From Brachybacterium sp. Z12 (GTDB lineage: Bacteria; Actinomycetota; Actinomycetes; Actinomycetales; Dermabacteraceae): DNA of 64,000 bases. Each line of letters starts with the position of its first letter. Positions within the stretch are counted from its first letter, which is position 1. Where the stretch lies: positions 3,162,001 through 3,226,000 of the forward strand of contig NZ_CP060496.1 in NCBI RefSeq assembly GCF_014400405.1, given 5' to 3'. The notes beneath the pieces were generated by a model, which was not told where the DNA came from, did not search any database, and saw only the letters and a list, made by a program, of their open reading frames with translations. Made by a program: the position numbers and the translations under genes. Shown here piece by piece: positions 1 through 64,000 of this stretch.

Positions 1-1
1 T

Positions 2-112
2 TCACGGATCCGCCCCCGCAGCCTCGTCACCGGCACGGTCGGAGAACATGGTCGAGAGGGGCGACGGCCCGGCCCCCGCTCCCGGAGGGCCACTGGCAGC
101 AGCGAGGGTCAT
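2..112 (-). CDS. Short ORF or start of the next gene after asd
   Basis: A Shine-Dalgarno-like GAAGGAG (positions 118-124, minus strand) lies five bases before an ATG at 112, only 18 bp after the asd stop. This suggests that a further gene of the lysC-asd operon begins here. The frame encodes 36 residues rich in Gly, Pro and Ala and then meets TGA at 2-4. One-base losses are frequent in this sequence, so it may be the N-terminus of a longer gene cut by a frameshift and by the window edge. I do not recognise a family. Confidence 0.25.
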   Translation of the reverse strand: MTLAAASGPPGAGAGPSPLSTMFSDRAGDEAAGADP

Positions 113-130
113 CGTCGCTCCTTCTTCATG

Positions 131-2592
<2,462 letters not shown>

Positions 2593-3036
2593 GGGGCGGG
2601 TTCCTTCGCGTTCGGCGGCAATCGGGCAATGCGGGCGGGCTGCGGGGCGGCAGACCGTGCGGGACCGCTGGGGAGCGAGCCCTGTCGCGGGCCTGCCGGG
2701 GAGCAGGTCCTGGGGCCGTGGCCGGGGCCGCGTGAAGGCGGCCGCCGCTCGCCTGCGCCGGTGGGCGAAGCTCTCGCCCGCCCGGCACGACTCGGCACCG
2801 GAAGCCCGGCGACCGGGCACGAGCCCAGCGTCAAGTCTACGAAAAGGTCCCCAGAAAGCCCACGACCTCGGCATTTGAGATGGAGGCCCTGGTAGCGGGG
2901 TCTTGTCGACGTGTCCCAGGCAACATCCGCCCGGGCGTGGCGGGGCGAGGCGGGGCCCTCCGGCACAGCTTCCTGGTGCCGGCCCCGCTGAAGTTCGCGG
3001 CACCGTCGGCTGCGCTCGGGACGCCGACGGCGGGGT
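2593..3036. other. Gene-free spacer upstream of lysC
   Basis: GC-rich DNA upstream of lysC. ORFs on both strands are Pro/Arg/Ala-rich with no recognisable family, and none continues a neighbouring gene. The lysC promoter and leader must lie here or further upstream, but I cannot place a clear -10/-35 pair. Confidence 0.4.
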
Positions 3037-3117
3037 GAGCGGTGTGGCGACCGGCTGCGGGGCGAGCGGTGTGGCGACCGGTTGCGGGGCAAGCGGTGTG
3101 GCGACCGGTTGCGGGGC
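3037..3117. repeat. Three tandem copies of a 27-bp repeat
   Basis: Copies at 3037-3063, 3064-3090 and 3091-3117 differ at only one or two positions (core GGTGTGGCGACCGG), and a degraded fourth copy follows. The unit is a multiple of three, so the plus strand could read a nine-residue repeat, but no gene is recognisable there. It probably arose by slippage in the spacer between lysC and the divergent gene. Confidence 0.85.
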
Positions 3118-3186
3118 AAGCGGCGGCAGGGCAAGCGTGCCGATGCGCCACTCAGCCAGTCGTCGGTTCAGTACCGCTGCCCTGCA

Positions 3187-3243
3187 CGAGTCGTGGGATC
3201 TGTACGCCCCAGCCCTCCCAAGGGGTACCAAACCCACGACTCG
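3187..3243. repeat. Palindromic element with CGAGTCGTGGG arms (copy A)
   Basis: Perfect 11-bp inverted arms CGAGTCGTGGG (3187-3197) and CCCACGACTCG (3233-3243) enclose a 35-bp core. The core is itself partly self-complementary (GTACGCCCC near 3202 against GGGGTAC near 3222). The same arms recur at 4556-4612 and, degraded, at 4808-4862. Confidence 0.75.
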
Positions 3244-3285
3244 TCCCTCGGCAGTGGACCGAACTCACGGCTCGATGCCGGACGG

Positions 3286-3312
3286 GCGGACGGACGGACG
3301 GACGGACGGACC
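3286..3312. repeat. GGAC tetranucleotide run
   Basis: About six tandem GGAC units form a simple-sequence tract in the spacer. No coding role is visible. Confidence 0.8.
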
Positions 3313-3515
3313 AGAGGGGGCTCTCCTGGAAGACGGCACCCGAACCGACAGGAGCCCTCCGATCCGCGGCACAGCACTCCCTGCGCCGCGGCAGTGATCC
3401 GATCCCAGCGCCGCGGCACTCACGGACCGCTTGTGGAGGAACGGTCGAGCAGGCCGTGACCAGGCCAGTGTGGAGAGAACCCTGCGGAATTCGCTCACCG
3501 GGCCACCCTGTTCGC

Positions 3516-4484
3516 ATGCCACGACGCCCACTGCTGCCTGAGAGCCTCGCCTCCGGCGCGTTCACCCTTGCCGAGGCCCGAGCGGCGGGCATCGACCGGA
3601 GGCAGCTCTCCGATCCGAAGTTCATCCGTCTCTCCCGCGGCGTCTACGTCGCCCGGAATTCGGGGGTCGACGAAGCGGACGTCGTGAGGGCCTACCAGCG
3701 CGCCACACCGGCGGCCGTCGTCTGCAGAACAACGGCGGCCAGGATCCATGGATTGCCGTTCCCTGTGAATACCCCTGACTGGCGCCTCGAAGACTCCCGC
3801 TTCCGGATCCATCTCTCGTACCGGGCCACGCACCGCAAGGATTCCGGGCAGCTCCGCTGGAGCCAGCTCGACCTCTCACCGGAAGAGATTGTCACTGACA
3901 GCGGCCTTCGCATCACCTCGCGCCAGCGCACCCTTCTCGACCTCTCCGGCAACCTCCGCTCCTTCAGCCTCGCGGACCTGGTGGTCATCGGAGACCACCT
4001 GGTGCGGACCCCCAGGCCGAAGTACGAGGGACGCACGGAGCCCTACGCGAGCATCGAACAGCTGAGAAGTATGGCCGAGCGGCACCGAGGTCGCGGGGCA
4101 GTCCGCCTCCGCGAGGCTCTTGATCTGGTGGTCGTGGGCAGTGACTCGCCCGCGGAGACCAGACTGCGCCTGGCGATCCTCCGGGCAGGACTGCCCACCC
4201 CTCAGGCCAATGTCGAGATCTTCGAGGGCGCCTCTCACCTCGGGCAACCCGATCTCTCCTGGCCGGACTGGCGGGTCTGCGTCGAGCACGAAGGGCCGCA
4301 CCATCGGACACCGCAACAGCAGGAACGTGACATCGACCGAGGCGAGCGCCGCCGGGACCATGGCTGGATCGAAGTGCAGACCACCGCACGGGACCTGCGC
4401 CATGGCTGCGCCAGAGCAATCGGGCGGATCGAGGAGAAACTGCGCCAGCACGGGTGGCGCGGCACGCGGGTGCAGCTCTCATGA
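3516..4484 (+). CDS. AbiEi-like N-terminal domain plus DUF559-type nuclease-like domain
   Basis: A 322-residue protein from the ATG at 3516; the open frame runs further upstream through repeats, which I exclude. Residues about 10-60 (GAFTLAEARAAGIDRRQL, LSRGVYV) resemble the winged-helix domain of AbiEi-type antitoxins. The C-terminal third resembles the DUF559/Vsr-like PD-(D/E)XK fold: SPAETRLRLAILRAGL, then QPDLSWPDWRVCVEHEGPHH. The Asp and Glu there are candidate metal ligands. Actinobacteria carry many such solitary two-domain proteins, usually without an AbiEii toxin, and no toxin gene is adjacent here. Function is unknown; a DNA-cleaving or DNA-binding role is an inference from the folds. 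Confidence 0.75.
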   Translation: MPRRPLLPESLASGAFTLAEARAAGIDRRQLSDPKFIRLSRGVYVARNSGVDEADVVRAYQRATPAAVVCRTTAARIHGLPFPVNTPDWRLEDSRFRIHLSYRATHRKDSGQLRWSQLDLSPEEIVTDSGLRITSRQRTLLDLSGNLRSFSLADLVVIGDHLVRTPRPKYEGRTEPYASIEQLRSMAERHRGRGAVRLREALDLVVVGSDSPAETRLRLAILRAGLPTPQANVEIFEGASHLGQPDLSWPDWRVCVEHEGPHHRTPQQQERDIDRGERRRDHGWIEVQTTARDLRHGCARAIGRIEEKLRQHGWRGTRVQLS

Positions 4485-4555
4485 ACAGCCTGACCGCACC
4501 GCCCACGCCATGCCCGCCCCTCCCCGGAAGCGCTGAACCGCAGCTGGCACCGGAT

Positions 4556-4612
4556 CGAGTCGTGAGCCAGATACGTCTTTGCGGGGCTCAACTGCACAGT
4601 CCCCACGACTCG
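4556..4612. repeat. Palindromic element with CGAGTCGTG arms (copy B)
   Basis: Inverted arms CGAGTCGTG (4556-4564) and CACGACTCG (4604-4612) match the arms of the element at 3187-3243. Inner bases again pair (GAGCC against GGCTC), although the core sequence differs. It lies between two convergent genes. Confidence 0.7.
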
Positions 4613-4630
4613 GCAGCGAAGAAGGTGCGT

Positions 4631-4765
4631 GACGGGGGCAGCCGGTGCGGGGCGGGGGCAGCCGGGGTGCGGGGGCAGCCGGTGCGGGGGCAGCCGGGGT
4701 GCGAGGGCAGGTGCACAGGGTCAGCAGCGGCGTGACGGGGGCAGCCGCGGCGTGACGGGGGCAGC
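4631..4765. repeat. G-rich imperfect tandem repeats
   Basis: Repeated GGGGGCAGCC blocks separated by short GC-rich links fill the spacer between the convergent genes ending at 4484 and 4897. No coding frame is convincing. The G-rich runs could form stable secondary structure. Confidence 0.6.
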
Positions 4766-4807
4766 AGCGGTGCGCGGGGCCAGCAGCGATACGTCGGGGC
4801 CCGGGCC

Positions 4808-4862
4808 GAGTCCAGGGACACGTGCACATTTCGGCACCTCACATGCACCGTTCCCACGACTC
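4808..4862. repeat. Degraded CGAGTCGTGGG palindromic element (copy C)
   Basis: The right arm CCCACGACTC (4853-4862) is intact; the left arm GAGTCCAGGGAC (from 4808) is degraded. An inner pair remains, GTGCAC near 4822 against ATGCAC near 4842. It has the same orientation as copies A and B. Confidence 0.55.
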
Positions 4863-4896
4863 ACCGACGTCGGAGAGTGAAGGCAGGCGCCAACCC

Positions 4897-6479
4897 TCAG
4901 GCCCCGGCGACGAGCTCCCGCAGCAGAGCTCGCGCGCCGTCGGAGCGGAGAACCCCGAGCGCGTGGAGATACGGGGTGGTGAACGCGTCGTGCTGGACGA
5001 GGTCGCCGAACAGCTCCTCATCGCGGAGGAAGGCGAGCGGGTCCTCGTCGTGACGTGCGGCGGCGGCCATGACCCGGTCGCGGAGGCGGTCCACCACCGG
5101 CCACTCCTCGCCGTTCTCTCCCGTGCCCTCGGCGTACCGCGCCCAGGAGGCGACGATCGCGGCGGAGGCGGTGACGGCCCGGCCGGCGCCGAGGTTCTCC
5201 TGGATCACGGGGACCAGCCAGGTGGGGATGCGATCGGAGGATTCGGCGGCGAGGCGGGCGAGGGTGTCCTTGACCTCGCGGTTCGCGAAGCGCGCCATCA
5301 GCTCGTCCTTGTAGGCGTCCACGTCGATGCCCGGCACCTCGGGAACGGCGGGCGTGCCCTCGCCGTCCATGTAGAGGGTGCGGGTGAACGGGGCGAGGTG
5401 CTCGTCGACCGCGGCCTCGTCGGCGTAGGTCTGCCCGAGCAGCAGGCCGAAGTAGGCGATGGCCTGGTGGGAGCAGTTCAGCAGGCGCAGCTTCATCAGC
5501 TCGTAGGGCTCGACGTCCTCGACCATCTGCACTCCCACCTCCTCATAGGCGGGGCGGCCCGAGGGGAAGTCGTCCTCGAGGACCCACTGCACGAAGTCCT
5601 CGCTGACCACGGGCCAGGCATCGTCGATGCCGTAGTCGCTGGCGACCATCCGAATGTCCTCGGGGGCCGTGACGGGGTGATCCGGTCGACCATGCAGTTG
5701 GGGAACGCGACCTCGGAGTCGATCCAGTCGGCGATCGGGGCGTCCGCGTGCAGGCCCTCCTCGTCCCGTCGGCTCGCGTAGGCGAGGAGCATGCGCTTGG
5801 CGAGGTCGCCGTTGCCGCGCACGTTGTCGCAGGACATGACGGTGAACGGGGCGGTGCCGGCGTCGCGGCGTCGGCGCAGCGCCTCGACCACGTATCCGAA
5901 CATCGTCTGCGGATGCCCGGAGCGGTGCGGGGTGTTCGCACCGCCGGCGTTCTCTCCCGCGCTGCCCGCCGCGACGGCGCCCTCGAGGTCGAAGCGGGTG
6001 CAGAGGTCCGCGGCGACAGCCTCGGTCTCGTACTGGAAGCGGCCGGTGGAGGGGTTGTAGTTGTAGCCGCCCTCGGTGACGGTCAGCGAGACGATCCGCA
6101 CCGCCGGATCGGTCATCTGGGCGAGCACGGCCGCGGGATCGTCAGGGGCGAAGAGATACTTCCCGATCGCGCCGATGACGCGGGGATCGTGCGTCCCGTC
6201 GGGCGCCTTCGTGACGAGCGTGTACAGGCCGTCCTGCGAGGTGAGGGCGTCGCGCATGCGGGAGTCGCCCGGCAGCAGGCCCACCCCGCAGATCGCCCAG
6301 TCGCGGTCGCGGCCAGCGTTCATCAGGCGGTCGAGGTACATGGCCTGATGCGCGCGGTGGAAGCCGCCGACGCCGAAGTGGACGATGCCGATCTTCCGCT
6401 CCTCGAGCGGATAGCCGGGCACGGCGACCTGGCCGGTTGCGGCGATCTCGGTCAGGGAGGCGGACGTCAGCGCAGTCAT
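4897..6479 (-). CDS. Mannitol 2-dehydrogenase/fructuronate reductase family (frameshifted)
   Basis: Long-chain polyol dehydrogenase that would interconvert a sugar alcohol or aldonate with the ketose (mannitol/fructose, or mannonate/fructuronate) using NAD(P). The N-terminal Rossmann part has HFGVGGFHRAH (about residues 35-45) and TEGGYNYN. The C-terminal part carries MKLRLLNCSHQA, whose Lys, Asn and His are the catalytic residues of the family. The frame breaks near 5673: CMVDRITP in the first frame joins EDIRMVASDYGIDDAWPVV in the second if one base is restored. A GAAGGAT ribosome site supports the ATG at 6479. About 527 residues, slightly longer than usual. Substrate cannot be fixed from sequence. 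Confidence 0.85.
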
Positions 6480-6636
6480 GGCTCATCCTTCATCGACGAG
6501 TGAGGTGGAAGCCGACGATACACACTTCGACGCCAGCTGAGCAGGGGCTCCGCTCACCTGATCGGGGTGGCCTAGGGGGTGCGCCAGCCGCTCCGCAGAC
6601 CAGGACGAGGCCAGGAGCCGGGGCCCTGGCACAGAC

Positions 6637-6690
6637 GGGCCGATGGTGAGGCGAGATGGCGATATTGCCAGCTCACCTCACCATTGGCCC
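6637..6690. repeat. ATATT-centred long palindrome
   Basis: Arms of 24 bp (6637-6660 and 6667-6690) match at 21 positions around the six-base loop GATATT. The centre reads TGGCGATATTGCCA. It lies between the start of the polyol dehydrogenase gene and the end of nadE, both on the minus strand. Related to elements at 9264, 12932, 32296 and 52206. Confidence 0.85.
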
Positions 6691-6751
6691 CTCCACGTCA
6701 TTCTTGCCCACGCGCTGCGTCATTCCGGCACGTGCCCCGTCACCCCAGGGT

Positions 6752-9099
6752 TCAGTCCCCGGGCACCTCGCGCTCGATCTCCGCGAGCCAGGCCTTCGCC
6801 GCCGCGTCGGACGGCATCCGCCAGTCGCCGCGCGGGGAGAGCGAGCCGCCGGCCAGCACCTTCGGGGCGTTGGGCAACGCGGAGCGCTTGAACTGGTTGG
6901 CGAAGAAGCGGCGGGTGAACACTGTCAGCCAGTGCTTGATCTCCTCACGGGAGTAGGCACGCGCATCGTCCTCGGGGTAGCCGGCCGGCCACTCCCCCGC
7001 CTCGACATCGCCCCAGGCCTGATGGGCGAGGTATGCGATCTTCGCGGGCCCGTCGCCGCGGCGCAGCAGGTGGTAGAGCGTGAAGTCGTGCAGCGCGTAG
7101 GGGCCGATCGAGCTCTCGGTGGACTGCGCCTGCTCGCCCTCACCTGCGGGAATCAGCTCGGGGCTGATCTCGGTGTCGACCACCGACTGCAGCACCTCGG
7201 AGGCGTCGGGGCCGAAGAGGCCTTCGTCGATCACCCAGCGGATCAGGTGCTGGATCAGCGTCTTCGGCACCCCGGCGTTCACGCCGTAATGGGACATGTG
7301 GTCGCCCACCCCGTAGGTGCACCAGCCCAGCGCCAGCTCGGAGAGGTCACCCGTGCCGACCACCATCCCGCCGTGATGATTCGCGAGACGGAACAGGTAG
7401 TCGGTGCGCAGCCCGGCCTGGACGTTCTCGAAGGTGACGTCGTAGACCGCTTCGCCGCCGCCGTAGGGATGCCCCATGTCCTTCAGCATCTGGGTGGCGG
7501 CGGGGCGGATGTCGATGGTCTCGAAGCTCGCCCCCACCGCGCGGGAGAGCAGCTCGGCGTTGGAACGGGTGTGCTCGGTGGTCGCGAAGCCCGGCATCGT
7601 GTAGGTGAGGATCTCGGAGCGGTCGCGGCCCAGCAGGTCCATCGCCCTCGCGCACACCAGCAGCGCATGGGTGGAGTCCAGACCACCGGAGACGCCGAGC
7701 ACCGGCTTGGTGCCGCCGGCCTTGTCCCCGCCGATCGCACTCAGCCGACGCGCCAGTCCCGCCACCTGGATCGAGAACGCCTCGTAGCAGTCCTGGGCCA
7801 GGCGCGCCGGGTCGTCGGGCACGAAGGGGAAACGGTCGAGCTTGCGGCGCAGCGGCCCGGTCGCGGGAGGGCCGACGGGCCGGGAGCCCTCGTCACGGTC
7901 CCAGTCGTCATAGGAGATCCCGTCATCCGAGACGTCCGCCTCCACACCGAACAGCAGCGGCTCCGGCCCGCTCGTGTACTCCTTCACGCGCTCCGCGTGG
8001 GTACGCCGGTTGTCGTCGAAGGTGTTCATGCGGCGGCGCTCGGCGACGATCCGATCCAGGTCGATGTCGGCGATGGTCGCGCGCGGCCCCTGCGGGAAGC
8101 GCTCGGTCTCGCCCAGCAGGTCACCGCATTCGTAGATGAAGGTCTGCCCGTCCCAAGCGAGGTCCGTGGTGGATTCACCCTCGCCCGCGGCCGCGTAGAT
8201 GTACGCGGCCTGCGAGCGGGCGGAGGCGGAGCGGGCCATCAGCTTGCGTTCGTCGGCCCGACCGATCGTGATCGGCGAGCTGGACAGGTTCGCGATCACG
8301 GTCGCGCCGGCGAGCGCGGCCTCGGCCGACGGCGGGATCGGCACCCACAGGTCTTCGCAGATCTCCACGAACAGCGACAGGCCCGGCAGATCCGGCACCG
8401 TGATCAGCTGGTGCGGCGCGAGGGCGTGCTCCTCCGCACCGATGCGCACCCCTCCCAGCAGGCGTCATCGCCCGGGGAGTACCAGCGCCGCTCGGAGAAT
8501 TCGCGATACGTGGGCAGATGCTGCTTGGCCTGGATGCCCAGGATCCGGCCGCGGTGGATGGTGATCGCGCAGTTCAGCAGACGGCTGCGCGAGGGGACCC
8601 GCAGCGGCGCGCCGAGCACAATGATCGGCATCAGCTCACGGCTCGCCTCGACCACGGTGGTGATCGCCTGTTCGGCGGCGTCCAGCAACGGCTCCTGCAG
8701 CACCAGATCCTCGAGCGAGTACCCGGTCAGGGACAGCTCGGGGAACACGGCGAGCCCCACCTGCTGCTCATGCAGGTCGCGCAGCACCTCGAGGTGCCGT
8801 TCGGCGTTGGTGGCCGGATCGGCGAGCGCGACCGGGAGGGTCACAGCGGCGGCGCGCAGGAAGCCGTGGTCGTAGATCGAGGCATGGGGGTCCGACGGGT
8901 CCTCGTGCGTGACCGTGGGCAGCGCCCGGTCAAGGTGGTGGTCGGAGCCGCCGGGGACGTGCTCGCCGGGCACCGGGGCGGAGGCCGCGAGGCCGTGGGT
9001 GTGTGCCGGGGCGGAGCTCGGCGGCTCGTTCTGGCCGGGCGGCTGCGACCGGTCCTGGCCGGAGGGCTGCGGGGCTGCGGGCTGCGACGCGGAGCTCAT
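6752..9099 (-). CDS. nadE: Glutamine-dependent NAD+ synthetase (frameshifted)
   Basis: Makes NAD+ from deamido-NAD with ATP and glutamine-derived ammonia. The N-terminal amidase (nitrilase-type) domain shows the Glu of [10 protein letters not shown], the Lys region [12 protein letters not shown] and the Cys of [10 protein letters not shown]. The C-terminal synthetase domain has the PP-loop SGGLDSTHA and later [11 protein letters not shown]. The frame breaks near 8450, between the Lys and Cys motifs, in a CCCC run; one base restores it. I place the start at the ATG at 9099 ([12 protein letters not shown]). This leaves about 90 low-complexity residues before the conserved core ([11 protein letters not shown]), an extension absent from most NadE proteins. 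A later start is possible. Confidence 0.9.
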
Positions 9100-9263
9100 G
9101 GGCCGAGCGTAATCGAGGCCCAGCGCCGGGTGCGGTGCGGGGCGCGGTTCTGCTGCCATTCGGTCGGTGGTGTCGGGCCCCCGGGAACCGTGCTGGCCCG
9201 GAACCGTGCTGGCCGGAGCCGTGGGCGTCCGAGGCCGTGGCGGCGCGGGGCCGTGGTCAGTTG

Positions 9264-9320
9264 CTGGCGTGGGAGCGACCTCTGCGGAGATATCGGCATA
9301 CACCTCGCCCCCGACGCCAG
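9264..9320. repeat. GATATC-centred palindrome
   Basis: Left arm CTGGCGTGGGAGCGA (9264-9278) pairs with TCGCCCCCGACGCCAG (9305-9320) with one bulge and one mismatch. The centre is GGAGATATCGGC. It sits between divergent nadE and the ABC permease gene; its right arm runs into the first 62-bp repeat. Same family as the palindromes at 6637 and 12932. Confidence 0.7.
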
Positions 9321-9498
9321 TTCTCGACCATCATCCCGCTCCCTCGGCGGCGGCCCCATCCGCCGCCTCGCCCCCGCGCCAGTTCTCGACCATCATCCCG
9401 CTCCCTCGGCGGCGGCCCCATCCGCCGCCTCGCCCCCGCGCCAGTTCTCGACCATCATCCCGCTCCCTCGGCGGCGGCCCCATCCGCCGCCCCGCCCC
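9315..9498. repeat. Three tandem copies of a 62-bp repeat
   Basis: Copies start at 9315, 9377 and 9439, each opening CGCCAGTTCTCGACCATCAT. The first two are essentially identical and the third diverges at its end. Each copy holds a self-complementary GGCGGCGG...CCGCC stretch. The array occupies the divergent intergenic region upstream of the sugar ABC operon. There are no unique spacers, so it is not a CRISPR array. Confidence 0.9.
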
Positions 9499-9604
9499 TC
9501 AGACGCCGCCGACCATCCCCTGACGCACCGCCCCGCTGCGGCTCCCGCCTGCTATACGTTTATCCGATGAGATCGAGCACGACACCGCACATGAGAGGGG
9601 CCGC

Positions 9605-10468
9605 ATGAACTCGCGCAGGCCCCTGCTGGGGTGGTTGCTGATCGCCCCTAGCCTGATCGGGGTGACGGCTTTCCTGATCCTCCCGGTGGTGCTCGCCTTC
9701 GTCGTCTCCCTCTTCCGCTGGGATCTGCTGGGCACCCGCCGGTTCATCGGTCTGGAGAACTACACGACGCTGCTCTCGAGCGGCGCGCTGACCAACTCGC
9801 TGCTGGTCACGGGGATCTTCACGCTGATCTCGGTGCCGGTCTCGCTCGCGCTGGGCCTGGTGCTCGCCACTCAGCTGGTGCGCGCTCTGCCGGGTTCAGC
9901 GATCGTGCGCGTGATCGTGGTGATCCCCTGGGTGTGCGCCCCGCTCGCGCTCGGCGTGGTGTGGAAGTGGATCTTCCAGCCGTCGGTGGGTGCTCTGAAC
10001 CAGATCCTGGGCGTGCGCATCGAATGGCTCACCGATACGTCCCTCGCGCTGCCCGCCGTGGCATTCGTGGCGATCTGGCAGAACGTCGGCTACATCTCGC
10101 TGTTCTTCCAGGCGGGGCTGACCCGCATCCCCGACTCGATCTACGAGGCCGCCCGCATCGACGGCGCCGGCCCCGCCCAGCAGCTGTGGTTCATGACCAT
10201 CCCGCTGCTGCGCCCGACGACGTTCTTCCTCGCGGTCACCCAGGTGGTGGCGAGCTTCCAGGTGTTCGACATGGTCTACGCCCTCACCGGCGGCGGGCCG
10301 CAGCGCCGCACCGAGGTCATCGCCTCCCTGATCTACAACGAGGCCTTCGAGGCCAGCCGTCTGGGCCGCGCGAGCGCGGTCGCGGTGATCCTGTTCCTGC
10401 TGCTGGTGGTCATCACGCTGATCCAACAGCGCTGGTTCTCCCGCCGCATCACCTACGACATGAGCTGA
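9605..10468 (+). CDS. Carbohydrate ABC transporter permease (MalF type)
   Basis: The 287-residue membrane protein has six predicted membrane segments and the cytoplasmic EAA loop EAARIDGAGPAQQ (about residues 180-192) that docks the ATPase. It is the first gene of a three-gene CUT1-type sugar importer; the second permease starts 13 bp downstream. No ATP-binding gene is present, as is usual where a shared MsiK-type ATPase serves several importers. The ATG at 9605 follows a GAGAGGGG purine stretch. The sugar is unknown. Confidence 0.9.
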   Translation: MNSRRPLLGWLLIAPSLIGVTAFLILPVVLAFVVSLFRWDLLGTRRFIGLENYTTLLSSGALTNSLLVTGIFTLISVPVSLALGLVLATQLVRALPGSAIVRVIVVIPWVCAPLALGVVWKWIFQPSVGALNQILGVRIEWLTDTSLALPAVAFVAIWQNVGYISLFFQAGLTRIPDSIYEAARIDGAGPAQQLWFMTIPLLRPTTFFLAVTQVVASFQVFDMVYALTGGGPQRRTEVIASLIYNEAFEASRLGRASAVAVILFLLLVVITLIQQRWFSRRITYDMS

Positions 10469-10481
10469 GAGGAGGCCGACC

Positions 10482-11387
10482 ATGCACACCACCACCGACG
10501 CCCCCGGCGCCGCACCCACGCGCCCGACGGGCCGACGCCGCCCTCTGACCGGCTCGCTCCTCGCCCGGCGCCTGCTCGCGCACGGCGCCACCTACCTGGT
10601 GCTCGCCGTCGCCGCGGTGCTCACGCTGGGCCCGTTCCTGTTCTCGGTGATGACCGCGTTCACCTCCACCCGGCAGTTCGCGCAGGAAGGCCCGCTGTCG
10701 TTCCCCGCGCCCCCGGTGCTGGAGAACTTCATCGGGCTGTTCAGCTCGCAGGACGGCTTCGTCACCCCCGTTGTGGTCACCGTGCAGATGGTCGCCGTGA
10801 TCCTGGTGGGGCAGATGGTGTTCTCGGTGCTGGCCGCCTACGCCTTCGCCCAGCTCCGCTTCCCCGGCCGTGATCTGCTGTTCTGGGTGTACATCGCGAC
10901 GCTGATGGTGCCGCAGGTGGTCGTGGTGGTGCCGCTGTACCTGATGATGAGCGAGGTGGGGCTGCGCAACACCTTCTGGGCGCTGGTGCTGCCCTTCGTG
11001 CTCGGCTCGCCGTACGCGATCTTCCTGCTGCGGGAGAACTTCCGCGGTGTGCCCAGCGAGCTGATGGACGCGATGCGCATCGACGGCGCGGGCACCCTGC
11101 GCCTGCTGTGGCACCTGGTGGTCCCGCTGAACCGCGCCATCATCGTCACCCTGGTGCTGATCACGGTGGTCACGCACTGGAACAACTTCATGTGGCCGAT
11201 GGTGATCACCTCGGGCCCGGAGTGGCGGGTGATCACGGTCGCGACCTCCGCCCTCCAATCGCAGTACAACAACAACTGGACGCTCGTGATGGCGGGCACC
11301 ACGCTCGCGATGCTGCCGCTGGTGATCCTGATGGTCGTGTTCCAGAAGCAGATCACCCGCTCCGTGGGCGACGCGACCCTGCGCTGA
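10482..11387 (+). CDS. Carbohydrate ABC transporter permease (MalG type)
   Basis: Second permease of the importer, 301 residues, with an N-terminal low-complexity tail (about 30 residues) and six membrane segments. The EAA-like loop is DAMRIDGAGTLR, followed by WHLVVPLNR. TVVTHWNNFMWP near the C-terminus is characteristic of MalG-like proteins. A GAGAGGAGG ribosome site precedes the ATG. It lies between the MalF-type permease and the solute-binding lipoprotein gene, 96 bp upstream of the latter. Confidence 0.9.
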   Translation: MHTTTDAPGAAPTRPTGRRRPLTGSLLARRLLAHGATYLVLAVAAVLTLGPFLFSVMTAFTSTRQFAQEGPLSFPAPPVLENFIGLFSSQDGFVTPVVVTVQMVAVILVGQMVFSVLAAYAFAQLRFPGRDLLFWVYIATLMVPQVVVVVPLYLMMSEVGLRNTFWALVLPFVLGSPYAIFLLRENFRGVPSELMDAMRIDGAGTLRLLWHLVVPLNRAIIVTLVLITVVTHWNNFMWPMVITSGPEWRVITVATSALQSQYNNNWTLVMAGTTLAMLPLVILMVVFQKQITRSVGDATLR

Positions 11388-11483
11388 GCCCCCGAAGCAC
11401 ACGCCACATGGGTTCATCGGTCCCCCATAACCTGCGCGAACAGTTGATAATGAGATCACACGTCTTCCCGGAAGGACACCTCC

Positions 11484-12846
11484 ATGCTCAAACGTCGCAC
11501 CCTCCTCTCCTCCTTCGCCGCCGCCGGCCTGCTCGGCACCGCAGCGGCCTGCTCCCCCTCCTCCGATGACGGCGGCGGCGAGAGCGGCAGCTCAGCCTCC
11601 GACGCGGGCGGCAGCACCGGCGGTGACAAGGGCACGCTGACCTTCCGCCTCTGGGACGACAACGCCGTGCCCGCGTACGAGGAATCGTTCACCGCGTTCA
11701 CCGCCGAAAGCGGCTGGAACGTGGAGATCGACGTGGTGCCGTGGGCTGACTACTGGACCCGCCTCCCCCTCGATGTGGCCAGCGGCGACGCTGCGGACGT
11801 GTACTGGATGAACTCCGCGAACTACGTGCAGTTCAAGGACTCCGAGGCGCTGCTGGACATCAACGAGGTCGTCCCCGACGGCGCCGCTCAGTGGGAGCAG
11901 TCCGTGGTGGACCTCTACACTCGCGACGGCGGCCTGTGGGGCGTGCCCCAGATCTGGGACTCGATCGCCGTGTTCTACAACAAGGGCCTGGTCGAGGAGG
12001 CGGGCGTGGACCCATCGGCCCTCGCCTTCGACCCCTCTGCCGAGACGGACTCGCTGCGGGATGCCGCCCGCGCCCTGACTGTGGACGGTGCGGGCCTGCA
12101 CCCGGGTGAGGACGGCTTCGACGTCGACTCCCGTGAGCAGTTCGGCTTCAACTCGCAGGCCGACCGGCAGGCGATCATCGGCCCGATGCTCGCCTCGAAC
12201 GGCGCGACCTGGCAGGAGGACGATCAGTACACCTTCGCCTCCCCGAAGGCATCGAGGCGTTCCAATACATGGCGGACCTCATCAACGTCGAGAACGTCGC
12301 CCCCAGCGCCGCCGACACCAACGAGAACGGCGACTTCACCCGCGATCTGTTCACGCAGGGCAAGCTCGGCCTGTTCCAGTCCGGCCCGTACAACCTGTTG
12401 GCGATCTCCGAGGGCGTGGACGACTCCTTCGAGTGGGCGCTTGCCGCACCGGTGGCCGGCCCCGAGGGCGCGAAGTCCCTGGTGCACGGCGTGGTCGCGG
12501 TCGGCAACGCACAGGCCGACGACGACCAGCAGGAGGGCATCGCCGAGCTGCTGACCTGGCTGGGCAGCAAAGACGGCCAGCTTCCGCTCGCCGAGCAGGG
12601 CGTCTCCTTCCCCGGCCACGTGGAGGCGCAGGACGCGTTCATCGCGTTCTGGGAGGAGAAGGGCGTGGACGTCAGCGTCTTCGTGGACGCCGCGAAGAAC
12701 CCCGCGGAGGCCGACACCGGAGCCCGCGCGAACGCGGGTCTCGGCGCGCGATCCCGATCTTCCAGGAGGTCTTCATCGGCCGCCTCTCCGCCGAGGACGG
12801 CATCCCCCAGGCGCAGGAGGAGGGCAACTCCGCCATGGCGGAGTGA
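11484..12846 (+). CDS. Sugar ABC transporter substrate-binding lipoprotein (two frame breaks)
   Basis: Extracytoplasmic receptor of the importer. It begins with KRR, a hydrophobic stretch and a lipobox-like TAAAC (Cys23), then a Ser/Gly linker, so it is probably a lipid-anchored protein. The mature part has family 1 binding-protein features (LTFRLWDDNAVPAYEESF, WADYWTRLP, GVPQIWDSIAVFYNK). The frame breaks near 12251 (FASP joins EGIEAFQYMADL if one base is added) and again near 12748 (joining IPIFQEVFIGRLSAEDG). Both fit one lost base. With repairs the protein has about 454 residues and ends at 12846. GGAAGG lies before the ATG. Confidence 0.88.
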
Positions 12847-12931
12847 GCCGATAGCCGCGCGTGGTTCGGGGGTTCCCGCGCGTGGTTCGGGTTCACGGGA
12901 GTCCGGCCTCGCGGGGCAACGGTGACGACTG

Positions 12932-12987
12932 CTGGCGCTGGAGCGCACGCTGTGGCTATATCTGCAGAGCGTGCTGCCCAGCGCCAG
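12932..12987. repeat. CTATATCTG-centred palindrome
   Basis: Arms of 23 bp (12932-12954 and 12965-12987) match at 19 positions, beginning CTGGCGCTGG and ending CCAGCGCCAG. The ten-base loop is GCTATATCTG. It lies between the binding-protein gene and the following ABC ATPase gene. Member of the ATATC family. Confidence 0.8.
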
Positions 12988-13111
12988 TTCCCGTCGAAGC
13001 GCGGGTTCTCTTCGCGCGGAGGCCGGGCTCCACCATTCCCCCACCATTTGTTCGCGCGCTGCACCCGCGAAGTCCCGCGCGCACCGGGTCATCCCGTGCC
13101 ACGCTGTGCAC

Positions 13112-14289
13112 ATGACGCACAGCACACCCCGGCCGGGGGCCCGGGCCCGCACGGAGAGCAAGGCACGGGCGAGGCCTACGACTACGGGCCGCACCAGCCC
13201 TCCGCCCCGCCGCCCGACGACCAGGGCCAGAGCCAGGCCCAGGGCCAGGCCCCGCCCTCGCCGGAGGGCTACCCGGGCCGTGCTGCCCCCGCAGCCCCGC
13301 CCCCGCTGCCTGCAGAACGTGCCGACCTCGCGGCCGGTACCGCTCCGGGGATCGTCGCCGAGCAGGTCATCCGGGCCTTCGGCAGCGTGAAGGCGGTGAA
13401 CGGCCTGACCTTCACCGCACCGCGCGGAGCGGTGACGGCGCTGGTGGGTCCCAACGGCTGCGGCAAATCGACGCTCATGCTGATGCTCGCCTCGCTGCTG
13501 GCCCCCGACTCCGGCCGGGTGCTGATCAACGGGGTGGACCCGTCGGTCGACTCTGCGGCGGTGAGGGCGAGCGTGGGCTGGATGCCGGACCAGTTCGGGG
13601 CCTGGGACTCGCTGCGGGTCGCCGAGGTGCTCGAAGTGATGGGCCGTGCCTACTTCCTGCCGAGCGCGCAGCTGAAGCAACGCGTCGACGAGCTGCTGCA
13701 GCTGATGGATCTCGTATCCCTCGCGCAGCAGCCAGCGCATGTGCTCTCCCGCGGGCAGAAGCAGCGCCTGGGGCTGGCACGGGCACTCATCCATGCCCCG
13801 TCCGTGCTGATCCTCGACGAGCCCGCCTCCGGCCTCGATCCGGCCTCGCGACGCCGCTTGCTGCGGGTGGTGCGCGCCCTCGCGGCGGAGGGCACGACGG
13901 TGCTGATCTCCAGCCACATCCTCACCGAGCTCGAGGAGATGGCCGATCACGTGGTGTTCATGGACTCCGGGCGGGTGGTGGACGCCGCGAGCGTGCGCGA
14001 CCTGGCCGCCCGTCCCCGCCCCTGGAAGGTCGCCTCGCTGAATGCGCAGGCGCTGACCGACGCGCTCGCACGGCTCGGAGTGAGCCACGGAGAGGTGCTC
14101 GGCCCCGAACGCACCGCCTCCGGCCATGCCGAGACGGTCGTCCCCCTGCCCGATGAGGCCACCGCCTCCCGCCTGCTCACCGACCTCACCGCAGCGAAAG
14201 CCCAGGTCATCAGCTTCGGTCCAGCGGCCGGGCGGCTCGAGGCCGCCTACCTTGCCTCGGATGCCGCCCATCGTGAAGGAGCCCTGTGA
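13112..14289 (+). CDS. ABC transporter ATP-binding protein (frame break near start)
   Basis: ATPase of a two-gene ABC system of ABC-2 (exporter) style. The core starts at IVAEQVIRAFGSVKAVNG. It has Walker A GPNGCGKST, signature LSRGQKQRLGLARAL, Walker B VLILDEPASGLDP and the switch His in LISSHILTELE. The natural start is probably the ATG at 13112 (MTHSTP), in a different frame from the core; one C restored near 13124 joins them. The N-terminus is a roughly 70-residue Pro/Gln/Gly-rich tail. The stop overlaps the permease start. Cargo is unknown. Confidence 0.85.
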
Positions 14290-15428
14290 TGAGCACGCAA
14301 GCCCCAGCCCCTGACGCGCCTGCCCCGCAGGCGCCCGTCGGCCGCAGACGCGCTCTGAACAGCACCCTCGCGCTGCGCCCGCGCGGGTTGTGGCTGGTGA
14401 TCTCCCTCGAGCTGCGCCAACGGATCCGTTCTAAGCGCTGGTACATCGCGCTCGCGGGCTGGACCGTGGTGCTGCTGGGCATCGGCGCGCTGGGGATGGC
14501 GCCGACGCTGTTCACCGCGCAGTGGGGCGACGTCGAGCCGGCCGCCGCGATGATCTTCAGCCTGCAGATCATCCTGGTGCTGTTCGCGATGCTGCTGGTG
14601 GTGCCGGCGCTGTCCGCGGGCTCGATCAACGGCGACCGCACCGCGGGGACCCTCGCGACGCTGCAGGCCAGCCTGCTCAGCCCGCTCGAGATCGTGCTGG
14701 GCAAGCTGCTGGCCGGGTTCGCCACCGGCATGGCCTTCCTGGTGCTCGCCCTGCCGTCGGTGATCCCGATCGCTGTGCTGGGCCGCATCGGCCCGCTCTA
14801 CCTCCTGCGCATCGTGGTCGTGATCGTGCTGCTCACCCTGTGTGTGACGGCGGTGGGGCTGGGACTGTCGGCGATCACCAACCGGCAGCTGGGCTCGGTG
14901 GTGCTGGCCTACGTGGTGGTGTTCGGGGTGACCGTGGTGCTGCCGTTCGCCTGGGCCAGCTCAGCGTTCTTCCTCCAGTACGAGCGAGAGGTGACGACGT
15001 ACCGCACCAGTTACTCCGACGCGGAGGTCGACCCCGTGCGGTGCGTGGAGACCACCCGCACCGAGACCATCTCTCGAGTCGATCTGAGCATGCCGCTGAT
15101 GTGGGGCAACCCGGTGGTGCTGCTGGCCGAGACCGCTCCGCCGATGACCGGAACCTACTGGGGCGAGGACGAGGGGAACGCGGACGTGCTGCGGATGCTG
15201 AAGTCGGGCATGAGGCTCACCGCGACCATCGCGCATCCTGCGCACAACAACTCCTGTGAGCCGGGCACGGAGGGCTATCCCGACCATCTCGGCGAGGCAC
15301 CGAACAGGCCGCTGTGGCCGATGGGCATGGCGCTGTGGATGCTGGCCGGCGCAGGGTCGCTCGGGGTGGCCACATGGAGGCTGGCCATCCCGATCAAGCG
15401 CCTGGGCGCGGGGACCCGCATCGCCTGA
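14286..15428 (+). CDS. ABC-2 type transporter permease
   Basis: The 380-residue membrane protein couples to the preceding ATPase. After a cytosolic tail come six to seven hydrophobic segments, with the ABC-2 hallmark GSINGDRTAGTLATLQASLL between segments two and three. An extracellular loop of about 110 residues (VRCVETTRTETIS to HNNSCEPGTEG) precedes the last segment and has two cysteines that could form a disulfide. Two starts are possible: GTG at 14286 (GTGA overlap) or ATG at 14289. The gene converges on the membrane-protein gene ending at 15438. Confidence 0.85.
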   Translation: MMSTQAPAPDAPAPQAPVGRRRALNSTLALRPRGLWLVISLELRQRIRSKRWYIALAGWTVVLLGIGALGMAPTLFTAQWGDVEPAAAMIFSLQIILVLFAMLLVVPALSAGSINGDRTAGTLATLQASLLSPLEIVLGKLLAGFATGMAFLVLALPSVIPIAVLGRIGPLYLLRIVVVIVLLTLCVTAVGLGLSAITNRQLGSVVLAYVVVFGVTVVLPFAWASSAFFLQYEREVTTYRTSYSDAEVDPVRCVETTRTETISRVDLSMPLMWGNPVVLLAETAPPMTGTYWGEDEGNADVLRMLKSGMRLTATIAHPAHNNSCEPGTEGYPDHLGEAPNRPLWPMGMALWMLAGAGSLGVATWRLAIPIKRLGAGTRIA

Positions 15429-15437
15429 GCTGCGGGG

Positions 15438-17138
15438 CTACAGCTCCCGCAGGCCGGTGACGGAGTCGGGGATGCCGTGGCGCGGCGCAGCGGCATCGTC
15501 GTGGCTCTGCCCGCCGCCGGTGAAGGCGGAGCCCTCCCCGCCGAAGTCGGGCAGCTGGCCGCGGGCGAGGTCCGCTGCGCGCACCGCGGTGTCCGTCGCC
15601 CCGGGCTCGTCATCGTCGACCCAGAGCCGCTCCCCGGCGGTGTCGAGGTCGAAGATCTCCAACGTATGATCCCCGCTCTCGGCCTGGAGCCGCTTGCGCA
15701 GCGCGGCCCGCACCGCCGGATCCGCGGCGCGATCGGCGCGCGTGCCGATATCGGGCGCGACCAGGGCGTGCGGGGTCTCGCGGCGCATGTAGTCACCGGC
15801 CGGTCCGTAGAGCACGTCCCGCAGGCCGCTGCGCATCCCGGTGGCCGCGGCGAAACCCAGCAGCGGCACCAGCACCAGCGCGATCAGGATCAGCGAGACC
15901 CAGGAGAAGGCGGTCGCGACCTGCATCAGCTGCAGCACGATCGCAGCGAGGACCGTGCCCAGCAGGCCCCAGGCGGCGCTGATCCAGCCGGTCAGGCCCA
16001 CCACTCGCGCCTCCCACGGGTTCGCACGGGAGCGCTGATTCCAGTCCTCATAGGTGCGCTGGTCCCGAACCTGGTCACGCTGGGTGGCGGCCAGCGGCAC
16101 GGCGAGCGCGGGGGCCAGTGCGACGCCGAGCAGCACCATCCCCATGATCGGTGCGCCCACCACCGCGTGCTGCCAGCGCAGCGGGGAGGAGACGCTGGTC
16201 AGGTCCATGGTGGAGATCCCCACGAACACGGTCACGAGGTCCGTGATCCCGAAGACCAGCCATCCGGTGCCGGCCGCTGCCGGCAGCACCCAAACCAGGC
16301 TCGCTCGGGCGGTGCGGGCCAGTGCGACCAGTGCCCCGCGCGGGGTCGCCGCTGCGCTCAGCGCGGGCGTCCCGAGGTTCGGGGGCAGGTGCCGACGGTC
16401 CTGCTCCCGCACCTGCTTCGCGACCACCTTCCTCCGTTCGACGTCCTGCCCGATCCGCGCGGTGGTCTGCAGGGAGGCCGCGTCGGTGATACCCAGCAGC
16501 TTCGAGGCAGGGACGAACCGGCGCACCAGCACCCAAGCCAAGGGCAGTGCGCACAGCGCCAGGCACCAGGAGGACAGCGGCCCCGCCCCGAGACCGCTCC
16601 ACGGCTGCGGCAGGCCCAGCACCACGCTGAGCGGCGCGGCGAGCACGGCCAGCACCGGCGGGAGCATCAGCACCGCGGTGACGCGGGTGGCGACCTCCAT
16701 CTGGAACTGCTGTTCGCTGAGGAAGCGGCGCGGCTGCAGCCCGGCGAGGAGAGGGGGTGCCAGCGGTGCCACGGCCAGGCTGAGCGCTGTCGCTGCGGCG
16801 GGGAGGAGCAGGAAGGCCATGGTCAGACCGGAGCTGGTGAACCCCAGCTGGGTGAGGGCCGTGCGGAAGAAGGCCGGTTCGCCGAGCGTGGCCAGGAGCG
16901 AGAAGAACCAGAACGTCGGGGAGGCGCCGACGACGTACAGCACCAGCAGCAGGTACCACAGGCCCAGGAGCACCAAGCCGGGGGCCCAGAGCACCCGGAC
17001 CAGGCGGCGCAGGATCGCGTGCTTGGACTCGGCGATGATCTCGCCCGGCGGGATGAGGTTGGTGGCCTCGCGGGGCAGCCGACGCGGTGCCGGCAGGTCT
17101 GTCAGCGGGGGCAGCCGGTGGGCGTAGGGAGAGGTCAT
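15438..17138 (-). CDS. Polytopic membrane protein, unknown function
   Basis: I do not recognise a family for this 566-residue protein. It starts with a Pro-rich cytosolic segment and EIIAESKHAILRRL. About ten hydrophobic segments follow, e.g. APGLVLLGLWYLLLVLYVV near residue 55, MAFLLLPAAATALSLAVAPL near 115 and IVLQLMQVATAFSW near 400. The acidic C-terminal tail (about 110 residues, LDTAGERLWVDDDEPGATD) is probably cytosolic. It lies just downstream of recR on the same strand, 18 bp away, so it may share the recR transcript. No catalytic motif is visible. Confidence 0.75.
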   Translation of the reverse strand: MTSPYAHRLPPLTDLPAPRRLPREATNLIPPGEIIAESKHAILRRLVRVLWAPGLVLLGLWYLLLVLYVVGASPTFWFFSLLATLGEPAFFRTALTQLGFTSSGLTMAFLLLPAAATALSLAVAPLAPPLLAGLQPRRFLSEQQFQMEVATRVTAVLMLPPVLAVLAAPLSVVLGLPQPWSGLGAGPLSSWCLALCALPLAWVLVRRFVPASKLLGITDAASLQTTARIGQDVERRKVVAKQVREQDRRHLPPNLGTPALSAAATPRGALVALARTARASLVWVLPAAAGTGWLVFGITDLVTVFVGISTMDLTSVSSPLRWQHAVVGAPIMGMVLLGVALAPALAVPLAATQRDQVRDQRTYEDWNQRSRANPWEARVVGLTGWISAAWGLLGTVLAAIVLQLMQVATAFSWVSLILIALVLVPLLGFAAATGMRSGLRDVLYGPAGDYMRRETPHALVAPDIGTRADRAADPAVRAALRKRLQAESGDHTLEIFDLDTAGERLWVDDDEPGATDTAVRAADLARGQLPDFGGEGSAFTGGGQSHDDAAAPRHGIPDSVTGLREL

Positions 17139-17156
17139 CGGGGCTCCTGGCGCGGC

Positions 17157-17749
17157 TCAGACAGCGCGGCGGCCCAGGAAGGCGCGGCCGAGGGTCATCT
17201 CGTCGGCGTAGTCGAGGTCCCCGCCCACCGGCAGCCCGGAGGCGAGGCGGGTGACCGTGAGCTCGAGGGGCGCCAGCAGCCGTGACAGGTAGGCGGAGGT
17301 GGCCTCGCCCTCGATGTTCGGGTCCAGCGCGAGGATGATCTCGGTGGTCTCCCGGAGCCGAGCCGGCTCATCAGCTGGGTGATGCGCAGATCGTTCGGGC
17401 CGACGCCCCCGATCGGATCGATCGCACCGCCGAGCACGTGATAGCGGCCCTTGAACTCGCGGATCTTCTCGATCGCGATGATGTCCTTGGACTCCTCGAC
17501 CACGCAGATGATCTCTTCGGTGCGGCGCGGGTCGGAGCAGATGCGGCACTCGTCCTCAGCGGAGACGTTGCCGCACACCTCGCAGAAGCGCACGGTGTCC
17601 TTGACCTTGATCAGCACCTCCGCGAGCCGGCGCACGGAGGAGTCGTCGGCGTCCAGCAGATGGAACGCGATCCGCTGCGCCGACTTGGGGCCGATGCCCG
17701 GCAGCTTGCCGAGCTCGTCGATGAGGTCCTGAACGATGCCTTCGTACAC
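17157..17749 (-). CDS. recR: Recombination mediator RecR (frameshifted)
   Basis: RecR acts with RecO and RecF to load RecA at gaps. The 197-residue size after repair is normal. The N-terminal helix-hairpin-helix [14 protein letters not shown] and the four-cysteine zinc finger (CEVCGN ... CRICSDPRR) are intact, followed by the Toprim domain ([13 protein letters not shown]) and the C-terminal [10 protein letters not shown]. The frame breaks near 17360 within the Toprim domain (MSRL to [13 protein letters not shown]); one missing base explains it. A plus-strand gene separates it from dnaX. Confidence 0.92.
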
Positions 17750-17967
17750 GCCCCCACTCTAGTTGCCAGGGCCGACGCGCGACTCCGCGAGGTGATCGAC
17801 CTGCCATCGCTCGGCTGTACCCGCCGTCACCTGCTCCGCGACCTCGCCGGGGCGACGGTGGGCCGCGGGTCACCCGGAGTGGCGGCTCCCCGGTGCGGGC
17901 TGTACCGTCATCTGCGGGTCGTCGCGATTGCACGGCCCTTTGTCGACTCTGAACAGGACCAGGATCG

Positions 17968-18498
17968 ATGTCGTCGATGCCGTATCCCTACGATGCCGCG
18001 CAGCCGGCCTCCGAGTGCCAGGTCGCCCAGGCACCGGAGGTCCCCACCGCCGTGGTCTCGAAGCAGGACTTCCCGATGTACGAGATGCCCACCCTGATGG
18101 ATGGCACCTTCTCGCATCTGGTCGAGGTGCTGGAGGAGGCGGGTCTGCGCCCGATCGGTCCGGCGTTCGCGCTGCACCACCGCGCCCCGGTGGCGACCGC
18201 GGATCTCGAGGTCGGGTTCCCGATCGATGCTCCGCTCACCGAGACCCTGTCCCTGCCCAGCGGGTACGAGGTCACCGGGTCGGTGCTGCCGGCCGGCCGC
18301 GTGGGCTGGATCTCGCACCTGGGCGGCTATGGCGGGCTGGCCGAGAAGTGGGGAGCGTTCACCGAGGACATCGGTGAGTCCGAGGAGCAGATGACCTACC
18401 CGTTCTGGGAGTTCTACGTGACGCCCCCGGCGCCGGGCGTGAACCCGGCGACGCTGCGCACCGACCTGTTCAGCCAGCTGGAGCCGCGGGACGTCTGA
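17968..18498 (+). CDS. GyrI-like small-molecule-binding domain protein
   Basis: The 176-residue protein resembles the stand-alone effector-binding domain of AraC/MerR-type activators and GyrI. Family-like segments are the start of the domain (VVSKQDFPMYEMPT), the central GYEVTGSVLPAGRVGWISHLGGYGGL and the late PFWEFYVTPP. It lacks a DNA-binding domain. It is encoded on the plus strand between dnaX and recR, which are normally adjacent, so it probably inserted into that pair. Ligand unknown. Confidence 0.7.
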   Translation: MSSMPYPYDAAQPASECQVAQAPEVPTAVVSKQDFPMYEMPTLMDGTFSHLVEVLEEAGLRPIGPAFALHHRAPVATADLEVGFPIDAPLTETLSLPSGYEVTGSVLPAGRVGWISHLGGYGGLAEKWGAFTEDIGESEEQMTYPFWEFYVTPPAPGVNPATLRTDLFSQLEPRDV

Positions 18499-18536
18499 GT
18501 ACCAAGCGCCGCGGCGGAACCCGCAGTGCAGAGCTC

Positions 18537-21500
18537 CTAGCGGGGGCGGTTCTCGTCGATGACTTCGAGGACCTTGCCGCCGAGGATCTTCTCGATGACC
18601 TCGCGCCCGTTGCGGTTCGCGCCGATCGCGTCGGCATCGTCCCGGGTGGCTCCGCCGGTGGGGTCGGCGTCCGCCTCGGGCTCGTCGGGCATGGTCCCGC
18701 GCGCGCCGCGGGTGCGCTGACCAGCGGTGCGTGAGGCCTGGGCTGCTTCTCGCACGAGTGCGGCGCCACTGCGGGCGGGTGCCGACGGCGCAGTGGCCGA
18801 CGGTGCAGGGGCAGACGGTGCGGGGGCCGACGGGCCGGAGTCGGAGATCGAGCCGGCCGTGCCCCAGGAGGCAGGCGGCGCGCGCGGAGGCGGAGCCGTC
18901 CGGCGCGTCCGGGGAGGGTGCGGCAGGGTTCTCATACGACGAGGCGTTCGCCGATGCCGCGCTCAGTGCGGGGCTCTGCACGGCGGGCGGCATGGCGTGC
19001 AGGGACGCGCCGACTGCCCCTCCGTCGCCGGTATCTGCCGGGGCGGGCGCGGCCACGTTCTGTGCGGGCCGGGAGTGGATGACGCGTCCCTCTGCGATCG
19101 CGCGCTTCAGGGCGTTCTGTCCGTAGGTGCGGGGTTCGTCCGCAGGGACGGAGTCCCGGCCCTCGTCCTCCACGACCGGGATCTCGCCGGTCGGGGCGGC
19201 GGCTGCCGGTGCACTGCGCTCCCCGCCCGCCTGGTTCAGCGCATCGGACCAGCGCCCGGTGCTCGCGGGAGCGGGGCCGGAAGCGGAGCCGCGGCCCTGG
19301 TCCTGCGCGGGGGCCTGCGGGGCACGTGACGGCTGGGCGCTGCTCTGCGGGGCGCCGTGGTCGGCGGGCGGGTACGTGTCGCGGGGGTCCGGCGGGTAGG
19401 GGTCGTCGGGCTCGGGGGCGAAGTCCTCGACCCGTTCGGCGGTGGAGCCGCCGCTGCGACCGGCCTGTGCCGCGCGGGCTGCGGCCTGCATGGCGCGCTC
19501 CGAGGCTCGCTGACCCAGCGAGGCGACCGGTTCTTCAGGCGCTGCGGGCTGGGTCGGCGCGGGCTGAGCCGAGGACTGGGGCGAGAAATCAGCCGAGGGT
19601 TGGGCCGACGGCTGGGCAGAGCCCGGCGCAGAGCCGCTCGGGGGCATCGACGGCGCGGAGTCACCCCACGGGGCCGGGGCGGGCTGGCCTGCTCCTGCTC
19701 GGTCCGTGCCTGCCCCCGGGCTGCTCGCCTGGGGACGGACCGGCCCGACTGCGCCAGTGGGACCGCCGGGACCGCTGCCGCCGGGAGCGGCGGGGCCGCC
19801 GCCCCCTGCACCTCCGCCGCCGGGACCGGGGTCCTCTCCGACCACGGCCTCGATGGAGACGTCGGTGTGCATGATGCGGCGCACGGCGTCGGCCAGGTTC
19901 TCCCCGGCGGTGCCGCGGTGGAAGGCGTTGACCAGTCCCTCGGTGCGGAAGCCGATCACGAGCGTGCCGCCATGAGCACCGTTGACGTGGGCGTTCTGCG
20001 AGACCAGCGCCCAGCTGGGGCGGCGGATCTGCTGGAGCTCGTCAAGGATCGCGGACCAGTGCCCCCGCACCTGGTCCGCATCGAGGCCGCCTCCCGCTGG
20101 GGCGGCCTGCTCGCGCTGCGGTGCAGCCGGCGCGCTCGGCTCCTGCGCCGGGGCGGTCGGGGCGTCGGACGGAGCCTGGGCCTGCGACGAACGATCCTCA
20201 TCCTGCTCGCGCTGGGGCGCGGAATCCTGCGGCGCCTGCGCGACGGGAGCCTGCTGGGCAGGGGCCGTCGGAGTCCCAGCAGCCGGGGCCGGGGTCTCCT
20301 GCGGGGCCGGTCGGGTATCGACCGGCTGCTCGGGGGCGGGGGCAGGCTGTTCCTGGGCCGCGCCGGGCCGCTCGCGCGACTCCGCCGGGGCTTGAGGTCG
20401 GCCGCCACGGGCCTGTCGTGCCGCTTCGACCTTCTCCTGCGCGATGCGACGGGCCTCTTCGCGGGCACCGGAAGCACCGGGGGCGCTCTGGGCCGCAGCT
20501 GCCTGCTGTCCGACGGGCCCCGCGGGCGCAGTGCCCTGGGCCGGGGCGCCGGCCTCACCGGCGGCGAGCGCGGCCCGTTCGTTGCGCAGCACCAGGCGAG
20601 CTGCGAGCAGCTCGAGGTGGAGTCGCGGCGAGGTCGCGCCGCTCATCGTGGAGAGGGTCTCGTGGACGAGGTCGCCGCACAGCGACAGATCGGCCGGCGA
20701 GAAGAGCGTGGCCTGGCTCCGCATCCGCCCGAGCTCATCAGCGGGGACCTGCGGCAGCAGGTCGGCTCCCTTGTCCGGCACGGCGGCCAGCACGATCAGG
20801 TCGCGCATCCGCTCCAGCAGGTCCTCGACGAAGCGGCGGGGCTCATGCCCGGTGGCCAGCACGTGCTCGACCGCGCCGTACAGAGCGGCGGCATCACGCT
20901 GGGCGATGGCGGTGATCGCGCTGTCCAGCAGGGTGGTGTCGGTGAAGCCGAGCAGTGCGATCGCGGTGGCGAAGTCGAGCCCGCCTTCGTCGGACCCCGC
21001 CATCAGCTGGTCCAGCACCGACATCGAGTCACGGGCGGAGCCGGCACCGGCGCGCACCACCAGCGGCATCACGCCCTCGCCGACCTGCACCTGCTCGGCG
21101 ACGCAGACCTCCTCGAGGTAGGGGCCCAGCACCTGCGGCGGGATCAGCCGGAACGGGTAGTGGTGGGTGCGTGAGCGGATGGTGCCGATGACCTTGTCCG
21201 GCTCGGTGGTCGCGAAGACGAACTTCACATGGTCCGGCGGCTCCCTGACGAGCTTGAGCAGGGCGTTGAAACCTGCGGAGGTGACCATGTGGGCCTCATC
21301 GATGATGAACACCTTGAAGCGATCACGCACCGGTGCGAAGGAGGCGCGTTCGCGCAGCTCACGGGCATCGTCCACGCCACCGTGGCTGGCGGCGTCGATC
21401 TCGACCACGTCGAGGCTGCCAGCGCCGGCGCGCGCGAGGTCGCGGCAGGAGTCGCAGGTGCCGCAGGGGGTGTCCGTCGGCCCTTCTGCGCAGTTCAGGC

Positions 21501-21684
21501 AGCGCGCGAGGATGCGCGCCGAGGTGGTCTTGCCACAGCCGCGTGGGCCCGAGAACAGGTAGGCATGACCGACCCGCCCAGCACGCAGCGCACGCCGCAG
21601 GGGCGTGGTGACGTGGTCCTGGCCGATCACCTCGGCGAAGGACTCCGGGCGGTAACGTCGATACAGAGCAGTGGCCACCCACAC
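18537..21684 (-). CDS. dnaX: DNA polymerase III subunit gamma/tau (frame break near the C-terminus)
   Basis: Clamp-loader ATPase of the replisome. The N-terminal AAA+ part is clear: ALYRRYRPESFAEVIGQ, Walker A GPRGCGKTTSAR, a four-Cys zinc module (C-x8-C-x2-C-x2-C), DEAHMVTSAGFNALLK and sensor FATTEPDKV. Domain III ends near residue 375. The rest is a very long Pro/Ala/Gln linker with one folded island (VRGHWSAILDELQQIRRPSWAL, about residues 540-640). The frame breaks near 18879; a two-base contraction in a GC run explains it, giving a tail ending GREVIEKILGGKVLEVIDENRPR-like. Total about 1050 residues, long for DnaX. Confidence 0.92.
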
Positions 21685-21710
21685 AGGCTAATGGAGGCCG
21701 CCCACGTTCC

Positions 21711-22247
21711 TCACCGGCGGGGACGAGGAGGTGCTGTGGAGGAACGGTCCTCCGCCCCCTCCGCGGGCTCCTCGCCAGCCTCCTCACCCCCGTTCGAGGC
21801 CTTGCCCGAAGCCTTCCGGGTGGCCTCGAGCCTCTTCCCGCGCCGCCTCAGCTCGCGGAACGTCGCCACGAACACCACCAGCACCAGGACCGCCGGGACG
21901 GCCACGTCGACGACCCATTCGGGAATCGAGAACGGCAGCGAGAACTCCGGGATCCACCCGAAGAGCAGGTCCATCAGCCAGTCCCGGAACTCCGCCACGG
22001 GGCGCAGCAGAGCAGCGATGAACTCCCGGACGGGCCGCGTCAGCTCCGACACCCAATCCCGGATCGGGGCGAGGAACGCCGCGACCGCCTCGACGGCCGG
22101 GCGCACCCGCGCCTCCGCCCAGTCCATGAGCGGGTCCAGCAGCCCGCTGAACAGCGCACCGAGCCCGAGCAGGGGGATCAGGTAGCGGGCGGACTTCGCC
22201 AGCGCAGTGACCAGCGCGTACCGAGTGGGATGGGCGGTGCGCTTCAC
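21711..22247 (-). CDS. Small membrane protein of unknown function
   Basis: This 178-residue protein starts at a GTG (22247) that overlaps the stop of the upstream gene (GTGA), so the two are coupled. It has a hydrophobic segment at about residues 20-42 (SARYLIPLLGLGALFSGLL) and one at about 122-142 (VVDVAVPAVLVLVVFVATF), separated by an amphipathic stretch with repeated DWxxxL and RPVxEF patterns. The C-terminal tail is charged. It lies 26 bp upstream of dnaX on the same strand. I do not recognise it. Confidence 0.6.
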   Translation of the reverse strand: MKRTAHPTRYALVTALAKSARYLIPLLGLGALFSGLLDPLMDWAEARVRPAVEAVAAFLAPIRDWVSELTRPVREFIAALLRPVAEFRDWLMDLLFGWIPEFSLPFSIPEWVVDVAVPAVLVLVVFVATFRELRRRGKRLEATRKASGKASNGGEEAGEEPAEGAEDRSSTAPPRPRR

Positions 22248-22854
22248 CTCGCGCGCGGCGGAGGGGTGCCGTCGGCCGGCACCAGCAGGACCCGCCCGAA
22301 GCTCCGGTGCACATCCACTTCACCCGCCCCACCCAGGCCGAGGGTGCGCACCTTGATCACCTCGGCGTCCGCGTGGTCGCCGTCGGAGCCGGGGCGTCGC
22401 ACCGTGATGCGCAGCGAGCTGAACCCCTCCTCGCAGCGGAACCGCAGGTCGTCGGTGGGAGTCGCCTGGTCGGCGCCGGGCTCCTCGCCAGGGGGTCCGA
22501 CGCCGGCGGGTGAGCGATCGGGCTCTGCGCCCTTCTCCCCCTTCTCCCCGTCTCCGCCGCTTTCAGCGCCTTCTCCTCGGCCTGCGGGTCGTGCTCGACA
22601 CCGTCGATGATCACGGTGGCCGAGGTGTCCAGGAGGCGGTGACGGACCCGCACGAGGTACTCGTGGCCCCCGGCGCGGCCGCGGTACTCGACGTCGGCGG
22701 CGAAACGGGTGGGCTTCTGGGTGCCGAACTCGGGCTGCTCCTCGTCGGCGGTCTCGCCACTCGCCTCCGGCCCGTCGGCCGACGGATCCTGCACACCCTC
22801 ATCCTCCTCGTGCGGGGAGGGGTGCGGATCGAGCTGGGCGGGGCTTTGCGGCAT
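22244..22854 (-). CDS. Uncharacterised acidic protein (one frame break)
   Basis: A 203-residue protein after restoring one base in a GGGG run near 22546. The N-terminal 45 residues are acidic and disordered. A compact part follows: RFAADVEYRGRAGGHEYLVRVRHRLLDTSATVIIDGVEHDPQAEEKALK. After a second linker, the C-terminal part (DDLRFRCEEGFSSLRITVRRPG, then EVDVHRSFGRVLLVPADG) looks like beta-strands. This is a split beta-sheet-like domain with a linker inserted. No known family is evident. It is coupled to the membrane-protein gene 21711-22247, suggesting the two proteins work together. Confidence 0.55.
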
Positions 22855-22988
22855 GACCCCATGGTGGCAAGCGCCGCGGCGCGAAAGATCCTCCGATGGA
22901 CTACATTCCCGTCGAGGTTCATCGGCCGTTCGGCCGAGGCGGGTGGATATCGATTGACCACGGTGGGCTGCGCGCGAAGACTGTCGTC

Positions 22989-23387
22989 ATGAGCGTGTTC
23001 CTCTCCCACACCACGATCGACTGCCATGATGCCTTCGCTCTGTCCGAGTGGTGGCGCATCGCGCTGGACTACACGATGGATCCCGAGGACCCGAATCTCG
23101 CCGGGCATGAGCAGTGCCCGATCCAGGACCCGGCCACCGGCCACACGTTGCTGTTCCATGAGGTCCCCGACGAGGAGCTGCCGCCTAAGCGGATCCACTT
23201 CGACGTGCGTCCCCGCGAGCGCACTCAGGACGAGGAGAGCACCTGGCTGCTCGAGCACGGTGCGAGGCTGATCGCGGATCGCCGAGGCCTGTACGGCCCG
23301 GGGACAGGCTGGCTGACGATGGCAGATCCGGAGGGCAATCAATTCTGCGTGCTGCGCTCCCTCGCACAGGTCGCGCAGCAGGACTGA
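22989..23387 (+). CDS. VOC-family (glyoxalase-like) protein
   Basis: 132 residues from the ATG at 22989 (MSVFLSHTTIDCHDA). The sequence has the two beta-alpha-beta halves of the vicinal-oxygen-chelate fold: FALSEWWRIALDYTM, LLFHEVPDEE, KRIHFDVRP and the closing GTGWLTMADPEGNQFCVL. The longer upstream frame is not conserved-looking. Such proteins range from antibiotic-binding to isomerase or dioxygenase-like functions, and substrate cannot be deduced. The gene is divergent from the preceding minus-strand pair. Confidence 0.8.
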   Translation: MSVFLSHTTIDCHDAFALSEWWRIALDYTMDPEDPNLAGHEQCPIQDPATGHTLLFHEVPDEELPPKRIHFDVRPRERTQDEESTWLLEHGARLIADRRGLYGPGTGWLTMADPEGNQFCVLRSLAQVAQQD

Positions 23388-23489
23388 TGCCCTGCTGCCT
23401 GCCACCACCCCCGACTCATAAGTTCTTCTACTGTGACCCCCTTGCCAAACTGTTGATGTCAGCGTGACAACGGCGTAGCGTTCCTCGCC

Positions 23490-24946
23490 GTGAGCACATC
23501 AACCACCTCCTCCCCGAGGCGACCTCGCGCACGCGCAACCCGCTGCGTCAGATCGCCCGCATCCCCTTCGGCTGGCAGGTCCTGATCGGACTCGTCCTCG
23601 GCGTGGTCCTCGGCCTCGTCGCCGCCCAGATGGGCCCGGTCCCCGGCGCCGGCGAGGATGGCGGTGACGGCCCGAACTGGCTGACCACCACCCTCCAGAC
23701 CATCGGCTCGACCTTCGTGACCCTGCTGAAGGCCCTGGTCCCGCCGTGATCTTCCTCGCGATCATCACCTCGATCGCCAACCTCCGCAACGTCACCAACG
23801 CCGCCCGCCTGGCCGGGAAGACGCTCCTGTGGTTCGCGATCACCGCCCTCATCGCGGTCGCGATCGGCATCGGACTGGGCGCCGTGACCAGCCCCGGCGA
23901 GGGCTCGGGCGTCTCCGCCGACGCCGCCGAGGCCTCCTCCACCCAGGGCGGCTGGATGGACTTCCTGGGCGGCCTGGTGCCCTCGAACTTCTTGGGCATC
24001 GCCGGCTCCGCGGGGATGACGGCTCCGTCTCGCTGAGCTTCAACGTGCTGCAGATCCTGGTCATCTCCATCGCCGTCGGCATCGCCGTGCTCTCCGTGGG
24101 AGAGAAGGCCGAGCCGTTCCTGAAGGTCACCGGCTCCGCGCTGGAGATCGTGCAGAAGCTGCTGTGGTGGGTCATCCGCCTCGCCCCGATCGGCACCATC
24201 GGACTGCTCGGCAACGCCGTCGCCTCCTACGGCTGGGAGGCCATCGGCCAGCTCGGCGTGTTCACGCTCGACGTCTACGTGGGCATGCTGATCGTGCTTC
24301 TGATCGTCTACCCGGTGCTGCTGAAGATCAACGGACTCTCCATCGGCTCCTTCTTCCGCGGTGTGTGGCCCGCGACCTCGCTGGGCTTCGTCTCCCGCTC
24401 CTCGCTGGGCACCATGCCGATGACCCAGACCGTCACCGAGCGGATGGGCGTGCCGCGCCACTACGCGAGCTTCGCGATCCCGCTGGGCGCGACCACCAAG
24501 ATGGACGGCTGCGCCGCGATCTACCCCTCGCTGGCCGCGATCTTCGTGGCGAACTTCTACGGGTGCCGCTGGGCATCACCGACTACCTGCTGATCGTGCT
24601 GGTCTCGGTGCTGGGCTCGGCCGCCACCGCCGGCATGACCGGTGCGACCGTGATGCTCACCCTGACCCTGTCCACCCTGGGCCTGCCGCTCGAGGGCGTG
24701 GGCCTGCTGCTCGCGGTCGACCCGATCCTCGACATGGGCCGCACCGCCCTGAACGTCACCGGCCAGTCGCTGGTGGCCGTGATCGTCGCCAAGCGCGAGA
24801 AGATCCTGGACCAGGGCGCGTACGACGCCGCCCGTCGCACCTCCTTCCAGATCCTCCAGGCCGAGCAGGCTGCGGAGGTTGAGGGGACGGCAGACGCCGC
24901 CGCCGAGGCGGCCGACAGCAGCGAGAAGCAGCCCGCCACCGCCTGA
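23490..24946 (+). CDS. Dicarboxylate/amino acid:cation symporter, DAACS family (four frame breaks)
   Basis: Sodium- or proton-coupled uptake carrier of the GltP/SstT type. The reading starts at GTG 23490 (MSTSTTSSPE). With repairs it gives about 487 residues, with hairpin motif SRSSLGTMPMT, the substrate-site block TTKMDGCAAIYP (normally NMDGT) and DPILDMGRTALNVTGQ. The frame is lost near 23516, 23747, 24016 and 24563, each in a G/C run and each fixed by one base. Substrate could be serine/threonine, glutamate or a C4-dicarboxylate. A strong terminator-like hairpin follows at 24984-25018. Confidence 0.88.
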
Positions 24947-24983
24947 GGCGGCCGCGGAGCATCGGCTGCGGCCGACATCTCTC

Positions 24984-25018
24984 GACGCCCCGGGATCTCC
25001 TCGAGATCCCGGGGCGTC
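24984..25018 (+). terminator. Terminator-like hairpin after the DAACS gene
   Basis: A perfect 15-bp stem (GACGCCCCGGGATCT with its complement) around a five-base loop, 38 bp after the DAACS stop. No T-run follows, as is common in high-GC actinobacteria. Confidence 0.75.
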
Positions 25019-25194
25019 GTCACGGAAACAGTGGTGAATCCGCGCACCACCGGCGCCGGATCCCTGGCCGGCCACGCCGCCCACGCTTAAAGTAGGGCCG
25101 TCAGACCGGCCCGGCTCCACGGGCCCCCGCAGTGCATCTACCTCGGGTCCACGGTGTGGATCGTCCAAGGCGGCACCCACCGTCCGGAGCATCG

Positions 25195-26519
25195 ATGTCC
25201 ACTCCTCAGACAGCCCCCGCCCCGCAGCAGGCGCAGACCACCCTGCGCGGAGTCGCCGGCACCGCCTACTTCCCGATCGCGTTCATCGCCCGGTTCCCCT
25301 TCGCGATGATGGTCGTGGGCACCCTCACCCTCGTCGTCTCCGCGCGCGAGTCGATCGCGCTCGGCGGCATCAACTCGGCCGTGGTGGGCCTGGGCTCTGC
25401 CCTGATCGGCCCGCTGCTGGGCGCCGCGGCGGACAGGATCGGCCAGCGCCCCGTCATCCTCGTCTCGGGGATCGTGAACTCGCTCGCGCTGCTGGCGATG
25501 GCGGTCGTGGCCTTCAGCTCGCTGCCGAACGCGGCGGTGCTCGCGGTCGGCTTCGTCATCGGCGCCTCCTCCCCGCAGATCGGTCCGTTCTCCCGCAGCC
25601 GCCTGGTCCAGCTGATCCTCACCCGCCTCCCTGTGGGCCGGCGCGCCCGCAGCCTGAACTCGACCATGGGCTACGAATCCGCCGCGGACGAGACTGCGTT
25701 CGTGTTCGGCCCGGTGGTGGTGGGTCTGCTCGCGACCACGCTCAGCCCGGCCGCGCCGATGATCGGTGCGGCGGTGCTGACGCTGCTGTTCGTCACCGCC
25801 TTCGCCCTGCATCCCACGGCGAAGGTCGCTGCGCCCACCACCGAGGAGCCGGTGGCCCAGGCCCCCGCGCGGGAGCTGCGCAGCCTCGGCGTGCTGGTGG
25901 TCGTCGCCGGAGCGCTCGGGGTGGGTCTGTTCTTCGGCACGGTCCTGACCTCGCTGACCGCGCTCCTCTCCGACACCGGGAACGGCGACTCCGCAGGGCT
26001 CGTCTACGGCGTGATGGGGATCGGCTCGACCATCCTGGCGCTGTCCGTCGCGATGTTCCCCGAACGGTTCCGCCTGCACGCGCGCTGGCTCAGCTTCTCT
26101 GCGCTGATGCTCGCGGCGATGATCGGGTTCGGCCTCGCGGGGGCCTGACCGGCATCATCGTGGCGATGGCGATCGCCGGCATCGGGATCGGGCCGACGAT
26201 CGTGACGCTGTACAGTCTCGCCGCGGAGCGCAGCCCGCAGGGCCGTTCGGCGACCGTGATGACGATGCTCGGCTCGGCCACGATCGTCGGCCAGTCCGCC
26301 GCCTCCGCCGTGACCGGCGCGGTCGCCGAGACGGCCGGCTCGCAGGCGTCGATGTGGCTGCCCGTCAGCGCCGCCGGCCTGGTGGTGCTCGCCGCGATCG
26401 TCAACTCCCTGGCCTGCCGCGAGCCGGGCACCACCCTCGCTGCAGAGCAGGAGCAGCCCGAGGAGCACCTCCTCGAGGAGGCCCGGACGCTCGCGGAGCA
26501 TCCCACCGAGCATCTCTGA
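25195..26519 (+). CDS. MFS transporter (one frame break)
   Basis: Predicted 12-helix major facilitator of about 441 residues, starting at the ATG at 25195 after a Gln/Pro-rich tail. The loop after helix 2 has GAAADRIGQRPVI, the typical MFS motif A region. The central loop holds the acidic, Pro-rich linker APTTEEPVAQAPARE. The frame breaks near 26138 in a GGGGG run (GFGLAG to LTGIIVAMAI); one base restores it. The C-terminal tail is acidic. Drug or metabolite export is possible, but no substrate can be named. It converges with the beta-propeller gene. Confidence 0.82.
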
Positions 26520-26543
26520 GCCGGCGCCGCTGGACCGCGCGGA

Positions 26544-28617
26544 TCAGGTCAGCGGGAACCAGGCCAGGTCGGTCCCGTGAGCGCCCCAGGCGCCTCGTAT
26601 CCGTCGGACGAAACCGAAGTCGGGATTGTTGAACCAGCCGTCGGGCACGTGCTCGTACACGGTGCGGCGCCCGCCGCCGTCCTCGAGGGTCAGCGCCTGG
26701 ATCGAGTCCGTCCATTTGTCCCAGGTGTAGACGGTACCCAGATGGACGGCCAGGGTTCCGTACCCGCCCATCTCGCCGCTCGCGACGACCTCCTCCGCCT
26801 CGAGGTCCAGGGCGTACCAGTGCCCGCTGGGGCGGCGTGCCATCACATAGAGGATCCGGTCCAGCACCACCACGGACTCGAGGGAGGCCCATCCCCTGGG
26901 CTCGAAGATCCGCGTGACCTCCCTGGTGCGCAGATCGATCTCGGCGACCGACGCCACCTCGAGCGGATGCTCACCGGTGCCCTCGGCATACACGTCGCCC
27001 GCAAGGTACGCGAAATCGCCGTCCACGGTGAGGGCGCGGGTGTTCTGACCGGGCAGGAAGTTCCGGACATCCATGTCGCCGCTCTCGACGTCCACAAAGG
27101 TCAGCGCGCCGGTGTGGATCTGCTGCGAAGCGGTGGTGGCGACGAGTGCTGTGCGCCGGTCGGCGTCCCAGGCCATCGCCATCGGTCGCATCTGCTCATG
27201 GCCGATGGTGCCGAGGGTGCGGATCTCGAGCGTGTCGGGGTGGACGCGATCACGTCGGTGGAGGGGTAGAGCCCGGCGAGGACCGTGCCGTCATCGATCT
27301 CGAGCAGCGATTTCGGCTCCCCGTTGACGTCCAGCCGCTGGGTCGGGATCCGGCCGGGGCGATACCGGTCGGGATCGATGAGGCGCCCCCGCGGCCGTGG
27401 TGACGGCGAGTGCTTGGTCAGGGCGAAGTGCCCGCCCACCCACACCGAGCTGCTGCTGTGCGCGAGGACGGACTGCACGGTCTCCGGGTATCCGAAGTCG
27501 GTCTCCGCGGTGGAGAAGATCGAGGCCTCGCCGCCGAGCTGGGTGGTCCAGATGTGCCCGATGCCGCTGACGCCCACCAGGGTGCCGTCCTCCAGGATCG
27601 TGAATCCGACGTTCTGCAGGTCCGAGGAGGGGCGCCGAGGCACTCGAGCCCATCGGGGGTCACCTCGTAGTAATTGGTGGTGTTGCGGGCCAGGGCGATC
27701 AGCCTGCCATCGGGGGTGATGTCGAAATGGTCGACGTAGCGGTCCTCGTCCGGGATCGGCCGCTCCACGCGCTCCGTGCCGTCGGGGCGCATCGAGAGCA
27801 CGGCACGGCCGACGGAGACGTACAGCAGCCCCTCGTGCGCGATCACCTTGAGCGTTCCCACCGGGGACTCGACGAGATGCTCGGTGAGATCGTGCAGCAG
27901 GTTCCCCTGATGATCGAAGACCTTCAGCTCGCCGGGAGCGGCGGTGCTCGCGTAGACGTGGTCCTCGTCGAGCGCGATGCCGACCATGTAGGTCGAGGCG
28001 CCGATCCGGCCGAAGTCGAGGATCTCACCGCTCGCGACAGTGATCCGCCGCAGCCTGCAGTCCGGATAGGTGCCGATCCACAGGTGCTCGCCCTCCAGGC
28101 GCATGGAGTACGGGATCGTGGAGGCTCCGCCGAGCTGCAGCCACTGCTCCGTCTCCCCGGTCGCGCGATCCTGACGGAACAGGTGCGTATGGCCGGAGGC
28201 GCCGATGTAGAGGTGATCGTCGTCGGCTGCGATCTGGGTGATCCCGCTGGAGGAGCCGAGCTCGAGGTCCTGGACCCACAGCAACTCCTCGGCGAGCGGG
28301 TCGAAAGCGGCCAGGCGCGGGGTGCCGGGGCTGGGTGCGGTGCGGGAGCCGACGTACAGCACGCCGTCATGGAAGGCGTTCCCGTTGATCGCGGCCGTCT
28401 GCGAGGCCGTGCCCTCGAGGATCGGCACCATCTCACCCTCGGGCGCGGTGGGGGCCGCGACGGCCGGGCCGAGCAGGGCAGGTGCCGCAAAGGCGCTGCC
28501 GACGGCGGCGATCCCGGTGCCCCCGAGCAGGGTGCGGCGGGTGAACGACATGGGGCCGGCGGCTCCCGCCCTGTCGGAAGAGTCTGCGATGGGTTCGAGC
28601 TGATCGTTCACGGTCAC
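26544..28617 (-). CDS. Tat-exported beta-propeller protein (two frame breaks)
   Basis: Probable secreted protein of about 691 residues. A twin-arginine signal (SFTRRTLLGGTGIAAVG, about residues 24-40) and a hydrophobic core ending near AVAAP point to Tat export. The rest is a chain of WD/YVTN-like propeller blades: DGVLYVGSRT, DDHLYIGASG, GEHLWIGTY, DEDHVYASTA, GDFAYLAGDVY. Frame breaks near 27640 and 27244 are each fixed by one base. No catalytic residues are evident. It may bind or process extracellular carbohydrate, but this is a guess; no polysaccharide-lyase partner is adjacent. Confidence 0.8.
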
Positions 28618-28733
28618 GAGCTCCTTCGGACGGGGCGGGCCACTCTGCCCGCCGTCGACCCAGCCTAGAAAGCGTTCTCTATCGCGTCAATGGCTCGCTT
28701 GTCATCGGTTGCACGAGCGCTGGTCGGAGAGCT

Positions 28734-30108
28734 TCAGCGCCGCAGCACGTGCCGCAGGGCGTCCTCGAGGGTCCGGTGCGCGGGCTCGAAGCCGCTCGCC
28801 CGCAGCCGCGCGTCGGAGACGTTCTGGTCCACGCTGATCAGCTCATCCGCTGCGGCAGCGCCCAGCACCAGTCGGGGGCCGACGGGCGGCACCGGCACCA
28901 GGGAAGGGCGGCGCAGCACGGCGCCCAGGGTGCGGGCGAACTCGTGGGCGCTGACCGGCTCGGGGCCGACGCCGTTGAGCGGCCCCTCCACCTCCGCGCT
29001 GAGTGCGGCATGGGCGAAGGCGCGCACGACGTCATCGAGCGAGATCCATGAAGTCATGGCATCTGGGCGGGTGAGGCGGCCGCCCACCCCGGCGAGGAAC
29101 AGGGGCAGCTGGGGCAACAGCGATCCGCCGCCGTCCGTCAGCGCCATGCCGGTGCGCACGGAGGCGACCCGGAGACCGGCCTCCTCGGCCGCCCGGGCGG
29201 AGCCCTCCCAGTCACGGACCAGATCGGCAAGGAACCCCTCTCCACCAGGGTCGGTCTCTGTGAGCAGCTCCCCGGGCGCCGTGGTCCGTAGAGCCCGATC
29301 GCGGAGGCCTGGATGAGCGCGGCGGGCCCATCTCGCATCCCGGCGAGGGTCCGCGCGATCAGCCGGGTCCCGTGCACGCGCGAGTCACGGATCTCGCGCC
29401 TGGCCCCGGCGCCCCAGCGGGTCGCGATCGAGCGTCCGGCGAGGTTCACGACCACGTCGACGCCCTCGAGGTCGGCCGGATCCAGCTGCCCGGCCTGCGG
29501 GTCCCAGGAGATCTCGCCCGGGCCCACTTCGCTTTCGCGGATCATGCGTCGCACCGTGTGGCCGCCCGTCTCGAGCAGGGCCGCGAGCTGTGTGCCGATC
29601 AGCCCCGAGGAGCCGGTGATCGCGATGGTGCGGCGCGGCAGCTGCGCCCAGCGGGCATGGAATGCCAGGTCATCGCGCAGCTGCCGGGCCCGGAAGGCGA
29701 GCAGTCGGTGCACCTGGGCCTCGACGAGCGGGGTGAGGCGTTCGAGTGGCGCGGCAGTTCGAGATCGATGCTGTCGTGGATCTCGGTGGCGCTGCCGTCG
29801 GCGGTGTCGTCGATGCGGTGCTCGTGGCGCCAGGTGCGCCAGGGGCCGTGGACCTGCTGATCCACGAAGCGCCCCTCCGGCTCGTGCTCGGCATGGCGCA
29901 GGATCCAGCGCGGTCGCAGCGCGGTGGGCAGCGCTGGCGGGCCCATCCGTACGCCGACGAGGCGGCCGGCCTGCATGCCGCCGGTCGCGGGCGCCTCCGC
30001 GGAGGCGAGTCCGGGCGGGGTGAGGCGCACGAGCGCGCCGGGCTTGTCGTGCCAGGCCAGCACCTCGGACCTGGGGTGGGGCACCCGATGGACGGCTTCG
30101 ATCCTCAT
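28734..30108 (-). CDS. TIGR01777-type epimerase with N-terminal SRPBCC domain (two frame breaks)
   Basis: The N-terminal 150 residues resemble a START/SRPBCC lipid-binding-like domain (VHRVPHPRSEVLAWHDKPGALVRLTPPG; WRHEHRIDD). The Rossmann domain has ITGSSGLIGTQLAALLE and VDVVVNLAGRSI, then QASAIGLYG in place of the canonical YxxxK. The C-terminal part (DAMTSWISLDDVVRAFAHA; PLNGVGPEPVS) is diagnostic of the YfcH-like TIGR01777 family. Breaks near 29755 and 29283 are each restored by one base. The function of the family is not settled; an NAD(P)-binding sugar or lipid reductase is plausible. About 458 residues. Confidence 0.85.
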
Positions 30109-30215
30109 GGTGGCTCCCTGCCTCGGCGGTGATGTGCCGCCACGCTACGCATCCTCGCGCCGCGTGGGAAGGACGCCGCAGGGGAAGGAGAGGGAGGGCC
30201 GCGTCCGGGCATGAA

Positions 30216-30306
30216 GCGACCCCTCGTGCACCTGCCAGAGCTCACCTGCCCTTGCTGCCGTCAAGCCCTGGGGAGTTCAGCAAGATGACACCGCACGAGG
30301 GGTCGC
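30216..30306. repeat. Large nested palindrome
   Basis: Perfect 14-bp arms GCGACCCCTCGTGC (30216-30229) and its complement (30293-30306) enclose a 63-bp core. The core contains an inner hairpin CTTGCTG (30251-30257) with CAGCAAG (30278-30284). It lies between divergent genes, so it is not a terminator of either. Confidence 0.75.
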
Positions 30307-30512
30307 GACAAGTGTAACGGCTCGTCGGCCGCCACTTCGAGCCGTCGAGCGCGATCCTGCTCACGACACGCCGCAGCCTCCGCAGAAGTACCTAGTGCCG
30401 CTTCCTGCCTGCAGAAACACGCTCAACACACCCCCGGCTGCGTAACGACCAGGCAACGGGACGCTGAAAGAACCCTCAGAGGGCGTGTTGTCCGGTATGT
30501 TCCGTCCAGCAC

Positions 30513-30576
30513 CAGGTGGTGACTGCGGTCACCTCCTGCGCGCGGCGCCAAGGGTGTCGCCGCTTCCCTTTTCCCC
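30513..30576 (+). promoter_or_regulatory. alsT leader with two hairpins, the second terminator-like
   Basis: Hairpin 1 (30513-30538): CAGGTGGTGAC pairs with GTCACCTCCTG around loop TGCG, with one mismatch. Hairpin 2 (30542-30563): GCGGCG/CGCCGC with a ten-base loop, followed by TTCCCTTTTCCCCC. The second resembles an attenuator stem plus T-rich tract placed just before the AGGAG ribosome site (30578-30582). A cis-regulated leader is inferred; no known riboswitch consensus is recognised. Confidence 0.4.
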
Positions 30577-30587
30577 CAGGAGCACAC

Positions 30588-32160
30588 ATGTTCGACTACT
30601 TGATCGAAGGCGCGAACAACCTGATCTGGTCAGTCCCCCTGATCGGGCTCTGTCTGATCGTCGGGCTGTACTTCACCATCCGCACCGGCCTCCTCCAGGT
30701 CCGGAACCTCCCGGACATGCTCGACCAGCTGAAGAAGGGCGAGAACTCCCCGGACGGCACCTCCTCCTTCCAGTCGCTGATGATGTCCCTCTCCGGACGC
30801 GTCGGCATGGGCAACATCGGCGGCGTCGCCACCGCGATCGCCTTCGGTGGCCCCGGCGCCGTGTTCTGGATGTGGGTCTCTGCATTCCTCGGCGCCTCCA
30901 CCTCGTTCGTCGAGTGCACCCTGGGCCAGATCTACAAGGAGAAGGACCGCGACACCGGCGAGTACCGCGGCGGCCCGGCCTACTACTTCGAGAAGGCCTA
31001 CAAGCACAAGGCTCCCCGCCTGTCACTCTTCTACGGGATCCTCTTCGCCATCGTCACCATCATCGCGATGAGCTTCTTCCTGCCGGGCGTGCAGGCCAAC
31101 GGCATGGCCTCCGCGATCGACAACGCCTGGGGCATCCCCACCTGGGTCACCGCCATCGGTCTCGTGATCGCGCTGGGCTTCATCGTCATCGGCGGAGTCA
31201 AGCGCATCGCTCACTTCGCCATGATCGTGGTCCCTGTGATGGCGATCCTGTACATCATCATCGCGCTCGTGGTGTTCTTCATGAACTTCGAGGACATCCC
31301 CGGGTGTTCGGCCTGATCTTCGGCAGCGCCTTCGGCGTGCAGCCGATCTTCGGTGCGATCGTCGGCCTCGCCATCAAGTGGGGCGTCCAGCGCGGCATCT
31401 ACTCCAACGAGGCCGGCCAGGGCACCGGCCCCCATGCCGCAGCCGCCGCCGAGGTGTCCCACCCGGCCAAGCAGGGCTTCGCCCAGTCGTTCTCGGTGTA
31501 CATCGACACCCTGTTCGTGTGCTCTGCGACCGCGTTCATCATCATCTCGACCGGCATGTTCAACACCTTCGAGAACGAGGAGTGGAACGCCGGCGCCTCC
31601 CCTGTGATCGGCCCGGAGGGGAGCCCCTGCCGGTCGACGTCGAGCCCGGCCCCGGCTACGTGCAGCAGGGGCTCGACGCCGTGTTCCCGGGCCTCGGCCC
31701 GACGTTCATCGCCATCGCTCTCGGATTCTTCGTGTTCACCACGATCGTGGCCTACTACTACATGGCCGAGGTGAACCTGAACTACCTCACCCGCAAGATG
31801 AAGAACCGCGTGCTCGCCCGGGCGATGCTGCGCCTGCTGCAGGCGCTGGTGCTCATCGCCGTGGCCTACGGCGCGGTGAACACCGCCGGTGCGGCCTGGG
31901 GCATGGGCGACATCGGCGTGGGCTCGATGGCCTGGCTGAACATCGTCGGCATCCTCTTCCTGCAGGGCCCGGCCCTCAAGGCGCTCAAGGACTTCCGCGA
32001 GCAGAAGAAGGCGGGCCTGGATCCGCAGTTCGATCCGCGCAAGCTCGGCATCGAGGGCGCGACGTTCTGGGAGCTGCGGGCCGACGGTCACGTCCTCCAG
32101 GGCAAGTCCGGCGGGGAGCTGCCTCCCGAGCAGCTGGGGATCGACACCACGAAGAGCTGA
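30588..32160 (+). CDS. alsT: Alanine/glycine:cation symporter, AGCS family (two frame breaks)
   Basis: Sodium-coupled amino-acid carrier. The ATG at 30588 follows AGGAG. About 524 residues after repair. Family motifs: FQSLMMSLSGRVGMGNIGGVATAI, GGPGAVFWMWVSAFLGASTSFVE, YRGGPAYY and NEAGQGTGPHAAAAAEVSHP. The frame breaks near 31304 (DIPG to VFGLIFGSAFGVQP) and 31620 (GPEG to EPLPVDVEPGP), each by one base in a G run. The last 60 residues (about KKAGLDPQFDPRKLGIEG) form a soluble tail. A near-perfect 16-bp terminator hairpin follows. Regulated possibly by its leader. Confidence 0.92.
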
Positions 32161-32190
32161 GCCCTCTCGGCATACGCCGCACAGCACAGC

Positions 32191-32225
32191 GCCCGGTGTC
32201 CCGTGGCTCCCACGAGACACCGGGC
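32191..32225 (+). terminator. Terminator-like hairpin after alsT
   Basis: Stem GCCCGGTGTCCCGTGG (32191-32206) pairs with 32210-32225 with one G-T type mismatch around a three-base loop. It starts 31 bp after the alsT stop. Confidence 0.75.
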
Positions 32226-32295
32226 GTCGTCATTCCCGCGCCGGCCCGGCGGCGCAGCTCACGACCCGGCCCAGCGGCGCGGGCAGGTCGCTGGC

Positions 32296-32329
32296 GCGAC
32301 GAGGTGGCGATATCGCCAGCTCACGTCAC
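32296..32329. repeat. GATATC-centred palindrome
   Basis: The perfect 14-bp core TGGCGATATCGCCA (32305-32318) is flanked by GCGACG.. and ..CGTCAC, which pair with a two-base bulge. It lies between alsT and the convergent aldo/keto reductase gene. Shares TGGCGATAT and GCCAGCTCAC with the element at 6637-6690. Confidence 0.8.
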
Positions 32330-32360
32330 TCCCGGCCCGCCCGTGACAACCGCACGAGCG

Positions 32361-33365
32361 TCAGGCCAGGCGCTGCGCCGGGGAGACCGTCATCGCGGGA
32401 TCGGTCTCGGGGATGTCGCCGAGCACCTCGTCGATGTGCGCCTTCACCTCGGCGTCCAGCGTGACGCCGGTGGCCTTGACGTTCTCGGTGATCTGCTCGG
32501 GACGGGAGGCACCGATGATGGCGCCGGCGACGTTGTCGTTGCTGAGCACCCACGCCACGGCCAGCTGCGCCATGGAGAGCCCCAGCTCCTCGGCGATCGG
32601 CTCGAGACCCTGCACGGCCTCGAGCACCGGGTCGTCCAGGAAGCGCTTGATCATGTCCGCGCCGCCCTTCTCGTCACGGGCGCGCGAGCCCTCGGGCGCC
32701 GGGGTGCCGGGCTTGTACTTGCCGGTGAGGATGCCCTGCGCGACCGGTGACCACACGATCTGGGAGACGCCGAGCTCACGCGAGGTGGGCACCACGCGCT
32801 CCTCGATCACGCGCCACAGCATCGAGTACTGGGGCTGGTTGGAGATCAGCTGGATGCCGAGCTCACGGGCCAGCTGATGACCCGCACGGATCTGGTCCGC
32901 GTTCCATTCGGAGACGCCGATGTACAGCGCCTTGCCGGAGTGGACCACGTCGGCGAAGGCCTGCATCGTCTCTTCGAGCGGGGTCGCGTAGTCATAGCGG
33001 TGCGCTTGGTAGAGGTCGACATAGTCGGTCTGGAGGCGGGTGAGCGACGCGTCGATCGATTCGCGGATGTGCTTGCGGGACAGGCCGGTGTCGTTGTGAC
33101 CCTTCGGGCCGGTGGGGAAGTAGACCTTGGTGAAGATCTCGAGCGACTCGCGGCGCTCTCCCTGCAGTGCCTCGCCGAGCACCACCTCGGCGGCGGTGTT
33201 GGCGTAGGTGTCGGCGGTGTCGAAGGTGGAGATGCCCGCGTCGAGTGCGGCGCGCACACAGGCGCGGGCCCGCTCGTCCTCGACCTGGGAGGCGTGGGTG
33301 AGCCAGTTGCCGTAGATGAGCTCGCTGATCTTGAGGCCGGAGCGGCCGAGGTGACGATGTTCCAT
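32361..33365 (-). CDS. Aldo/keto reductase
   Basis: NADPH-dependent (beta/alpha)8 oxidoreductase, 334 residues, with intact frame. It begins MEHRHLGRSGLKISEL. The tetrad is visible: Asp and Tyr in FDTADTYAN, Lys in IFTKVYFP and His in LYQAHRYD. The cofactor end has AGAIIGASRPEQITENVKA. It is closest in style to the Kv-beta-like/YghZ group of reductases acting on small aldehydes such as methylglyoxal. The ATG at 33365 is well placed; the gene is divergent from the DUF779 gene and overlaps nothing. Confidence 0.93.
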   Translation of the reverse strand: MEHRHLGRSGLKISELIYGNWLTHASQVEDERARACVRAALDAGISTFDTADTYANTAAEVVLGEALQGERRESLEIFTKVYFPTGPKGHNDTGLSRKHIRESIDASLTRLQTDYVDLYQAHRYDYATPLEETMQAFADVVHSGKALYIGVSEWNADQIRAGHQLARELGIQLISNQPQYSMLWRVIEERVVPTSRELGVSQIVWSPVAQGILTGKYKPGTPAPEGSRARDEKGGADMIKRFLDDPVLEAVQGLEPIAEELGLSMAQLAVAWVLSNDNVAGAIIGASRPEQITENVKATGVTLDAEVKAHIDEVLGDIPETDPAMTVSPAQRLA

Positions 33366-33465
33366 ACCCGCAACCTTATGGCCGCGGGGCGGGGCCTATC
33401 CTGGTGGTCCATGTCACAGGGCGGCGGTGTCAGCGCCCGTCGGCCGCTCACGGAAGGGGACGACC

Positions 33466-33938
33466 ATGACCGGAACCTCCACCACGCCCGCGCCGCAGCC
33501 CGGGCAGCCGCCTGCCCCGCCGCTGCCCGAACCCACTCCCGGCGACGACGTCCTGGAGATGGAGCCGACAGTCGAGGGCGAGAATTTCTCCCGTGTCGCC
33601 TTCACCGCCGCCGCGGTCGCCCAGATCCAGCGGCTCATCGACCGCAACGGCCCGCTGATGTTCCACCAGTCCGGCGGCTGCTGCGACGGCTCCTCCCCAT
33701 GTGCTTCCCCGAGGGGGACTTCATCACCGGCGACGCCGACGTGAAGATGGGCCACGTCGAGGTGCCGCTGCCGGACGGCACCACCAGCCCGCTGGACTTC
33801 TGGATGAGCCGCGAGCAGTTCACCTACTGGCGCCACACCCACCTCACGATCGACCTGGTCGACGGCCGCGGCGGCGGCTTCAGCCTCGAGACGCCCGACG
33901 GGAAGCGATTCCTGACCAGGTCGCGCATGCTCGACTGA
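33466..33938 (+). CDS. DUF779 protein (one frame break)
   Basis: Small protein (about 157 residues) with the DUF779 signature MFHQSGGCCDGSSPMCFP, where the frame is lost at about 33699 in a CCCC run and one base rejoins it. A Pro-rich N-terminal tail of about 30 residues precedes the domain. The rest (TGDADVKMGHVEVPL; FWMSREQFTYWRHTHLTIDLVDGRGGGFSLE) is typical. The vicinal cysteines suggest metal or redox chemistry. DUF779 genes usually sit beside aldehyde dehydrogenase; here an aldehyde dehydrogenase gene begins 2.9 kb downstream with decayed DNA between. Confidence 0.85.
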
Positions 33939-34013
33939 GTTGCCTGAGCCGCAGCGACGACACATTACCAACGAGCTGGAACCGGTGAAGCCCGGCAGGT
34001 CGCTGGCGAGTTC

Positions 34014-35644
34014 CTACCCTCCCGACTGCGTCCTCGCGATGTCGGGCGGCGGGCAGACGAAGACCCCGTCACCGACCCTGACGACGTCGTAGAGGTCGCG
34101 GTCGATCGGGATGGTCGCGGTCTCGCCTCGGGGATTGCGCCCGATGGGGTCCCATGCCCATCCCGGCCCCTCCACGGACTCGACTATCACCATCGGCACC
34201 TCCGTCCTGATCTGGCTGGCTCCTGCACCCTCCTCTGCGTCTTCGATCAGGCACGCACGGTAGGCAAAGTCCGAGGTGGCGGAGGGCGTGACCCCCATTC
34301 GCAGCTCGTCCAGCCAATCCTCATAGATCTGTCCCCCTGAACCAGAGCCAAATATGTCGCAGCGGTTCCGTACAGAAGGAGGGTCATTACGATCATGAGG
34401 GCCAGAATGTCGCGAGACTTCCGGAAAGCAGCCCCCATACCGTTGTACTCCGCCCACCCCCATATGGCCGCGATGAGCAGCAGCGCCGTCGCGACGTAGA
34501 CGAACAATCCAGCCCCCGCGACGTAGGTCACCCATTGAGGGAAGACGACACGCTCTATTGGTATCCCAAACTCGGCTGACACGGCACCGATTGCAGCCCG
34601 AGTTCCAGCAAATGCTGCGCCGGTTGCCAGTGCGACCACCGAGACGGTCCCCGCGACTCGAGTTCGGGGCTGGATGATCACCAAGTGACGAAGGCCCCTC
34701 ATCGAGAACATGAGCAAAAACGCCAGAAGAAAGGCGGACCACGGCACCCGATCAGCCCCTTCTATCACCGCACGGGACAACAGCCCAAAAGCCGTCACGA
34801 AAGAGCCAGCCAGGAGAACTCCCACTATGCGGACCATCCATCGGTCGCTATTGCCGGTCGACCATAGCCCAATGGCCACCGAAAATACGATGAGAACAGC
34901 AACACACAAAATCCGCAGAGCGAGAGAGACATCTGGAGCAAAAACGGTGGCGGCCGCGACCAAGGAGACAATCAGGCCAAGAAGAAGAATCGCCCTCTGA
35001 ACCAACCAGGAAAGCCACCTTCGCTCGGGGTCAATTATCACGCGAGGCCCTGGGCTGCGGGCGAGGCCGAAGGCCCCAGTGCCAACAATTTGCGGATAGA
35101 CACTCCGCACGCCGGAGAAGTTTTCTCCGGATATGTCGCGATCGCTGTAGATCTCCCACTCGGCCCCCACAGTTCGCCACTCAGGAGGAAACCGCTTCAC
35201 GAACGGCATTGCAGAGAGCCAGCCACCTTCGCTTCGAAACGAGCGAAATGCCGATCGTCGCTCAGCCTTTTGATGTGACCGCTGAAGATACCTCACTTCC
35301 ATGCCGCCGACTTCCTCCAGGAAATCTGCGATCTTCGCACGTGCGACATCCATCGAAGCAATACGCGAGCAATACATAGGAATGGCGAGCATGTACCCCC
35401 GGCCCTCAAGTGCCCGGTAGCCCCATCTACGCTCCTCGAACGCGCTCTCGAAGTGCTGCGGCTCGTATGCGCGAGTGTCCACGTCGACTCTCGCGAACAC
35501 TCTCCGATTGAATCGCTCCACCACCAGTACCCTCCATCGCGATTGCAAGCACGCATTCACCTTTTCCAATGGCGCCGCTCCACCCCAAACCGCCAGTCCT
35601 TGCAGCCTGGCGAACCCACAGACTACGGAAGTCCTGGGCAACAC
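34014..35644 (-). CDS. Lower-GC membrane protein, unknown (one frame break)
   Basis: A protein of up to about 543 residues; I do not recognise the family. The N-terminal half (about 220 residues) is soluble and contains VEVRYLQRSHQK-like basic stretches and EWEIYSDRDISGENFSG. The second half has about eight hydrophobic segments (AILLLGLIVSLVAAATVFA, ILCVAVLIVFSVAIGLW, LLLIAAIWGWAEYN). The frame breaks near 34337 (LALVQ to GGQIYEDWLDEL); one base rejoins a soluble tail. Base composition from about 34,330 to 35,560 is visibly lower in GC, and codons such as AAA, ATA and AGA are common, unlike its neighbours, so transfer is likely. A start at 35392 is also possible. Confidence 0.6.
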
Positions 35645-35804
35645 GCTTGCCGATCGTCAGCTGCCGGGGGCTCCGGACGCCGCTACTTCATGGCCTTCCA
35701 GACACGAGCTGGCACTCCGAAGGCCTGCGTGCGCTCCTGCTGTACGTCTGTACCGGGCGCACGGCAGACTCGTCGCGAAAGCGAGTGTTCGGCCCATCGA
35801 ATCT

Positions 35805-35950
35805 TTCGCTCTAACACCTCCACGGCTACGCCCGGATGGCCTCGCGCGCACCTCCCGTCCTGAAATGAGTTCAACACCGCGGTCCGGAAGCATCCCGGGG
35901 CTGTCGGCATCTGGCACGAGACCAACGCGGTGCCGCTGGACCACCCTGCT
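35805..35950 (+). pseudogene. Remnant of a DUF4188 gene
   Basis: A translated stretch HLHGYARMASR, then (shifted) AHLPS-stop-NEFNTAVRKHPGAVGIWHETNAV matches the expected pattern of DUF4188 proteins (a YAR..H..WxxFN..VGIWHET layout). It contains an in-frame TGA where Trp is expected, a TAA just upstream and a shift between the halves. The upstream and downstream parts of the gene are not recognisable. These are true stop changes, not just a lost base, so real decay is likely. Confidence 0.5.
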
Positions 35951-35974
35951 GCGCAGGCGCCGCTGGCGATCGAC

Positions 35975-36658
35975 CTACCGGAGCGGCGGAGTCCCGGCAG
36001 GATCCACCAGTCCGATGCGAAGGGCGATGACGGTTGCCTGTCTGCGGCCCCGGGCGCCGAATATGCCGAGCAAGCTTCCGACGTGGGGGCTGAAGTTCCC
36101 AACCCCGACGGACGGGTGCTCGGCGATCTCCGGGTTGGTCATGCTCTGTGCGATCCACTCCAGCACCTCCCCCTCGCGCCGTGTCTGCGCCGGTCCCTCG
36201 TAGGCAGCGGTGCGGGCGCGCGGACGCAGTAGGTCGAGCATCACCTGCGGGAATAATAGGCTCGTGCGGTCGGCGAGGGTGCGCAGCACTGCCTGGACCA
36301 TCTCCTCGGCCGGGGATCACTTGAGCAGTAAGCCCGACGCTCCGGCGCGCAGGGTCTCCAACGCATACTCATCATGCTCGAAGGTGTCACGACCAGCACC
36401 TTCGGCGGGCTCGGCAGGAGCTCGGTGGCACGGATCCCGTCACTGCCCGGCATCCGCACGTCCTGTACACCGCCTCGGGGCGGGTGGAGCGGACCACGCC
36501 CACAGCCTCCACCCCGTCCCGGCGGCACCGACGACCTCAGGGTCGGAGCCAAGGATCATGGCCAGGCCCTGCCGAACCATGGGCTCATCATCGACGACGA
36601 TGAGACGGACCGGATCGGCCACGGCCGCGTCCGGCGCGGGGCGGCGGGGGTCGGTCAT
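35975..36658 (-). pseudogene. Decayed NarL/LuxR-type response regulator
   Basis: The start is intact: VRLIVVDDEPMVRQGLAMILGSDPEVVG with the acidic pair of the receiver. The phosphorylation block QDVRMPGSDGIRATELL and PPKVLVVT lie in another frame, then FEHDEYALETLRAGASGLLLK in a third. After this Lys there is TGA (SPAEEM follows), where the family has a sense codon. The helix-turn-helix part (REGEVLEWIAQSMTNPEIAEHPSVGVG) has missense changes at normally conserved positions. Several shifts, a stop and substitutions make it a pseudogene. Its ATG overlaps the tail of a kinase remnant. Confidence 0.75.
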
Positions 36659-36760
36659 CGCAGCGGCCCTTCCCCCAGGAGCGGCAGTTCGACGTGTGCG
36701 ACCCAGTCTCCCCCGCGCGGGTGTCTCCCCCGCGCGGGTGCGCCGCCCAGCGCACGACGG
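36655..36760 (-). pseudogene. C-terminal remnant of a sensor histidine kinase
   Basis: The frame ending at TGA 36655-36657 reads GDWVAHVELPLLGEGPLR, the style of the last strand of a NarX/DesK-type kinase ATPase domain. The stop overlaps the response-regulator ATG (ATGA), the normal kinase-regulator junction. Nothing of the kinase remains upstream, because the aldehyde dehydrogenase gene and its leader begin there on the other strand. A 17-bp tandem duplication lies inside. Confidence 0.4.
36706..36739. repeat. Perfect 17-bp tandem duplication
   Basis: GTCTCCCCCGCGCGGGT occurs twice head to tail (36706-36722 and 36723-36739) within the kinase remnant. It is probably a slippage duplication in DNA no longer under coding constraint. 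Confidence 0.85.
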
Positions 36761-36852
36761 GAGCGCGGAGGGCGGAGGTGACCGCCGCGCTCCAACGACC
36801 GCTCGGAAGGCTGAGCTTTACAGATCCGGGACCTCCGGACGACGGTAGGGAG

Positions 36853-38229
36853 ATGGCTGAATACACGACGACCAACCCGACCACGGGACGGACCGACAAG
36901 GAATTCACCACCCTGGACAGCGCTCAGGTCGAGCACGTGCTCGATCGCTCCCACGCCGCGTTCGCCGAGTGGCGCGCCACCGCAGCGAAGGAGCGCGCCT
37001 CCATCCTGGAGCGGGTCGCCGACGCCTACGACGACCGCTCCCGGGAGCTGGGAGAACTGATCGCCGTCGAGATGGGCAAGCCGCTGCAGCAGGCCATCGG
37101 TGAGGCCGAGCTGGCCGGCTCGATCTACCGCTGGTACGCCACCCACGGGCCGGACCTGCTGCAGCCCGAGCAGCTGGACCCGCAGGGCGCACAGGAATCA
37201 CTGGTCCAGACGGAGCCGATCGGCCCGCTCGTCGGAGTGATGCCCTGGAACTACCCCTACTACCAGGTGGCGCGCTTCGCCGCCCCGAACCTGATGGCGG
37301 GCAACACGGTCATCCTGAAGCACGCGGAGATCTGCGCCGGCTCCTCGGAGATCATGGCGCAGATCCTCCATAAGGCCGGGGTCCCGCGCGATGCCTACGC
37401 CAACGTCTTCGCCTCCCACGACCAGATCGCCGACATGATCGCCGATCCGCGGGTGCGCGGTGTGTCCCTCACCGGCAGCGAGAAGGCGGGTGCGGCGGTC
37501 GCGGAGAACGCCGGCAAGCACCTGAAGAAGTCGGTGCTCGAGCTCGGCGGTTCCGATCCGCTCATCGTGCTCGACGATGCCGACCTCGAGCAGGTCGCCC
37601 GCACCGTCGCCACCGCACGGCTGTCGAACGCGGGACAGGCCTGCAACTCCCCGAAGCGCATCTTCGTGCCCGCGGCGCGTCGTGAGGAGTTCGTCGCGAT
37701 CGTCGTCGAGAGCTTCGAGGACGCGACCATCGGCGATCCGCTGGACGAGGAGGTCGACGTCGGCCCCCTCTCCTCGATCGGTGCGCGTGACGGCGTCGTC
37801 GCTCAGGTCGAACGTGCCGTCGAGCAGGGCGCCACCCTCCATACCGGCGGGCAGGCGCTCGACCGCGACGGGGCCTTCATGCAGCCCGCCGTGCTCACCG
37901 GCGTCACCCAGGACATGGACGCCTACGGCGAGGAGATCTTCGGTCCGGTGGCCGTGATCCACGGTGTCGATTCGGCCGACGAGGCCGTGGAGCTCGCCAA
38001 CGACGTCGACTTCGGGCTGAGCGGTTCCGTCTGGGGCCGCGATCTCGAACGCGCCCAGGAGATCGCCGACCGTCTCGACGTCGGGATGGCCTACATCAAC
38101 GAGCACGGGACGACGCTGGCCGGACTGCCCTTCGGCGGCGTGAAGCGGTCCGGCTTCGGCCGTGAGCTCGGTCGGTGGGGCATGGGAGAGTTCGTCAACG
38201 TCCGCCTGCGCCGCACCTCGGCCGCCTGA
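36853..38229 (+). CDS. Aldehyde dehydrogenase, succinate-semialdehyde type
   Basis: NAD(P)-dependent oxidation of an aldehyde to the acid; 458 residues with intact frame. The motif chain is that of the GabD/Sad group: TNPTTG start, PWNYPYYQVARFAAPNLMAGN, GSEKAGAAVAENAGKHLKKSVLELGGSD with the general-base Glu, and the catalytic Cys in NAGQACNSPKRIF. It ends INEHGTTLAGLPFGGVKRSGFGRELG. The ATG at 36853 has AGGGAG directly abutting it, which is too close for a good ribosome site, so a leaderless start or a slightly different one is possible. Substrate may be succinate semialdehyde. A strong hairpin follows at 38303. Confidence 0.9.
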   Translation: MAEYTTTNPTTGRTDKEFTTLDSAQVEHVLDRSHAAFAEWRATAAKERASILERVADAYDDRSRELGELIAVEMGKPLQQAIGEAELAGSIYRWYATHGPDLLQPEQLDPQGAQESLVQTEPIGPLVGVMPWNYPYYQVARFAAPNLMAGNTVILKHAEICAGSSEIMAQILHKAGVPRDAYANVFASHDQIADMIADPRVRGVSLTGSEKAGAAVAENAGKHLKKSVLELGGSDPLIVLDDADLEQVARTVATARLSNAGQACNSPKRIFVPAARREEFVAIVVESFEDATIGDPLDEEVDVGPLSSIGARDGVVAQVERAVEQGATLHTGGQALDRDGAFMQPAVLTGVTQDMDAYGEEIFGPVAVIHGVDSADEAVELANDVDFGLSGSVWGRDLERAQEIADRLDVGMAYINEHGTTLAGLPFGGVKRSGFGRELGRWGMGEFVNVRLRRTSAA

Positions 38230-38302
38230 CCCCGTCGGAACCCGGGGCCATCCCTCGCCCCGACCCCTCGCAACCCTCGACCCCTCGCCCCCTCGCATCG
38301 AA

Positions 38303-38351
38303 CGGGGCAAAGTTGGGGGAATAGCGCAACCACTCCCCCAACTTTGCCCCG
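38303..38351. terminator. Bidirectional terminator-like hairpin between convergent genes
   Basis: A perfect 17-bp stem (38303-38319 with 38335-38351; CGGGGCAAAGTTGGGGG and complement) around a 15-base loop AATAGCGCAACCACT. It sits between the aldehyde dehydrogenase gene and the convergent ABC exporter operon. It could serve both, although the A-rich stem core and long loop are unusual for a terminator. Confidence 0.6.
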
Positions 38352-38398
38352 CTGGCGCCCCGGCTACGCCCCGCTGACGCCGGGGGCTGCCCAAGGGG

Positions 38399-40493
38399 TT
38401 ACGCCCTGGGCTCGGAGTCCCCTGGCTCCCTGGTCACCGCCGCCTCTGCACCGGTCACCGGCGGGATCGCACCGGTCACCGTCGCCACCTCACCGGTCAC
38501 GGCAGCGACCTCGCCGGTGATCGCGGGGACCGCACCGGTGGTGGTGCCCTCGACCACTGCGTCGTCGGCGTCGGGATCCACCCCGGCCGCGAACTGGGAC
38601 CAGTACAGGCGGTGGTAGGCGCCCTCGGCGTCGAGCAGCTGGTCGTGCGAGCCCTGCTCGACGATGTCGCCGCGCTCCATCACCAGGATCACATCGGCAT
38701 CACGGATCGTGGAGAGGCGGTGGGCGATCACGAAGGAGGTGCGGTCGTGTGCGCAGCGCGGCCATCGCCTCCTGGACCAGCACCTCGGTGCGGGTATCCA
38801 CGGAGGAGGTGGCCTCATCGAGGATCAGCAGCGCCGGATCGGCGAGGAAGGCGCGGGCAATGGTGATCAGCTGCCGCTCACCGGCGGAGACGTTCGCTCC
38901 CTCGTCCTCGATGACGGTGTCGTAGCCGTCGGGCAGGGTGTGCACGAAGCGGTCCACGAAGGTCGCGGTCGCGGCGGCGACGACCTCCTCGTCACTCGCC
39001 TCGAGGCGTCCGTAGCGGATGTTCTCGCGGATCGTGCCGCCGAACAGCACCGCGTCCTGCAGCACCATGCCCACCCGCGAGCGCACGGCGCCGCGATCCA
39101 GCGCGCGGATGTCCACGCCGTCCAGGCGGATCTGCCCGGCGTCGATCTCGTAGAACCGCATGATGAGATTGACCAGGGTGGTCTTCCCGGCACCGGTGGG
39201 GCCCACGATGGCGATGGTCTGCCCGGGCTCCGCGGTCATCGACAGGTCGGTGATCAGCGGCTTGTCCGTGGAATAGGAGAAGGCCACGTGGTCGAACTCG
39301 ACCCGGCCGCGGGTTGCGCCGCTCAGCTCGGCGCGCTCGATCCGCTCGCCATCCGCGACGATCTGCCCGTCGGCCTCCTGCTCCTCGGCATCCAGCAGCT
39401 CGAAGATGCGCTCGGCGGAGGCGACGCCGGAGATCAGCATGTTCGCCATCCCTGCCACCTCCCCGAGCGGTGCGTTGAATTCTCGCGAGTACTGGATGAA
39501 GGCGGTGACCTGGCCCAGCGACATCTGCCCGGCGGCGATCCTCAGCCCGCCGACCACGGCGATCCCGACGTAACCGAGGTAGGTCACCCACTGCATGATC
39601 GGCATGATCATGCCGGAGTAGAACTGCGCCTTGAAGCTGGCTTCCCAGAGCTCCTCGTTGCGGGTGTCGAACTGCTCGCGCATCGCGTCCTGGCGGTCGA
39701 AGACGGTCACCAGGTCGTGTCCGGTGAAGGACTCCTCGACGTGACCGTTCAGGCGCCCGGTGTTCCGCCACTGGGCGGTGAACAGCTTCTGCGACTTCGC
39801 GCCGATGATGCCGATGACCACGGCGGAGATCGGCAGCGCGACCAGGGCGATCAGCGCGAGCTGCCAGGACAGCCAGAACATCATGATGGTGATGCCCACG
39901 ATGGTCAGCACCGCGTAGACCAAGGAGGCGAAGGCCTGCTGGAGGGCGGTCTGAACGTTGTCGACGTCGTTGGTGGTGCGGGAGAGCAGGTCACCGCGCT
40001 GACGGGTGTCGAAGTACGAGAGCGGCAGGCGGTTGACCTTCGCCTCGATCCTCTCGCGCAGCCGGTAGACGATGTTCATGACCACGTCGTTGAGCAGCCG
40101 GCCCTGCAGCCAGTCGAACAGCGCGGCGACCACGTACATGCCCAGCACCAGCAGCAGCAGCCGGCCGAGCGCGTCGAAGTCCACGCCCTGCCCGCTGAGG
40201 AAGCCGTCGAAGATGACGTCCATCGCGTCGCCCAGGATGGCCGGTGCCCATACCGTCAGCACGGTCGAGATGATGCCGAAGGCGAGCACGACGGCGAGGC
40301 CCAGCTTGTGGTCGCCGAAGGTCTTGAACAGCCGGATCGCCGAGGGCCAGAAGGCCTTGGCCTTGCGGGGCGCGCCCTCGCCCCACTCGTTGCTCATCGA
40401 GTCCTGCATCTCGAGGATCTCAGCCTCGGTGAGCTCGGCGCCCCCGACGTTCTTCGCAGCCCGCTTCTCGGAGCTCTGCTTCTTCGCGCTCAT
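38399..40493 (-). CDS. ABC transporter, fused permease and ATPase, subunit 2 (frame break)
   Basis: Half-transporter of a heterodimeric type IV exporter (multidrug or peptide/lipid). After a 60-residue cytosolic tail come six membrane helices (about residues 60-340) with the loop [17 protein letters not shown]. The ATPase domain has Walker [10 protein letters not shown], signature [15 protein letters not shown] (NVSAGE, not LSGGQ), Walker [13 protein letters not shown] and the His switch in [10 protein letters not shown]. The frame breaks near 38745, just before the switch, by a two-base contraction in a GC repeat. The C-terminal tail has Thr/Gly/Val repeats ([11 protein letters not shown]). 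About 698 residues. Overlaps the partner gene (ATGA). Confidence 0.88.
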
Positions 40494-42251
40494 GCCGTCT
40501 CCTCCACGGTGATCTGGGAATCGACGATCTCCCGGTAGGTCTGCGAGCTCTCGAGCAGCTCCTCATGGGTGCCGCGGCCCACGATGCGGCCCTCCTCGAG
40601 CACCAGGATCTGGTCGGCGCCGGTGATGGTGGAGATGCGCTGGGCGACGATGATCGTGGTCGCGCCCCGGGTGTGCTGGGCGAGTCCCTCGCGCACCTTG
40701 GCGTCGGTGGTGACGTCGAGCGCGGAGAAGGAGTCGTCGAAGACGTACACCCGCGGCGGCGCGGCGACCAGGGTGCGGGCGATGCACAGGCGCTGCCGCT
40801 GGCCGCCGGAGACGTTCGTGCCGCCCTGGGAGACGGAGGAGTCCAGCCCCGTCGCGGCGCTCTCGCCCTCGCCGGTGGTGCGGTCGGTGACGAACTCGGT
40901 GCCCTGGGCGACGTCGAGGGCGTGCCACAGCTGCTCGTCGCCGGCCGTCGGATCTCCGAAGCGGAGGTTGTGGCCGATGGTGCCGGAGAACAGGTACGGC
41001 TTCTGCGGCACCAGGCCCACCGCGGCGGAGATGCTCTGGCGGGAGAGGTCCGTGACCGGGACACCGTCGATCAGCACCTGGCCGCCGGTCGCGTCGTGGA
41101 GGCGCGGGATGAGGCTGACCAGGGTGGTCTTGCCCGCGCCGGTCGAGCCGATGATGGCGGTGGTCCTGCCCGCCTCGGCGGTGAAGGAGACACCGTCGAG
41201 CACGGGCGATTCCGCGCCGGGATAGGCGAAGGTGACGTCGCGGAACTCGATGCTCGCGCCGCCCTCCCCTCGAGCGCGACGGGCTGGGCGGGCTCGGCGA
41301 GGGTGGGGACGGTCTCGAGCACCTCGCTGATGCGGCGGCCGCTGATGATCGCGCGCGGGAACATCATGAACATGAAGGTGCCCATCATGACCGCCATCAG
41401 GATCTGCAGCAGGTACTGCATGAACGCGGTCAGCGCGCCCACCTGCACCAGCTCCGCATCCACGCGGTGACCTCCGAACCAGAGCACGGCGGCGGTGGCC
41501 AGGTGCAGCACGATCGTGATCGCGGGGCCCATGATCACGAACAGCCGGCCGATCCGCACCGAGGTGTCGGTGAGGGTGGCGTTGGCGTCGCGGAAGCGCT
41601 CGGTCTCGTGCTGCTCGCGCACGAAGGCGCGCACCACGCGGATCCCCATGATCTGCTCGCGCATCACGCCGTTGATCGAGTCGATGTTGTCCTGCATCCG
41701 CTGGAACAGCGGCATCAGCTCCCGCACCAGGAACCCGACGATCAGCATCGCAACGGCACCGACACCCACACCAGCCAGGACAGTCCCGGATCCTCCTGGA
41801 TCGCCATGATGATCCCGCCGATGGACATGATCGGCACCATGACCATGAAGTTCAGCGTCATCAGCACCAGCATCTGCACCTGCTGGACGTCGTTGGTGGC
41901 GCGCGTGATCAGGGTGGGCGCGCCGTAGCGGGCCATCTCCTCGCTCGAGAAGCGGTCCACGCGGGTGTAGATGGAGCGGCGGATGTCCCGGCCCATCCCC
42001 ATCGAGACCCTCGCCCCGAACCACACCGAGGCGATCGCGGTGATCAGCTGCACCATCGCGACCAGCAGCATCAGGCCGCCGACGCGCCAGATGTAGTCCG
42101 TATCGCCCGTGGCCACACCGTTGTCGATGATGTCGGCGTTGAGGCTGGGCAGGTACAGGGTGGCCAGCACGGTGGCGAGCTGGAGGACGGCCACGGCCGC
42201 CACATGCGGCAGGTACGGCCGCAGGTGGTGCCGGATCAGGGTCCAGAGCAT
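40490..42251 (-). CDS. ABC transporter, fused permease and ATPase, subunit 1 (two frame breaks)
   Basis: Partner half-transporter, about 587 residues after repair, first gene of the pair. The start MLWTLIRHHLRPYLPHVA is at 42251. It has six membrane helices with the coupling loop DRFSSEEMARYGAPTLITRATNDVQQV. The ATPase has Walker A GSTGAGKTT, signature NVSGGQRQRLCIARTL and FDDSFSALDV (Asp in place of the Walker B catalytic Glu, as in degenerate halves of heterodimeric exporters), then VAQRISTI where the switch His is replaced by Gln. Breaks near 41757 and 41272 are each one base. The degenerate site agrees with a heterodimer. Confidence 0.88.
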
Positions 42252-42463
42252 GGGGTGGTCTCCCGAACAGGGGGCGGTGCGGCCGACGGGGGTGGGCGGC
42301 CGAGGTCTCGGTGAAGCGTAGAGCCGCGGGAGGACAGTTCCTGTCCTCCGACGGGGGCGGCCGGGGCGGGCCGCGCCCCTGCATTCTCACCGACCGGCCC
42401 GGGAGGGCGCACCCGACTTTCGGCGGTGCTGCGGGGTGGGGTGGAGCACCCTCCCCTGCGAGA

Positions 42464-42820
42464 TCAGACCCCGGCGTCCTCGCGCGATGCTCGCACGAGC
42501 TTCTCGACCAGAGCGTCCGGGATCGGTTTCGACGGGGTGAAGGTGATGCCGGTCTTGGTGGCCTTCAGCCCGGCCGCCGCGACCTCCTCGGCATGCTCGG
42601 CGAGCGCGCCCGCCTGGAGATACAGACCGCACTGCCTGCTGAACGCCGCATAGCTCGCGACGACGGTGCCGCCGATGCGGAACCCCGGCATGCCGTAGGC
42701 GACCATCTCCTCCGCGTCCGGGAGGACCCGGCCCAGGATCTCGCGCAGCCGCTGCAGCTCGGGGCGGAACGCCTCGGGCGCCGCGGCGATGTAGGCGTCA
42801 TGGTCGGGTATCGCCGTCAT
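42464..42820 (-). CDS. DUF1801 (YdhG/YjdF-type) protein
   Basis: A 118-residue protein: YIAAAPEAFRPELQRLREIL, then LPDAEEMVAYGMPGFRIGG and a C-terminal KTGITFTPSKPIPDALVEKLV. The layout is that of the DUF1801 family, sometimes called iron-chaperone-like after the Bacillus YdhG/Fra proteins, although function is largely undefined. The frame is intact, with the start at the ATG at 42820. It lies between the ABC exporter operon and the arsenic island, on the same strand as arsC and acr3, but 69 bp from arsC, so it may not share its control. Confidence 0.85.
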   Translation of the reverse strand: MTAIPDHDAYIAAAPEAFRPELQRLREILGRVLPDAEEMVAYGMPGFRIGGTVVASYAAFSRQCGLYLQAGALAEHAEEVAAAGLKATKTGITFTPSKPIPDALVEKLVRASREDAGV

Positions 42821-42889
42821 GGGTGTCTGGCCTCCTGTCGTCGCTCTCCGCCGCGTCGAGGAGGAGCGTCCTCAGCGTACTCCCGACGC

Positions 42890-43333
42890 TCAGGTCTCCT
42901 CGGCCGTGATCTCCGCGAGCAGCTCCCGCACCCGTCGGTCGATGTCGTCGCGCACCAGGCGCATCCGCTCGACGCCCTCGATCCCGCGCTCGGAGGGCTC
43001 GTCGGTGATCCAGGTGGTGATCGTCCCTGCCATTCCCGGGACCGGGTCGACCACGGCCTCGTTCCCGAGCACCACCACCCTGTCCACGCGGGCCAGGAGC
43101 ACGGGATCGATCGGCGTCGGGGACCCGGCGGACATGTCCGCTCCGGCCTCGGCGACGACCTCTGCCGAGAGGGCGTTGATCGCCGTGCCGGGCCTGGTAC
43201 CGGCGGAGTGGACCTCGACGGCGCCGGCAGCGTGAGCCTCCATCAGTGCGGCGGCGATCTGTGACTTGCCGCCGTTCTTCACGCAGACGAACAACACGGA
43301 CGGGATGGAGGGCGCGGGGTTCGGGGTGCTCAT
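42890..43333 (-). CDS. arsC: Low-molecular-weight phosphatase-type arsenate reductase
   Basis: A 147-residue protein whose active-site loop reads [17 protein letters not shown]. Compared with the usual CxHNAGRSQMA loop, His and Arg are replaced by Lys, a pattern I associate with actinobacterial arsenate-reductase-like proteins. Later it has [17 protein letters not shown] (general-acid region, here lacking the typical MGCGD) and [15 protein letters not shown]. It is coupled to acr3 by a four-base overlap (ATGA). It probably reduces arsenate with mycothiol, but the variant loop leaves catalytic competence uncertain. Confidence 0.8.
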
Positions 43334-44447
43334 GCGGAGACCTTCTGCTCGGTGCGGGCGGAGGAGGGAACGGTGGGGTCGCCGGGGAACAGGCGCCTGC
43401 CCAGCCACAGCGAGACGTAGACCAGGCCGACCAGCACGGGCACCTCGATGAGGGGGCCGACGACGCCCGCGAGCGCCTGCCCCGAGGTGACGCCGAAGGT
43501 GCCGATCGCGACGGCGATCGCGAGCTCGAAGTTGTTGCCGGAGGCGGTGAAGGCGACCGTGGTGGAGCGGGCGTAGTCCATCCCGACCGCCCGACTGAGC
43601 AGCAGGGCCCCCACGAACATGAGCACGAAATAGAGCAGCAGCGGCAGTGCGATGCGAGCCACGTCCATCGGGGCGGAGAGGATCGCGTTCCCCTGCAGCG
43701 CGAACAGGAGCACGATCGTGAACAGCAGCCCGTAGAGGGTGAAGGGGCCATGCGCGGCAGGAACCGGCTCTCGTACCACTCCCGGCCCTTGGCCCGCTCG
43801 CCGAGGATGCGGGTGAGGAATCCTGCCAGCAGCGGGATGCCGAGGAACACCAGCACGCTGAGCACGATCGCGCCGAGGGAGAAGTCCACCGAGGTGGTGG
43901 ACAGCCCCAGCCACGAGGGCAGCACCTGCAGGTAGAACCAGCCGAGCGCACCGAAGGCGAGCACCTGGAACACGGAGTTGATCGCGACCAGCACCGCAGC
44001 GGCCTCGCGATCACCGCAGGCGAGGTCATTCCAGATCAGCACCATGGCGATGCAGCGGGCGAGGCCCACGATGATCAGTCCGGTGCGGTACTCGGGCAGG
44101 TCCGCGAGGAAGATCCAGGCGAGGGCGAACATGAGCGCCGGGCCGACGACCCAGTTCAGCAGGAGCGAGGTGATCATCAGGCGGCGATCGGCGCTGAGGC
44201 GGCGCGCCTCGTCGTAACGCACCTTGGCGAGCACCGGGTACATCATCACCAGCAGTCCCACGGCGATCGGGAACGAGACGCCGGCGATGCTCACGGCCTC
44301 GAGCGCGGGCGCGATACCGGGGACGACGCGGCCCAGCAGCAGTCCCAGGGCCATCGCGAGCAGGATCCAGACCGGCAGATATCGGTCCAGGAACGACATC
44401 TTCCCAGCTACTTTCGTGGGCGCCGCAGGAGCGGAGGTGGTCGACAT
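43330..44447 (-). CDS. acr3: Arsenite efflux transporter, ACR3 family (one frame break)
   Basis: Ten-helix arsenite exporter of about 373 residues. Diagnostic motifs: [17 protein letters not shown], then the essential-cysteine block [19 protein letters not shown], and [19 protein letters not shown] late in the protein. The frame breaks near 43752 (RFLPRM to [12 protein letters not shown]); one base in a C run repairs it. It is transcribed divergently from arsR, which it shares a 84-bp regulatory gap with. The second gene in its operon is the arsC at 42890-43333. Confidence 0.92.
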
Positions 44448-44531
44448 GAGGGGAACTGCCTCTTCCTATAGGCGGATATCGATGCGAACGCTAACCTGTC
44501 GAATAGATGGCCGTCAATGTATCGTGGGACC
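44448..44531. promoter_or_regulatory. Shared acr3-arsR control region
   Basis: This 84-bp gap separates the divergent acr3 and arsR starts and must carry promoters for both. It holds an imperfect inverted pair (ATAGAT ... TCAATGTAT, near 44503-44522) that resembles an ArsR-type site in spacing. Assignment is tentative. Confidence 0.35.
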
Positions 44532-44957
44532 ATGACTCCTTCCTCCTCCCGTCCGGGGCGCCTCTCGATCGGGGCGTCCGCCGAGGCATCCGGGGAGTCC
44601 TGCAGGCCCGCCGACACCGCGTGCGCACCCGCCCCGTCGGGCGCGCTGGACTGCTGCGCCCTCGGCGCCGGTCCGATCGACGCCGTAGAGGCGGAGCACC
44701 TGGCCGGTCGCCTCAAGGCGCTCTCCGATCCCACCCGCCTGCAGTTGCTCGCCCACGTCGCAGCGCGCGGCTGCGGTGATGTGTGCGCCTGCGACCTCGC
44801 AGCCTCGCAGGGCATCTCGCAGCCGACCGTCAGCCACCACATGAAGAAGCTGGTCGATGCCGGGCTGCTCACTCGGGAGCAGAAGGGCCGCTGGGCGCAC
44901 TACTCAGTGGTCCCGTCGGCCTTCGCCGAGCTGCGCGCCTTCCTCGACCTGTCCTGA
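44532..44957 (+). CDS. arsR: ArsR-family arsenical repressor
   Basis: A 141-residue winged-helix regulator. N-terminal 45 residues are disordered with a Cys-Cys pair (ALDCCALGAG); the wHTH starts at HLAGRLKALSDPTRLQLLAHV and has CGDVCACDLAASQGISQPTVSHHMKKLVDAG. The CC pair plus the Cys of the recognition area recall the As(III) site of Corynebacterium glutamicum ArsR1 (Cys15/Cys16/Cys55), rather than the CxCxxC type. Start taken at the ATG at 44532; a start at 44517 would add five residues. Leaderless translation is possible. Co-directional arsC lies 25 bp downstream. Confidence 0.9.
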   Translation: MTPSSSRPGRLSIGASAEASGESCRPADTACAPAPSGALDCCALGAGPIDAVEAEHLAGRLKALSDPTRLQLLAHVAARGCGDVCACDLAASQGISQPTVSHHMKKLVDAGLLTREQKGRWAHYSVVPSAFAELRAFLDLS

Positions 44958-44982
44958 CCTCCCGTCCCCTCCAGGAGCCGCC

Positions 44983-45384
44983 ATGTCCGATCGCCCCAGC
45001 GTCCTGTTCGTCTGCGTCCACAATGCCGGGCGCTCCCAGATGGCGGCCGGCTGGCTGCGCCACCTCGCGGGAGACCGCATCGAGGTGCGCTCGGCCGGCT
45101 CCGCCCCCGCCGATTCGATCAACCCCGCGGCCGTCCAGGCGATGGCGGAGCAAGGCGTGGACATCACCGCCGCGACCCCGACCGTGCTCACCCGCGAAGC
45201 CGTCCAGCTCTCCGACGTGGTGATCACCATGGGGTGCGGGGATGCCTGCCCCATCTTCCCCGGCAAGCGCTATGAGGACTGGGAGCTGCCCGATCCTGCT
45301 GGTCAGGGCGTCGAGGCAGTGCGCCCGATCCGCGACGACATCCGCGCTCGCGTCGAGGAGCTGATCGCGAGCCTCGGAGCCTGA
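44983..45384 (+). CDS. arsC: Arsenate reductase (mycothiol/thioredoxin-type)
   Basis: A 133-residue enzyme with the canonical loop FVCVHNAGRSQMAAGWL, RSAGSAPAD and TMGCGDACPIFPGKRYEDWELPDP (second Cys pair). The family reduces arsenate to arsenite for Acr3 export, in actinobacteria often through a mycothiol-arsenate adduct. It starts at the ATG at 44983 after a CCAGGAG ribosome site. It forms the arsR-arsC unit, opposite to acr3-arsC, giving the island two different reductases. It converges with the lrgAB operon. Confidence 0.92.
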   Translation: MSDRPSVLFVCVHNAGRSQMAAGWLRHLAGDRIEVRSAGSAPADSINPAAVQAMAEQGVDITAATPTVLTREAVQLSDVVITMGCGDACPIFPGKRYEDWELPDPAGQGVEAVRPIRDDIRARVEELIASLGA

Positions 45385-45418
45385 CCGGCGCTCGCCTGCG
45401 CGCGGCACCGCTGCCGGA

Positions 45419-46117
45419 TCAGCCCGTGACCAGCGCCGCCACGATCGGCAGCGTCACCGTCATCACCAGGGCGTTCAGCACCATCGCGGCGCTCGACCAG
45501 CCGCCGGAGACCGTCGACTCGGACAGCACCCGCGAGGTGCCGATGCCGTGCGAGGTCAGCCCGATCGCGAAGCCGCGCGCCCGCTCGTCCCGCACCCGGA
45601 TCAGGGTCAGCAGCGCCGGGCCCACCACGGCGCCGAGCGTCCCCGAGATCAGGGTGAGCACCACGGCCATCGGCACGGACGCCTGCAGCGTCTCGGCGAT
45701 GGTGAGGCCGACGGGCGAGGTCACCGAGCGCGGCAGCGCGGCGCGCAGCATGGCCTCGTCGGCCCCGAGCCCCACCATCGCTCCCACCGTCACCCCGATG
45801 CTCACGATCCCGCCGAGCACGAGCGTGAGCGCGACGGCCGCGGCGGAGGAGGCCAGCGCCCGGCCGTTGCGCAGCAGCGGCAGCGCAAGCGCCACGGTCG
45901 CGGGGCCCAGCAGCAGCGTCAGCAGCGTCACCTGTTGCATGTACAGGGCATACGGCATCCCGGTCAGCTGCAGCACCGCCGCCACCCCGATCACCGTGAT
46001 CAGCACCGGGGAGAGCAGACCGGGCCGGCCCAGGCGGTGGTAGAGCCCGTAGGAGACCAGGTAGATCCCGAGGGTGAGGGTGAGGCCGAAGACGGGCAGC
46101 TCGTACAGCGCGCTCAT
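45419..46117 (-). CDS. lrgB: LrgB-family membrane protein
   Basis: A 232-residue protein of the CidB/LrgB family, with six or more hydrophobic segments. Signature stretches: YHRLGRPGLLSPVLITV, LLGPATVALALPLLR, SVTSPVGLTIAE and ARGFAIGLTSHGIGTSRVL. In Staphylococcus LrgAB modulates murein hydrolase activity and autolysis; in plants the fused homologue exports glycolate/glycerate. The start at 46117 overlaps the lrgA stop, so the two are coupled. It ends next to the convergent arsC. Confidence 0.88.
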   Translation of the reverse strand: MSALYELPVFGLTLTLGIYLVSYGLYHRLGRPGLLSPVLITVIGVAAVLQLTGMPYALYMQQVTLLTLLLGPATVALALPLLRNGRALASSAAAVALTLVLGGIVSIGVTVGAMVGLGADEAMLRAALPRSVTSPVGLTIAETLQASVPMAVVLTLISGTLGAVVGPALLTLIRVRDERARGFAIGLTSHGIGTSRVLSESTVSGGWSSAAMVLNALVMTVTLPIVAALVTG

Positions 46118-46578
46118 GCCGGCTCCCCCTCGGAATCGCCCGCAGTGCCGTCGGCTGCGCCGCCCGCGGCGCCGTCTGCTGTGCCGTCGGCTGTGCCGCG
46201 TCGGCGGTCCTGGCGGCGCAGCATCGCCTGCAGCAGCGCACCGCTGAGCAGCAGGGTCGCCACGAAGGAGCCGCCCACGGCGAGCGCGATCGGCAGCGCG
46301 TTCTGCGCGAGGGCCTGCATCTCGAGCACGATCCCCACGCCCGGCGGGACGAACAGCAGCTGCAGGTGCGCCAGCAGCGGGGTCGCGGCGGGCTCGGCCG
46401 CGCGCACCACGGCTCGGGTGGGGCGCAGCAGACCCAGCCCCACCAGCAGCACCAGGCCGATCACCACCCCGGGGATCGGCAGGCCCAGCAGCGCCTCCGC
46501 CGCGAGCCCCACCATCTGCGCGAGCAGCAGGATCGTCAGCCCCAGCAGCACGGGTGGGAGGAGGGCGGCGCGGGACAT
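46114..46578 (-). CDS. lrgA: LrgA/CidA-family holin-like protein
   Basis: A 154-residue protein with four predicted membrane helices (LLPPVLLGLTILLLAQMVG; IPGVVIGLVLLVGLGLL; LLFVPPGVGIVLEMQA; LPIALAVGGSFVATLLLSG). The PIPGxxxGL and LLFVPPGVG motifs are standard for the CidA/LrgA holin-like family. The C-terminal tail is a Gly/Ala/Asp/Thr repeat of about 25 residues (GTADGTADGAAGGAADG), probably a slippage product. The ATG at 46578 begins the lrgAB pair. Confidence 0.82.
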   Translation of the reverse strand: MSRAALLPPVLLGLTILLLAQMVGLAAEALLGLPIPGVVIGLVLLVGLGLLRPTRAVVRAAEPAATPLLAHLQLLFVPPGVGIVLEMQALAQNALPIALAVGGSFVATLLLSGALLQAMLRRQDRRRGTADGTADGAAGGAADGTAGDSEGEPA

Positions 46579-46681
46579 GGGGACATCGTGCCATCGCGGC
46601 GAGGTCTCGCAAGCGCCGCGGGACGGAGGCGGGATCGCGGCACGGGGGAGAAGACGGGGCTGTGACCCGTCAGGAGTCGGC

Positions 46682-46738
46682 GCGGGTGACGAACGTGGGG
46701 TTATCCATGCGTCTATTGCCCAGGTTCGTCACTCCCGC
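46682..46738. repeat. Palindromic hairpin upstream of lrgA
   Basis: GCGGG-TGACGAACGTGGG (46682-46699) pairs with CCCAGGTTCGTCACTCCCGC (46719-46738) with a two-base bulge and one mismatch around GTTATCCATGCGTCTATTG. It lies between lrgA and abgT, both on the minus strand. It may end abgT transcription or be another dispersed hairpin. Confidence 0.65.
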
Positions 46739-46803
46739 CGGGGTGGGGACGGGCGCAGGGGACGGGCGCAGGGGAAGGGTGCAGGGGGACGCCCCGCCCG
46801 CGC

Positions 46804-48387
46804 TCACTCCATGAAGATGCCGTTGCCCGGGCCGATGGGGAGGTCGAAGAAGAAGAACACGGCCAGGATGACGGTCCACACCAGCCAGAACGGGATCACG
46901 AAGGGGAGCATACGCGCCATCAGCGTGCCCAGACCCGCCTCGGGCTCGTACTTCCGCAGCATGCCCAGCAGCACGATCATGTACGGGTTCATCGGGGTGA
47001 TGACCTGGGTGGCGGAGTCGCCCACGCGGAACGCGGCCTGGGTGAAGGCGGGCTCGTAGCCGATCAGCGCGAACATCGGCACGAACACGGCGCCCATGAT
47101 CGCCCACATGCCGGAGCCGGAGATGATGAACAGGTTCAGCACGCTCGCCAGCAGGATGAAGCCGATGATCGCGGCGAAGCCGGTCAGGCCCGCGTTCTCG
47201 AGGCCCGCCGCTCCGGTCACGGCGATCCAGGTGCCGATGCCGGACCAGTTGAACAGCGAGATGAAGTTGCCGAGGATGAACGCGAGCACGATGAACGGCA
47301 GCATCTCCTTGAGCGCGTCGGACATCATCGCCACCGCATCGCGGGTATTGCGCAGCGTCCCCACGATCACGCCGTAGGCGGTGCCCACCACCATGAAGTA
47401 CGCGACCACGATGAACACGATCGAGCTCAGCAGCGGGGACTTCGGCAGGAAGCCGCCGTCCTCGTTCCGCCACGGGGAGCCCTCGGGCAGCACGGCGAGC
47501 AGTATCAGCGCGGTGAGCAGGACGCCGCTCAGCACCGCGACCAGCAGGCCCTTATTCTCCTTCGGGGTGAGGGCGGCGCGCATCTGCTCGGCGCTCTCGG
47601 CGGAGTCCTCGGCGTCCTCCACGGCGACCTCGTCGACAGGAACGTTCTGGCGGCGCAGGCGCGGCTCGATCAGCTTGTCGATGATGAAGCCGGCCACGAA
47701 GCCCAGGATGAGCGAGGAGACGATGTTGAACCACCAGTTCGACACCGGGTTCACGGCGGTGAACTCGAAGCCGGGCAGCGCGTCCATCACGGAGGTGGTG
47801 ATGCCGGCGAAGAGCGCATCGAGCGAGGTGGGGAAGATGTTGGTGGAGTAGCCGGCGCCCGCCGCGGCGAAGCCGCCCAGCAGGCCTGCCACGGGGTGGC
47901 GCCCGGCGGCCTTGAACACCAGGGCCGCCAGCGGCGGGACCACCACGAAGGCGGAGTCGGCCATGATCGAGGAGACCACGCCCACGAAGCCCACCACGTA
48001 GGGCAGCAGCCAGGCCGGGGCCGAGCCGAACAGCTTGCGGATCGCGGCGGCGAGCAGCCCGGAGTGCTGGGCGATGCCGATCGCGAGCAGGATCGGCATC
48101 ACGGTCACCAGGGGCGGGAAGCCGATGTAGTTGATGCCGAGGTTGGTGGTCAGCCAGGCCATGCCCTCACCGGTGAACAGGCCCTTGATCACCGTCGGCT
48201 CGTCGGAGCCGGGCACGGAGACGACGACCCCCGCCATCTCCATCCCCGTCGAGACTGCTCCCGTGATCAGGAACAGCACGATGAAGAGCATGAACGGTTC
48301 GGGCAGCTTGTTGCCAGCCCATTCGACCCAGTTCAGGGCCCGATCGGTGAGTCCGGACTTCGCGGGCCCGGTCTGTGCAGCGGTCAT
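46804..48387 (-). CDS. abgT: AbgT-family transporter
   Basis: A 527-residue, intact multi-pass transporter. The start LTDRALNWVEWAGNKLPEPFMLF matches the family, as do SIMADSAFVVVPPLAALVFKAAGRHPVAG, GGFAAAGAGYSTNIFPTSLDAL and DSATQVITPMNPYM. Escherichia coli AbgT imports p-aminobenzoyl-glutamate, a folate breakdown product; several members also extrude sulfonamides. It lies 33 bp downstream of an M20 amidohydrolase gene, the AbgA/AbgB-like partner, so uptake followed by hydrolysis of an aminobenzoyl- or N-acyl-amino acid is likely. An acidic cytosolic loop lies near residues 245-270. Confidence 0.9.
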   Translation of the reverse strand: MTAAQTGPAKSGLTDRALNWVEWAGNKLPEPFMLFIVLFLITGAVSTGMEMAGVVVSVPGSDEPTVIKGLFTGEGMAWLTTNLGINYIGFPPLVTVMPILLAIGIAQHSGLLAAAIRKLFGSAPAWLLPYVVGFVGVVSSIMADSAFVVVPPLAALVFKAAGRHPVAGLLGGFAAAGAGYSTNIFPTSLDALFAGITTSVMDALPGFEFTAVNPVSNWWFNIVSSLILGFVAGFIIDKLIEPRLRRQNVPVDEVAVEDAEDSAESAEQMRAALTPKENKGLLVAVLSGVLLTALILLAVLPEGSPWRNEDGGFLPKSPLLSSIVFIVVAYFMVVGTAYGVIVGTLRNTRDAVAMMSDALKEMLPFIVLAFILGNFISLFNWSGIGTWIAVTGAAGLENAGLTGFAAIIGFILLASVLNLFIISGSGMWAIMGAVFVPMFALIGYEPAFTQAAFRVGDSATQVITPMNPYMIVLLGMLRKYEPEAGLGTLMARMLPFVIPFWLVWTVILAVFFFFDLPIGPGNGIFME

Positions 48388-48420
48388 GGGGGACTCCAGA
48401 GGGGTATCGGGACGAGGAGG

Positions 48421-49791
48421 TCAGTCGAAGTAGGCGGGCACGTCGATCGCGCCCCCGGCAGCCTCGAACTCGGAGGCGACCGACGCCGCCAGCGCCGGGT
48501 CGTGGAGCGTATCGAGCACGGTCGCGGCGAGGCCGTAGGCCCCGTCGGCCGCCGCGTCGCGCGCCTGCTCGGAGACGGCCCAGGCCGCGAACTCGCGGGT
48601 GTGCAGCGCGACCTCGGGCGGGGCGATGCGGATCACCGGGTGGATGCCGGGGACCCGGTAGCTGACGTTGCCGAAGTCGGTCGAGGCGGCGAGCGACGGG
48701 GAGACCACGCCGTGGGGCAGCGGGTCGCGGCCGCGGCGACGCTGCGCCTGCACCCAGCGCCCGGTGAGCGTCTCGTTGGTGCGCACCGGCAGAGAGGGCG
48801 GATGCTCGTCCCAGCGCACGGTGAGGCCGACGCCGGCCATCAGCGCCGCGCCCCGGGCGACGTCCTCGACCCTCTCCGAGAGCACCTTCAGGGTCTCGGG
48901 CCGCTGCGAGCGGACGTACAGATCGAGCCGTGCGTGGTCGGGGATCACGCTGGCCCGCTCCCCGCCTTCGCGGATCACGGCGTGGATGCGGTCGGTGGGC
49001 GGGGTCTGCTGACGCAGCAGTCCGAGACCCTGGTACATCAGGGTCGCCGCGTCCAGCGCGTTGCGACCCATGAAGGGCTGGGCGGAGGCGTGAGCGGTGT
49101 GCCCGTGGTACTCGACGGTGAGGGTGCGCCGCCCCAGCCAGGTCTGATCGGCGAGGTCGTAGCCGTAGGGGTGCGCCATCACCGCGGCATCGAGCCCCTC
49201 GAAGGCGCCCTCGCGCGCCATGTACTCCTTGCCCGTGTGGCCCTCCTCGGCGGGGGTGCCGAGGAACACGATGCGTCCCGGCACGGCCGACGGGTCCTCC
49301 TCGGCGATCGCCGCGAGGGCGAGGAACGCTCCCAGCCCCATCACGGCGATGACGTTGTGGCCGCAGCCGTGGCCCACGCCGGGCAGGGCGTCGTACTCGG
49401 AGAGGATCGCGAGCGTCGGCACATCGTCGTGCTCCGCGCCGGCCCCGCGGATCTCGGCCCGGATCGCAGTGTCCAGCCCGTACACCCCCACCTGCGCGTC
49501 GATGCCGTGCGCGGCGAGGGAGTCCGCGATCGCGCGGGCGGAGCGGTGCTCCTCGAAGGCGACCTCCGGGTGGGCGGCCAGGTCGAGCATCAGCTCGGCC
49601 ATCTCGGGAGCCTCGCGCGCGATGAGCTCCTCCAGCCGGGCATGGAGCTGCTCCGAGGCGCCCTCGTAGGCGGAGCCCGGATGGACGGAGACGCGCATCG
49701 CGGCCTCGCGTTCCTCATCGAGCTGCCGCAGATAACTGGTGGAGACCTCGGGGCATCGGGCCTCGGACTGCGCCATCGACTCTGAAGACAT
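48421..49791 (-). CDS. M20-family amidohydrolase (AbgB-like)
   Basis: A 456-residue, intact peptidase-fold enzyme. Metal ligands: the His of HGCGHN (about residue 145), [11 protein letters not shown] with the Glu pair, MAHPYG and the late HTREFAAW. The dimerisation domain has [22 protein letters not shown]. Members of this subgroup (AbgB, AmhX, HipO-like) cleave an amide from N-acyl amino acids or p-aminobenzoyl-glutamate. Start taken at the ATG at 49791 ([11 protein letters not shown]); the frame is open further upstream. It is in an operon with abgT, which would bring in the substrate. Divergent from metP. Confidence 0.88.
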
Positions 49792-50137
49792 GTCGGCCAA
49801 TGTAAGGCAGGTCGCACGTGCGGGGTCACGATGTGGCCGATCCGAGGGTGAATGTTCACCGAAGGATTGCCCGGCGTCGACGCACGCCGCCCGACGGGCC
49901 GGCCCGGCCTCACCGCCCGGCCTGCATGCCAGCTCGCCAGCCCGCCAGCTCCCGCCGCTCCCCCACGGAGCGGTACCATCCACACAGCGCGACGCGGCGA
50001 TCCCGTACTCGTGCGCTCTCGGCCCGCCCACCCCCGCGGACCTCCATCGCCCTCGGGCACGTCCCTTCCCCGGGCCGTCATCGTCGACGGCTCCCACCCC
50101 GCGCCGCCTCGCGGCGCAGCTCCCTCGGAGGCACACC
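49792..50137. other. Divergent intergenic region between the M20 gene and metP
   Basis: 346 bp of GC-rich DNA without a convincing gene, hairpin or named regulatory motif. It should hold the promoters of both divergent operons. The metP ribosome site GGAGG (about 50127-50131) is at its right end. Confidence 0.5.
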
Positions 50138-51785
50138 GTGAGTGCATCGACCTCATCCGCCGGCGCCGCAGCGCCGAGCGCCGATCGCGGCGCCTTCTCC
50201 GGCCGCACCGCCTTCATCTTCGCGGCCATCGGCTCCGCCGTCGGCCTCGGCAACATCTGGCGCTTCCCCGCGGTCGCCTACGAGAACGGCGGCGGCGCGT
50301 TCATCCTGCCGTATCTCGTCGCGCTGCTGACCGCGGGCATCCCGCTGCTCTTCCTCGACTACGCGATCGGGCACCGCTGGCGCGGCTCCGCCCCCGCCGC
50401 CTGGCGCCGCTTCCGCCGCTGGACCGAGTTCATCGGCTGGTGGCAGGTGCTGATCGCCCTGATCATCGCGCTGTACTACGCGCTGATCCTGGCGTGGGCG
50501 ACGAACTACACGATCTTCTCCCTCGACCAGCGCTGGGACTCCCACCCGGAGGGGGCCGACGGCTTCTTCGGTGAGTACACCCAGGCGCTCGGCGGCGCGG
50601 ACGTGACCGTCTCCTTCGACTACGTCCCCGCAGTGCTGATCTCCATGCTGGTGGTGTGGATCGCGGTGATCGTGGTGATGGCGCTCGGCGTGCAGAAGGG
50701 CATCGCCGCCAGCTCGATCATCTTCATCCCTCTGCTGATCGTCATGTTCATCATCCTGGTGGTGCGCTCGCTGTTCCTGCCCGGCGCGATCGACGGCCTG
50801 GACGCCTTCTTCCGACCGAACTGGGCCGCGCTCGCGAAGCCGGGAGTGTGGATCGCTGCCTACGGGCAGATCTTCTTCTCGCTGTCGGTGGCCTTCGGCA
50901 TCATGCTCACCTATTCCTCGTACCTGAAGAAGAAGACGGACCTCACCGGCTCCGGCCTGGTGGTGGGCTTCGCGAACTCGAGCTTCGAGATCCTGTGCGG
51001 CATCGGCGTGTTCTCGGCGCTGGGCTTCATGGCGCAGGCACAGGGCGTCGCGGTCGACGAGGTCGTCGACGACGGTGTGGGCCTGGCGTTCATCGCCTTC
51101 CCCACGATCATCTCCGAGGCCCCGGCCGGCGCGCTGATCGGCGTGCTGTTCTTCGGCTCCCTGGTGCTCGCGGGCTTCACCTCCCTGATCTCGATCGTCG
51201 AGGTGGTCATCGCCGCGGTCCAGGACAAGTTCGGCCTGGCCCGCCTCTCCCGACCCTCGTGGTCAGCGTGCCGATGGCCGTGGTCTCGGTGGCGCTGTTC
51301 TCGACCACGATGGGTCTGCCGCTGCTGGACGTGATGGACAAGTGGGCGAACGAGTACGGCATCGTCGCGGCGGCGCTGGTCTCCTCGCTGATCGTCGCCT
51401 TCGTACTGCGGGGCATGCCGACGCTGCGTGATCACCTGAACTTCCGCGGCTCCTTCCACGTCGGCCGCTGGTGGTACGCGTGCGTGGCGATCATCGCCCC
51501 GCTCGTGCTCGGCATCTCCTGATCGGCGGCACCATCGAGCTCGTCACGAGCGGCAAGACCCACTCCGGGTACCCGGGCTGGTTCAACTTCGTGTTCGGCT
51601 GGGTGATGGCGATCGGTCTGGTGGTGGTCGCTATCGGGCTCTCGCTGATCCCGTGGCCCGCCGGCTCGAACCTCTACAAGGCCGACTCCGACGGCGACCC
51701 GATCGCCCCGGAGGCCGTGGCCGGCAAGGGCCTGGTCGTCGTGCCCGAGGCCGAGTCCCCGCACGAGCTGCGCTCGGCCCCGTGA
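50138..51785 (+). CDS. metP: Sodium-dependent NSS-family transporter, MetP-like (two frame breaks)
   Basis: Large subunit of a neurotransmitter:sodium symporter-type importer. GTG start at 50138 after GGAGG. The LeuT-fold motifs are clear: [19 protein letters not shown] near residue 25, [13 protein letters not shown], then [25 protein letters not shown] in the sixth helix region. The frame breaks near 51251 (FGLARLS to [11 protein letters not shown]) and 51521 (APLVLGI to LIGGTIEL); each needs one base. About 549 residues. The 35-residue protein encoded 82 bp downstream matches the MetS small subunit, so it is a MetPS-type methionine/alanine importer. Confidence 0.9.
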
Positions 51786-51867
51786 CAAGGCTGGGCGGCC
51801 GCGCCTCACGGGGCGGCCGACCGCTTCCCCTCCAGACCCTCATCCCCCTCATCCCCCAGGAGTGATC

Positions 51868-51975
51868 ATGTCCTTCGCCTCCATCGTCATGATGATCGTC
51901 GCGATCGTCACCGTCTGGGGCGGCCTCGCCGCCGCCATCATCAACCTGCGCCGTCACCCGGAGACCGACGACTGA
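51868..51975 (+). CDS. metS: MetS-like small subunit of the NSS transporter
   Basis: A 35-residue protein too short for ordinary gene calling: MSFASIVMMIVAIVTVWGGL, then AAAIINLRRHPETDD. One membrane helix is followed by a short basic/acidic tail. In Corynebacterium glutamicum the MetP carrier needs exactly such a small partner, MetS, for methionine/alanine uptake. It follows the large subunit gene by 82 bp and has an AGGAG ribosome site at about 51858-51862. Family assignment is from size, sequence style and position. Confidence 0.85.
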   Translation: MSFASIVMMIVAIVTVWGGLAAAIINLRRHPETDD

Positions 51976-52014
51976 CCTGAGCCGCGGCCGGTCCGGGCTG
52001 GCCCCGGCCCGGTC

Positions 52015-52056
52015 CTGCCCCTGCCCCTGCCCCTGCCCCTGCCCCTGCCCCTGCCC
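52015..52056. repeat. Seven tandem CTGCCC hexamers
   Basis: A simple repeat of CTGCCC (7 copies, perfect) after metS, just before a strong terminator stem. Probably variable in copy number between strains. Confidence 0.9.
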
Positions 52057-52074
52057 CTGACAGCAGCTTTCGAC

Positions 52075-52114
52075 GCCCAGGGACCGATGTCTGATCGCAC
52101 ATCGGTCCCTGGGC
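52075..52114 (+). terminator. Terminator-like hairpin after metS
   Basis: Perfect 16-bp stem: GCCCAGGGACCGATGT (52075-52090) pairs with 52099-52114 around the eight-base loop CTGATCGC, 100 bp after the metS stop. No T-run follows. Confidence 0.75.
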
Positions 52115-52205
52115 TTCGTTCTGCGTGGCAGCGCGGCGGGGCAGCTGGACAGCTGGACGGCTGGACCGGGGTCGCCGCCCGGCCATGCTCGGGGCGTGTC
52201 GTCCG

Positions 52206-52261
52206 CGGGCCTATGGCAGCACTCACTGGTCATATCGCCAGTGCGTGCTGCCATAGGCCCG
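52206..52261. repeat. CATATC-centred long palindrome
   Basis: 24-bp arms (52206-52229 and 52238-52261) match at 23 positions around loop TCATATCG; the centre is TGGTCATATCGCCA. It lies between metS (plus) and ecfT (minus), downstream of the metS terminator. Best preserved of the ATATC family. Confidence 0.9.
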
Positions 52262-52375
52262 TACTCGTCATCTCACCGTGCACCGGCCAGGACCTTGGGG
52301 ATCGAGAAACTGCCAGGGCCGTGGAGTACCGCGCACCGGACGGGGCCGCAGTCCCGCGCCGCGCTCCCCGCCCCC

Positions 52376-53200
52376 TCACCGGTGCAGCGGGAACTGCGCG
52401 CCCAGCCAGTAGGCGCCGATCACGGTGAGCGCGGTCGCGGCGAGCACGGCCACGTCCAACCCGGACACCCGCAGGTAGGCCAGGCGCAGCGTGCGCCCGG
52501 CGGCGTTCTTCGCCCCGTAGGTGAAGCCGCGGGTCTCGAGCGCCTCGACCGTGGTGCGCACGTTCTTGGCGGTGTTGAGCATGATCGGGTAGAACGCGGT
52601 CACCGCCATCACGCACCACTGCCACACCACGCGCCAGCCCAGCAGCCCGCGCCGCTCGGGCGGGGGCGTGGCGCAGCCGCTGTCCCTCGAACACGGTGAC
52701 GTACTCGTCCACCAGGATCGGCAGCATCCGGTACCCGTAGCTGACCCCGAAGGCGAGCAGCTCGGGGCGCGCAGCGCGAGCAGGGCGTCGGAGAGCTTCT
52801 CGGGGTCCAGGGACACGAAGGCCGCCATCGACGCCATCGAGACGGCGCCGAGCTTGAGGTTCAGCTCGGCGAGCGCGATCAGCGTGGTCAGGTCGCCGCC
52901 GAACAGGAACGCGGCGACGAACAGGGCGATCACGTCCGCGCCGAGCCCGATCACGAACAGCCCCAGCACGAGCGGGCCCACCCGGGCGAGGATCACCGAG
53001 ACCACGCCGAGCGCGAAGAACCCGATCAGCACGGTGAGGTTGTGGGTGAACCAGGGCGCGATCGCCATCACCAGGTACCAGGCGATGACCATGCGCGGGT
53101 CCATGCGGGCGAAGAGGCCGCCGCGGGTGGAGTAGGCGGTGCGCAGCAGCTCGAGGCGCACCCAGTCGACGCTGAGCACGTCATGGGTCTTGCGGGCCAT
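52376..53200 (-). CDS. ecfT: ECF transporter transmembrane component EcfT (two compensating frame breaks)
   Basis: The integral T component of an energy-coupling-factor vitamin/metal importer. The C-terminal part has the family block AYWLGAQFPLHR after GFTYGAKN and LETRGF, a charged coupling segment (ALETRGFTYG is the A-x-x-x-RG-type motif). About five membrane helices. The frame is lost at about 52770 (LALR to PELLAFGVSYGYRMLPILV) and returns at about 52676 through a second, two-base change, so the middle (PELLAFGVSYGYRMLP) lies in another frame. About 275 residues. The ATG at 53200 shares its T with the upstream stop (one-base overlap TGATG-type). Confidence 0.85.
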   Translation of the reverse strand: MARKTHDVLSVDWVRLELLRTAYSTRGGLFARMDPRMVIAWYLVMAIAPWFTHNLTVLIGFFALGVVSVILARVGPLVLGLFVIGLGADVIALFVAAFLFGGDLTTLIALAELNLKLGAVSMASMAAFVSLDPEKLSDALLALRAPSCSPSGSATGTGCCRSWWTSTSPCSRDSGCATPPPERRGLLGWRVVWQWCVMAVTAFYPIMLNTAKNVRTTVEALETRGFTYGAKNAAGRTLRLAYLRVSGLDVAVLAATALTVIGAYWLGAQFPLHR

Positions 53201-55053
53201 CAGTGCACCTCCGAAATCGTGGAACGGGGCAGGGGCGGCGCCGGCGTCGGCCGCTCCGGGGCGGAGCCCGGTGGCAGCCAGGTGCGCAGCTCCGCGGCGG
53301 TCAGCGGCAGCGGGTCCAGGCCCAGCTGGTGGGCGATGCGGGCGGCCTGCGGCGGGACCAGACGGGCCCGGGCGGTGAGCTCGGGTCGGGAGAACAGCTC
53401 GCGCGGGGTGAGGTCGGCGAGCACGCGGCCCTGGTCCAGCACGATCACGCGGCTGGCCCAGGAGGCCACGAGCTCCATGTCGTGGGTGGCGACCACGGCG
53501 CAGCGCACGGTCTCGGCGAGGGAGTCGAGCATCCCGGTGACGTCGTGGCGGGAGCGCACGTCCAGGCTCGAGGTGGGCTCGTCGAGCAACAGCAGGGTGG
53601 GCCGCATCGCGAGGCCGATGGCGATGGTGGCGCGGCGCTGCTGGCCGCCGGAGAGCGTGCGACCGTCGCGCGCGGCGAGCTGGTCCAGCCCCACCCGCGT
53701 GATCACCTCGTCGACCCGTGCCTCGGCGTCCGGCACCCTGCGGCCGGTGGGGAAGAGTGCGACGTCGGCCCGCACGGTGTCCTTGAGGAACATCTGCTGG
53801 GGGTGCTGGTAGAGGTAGGCGACGTGGTCGGAGAGCCGTGCGGCGGAGCGGGAGCGGGTGTCGATCCCGTCCACGGTGACGGTGCCCTGGCGAGGCACGA
53901 TCAGGCCGGTCAGCAGCTTCATCAGGGTGGTCTTTCCGGCGCCGTTGGTGCCCACCAGCGCGATCCGCTCCCCCGCCCGCAGGTCGAGCTCGAGGTCCAC
54001 CAGCACGGGGGCGAGGTCACCGGCGACGGTGCGATAGCCGTGGTGGATGCCGCGCAGCGTGGCGACCGGGTCCCCGAGCTCCGCACCCGTCGGCCGCGAG
54101 TCCGCCGTCGGCCACGAACCCGCCGTCGGCTCGGGCCCGGCAGCGCGCTCCCTCACATGCGGCCGCAGCGCCGTCACCGCGGAGGGCACGTCCAGCGCCA
54201 CACTCTCCTCCCCCACCGCGGCGGTGAGCGAGACCGCGTCGGGCGCGGGGATGCCGTGGGCCTCGAGGTCGCCGTGGCGGTCCATCGCCTCCTGTACGCC
54301 CAGGTGCCACACGGGGGCACCGTCGGCCATCAGCACCACCGAGCGGGCGAACTCGGCGATGAACTCGGCGTGGTGCTCGATCGCGATCACGGTGATGCCG
54401 TGCTCCTGGTTCAGGGCGCGCAGGCGCAGGTAGATCTCACGGGCGCGGGCCGGGTCGAGCTCGGCCACGGGCTCATCCACCACGATCACCTCGGGCCGCA
54501 TCGCGAGCACCGCGGCGAGGGCCACCAGGTGTGCCTGCCCGCCGGAGAGCTGCCAGACGAAGCTGTCGCGCAGGTGGGAGATGCCCAGCTGCTCGAGCGC
54601 CTCGTCGGTGCGCTCGCGGTGGTCGGCGTGCCCGAAGTTCAACGGCCCGAAGGCGACCTCGTCGCGGACCGTCGGCCGCACCAGCTGGTTCTGGAAGTCC
54701 TGGTAGACGTAGCCCACGCGGCTCGAGAGCTCCGCGACGGAGGAGTCCCAGGTGTCGATCCCGTTCACGTGCACGGAGCCGGCGAAGTCGCCGTTCCAGT
54801 AGTGCGGGACCAGGCCGTTGAAGGTCTTGCACAGGGTGGTCTTGGCAGAGCCGTTGCCCCCGACCACCGCCACGAAGTCGCCCCGCTGGATCGTGAGATC
54901 GACGTTGCGCAGCGTGTCGCGGTCGGTCCCGGGGTAGCGGAAGGACAGGTCCTCCACCACGATCACGGGGTCCGACGGGGCGGGCGCCGCGGGGGATGCG
55001 GCCGCCGGGGCGACGGTGGGCGGGGCGACGGTGGGCGGGGGAACGGTCTGCAT
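53200..55053 (-). CDS. Fused double ATPase of the ECF transporter (EcfA-EcfA')
   Basis: A 617-residue protein with two nucleotide-binding domains joined by a linker of about 60 residues. Domain 1 (about 30-290): Walker A GGNGSAKTT, where the second Gly of GxGK is Ala, signature LSGGQAHLV, Walker B VIVVDEPVAELDP and IEHHAEF. Domain 2 (about 340-600): GTNGAGKTT, YLYQHPQQMFLKD, LSGGQQRRATIAIGLAM, LLLLDEPTSSLD and THDMELV. Most ECF systems use two separate ATPases; fused pairs occur in actinobacteria (CbiO/YkoD-like). The start is the ATG at 55053; it is coupled to ecfT. Confidence 0.9.
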   Translation of the reverse strand: MQTVPPPTVAPPTVAPAAASPAAPAPSDPVIVVEDLSFRYPGTDRDTLRNVDLTIQRGDFVAVVGGNGSAKTTLCKTFNGLVPHYWNGDFAGSVHVNGIDTWDSSVAELSSRVGYVYQDFQNQLVRPTVRDEVAFGPLNFGHADHRERTDEALEQLGISHLRDSFVWQLSGGQAHLVALAAVLAMRPEVIVVDEPVAELDPARAREIYLRLRALNQEHGITVIAIEHHAEFIAEFARSVVLMADGAPVWHLGVQEAMDRHGDLEAHGIPAPDAVSLTAAVGEESVALDVPSAVTALRPHVRERAAGPEPTAGSWPTADSRPTGAELGDPVATLRGIHHGYRTVAGDLAPVLVDLELDLRAGERIALVGTNGAGKTTLMKLLTGLIVPRQGTVTVDGIDTRSRSAARLSDHVAYLYQHPQQMFLKDTVRADVALFPTGRRVPDAEARVDEVITRVGLDQLAARDGRTLSGGQQRRATIAIGLAMRPTLLLLDEPTSSLDVRSRHDVTGMLDSLAETVRCAVVATHDMELVASWASRVIVLDQGRVLADLTPRELFSRPELTARARLVPPQAARIAHQLGLDPLPLTAAELRTWLPPGSAPERPTPAPPLPRSTISEVH

Positions 55054-55097
55054 GATGCTCCTGGTCTCGGTGTCCGGCGCGTGAGGGCTCCGGCGCC

Positions 55098-56052
55098 TCA
55101 GCGCGCGGAGCCCTCGGCGTCGGAGGCGCGGGGCGTGACGTGGGTGCGGGTGCGAGTGCGGCGGAACAACATCATCGCCACCAGCATCACCAGGGCGATC
55201 GCGGCGACCGAGACCAGCAGGAACCAGTTGCCGAACCGGTCCAGGAAGTCCGGCTCCCACGCCCCGGCGCTGAGGTCGAAGGCCTCGAGGAAGGCGAAGC
55301 CGAAGGAGGAGATCGCGAGCAGCAGGGCGAAGCCGACGAACAGCGGGGTGTTCGGGGCGTCGCCCGGGATCGGCTCGCCGGGCACGCGCGGGCGCATCCC
55401 CATCAGCGGCTCGATCTTGCCGTGCAGGGCGGGGATCAGCCAGATCGCGGGGATCGCGCCGAGCAGGATCCCGCTCATGAGGACGTCCACGCCCAGGCCC
55501 AGGATCTCGAGGGTCAGGATCGACTCGGGCAGGCCCTCGACGTACTCGGCGTCCTCGACGCCGATCCACACCTTGCCGAGGTCCACCACGGCCGAGAGGA
55601 TCTTGTCGATCAGGATGATCGCGACCGCGCCGATCGCGATCTGGACCCGGTTGCGGGGGTTCCGCACGAGCGAGCCGCCGATGTAGATGGCGAGGAACAT
55701 CTGCAGGTAGCCCTCGATCTCGGCGAGGCCGGAGAAGTCACCCATCAGCAGGTCGGTGAACACGATCTCGCCCAGCGGGGGCGCCGAGCGCGGCCCAGAA
55801 CGGGGAGAGCAGCGCCGCCATCGCGAGCGGCACGAAGATCATGTTGGACACGGAGATGTCCACGGGCCCGATCGAGGGGTCCGGGACGATCTCCAGGATG
55901 ATGTTCGACAGCCCGAACAGGGACATCGACAGTACGAAGACCATCAGCTTCTGCGAGGTGGTCAGCTCGGCGCGACGGACGCCGTCGACGACGCCGCGCA
56001 GGGTGCCGCGTCGCTGGTCATCGGCGGGCGGGGCGGGGATCTGGGTGGACAT
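55098..56052 (-). CDS. ECF transporter substrate-binding (S) component, unusually long (frame break)
   Basis: First gene of the ECF operon, about 317 residues versus about 180-210 for most S components. Start at the ATG at 56052 with AAGGAG upstream. Membrane segments begin at about residue 35 (KLMVFVLSMSLFGLSNIILE), then VSNMIFVPLAMAALLSPFWAALGAP, YLQMFLAIYIGGSLVRN, a later pair (TLEILGLGVDVLMSGILLGAI) and a C-terminal pair (LFVGFALLLAISSFGFAFL; LLVSVAAIALVMLVAMMLF). The frame breaks near 55783 (two-base type). Position next to EcfA/EcfT supports the S role. The vitamin or metal carried is not predictable. Confidence 0.75.
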
Positions 56053-56219
56053 GGTGACGCTCCTTGGGGGACCGGAGGGGGCTGGTGGGAGGCGGGGTGT
56101 ACTGCGGCGAGGGCGCCGACGACGGTCGGGGCCGGGTCACGGGGCGGCGGCGGACGGACGGGCGAGGGGGCTGAACCGGCTGAGCGGGCAGCGGCTCAGG
56201 TCATCAGGTCATCAGGGCA

Positions 56220-57051
56220 TCAGCGCGCCCCAGCCGGCAGCAGCGCGGAGAGCACGTCGATGACCTGGGCCGGGGAGTCGAGCACATGGTCGGCGTCGCC
56301 GCCGGCCAGCGCGGCCTCGAGGAGCTCGTCGGAGTCCTTGCCGCCGCGCAGCAGGCAGATCGTGCCGATGCCGGCGTCGCGGCCTCCGCGGCCGTCGTTG
56401 AGCGCCTTGTCGCCGACGTAGACGACGTCGGCCCGGTCGGTGCTGAGCCCGGCGAGGGCGGCCTCGAAGATCGCACCGCCGGGCTTGCGCACCCCGACCT
56501 CGTCGGAGTAGGCGGACGGGCCGATCATCGCGGTCAGACCGTAGCGGCCGAGGATCTCCCGCACCCCGCGGCCGGAGATGGTGTTGGAGACGATGCCGAC
56601 GACGACCCCCTGCTCATGGCACCACCGGATGAGTTCGATCGCGCCGGGGCGCGGAGCGGGCAGGTTCTTGTTCCGGTGCAGCGCGAGGGAGAGCTGCGGG
56701 CCCTCGAGCCGCAGGGCGGCACGCAGCGGTGCGGGCAGATCAGCGCCGACCAGGTCGCCCCAGAGCATGGCCGGGTCGATCTCCTCGTGCCGGTGCGCGG
56801 GGTCGGCGGAGGCGTCGCGGGCCCGCTTGCGGGCGCGGTGGCGGTCCCAGCCCTCCGCGGCGGCGCGCTCGGCGGTGGCCAGGTCGATCGGGCTCCCGAT
56901 CCGCTGGGACAGCGCGAGGATCCGGGCGGCGACCTCGGTGAAGCGCTGCGGATTCGGGGTGGACAGGGTGATCACCCCGCCGTGGTCCAGCAGCAGCGCC
57001 GGGCGGCGTGCGGCCGCGGGGCTCGAAGTCTGGGCCGGGGCGGGCCCCCAT
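56220..57051 (-). CDS. HAD-superfamily hydrolase 2 (frame break near start)
   Basis: Haloacid-dehalogenase-type phosphatase. The nucleophile motif LLLDHGGVITLST keeps the first Asp but has His at the usual second Asp-like site. VVVGIVSNTISGRG (motif II Ser), GVRKPGGAIFEAAL (motif III Lys) and VVYVGDKALNDGRGGRDAG follow. The nucleophile block lies upstream of the first Met of the open frame, so the start must be earlier; I use the ATG at 57051 (MGARPGPDFEPRG), which requires a small indel near 57010. It may instead be fused to HAD 1. It is the second of two related HAD genes. Substrate unknown. Confidence 0.7.
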
Positions 57052-57924
57052 CGGCCGGTACCGGGGCTCCCTCCCCTCGAACGCCTCCCGCAGCGGTGCG
57101 AGCAGGCCCTCCGGGGACTCGAGCACCAGGTCAGGGATGTCGGTGATGCGGAAGGGCGGGTGGTCGGTGCGGCGGTCGCGGGTGATCACCACGGCGCCGA
57201 CGCCGGCGCGGCGCCCGGCGACCACGTCACGGTCCAGGGTGTCTCCGACGTACCAGGCCTCCTGCGGGGTGACGCCCAGCGCCTCGGTGGCCAGGCGGAT
57301 CATGTCCGGATGCGGTTTGCGGATCCCGACCTCGTCGGAGTAGATCTGCACTCCGAAAGCGTCGGCGAGACCGAGATTCTCGAGGATCGTGCGGTGCGCG
57401 CGGCCAGAGTGAGCATTGGAGACGATCCCGAGGCGGATCCCGCGGGTGGCGCATTCGGTGAGCAGCTCGGTGATGCCGGGGCGCAGGTGGTGCTCGGCGA
57501 CCAGGGGCGCCATCGCGGCGAGCAGCTCCTGGGCGTCGAGCGACAGAGCGCTGCGCACGGTCGCCGGCAGGTCTGCGAGCAGGAAGTCCTCGACGATCTC
57601 GCGTGGCTCGAGCTCACGCGGGGCCAGGCGGCGGCTGGCGGCGTTCTTCCACAGCGACAGGGCGGCGCGGCCCACGCGCAGGGAGTCCTCGACCTCGGCG
57701 GTCTCGAGCACGGCGCCGACGGCGCGGGCGCGCTCCACCACGATCTCGGCGAGCTCCCGGGCCCAGGTCACGCGGGAGGTGGTGGAGATGACCACGCCGC
57801 CGAAGTCCAGCAGCAGCGCCTGCGGGGCCGGAGCGGGGGTGCCGGGCCGAGTCGCCGACAGGACGGTGGGGGCGGGTCCGAGGATGGTGGGGCCCGGCTG
57901 CGGGCTGCGAGGCGCAGTGCTCAC
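57052..57924 (-). CDS. HAD-superfamily hydrolase 1
   Basis: First of two related HAD genes. It starts at the GTG at 57924 (MSTAPRSPQPG) with GGAGAG about five bases upstream. The nucleophile motif is ALLLDFGGVVISTTS, followed by a helical cap (residues about 50-150), motif II IRLGIVSNAHSGRAH, motif III SDEVGIRKPHPDMIRLA and motif IV YVGDTLDRDVVAGRRAG. No stop separates it from HAD 2 in the observed frame; the boundary is uncertain and a fused bifunctional protein cannot be excluded. Both lie next to, and divergent from, a LacI-type regulator, suggesting sugar-phosphate metabolism. Confidence 0.75.
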
Positions 57925-58101
57925 GTCTCTCCGATCAGGAAGGGGGACGGCGGGATCCCGACGTCGCATCAGCAACGCTAGGAAGAGACTCCGGTGGCCC
58001 CATGAATTCCCGGTGAACCTCCCGGCACACTTTCGGCTCTGGACCTGAAACTCTTCAGATCTGGAGGTCAACAGGCAGAATTCGTGGTGTAGACCGGTGT
58101 C

Positions 58102-59115
58102 ATGGATCGGATCACGCTCGCGGACGTCGCCCGGGCGGCCGGGGTCTCCTCGGCCTCCGCCTCGATGGCGCTGAACGACCGCCCCGGGGTCTCGCGAGCG
58201 ACCCGGGAGCGAGTGCGCTCCACGGCCAGACGCCTCGGCTACGGCCGACGGGCGCGGGGCGCGGGTCTGATCGGGGTGATCCCCACGGACCTCGGGAACC
58301 CGTATCACACGGATGTCATCGCAGGGATCGAGGCCGAGGCGGAAACGCTCGGGCTCGGCGTGGTCATCGCCCATGGCCGGCGGGACAGCGCCCATCTGGA
58401 GCAGCAGCTGCAGCGGCTGCTCGAGCTCGACGTGGACGGCATCGTCGCGGTGACCACGTGGCTGACCCCACAGGCGCTCGAACCGGCCGGTGCCGCGGTG
58501 CCGGTGGTCGTGATCGGGAGGATGCAGGATGCGGTCCCGGGCACCGATGTGGTGCGCAACCTCGACCAGGTAGGGGCGGCGCTTGCCGTGCGCCACCTGG
58601 TCGAGCACGGGCACCGGCGCCTGGCCCACGTCACCCTCTCCACCCGCCCGGGACCGGCGATGCGGCGGGTGGGCTTCCTCGCGGAGGCCGAGCGGCAGGG
58701 GCTGCGCGAGGGCGTCCAGGTGATCGGCCCCGGCTCCGCCCCCGAGGGCATCGAGCTGCTGCTACGGGCGCTGCGCCGCGGCGATCCCGACGCACCCACC
58801 GCGGTGTTCGCGGCCAATGACATCGCGGCGGTGGAGGTGCTGCACCGCGCCGCCGATCTCGGAGTCCAGGTCCCCGCGCAGCTCAGCGTGGTCGGCTACG
58901 ACTCCTCCGCGGTCGCGCTCACGGTGCGGCCCCACCTGACGAGCGTGAACCAACCCCGCCAGGAGATGGGGAAGCTGGCCGCGCAGATGCTGCGCGAGCG
59001 CCTCGCCGGGCGCCCGCACGACGCCTCCGCGAGCGTCGAGCCGGTGCTGAAGGTCCGCGACTCGACCGGCCCCGGCCCGGCGCTGCGGCAGCGTAGCCCG
59101 GAAGCCGGAGTGTGA
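58102..59115 (+). CDS. LacI-family transcriptional regulator
   Basis: A 337-residue repressor with intact frame. N-terminal HTH: ITLADVARAAGVSSASASMALNDRPGVS, hinge ATRERVRSTARRLGYG. The periplasmic-binding-protein-like domain has GLIGVIPTDLGNPYHTDVIAGIEAEAETLGL, AVRHLVEHGHRRLAHV and AVFAANDIAAVEVLHRAADLGVQVP, ending in the PHLTSVNQPRQEMGKLAAQMLRERL helix typical of sugar-responsive members. It is divergent from the HAD pair (177-bp gap) and probably controls it, perhaps the ECF operon too. The effector sugar is not predictable. Confidence 0.93.
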   Translation: MDRITLADVARAAGVSSASASMALNDRPGVSRATRERVRSTARRLGYGRRARGAGLIGVIPTDLGNPYHTDVIAGIEAEAETLGLGVVIAHGRRDSAHLEQQLQRLLELDVDGIVAVTTWLTPQALEPAGAAVPVVVIGRMQDAVPGTDVVRNLDQVGAALAVRHLVEHGHRRLAHVTLSTRPGPAMRRVGFLAEAERQGLREGVQVIGPGSAPEGIELLLRALRRGDPDAPTAVFAANDIAAVEVLHRAADLGVQVPAQLSVVGYDSSAVALTVRPHLTSVNQPRQEMGKLAAQMLRERLAGRPHDASASVEPVLKVRDSTGPGPALRQRSPEAGV

Positions 59116-59184
59116 CCTGCATCCGCCTGGTTCGCACCACCCCGGGGCGTCGGGTACGCTGATGCCTGCTCTTACGAGAGCGCT

Positions 59185-59268
59185 GGAGGATTCGCATAGC
59201 GGCCTAGTGCGCACGCCTGGAACGCGTGTTGGGTTAACGCCCTCGGGGTTCAAATCCCCCATCCTCCG
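59185..59268 (+). tRNA. tRNA-Ser (anticodon GGA)
   Basis: A full cloverleaf is visible: acceptor GGAGGAT/ATCCTCC with discriminator G, D arm, anticodon stem CACGC/GCGTG with loop CTGGAAC (anticodon GGA), long variable arm of the serine type and T arm GGGGTTCAAATCCCC. The 84-nt length is right for serine. The CCA end is not encoded. It is followed by a terminator hairpin. Confidence 0.96.
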
Positions 59269-59278
59269 CACAGAGAAT

Positions 59279-59316
59279 GGCCCCTGACCTGCGACGATGT
59301 TCGCGGATCGGGGGCC
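59279..59316 (+). terminator. Terminator of the tRNA-Ser gene
   Basis: GGCCCCTGACC pairs with GGATCGGGGGCC with two non-Watson-Crick positions, and an inner GCGA/TCGC stem surrounds a six-base loop. TTTC follows. It begins ten bases after the tRNA. Confidence 0.8.
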
Positions 59317-59582
59317 TTTCACATGCCCGCGCCCGGCTGGCCGCGCGCCGGGCGTCACCTCGGACCGCCCTGCACGCCCTGTCGACCTTGCACACTCGTG
59401 ACCGCATCGGGACCTGGCACATCTCCCACGGAGTCCATGCACGTCAGGGCGTCGGACGCCAGGAGCAGCCACGGCCTCGGCGGCCCTGGCTGGGGGGGGC
59501 GCCGCCGTCTCCGCCCAGCCGAGCGCGGCCTGCGCCGATATCCTGCCCCCAGCAGGGTTGTGACACGAGCGGAGGGGAGCCG

Positions 59583-60826
59583 ATGTCGAGCTCAGGATGG
59601 GGCGGGCAGGGCCAGGGGCCGCAGGACGGGCCGTGGCAGCATGGGGGCCCCAGGACGGACAACCCCCGACGGGGCAGCCTCACGGCGGTGGGCCGAAGGG
59701 CGCCGCGTACGGCGCGACGCCGCCCGCGGCGTGGCAGGCCCAGCCTCCCGGTGGCCCGGGCGGGCCGACAGGCCCGGGATACGGCGGCCCCCAGGGCCCC
59801 CAGGGTCCGAGCTTCCCCGGCGGCAAGCCGCCGCGCAGGGCCCCGTGGGCGCTGATCGGCGTCGCGATGACCTGCGTGCTGGCGATGGTGCTCGTGGTCG
59901 GCGGCGGGCTCACGTACCTCGTGCTGCGCCAGGGCGGGGACGACGTCCCGATCGCGTCGGACACCCCGGCCGAGAGCGCGACGAGCTCCACGGATCCGGC
60001 AACGCCGAGCGAGACGGAGTCCACGACGCCTGCGGACCCCGAGCCCACCGCCTTCGAGCTGGCCGTGCCCTACGACCCTCCGACCGGCAGCCCCGACGAG
60101 CTGTGGGAGATCATGGGGAACAACCCTCTGACCGAGGGCACCCTGCCCACCCTGCCCACCTGCGACCTGCCTGAGACCCCGATCCAGCCGGACGCCGAGG
60201 AGCTCCAGGCCGTGCTGGACGCCTCCGCGACCTGCCTGAACCAGGTCTGGTCCACCGCGAGCTCGGACCGCGGCCTGCCCTGGGTGAGCCCGAAGATCGT
60301 CGTGTACACGCATCCCGAGGTGCCGGCGCAGGCCGCCTGCGACACGGACTTCTCCGCCGACTTCCCCCGGATGTGCAACCTCGACTCCACGCTCTACTGG
60401 CCCGACAGCTACGGGATGGCGCTCGAGCTCACCAACCCCGCGAACGTGCCCGGGGCCTACCTGTGGGACCTCTCGTACGTCTACATGCACGCCGTGCACT
60501 GGAACAGCACGCTGATCGTCTACTTCCAGACCCTGAGGAAGCAGCTCGACGGCACCGACCAGGAGCGCTTCGACGAGTCCTGGCGGCGCTACAACCTGAG
60601 CCAGCAGTGCCTGGCCGCTGCGGCGTCGATGCAGGTCCCCACCGCCGCCGAGCCCGGCCCTGCGCTGCGTGAAGCGCTCACCGATCCGGCCAGCTGGAAC
60701 GAGGGCGAGGCTCCGCGGAACGTCCGCCCCGAGACGCGGGCGATGTGGACCGAACGCGGCTTCGAATCGCAAGGGGATCTGTCCCGGTGCAACACCTGGA
60801 CGGCCGACGTCGATCAGGTGACCTGA
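59583..60826 (+). CDS. Membrane-anchored protein resembling a degenerate neutral zinc metallopeptidase (frame break)
   Basis: About 414 residues after one base is restored near 59650. The N-terminal 85 residues are Gly/Pro/Gln-rich and cytosolic. One membrane helix (LIGVAMTCVLAMVLVVGGGL) leads to a Ser/Thr/Pro-rich stalk and an extracellular domain with five or six cysteines. The layout (a Cys followed by NLDSTLYWPDS, then YVYMHAVHW, then LSQQCLAAAASMQV) follows the predicted neutral zinc metallopeptidase (YpfJ-like) family. However, the expected HExxH is replaced by MHAVHW, so metal catalysis is unlikely. A non-enzymatic relative is the best reading. Confidence 0.55.
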
Positions 60827-60894
60827 TCCCACGACCGAATGCCGGAGGCACCCGGCACCTCGGAGCCGCTCCAGCCTGCCGCCCCGCCTGAGGC

Positions 60895-61705
60895 TCAGGC
60901 GCCGGACTCCTCCCGCAGTCGCGCGCGGAGCTGGGCGAGCTCGTCATCGCTCAGCCCACCGGAGCGCAGATATGCCGCCGCTCCTCCGCGCGCGTCCACC
61001 TCGGCGAGCGCGGCCTCGATCGCGGAGGCCGGGGTGGAGACCGCGAGCTGCTCGATCTCGGGCAGCACGGGGAGGCCGGCGGCGCGCACGCCCTCGAGCA
61101 TGCGCTCCGCCCAGGGGCCGGCGAGCTCGGCCTGGCTGCGGGTGTAATCGGCGACGACAGCCTCCCGCTCCGCGCCGCCCGCCTCGAGCAGGAGCGCGAC
61201 GGCGACGCCGGTGCGGTCCTTGCCGGCGGTGCAGTGGATGAGCACACCGCCCCCGGTCAGGATCGGCAGGGGCTGCGACGGCCCGTGCGCACTCGGCGAT
61301 GATCTCCGCCCCATGCTCGAGCATCGAGAGGTAGAGCCCGGCGAGGGTGGGGATCTGCGCGCGGAGAGCCTCGATCATCTCCGCGCTCGGCCCGGTCTCC
61401 GTCAGCCGTTCGCGGAGGGCCGCGGCCTGCGGTGCCAGCTGCGCGATCGCGCCCTCGAGCAGCGGTCGCTCCAGGACGCGGAGCCTGCCGGAGCCCGGCA
61501 GCCGGTCCGGTGCGCCCTCACGTTCCGCGGGGGTGCGCAGGTCGATCACGGTCCCGATGCCCCGGAGCAGTGCGAGGCCGTCGTCGGTCACCGAGGACAG
61601 CGCGTCGGCGCGCAGCAGCACCCCGGCGCGGATGGTGCCGCCGCCGCTCAGCGCCAGACCGCCGACGTCGCGTGCATTGGAGGTCCCGGGCAGGAGGGTC
61701 GCCAT
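60895..61705 (-). CDS. Protein-tyrosine phosphatase (frameshifted)
   Basis: Single-domain phosphatase of about 270 residues related to the MptpB/YwqE-like Y_phosphatase3 family. The start NARDVGGLALSGGGTIRAGVLLRADAL is diagnostic. The P-loop LIHCTAGKDRTGVAVALLLEA holds the catalytic Cys and Arg. Just before it, the frame breaks near 61277 (ECARAVA to QPLPILTGGGVL); one base joins them. The start is the ATG at 61705, nine bases after the S9 peptidase stop, so it is in an operon with it. It probably dephosphorylates phosphotyrosine or phosphoinositide-like substrates. Confidence 0.88.
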
Positions 61706-61714
61706 CGGCCCGCC

Positions 61715-63770
61715 TCAGCCCAGCCGCGCCGGGCGCTGCCACGCCTCGCCGCGCACGTGCTCGTCGAGGAAGCCGAGGAAGGTCTCGTACCAGACCTGCG
61801 CGTTGCCGCGGCCGAGGATCCAGTGGCCCTCGTCGGGGTAGTACAGGTAACGGTGGCGGGTGCGGCCCTCGGCGTCGCGGGGCGTGGCCGAGAACTCGTG
61901 CAGGTCGTACCAGAGGGCGTGGCCCTGGGCGATCGGCACCCGGTAGTCCTTGTCCCCGTGGATCACGAGCATCGGCGCGACGATTTCCCGCACGTGCTCC
62001 TTGGGGTTGTACTGCGGGTTCTGGGTGCGCATGGGACGGTCCCAGCCGGAGTTGTCGGTGGTGTGCCCCATCGTCTCGGTGTCCCACAGGGAGGCGTGGG
62101 TGACGATGCAGCGGAAGCGGTCACCGGTGTGGCCGGCCACCCAGTTCGCCATGTAGCCGCCATACGAGCCGCCGGCGAAGGCGGTGCGCTCGGCGTCGAT
62201 GTCCGCGCGGGCCTCGGTGGCGTCGGTCAGCGCCATGATGTCGGTGTACGGCGCGCCGCCGAGCTCGTGCTGGCCGCGGTCGATCATCGCCTGGCCGTAG
62301 CCGGTGGAGATCGCCGGGTCCGGCAGCAGCACGGCGTAGCCGGCGTCCACGAAGGGGTTCGGGTTCCAGCGGTACGTCCAGGCGTTCCACGAGCCCCAGG
62401 GGCCGCCGTGGGCGAAGACGACCAGCGGATGCGGGCCCTCACCCTCGGGCAGGCGCAGCCAGGCGCGCAGCGCGGTGCCGTCCTCTGCGGTCGCGGTGAC
62501 CTCGGTGAGGGTGCCGACGGGCGCGACGGCGTCAGCCGGATTCGGCAGCTCGTGCACCTCGCCGGTGGTGGGGTCGATGCGCACCGGGTAGGGGGCCACG
62601 GCGATCCCGGAGGCCGAGGCGATGATCGCGCCGCCGGCGACGGAGGCCGCGGAGAAGGCGAGGTCCTGGCCCGGGCCGCCCGCGAGGCGACGCGGTGCGG
62701 GATCCGTGACCCCGCCGATCCAGACGGAGCCGCGGCCCTGGTCGTCGCTCGTGGCGACGAGGGTGTCCTCGTCAAGCCAGACCGGGGAGACCCAGTGGTC
62801 CAGCTCGGGCCACACCGGCGTGGACTCGCCGGTGGCGAGGTCCAGCAGCTCGACGGTGCTGGAGAGGCTCGCCTCCGCGGTCCAGGTGCGCTCGCGGCCG
62901 AGGAGGACATGCGTGCCGTCGGGGCTGAACTCGCCGGGGCTGAACTCGAGCTCGGCGGTGGCCTCGCGCAGGAGCTGCGGGGGCTGGGCACCGACGAGGT
63001 CGAGCAGGTAGAGATCGGGGGTGCCGAGCAGGTCCCCGCGCGAATCCTGCATCGAGGCCAGCGCACGGGTTCCGCTGCGGTCCACGGTCCAGCTCACCAG
63101 GCGGCCGGCGGGCATGGTCAGGTGGCGGAAGTGCAGCACCTGCTCGCGGGGACTGCCGTCCTCCGAGTCAGCGGCGTCCTCGCTGTCCTTCCCGGCGGGG
63201 GCGGTGGCCTCGGCGCCGGCGAGGTCCTCGGGGAGGGTGGCGATCGCGAGCACGGGGCGGGTGGGGCCCAGGTCGTGGTCCCAGTAGCGGCTGGGGAAGC
63301 CGGAGTGGAGGGCGGCGCTGACCTTCGCGCTCTCGCGCTCCTTCGTGAGGCGGGCATGCTCGACCTCGTCGGCGGCCTGTGAATGGACCTCGAGCTCGGC
63401 GATCAGGTGGCGCCCCGCGAGGGCGAGGCCGCCGAAGCCACCGGGTCGGGAGGCGAGCTCGCGGGCCTCGCCGCGCAGGGGCAGCGCCCACAGCTGGGCG
63501 TCGTCGGCCTCCTCGCCGTCCTCGCCCACGCGCTTGGCGGTGAAGCAGGTGGTGCCGTCCTCGTCGGCGGCGACGGCGCCGATGGAGGAGCTGCCCCGGG
63601 TCAGCGGCACGATCCGTTCGCCGTCCAGCTCGACCAGGGAGCTGCGGTAGGCGGTGCCCTTCGCGTCCAGGGAGGAGATCTTCGCGAGGATCCTGCCGCC
63701 CTCGGTCGTGATCAGGCCCGCCAAGCGGGTCGCGTCCAGCAGGGTCTCGATGCTCGCTCGCTCGTGTCAT
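61715..63770 (-). CDS. S9-family prolyl oligopeptidase-like serine peptidase (frame break at start)
   Basis: A large peptidase of about 685 residues. The N-terminal half is a beta-propeller (IVPLTRGSSSIGAVAADEDG; SPVWLDEDTLVATSDDQG). The alpha/beta-hydrolase half has VFAHGGPWGSWNAW, the nucleophile Ser in FAGGSYGGYMANW, the Asp of VIHGDKDYRVP and the His of YPDEGHWI. The ATG at 63770 (MTRAS) is separated from the main frame (SIETLLDATRLAGLITT) by an apparent GAGC duplication near 63755. The main frame otherwise begins only at a TTG at 63724. The family cleaves or trims short peptides or acyl peptides. First gene of the operon with the tyrosine phosphatase. Confidence 0.87.
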
Positions 63771-63887
63771 GACATGCCATCCTGCCACCGACGGCCGGGG
63801 CGGAGCACCGGTTTCCCAGGGCCGCGCCCGGACGGGGTGCCGCGCCGCGGCGCCGGGCCGGCCCTCCGCCGCGGCGCGGACCCCGGT

Positions 63888-64000
63888 TCAGAGGCGGGCG
63901 AGCGCCTGGTCCAGGTCCGCCAGCAGGTCGGGGAGACTCTCCAGGCCCACGGAGAAACGCAGCAGGTCATCGCCCACGGCGAGCTCCGTGCCCTGCACGG
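63888..64000 (-). CDS. C-terminus of a PLP-dependent trans-sulfuration enzyme (partial)
   Basis: The last 37 codons read GTELAVGDDLLRFSVGLESL and end ALARL before TGA at 63888. The GDDLLRFSVGLE block is the C-terminal hallmark of cystathionine gamma-synthase, cystathionine gamma-lyase and O-acetylhomoserine sulfhydrylase. The gene continues beyond the window. The exact member cannot be told from this fragment. Confidence 0.8.
   Translation of the reverse strand, partial: VQGTELAVGDDLLRFSVGLESLPDLLADLDQALARL

Follow-up and report, generated by a model that had tools for sequence, protein, structure and literature searches.

A probable dedicated ECF importer with a fused ATPase, a Walker A alanine and an extended S component in Brachybacterium sp. 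Z12

The window, by which we mean the whole 64,000-nucleotide stretch of Brachybacterium sp. Z12 contig NZ_CP060496.1 analysed here, encodes what is probably (at a rough probability of 0.6) a complete and dedicated ECF importer made of an S component, a fused EcfA-EcfA' ATPase and an EcfT. On this reading the S component belongs to a family without a database model, the operon is LacI-linked and includes a tandem-HAD protein, the substrate would be a phosphoester-linked small polar molecule, and the first ABC domain (NBD1) would still bind ATP. The operon consists of a divergent LacI gene, the tandem-HAD gene and the genes for the S component, the fused ATPase and EcfT (Table 1).

Table 1. Coordinates within the window of the importer operon, its regulator and the Walker A alanine codon
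Feature	Positions	Strand	Evidence
LacI-family regulator, divergent from the operon	58102-59115	+	Pfam Peripla_BP_3 (1.3e-35), LacI (1.2e-11)
Tandem HAD-HAD protein, one gene in relatives	56220-57924	-	tblastn with an intact 600-aa relative; both window ORFs match Pfam HAD models
S component with C-terminal two-helix extension	55098-56052	-	tblastn, 92-97% against the intact B. massiliense copy, two frames
EcfA-EcfA' fusion ATPase of 617 aa with two ABC domains	53200-55053	-	Pfam ABC_tran, two stretches, 8.1e-61
Walker A of NBD1: GCC for alanine in place of the glycine that precedes the lysine	54844-54846	-	Sequence and genus comparison
EcfT (CbiQ-type)	52376-53200	-	tblastn, 87% over 275 aa

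The system combines two ECF-type ATPase domains, a CbiQ-type T and an S component with the S fold, which places it among ECF transporters, as the initial annotation had proposed; the range given there, 53200-56052, takes in the fused ATPase and the S component but leaves EcfT outside. The ATPase scores 380 bits against TIGR04520 (cut-off 315) and 360 against TIGR04521 (cut-off 330), each a sum over two stretches, and the best PDB match of NBD1 is an EcfA2 (4mki_B). For the T, CbiQ (PF02361, cut-off 25) is matched with 39.5 bits in the relative L022 and 43.3 in L036, and the frame-damaged EcfT of the window has no Pfam match at 0.001. As in group I ECF transporters, which are dedicated modules, S, A, A' and T are encoded together, with an S fold, a CbiQ-type T and two ABC domains; unlike in group I, A and A' are fused in one chain, the S component adds two C-terminal helices and lacks a database model, and the NBD1 P-loop holds an alanine. 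YkoEDC-type systems have a fused ATPase and the gene order S, fused A, T, an order found here too; however, neither the two S pieces of the window (E up to 0.001) nor six intact relatives (E up to 10) score above the cut-off of any Pfam or NCBIfam model.

The NBD1 of the fused ATPase carries GGNGSAKTTLCK, and its Walker A reads GNGSAKTT. The ATPase is present in 12 of the 38 genomes of the genus, this one included (E 1e-100), and all 12 copies have the alanine, encoded by GCC or GCG; across the wider family GCA occurs as well. Since relatives in independent assemblies share it, the alanine is not a sequencing slip, and an error in the Walker A was rejected given its presence in other genera too. 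The motif had thus been read correctly, and the codon exists, although about 10 bases away from the 54855-54870 quoted for it. We followed the residue on a tree of 57 ATPases, comparing columns over its 48 actinobacterial rows (L034 being counted among these by its tree position). The tree was built without L009, L011, L012, L015, L017-L019, L074 and L076-L083, mostly repeats of genomes already included, and has no row from L044, where the ATPase frame is broken, or from L070 and L073, where the NBD1 motif was not found. In the 48 rows NBD1 has alanine 23 times and glycine 25 times, and NBD2 has glycine throughout. At least three changes of this residue, gains or losses, are needed to explain the tree (one follow-up analysis of these changes additionally left out L027 and L072).

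What the alanine does to the ATP site is a matter of weighing alternatives. One, which we consider a serious but minority possibility, is that it is nearly neutral: a single P-loop position would have drifted, tolerated and without consequence for function, in an otherwise ordinary transporter. In line with this, a search for compensating changes over the 48 ATPases found that only the Ala/Gly column itself cleanly separates the two groups, four further flagged columns varying within both, and alanine also precedes the P-loop lysine in one of four MoxR-type AAA+ proteins examined from this genome and in PDB 2r44. On the other hand, the change recurs in NBD1 only, and no reversal is seen inside the three alanine clades (23 rows) even though their codons vary. 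Moreover, when 297 genomes of the order were scanned with a degenerate DNA pattern for GNGSAKTTL, which represents a single kind of Walker A, all 10 hits fell in NBD1 of this ECF ATPase family.

The same confinement to NBD1 in the 48 rows, kept in three clades, could be read as a sign that the site is impaired, being of low affinity or non-hydrolysing, so that these transporters would run asymmetrically on one good site like some heterodimeric ABC exporters. In Ras (G15A) and CFTR (G1249), nucleotide handling is disturbed when the corresponding glycine is changed, which speaks for such an effect. We nevertheless regard impairment, which the initial annotation had suggested, as unlikely: the signature, the Walker B glutamate and the switch histidine are retained in both domains, the Walker B reading DEPVAELD in NBD1 and DEPTSSLD in NBD2, no other column shows clean decay or compensation, and MoxR-type proteins have alanine at the same place. 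As in ABC transporters with one degenerate ATP site, the two P-loops are asymmetric in sequence, but the loss of the catalytic glutamate, a hallmark of a degenerate site according to the abstract of PMC7544095, is seen in neither half. The accessible parts of PMC9599734 and PMC11959459 do not decide what an alanine before the Walker A lysine does. With no visible damage to the catalytic motifs of either half, and no further ATPase column that cleanly tracks the change, a tuned or tolerated NBD1 site appears likelier than a dead one as far as sequence can tell: NBD1 would still bind ATP, and the alanine would have at most a modest effect on affinity or turnover, without silencing the site.

The S component had been described as oversized, at about 317 residues. 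This holds against solved S components, which span 155-227 residues in the rows of our structure comparison, but not within its own family, where relatives measure about 282-353 aa (starts trimmed, and ORFs that merely run on upstream set aside) and the length is therefore normal; nor is the gene a single reading frame in the window. We modelled the S component of L022 rather than the frame-broken window copy. In the AlphaFold2 model (mean pLDDT 78.5), the extra C-terminal helices noted earlier can be seen, and the model shows an S-fold core followed by a conserved C-terminal two-helix extension. In a structure comparison, S components, 4huq_S and 4m58 among them, fill the top 18 rows with Z of 10.4-13.0 over residues of about 23-232; the next row has Z 7.1. 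Foldseek with the same model returned nothing under E 0.001, its first row being an unrelated mannose transporter (E 0.053, probability 0.41) and its best S component having E 0.11 and probability 1.00. The core fold is shared with vitamin S components (ThiT, FolT, RibU, PanT, BioY and 4huq chain S), while identity to them is 9-17% and residues 232-303 form an extension past the region that they match, a hairpin modelled at low confidence (blocks of about 53-76). According to the accessible part of PMC11109136, S components end with H6. Members of the family occur in Actinobacteria, Bacilli, Lachnospiraceae and haloarchaea; among 245 genomes of the class to which the Lachnospiraceae genome G322 belongs, only 2 have it at 1e-20. 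Among the matches listed in the open-access literature, we recognised no paper on the operon, the S family or the GSAKTT motif.

The LacI and HAD genes are, as first suspected, parts of one conserved arrangement: a tandem HAD is present in 42 of 44 actinobacterial loci (39 as one alignment across both halves, with shorter best pieces in L031, L039 and L053) and a divergent LacI in 40, the match in L042 being partial at a contig end. The HAD phosphatases reported nearby do exist as HAD genes, but the two are a single tandem-HAD gene in relatives, broken in frame here. HAD models (PF00702, PF13419, PF13242) match two stretches in both L022 and L036. Motif I is D-x-G in 66 domains of 38 loci, under a search pattern that itself demanded D-x-G; in phosphatase HADs motif I is DxD. 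In Firmicutes, a PHP gene follows the T in 6 of 8 loci and an RpiR is present in 5. The 15 haloarchaeal loci hold ComB-like genes (12), a HisJ-type PHP (7) and a CbiR-like TIM barrel (6), the latter two never together in one locus, and one locus (L123) has none of the three. These counts are made without the clostridial locus L124, which could not be resolved by a gene caller trained on haloarchaea, and neighbours are named by family only, NCBIfam equivalog scores being mostly below cut-off. A further difference from vitamin S components is that, when 12 loci were scanned with Rfam at gathering scores, no riboswitch appeared directly upstream of S, A or T. The scan returned tRNAs; SAM riboswitches lie in L067 (3489-3602, - strand) and L068 (2981-3095, - strand), and an AdoCbl riboswitch lies in L066 (8743-8892, + strand), about 200 bases past the PHP gene. 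Window positions 50000-60000 gave no riboswitch but a tRNA and weak microRNA matches, the latter all below the gathering score. As for a LacI operator, 6 loci were compared: 2 have no inverted repeat between LacI and HAD, and the repeats of the others have no common sequence evident by eye.

Taken by their sequence families, the neighbours in three phyla are of phosphoesterase type though they differ in fold. They support a putative phosphate link, which agrees in part with the idea of an unusual phosphorylatable substrate, but they suggest phosphate removal inside the cell rather than phosphorylation. Import of an already phosphorylated compound, an organophosphate that the co-encoded enzymes would dephosphorylate inside the cell, would account for these neighbours, for the RpiR and LacI regulators and for the lack of a kinase in the conserved gene set, part of the neighbours having been scanned for kinases. 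However, the conserved outer face of the S component, with sides assigned from the modelled topology, has many acidic residues and one invariant basic residue, a lysine; this disfavours an anionic phosphate ester as ligand and makes the organophosphate reading improbable. Given the same acidic face, we infer that the ligand of the S component would be small and polar, probably with an amine or hydroxyl group. Its metabolism would include a step in which the co-encoded HAD, PHP, ComB-like or TIM-barrel enzyme cleaves a phosphoester in the cytoplasm. A more far-reaching proposal, which we offer as speculative and rather doubtful, is that this cross-domain ECF family feeds a phosphoester pathway in which two successive phosphoesterases finish the compound (in Actinobacteria the two HAD domains; in haloarchaea a ComB-like enzyme together with a PHP or TIM-barrel one), and that the motor became functionally asymmetric in three lineages by the same NBD1 Gly-to-Ala change.

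An important aspect of the window copy is the quality of its assembly, which is one contig, 85.7% complete, and looks indel-rich. By tblastn, frame changes affect the S gene, the tandem-HAD gene (between 57044 and 56941, against the intact relative) and a neighbouring transporter gene, and in EcfT an internal stretch estimated near 52640-52760 is out of frame, as judged by eye against the T of L022. The change in the S gene falls around 55771-55778 and splits it into two frames, 56052-55771 and 55778-55098, which comparison with intact relatives identifies as one gene; unlike the Walker A alanine, this break is likely an assembly artefact. That the whole finding is a sequencing artefact, a base error in the Walker A and a frame error in S, is hardly credible for all the indels, with the alanine shared across and beyond the genus and S long and intact in relatives. 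The initial annotation was to be refuted by GGC in accurate sequence together with a normal length of S; it is not, as relatives have alanine and the length is family-wide.

Orthologues that differ at one P-loop residue, with no other ATPase column cleanly following, offer a direct test of whether ECF ATP sites work equally and, if the speculative pathway reading is true, the Gly-to-Ala change in three lineages would provide natural matched pairs for testing the need for two equal ATP sites. Furthermore, bacteria and archaea share an S component that matches no Pfam or NCBIfam model and adds a conserved hairpin to the S fold, and the phosphoesterase-type genes that alternate beside it offer a concrete way towards the candidate nutrient.

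The operon encodes a dedicated ECF importer whose membrane receptor (the S component) belongs to a family without a database model: none of the Pfam and NCBIfam models scored over cut-off against the two pieces from the window or the S components of six relatives. In the open-access literature, to which the search was confined, we recognised no description of the operon, the S family or the motif discussed below. Readable relatives have S components of about 282-353 aa, and an alignment of 52 sequences contains 29 invariant columns. For the S component of L022, an intact Brachybacterium relative, the AlphaFold2 model has a mean pLDDT of 78.5, and a structural second-look alignment placed 18 S-component entries (Z 10.4-13.0, residues ~23-232) ahead of the next row at Z 7.1; for helical bundles, Z scores below ~13 may carry little weight, and the assignment of the S fold rests on this gap. 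Foldseek on the same model returned weak E-values and an unrelated top row, and a PDB profile search listed two S components at E 0.14-0.18. Residues 232-303 of the L022 protein form two extra helices past the S fold, modelled with lower confidence.

Features of the window around the importer operon
Feature	Position	Strand	Remarks
Importer operon	57924 to 52376	-	order: tandem-HAD protein, S component, fused double ATPase, CbiQ-type T (EcfT)
Fused double ATPase	53200-55053	-	first and second ABC domains, NBD1 and NBD2
LacI gene	58102-59115		divergent from the operon
tRNA gene	59185-59268		adjoins the LacI gene
Short repetitive stretch	~51950-52190		downstream of EcfT; GQGQGQ-type frames
Neighbouring gene	50141-51782		presumably an SNF-type transporter

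The Z12 genome (3.51 Mb) has a completeness rating of 85.7% in a single contig, which, together with breaks in S (one frame change relative to intact relatives), the tandem-HAD gene (one) and the presumed SNF-type gene (two), points to an indel-rich assembly. The window T also shows an internal out-of-frame stretch when read by eye against L022. The initial annotation, which had called the S component oversized, was correct in its joined reading of the gene, but that reading crosses the frame break. Of the named relatives represented among the loci, Brachybacterium massiliense is the closest (91% for S; 96% for the ATPase).

The Walker A of NBD1 reads GGNGSAKTTLCK in the window, with alanine before the lysine; the corresponding NBD2 motif, in the window and in its nearest relatives, is GTNGAGKTT. 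The ATPase is present in 12 of 38 genomes of the genus (E 1e-100), and all 12 have the alanine. Brevibacterium, Yaniella, Nesterenkonia, Jonesia and a contig bearing the label Rhodococcus yananensis share it, and across all these copies the alanine codon is GCC, GCG or GCA; glycine is found in Demequina, Propionibacteriaceae, Kocuria, Microbacterium, Glycomyces, Nocardia, Actinotalea, Bacilli and two haloarchaea, as well as in all 16 additional stretches read (15 from haloarchaea, two of which repeat genomes already counted, and one clostridial). To gauge rarity within the order, a DNA pattern for GNGSAKTTL, which captures one spelling of Walker A rather than ABC proteins at large, was run against 297 genomes and matched 10 of them at one place each, always this NBD1; its glycine version matched 22 places in 20 genomes, counted irrespective of family.

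The alanine/glycine distribution needs three changes on a tree built from 57 ATPases, all forced by well-supported branches; masking the motif and dropping two doubtful rows again gives three. These may be gains, or gains mixed with losses. NBD2 has glycine in 48 of 48 actinobacterial rows, across which the alanine/glycine column is itself the sole clean separator in the ATPase. Three loci from Brevibacterium senegalense and Brevibacterium sp. CS2 (L023, L025, L026) nest within the Brachybacterium clade, probably because the operon was horizontally transferred, or else because the genomes are mislabelled. The copy on the contig labelled Rhodococcus yananensis (L062) groups with Yaniella and Nesterenkonia, which would reflect transfer or contamination.

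The initial annotation had proposed an impaired ATP site. Changes of the matching glycine disturb nucleotide handling in Ras and CFTR, which would favour impairment. MCM helicases, on the other hand, have alanine before the P-loop lysine. Against a dead site, both ATPase halves keep LSGGQ and the switch histidine, and neither half has lost the catalytic glutamate (DEPVAELD and DEPTSSLD). Loss of this glutamate is a hallmark of degenerate ABC sites according to PMC7544095. Alanine before the P-loop lysine also occurs in AAA+ proteins: PDB 2r44 has GVPGLAKT, and in the Z12 genome, where five MoxR-type loci exceed the family cut-off, one of the four that were read (L084, from 1501) has GVPGVAKT, the other three having glycine. 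Judged from sequence, a modest kinetic effect of the alanine, or its neutrality, appears likelier than a dead site.

Neighbouring genes tie the importer to phosphoester-type enzymes, as named by family, in three phyla. Among 44 actinobacterial loci, 42 carry the tandem HAD, 41 upstream on the same strand and one downstream on the other (L054), the misses (L034, L060) being loci that begin within ~600 bases of the S match; a divergent LacI accompanies 40, missing from L054 and from L031, L034 and L060 near contig ends. A PHP-domain gene follows T in six of eight Firmicutes loci (of the others, L065 ends inside the ATPase, and no A or T is seen in L073); five of the eight have a regulator of the RpiR type nearby. 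Within the class to which the Halopiger genome belongs, the family occurs in 15 of 145 genomes searched; 14 of these (without G638) and the Natrialba genome of L069 supplied 15 haloarchaeal loci, whose neighbours were grouped by blastp clustering; the family assignments come from three ComB-like, two PHP and two TIM-barrel members. ComB-like genes are present in 12 (in L119 ~3.5 kb past T), HisJ-type PHP genes in seven and CbiR-like TIM-barrel genes in six, the latter two never together; next to the transporter, these two apparently substitute for one another (L111-L126). At least one of the three occurs in 14 loci, and none at L123; L117 stops just after T. The names denote families, and the activities are putative; ComB and CbiR equivalog scores fell below cut-off. 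In the Halopiger locus L071, an aldehyde:ferredoxin oxidoreductase-family gene (8227-9912) directly follows EcfT.

Because unrelated folds fill the same neighbour slot, the link between importer and phosphoester-type enzymes is more likely functional than inherited. By modelled topology, the conserved charges on the outer side of S are mostly acidic (E54, E95, E111, E113, D157, E166, E169, E182), with K160 the single invariant lysine there, and the other conserved basic residues (K35, R130, R135, K212, R222) lie on the inner side. Such an acidic outer side speaks for an imported ligand that would be neutral or cationic, or for one whose main recognition group would not be a phosphate.
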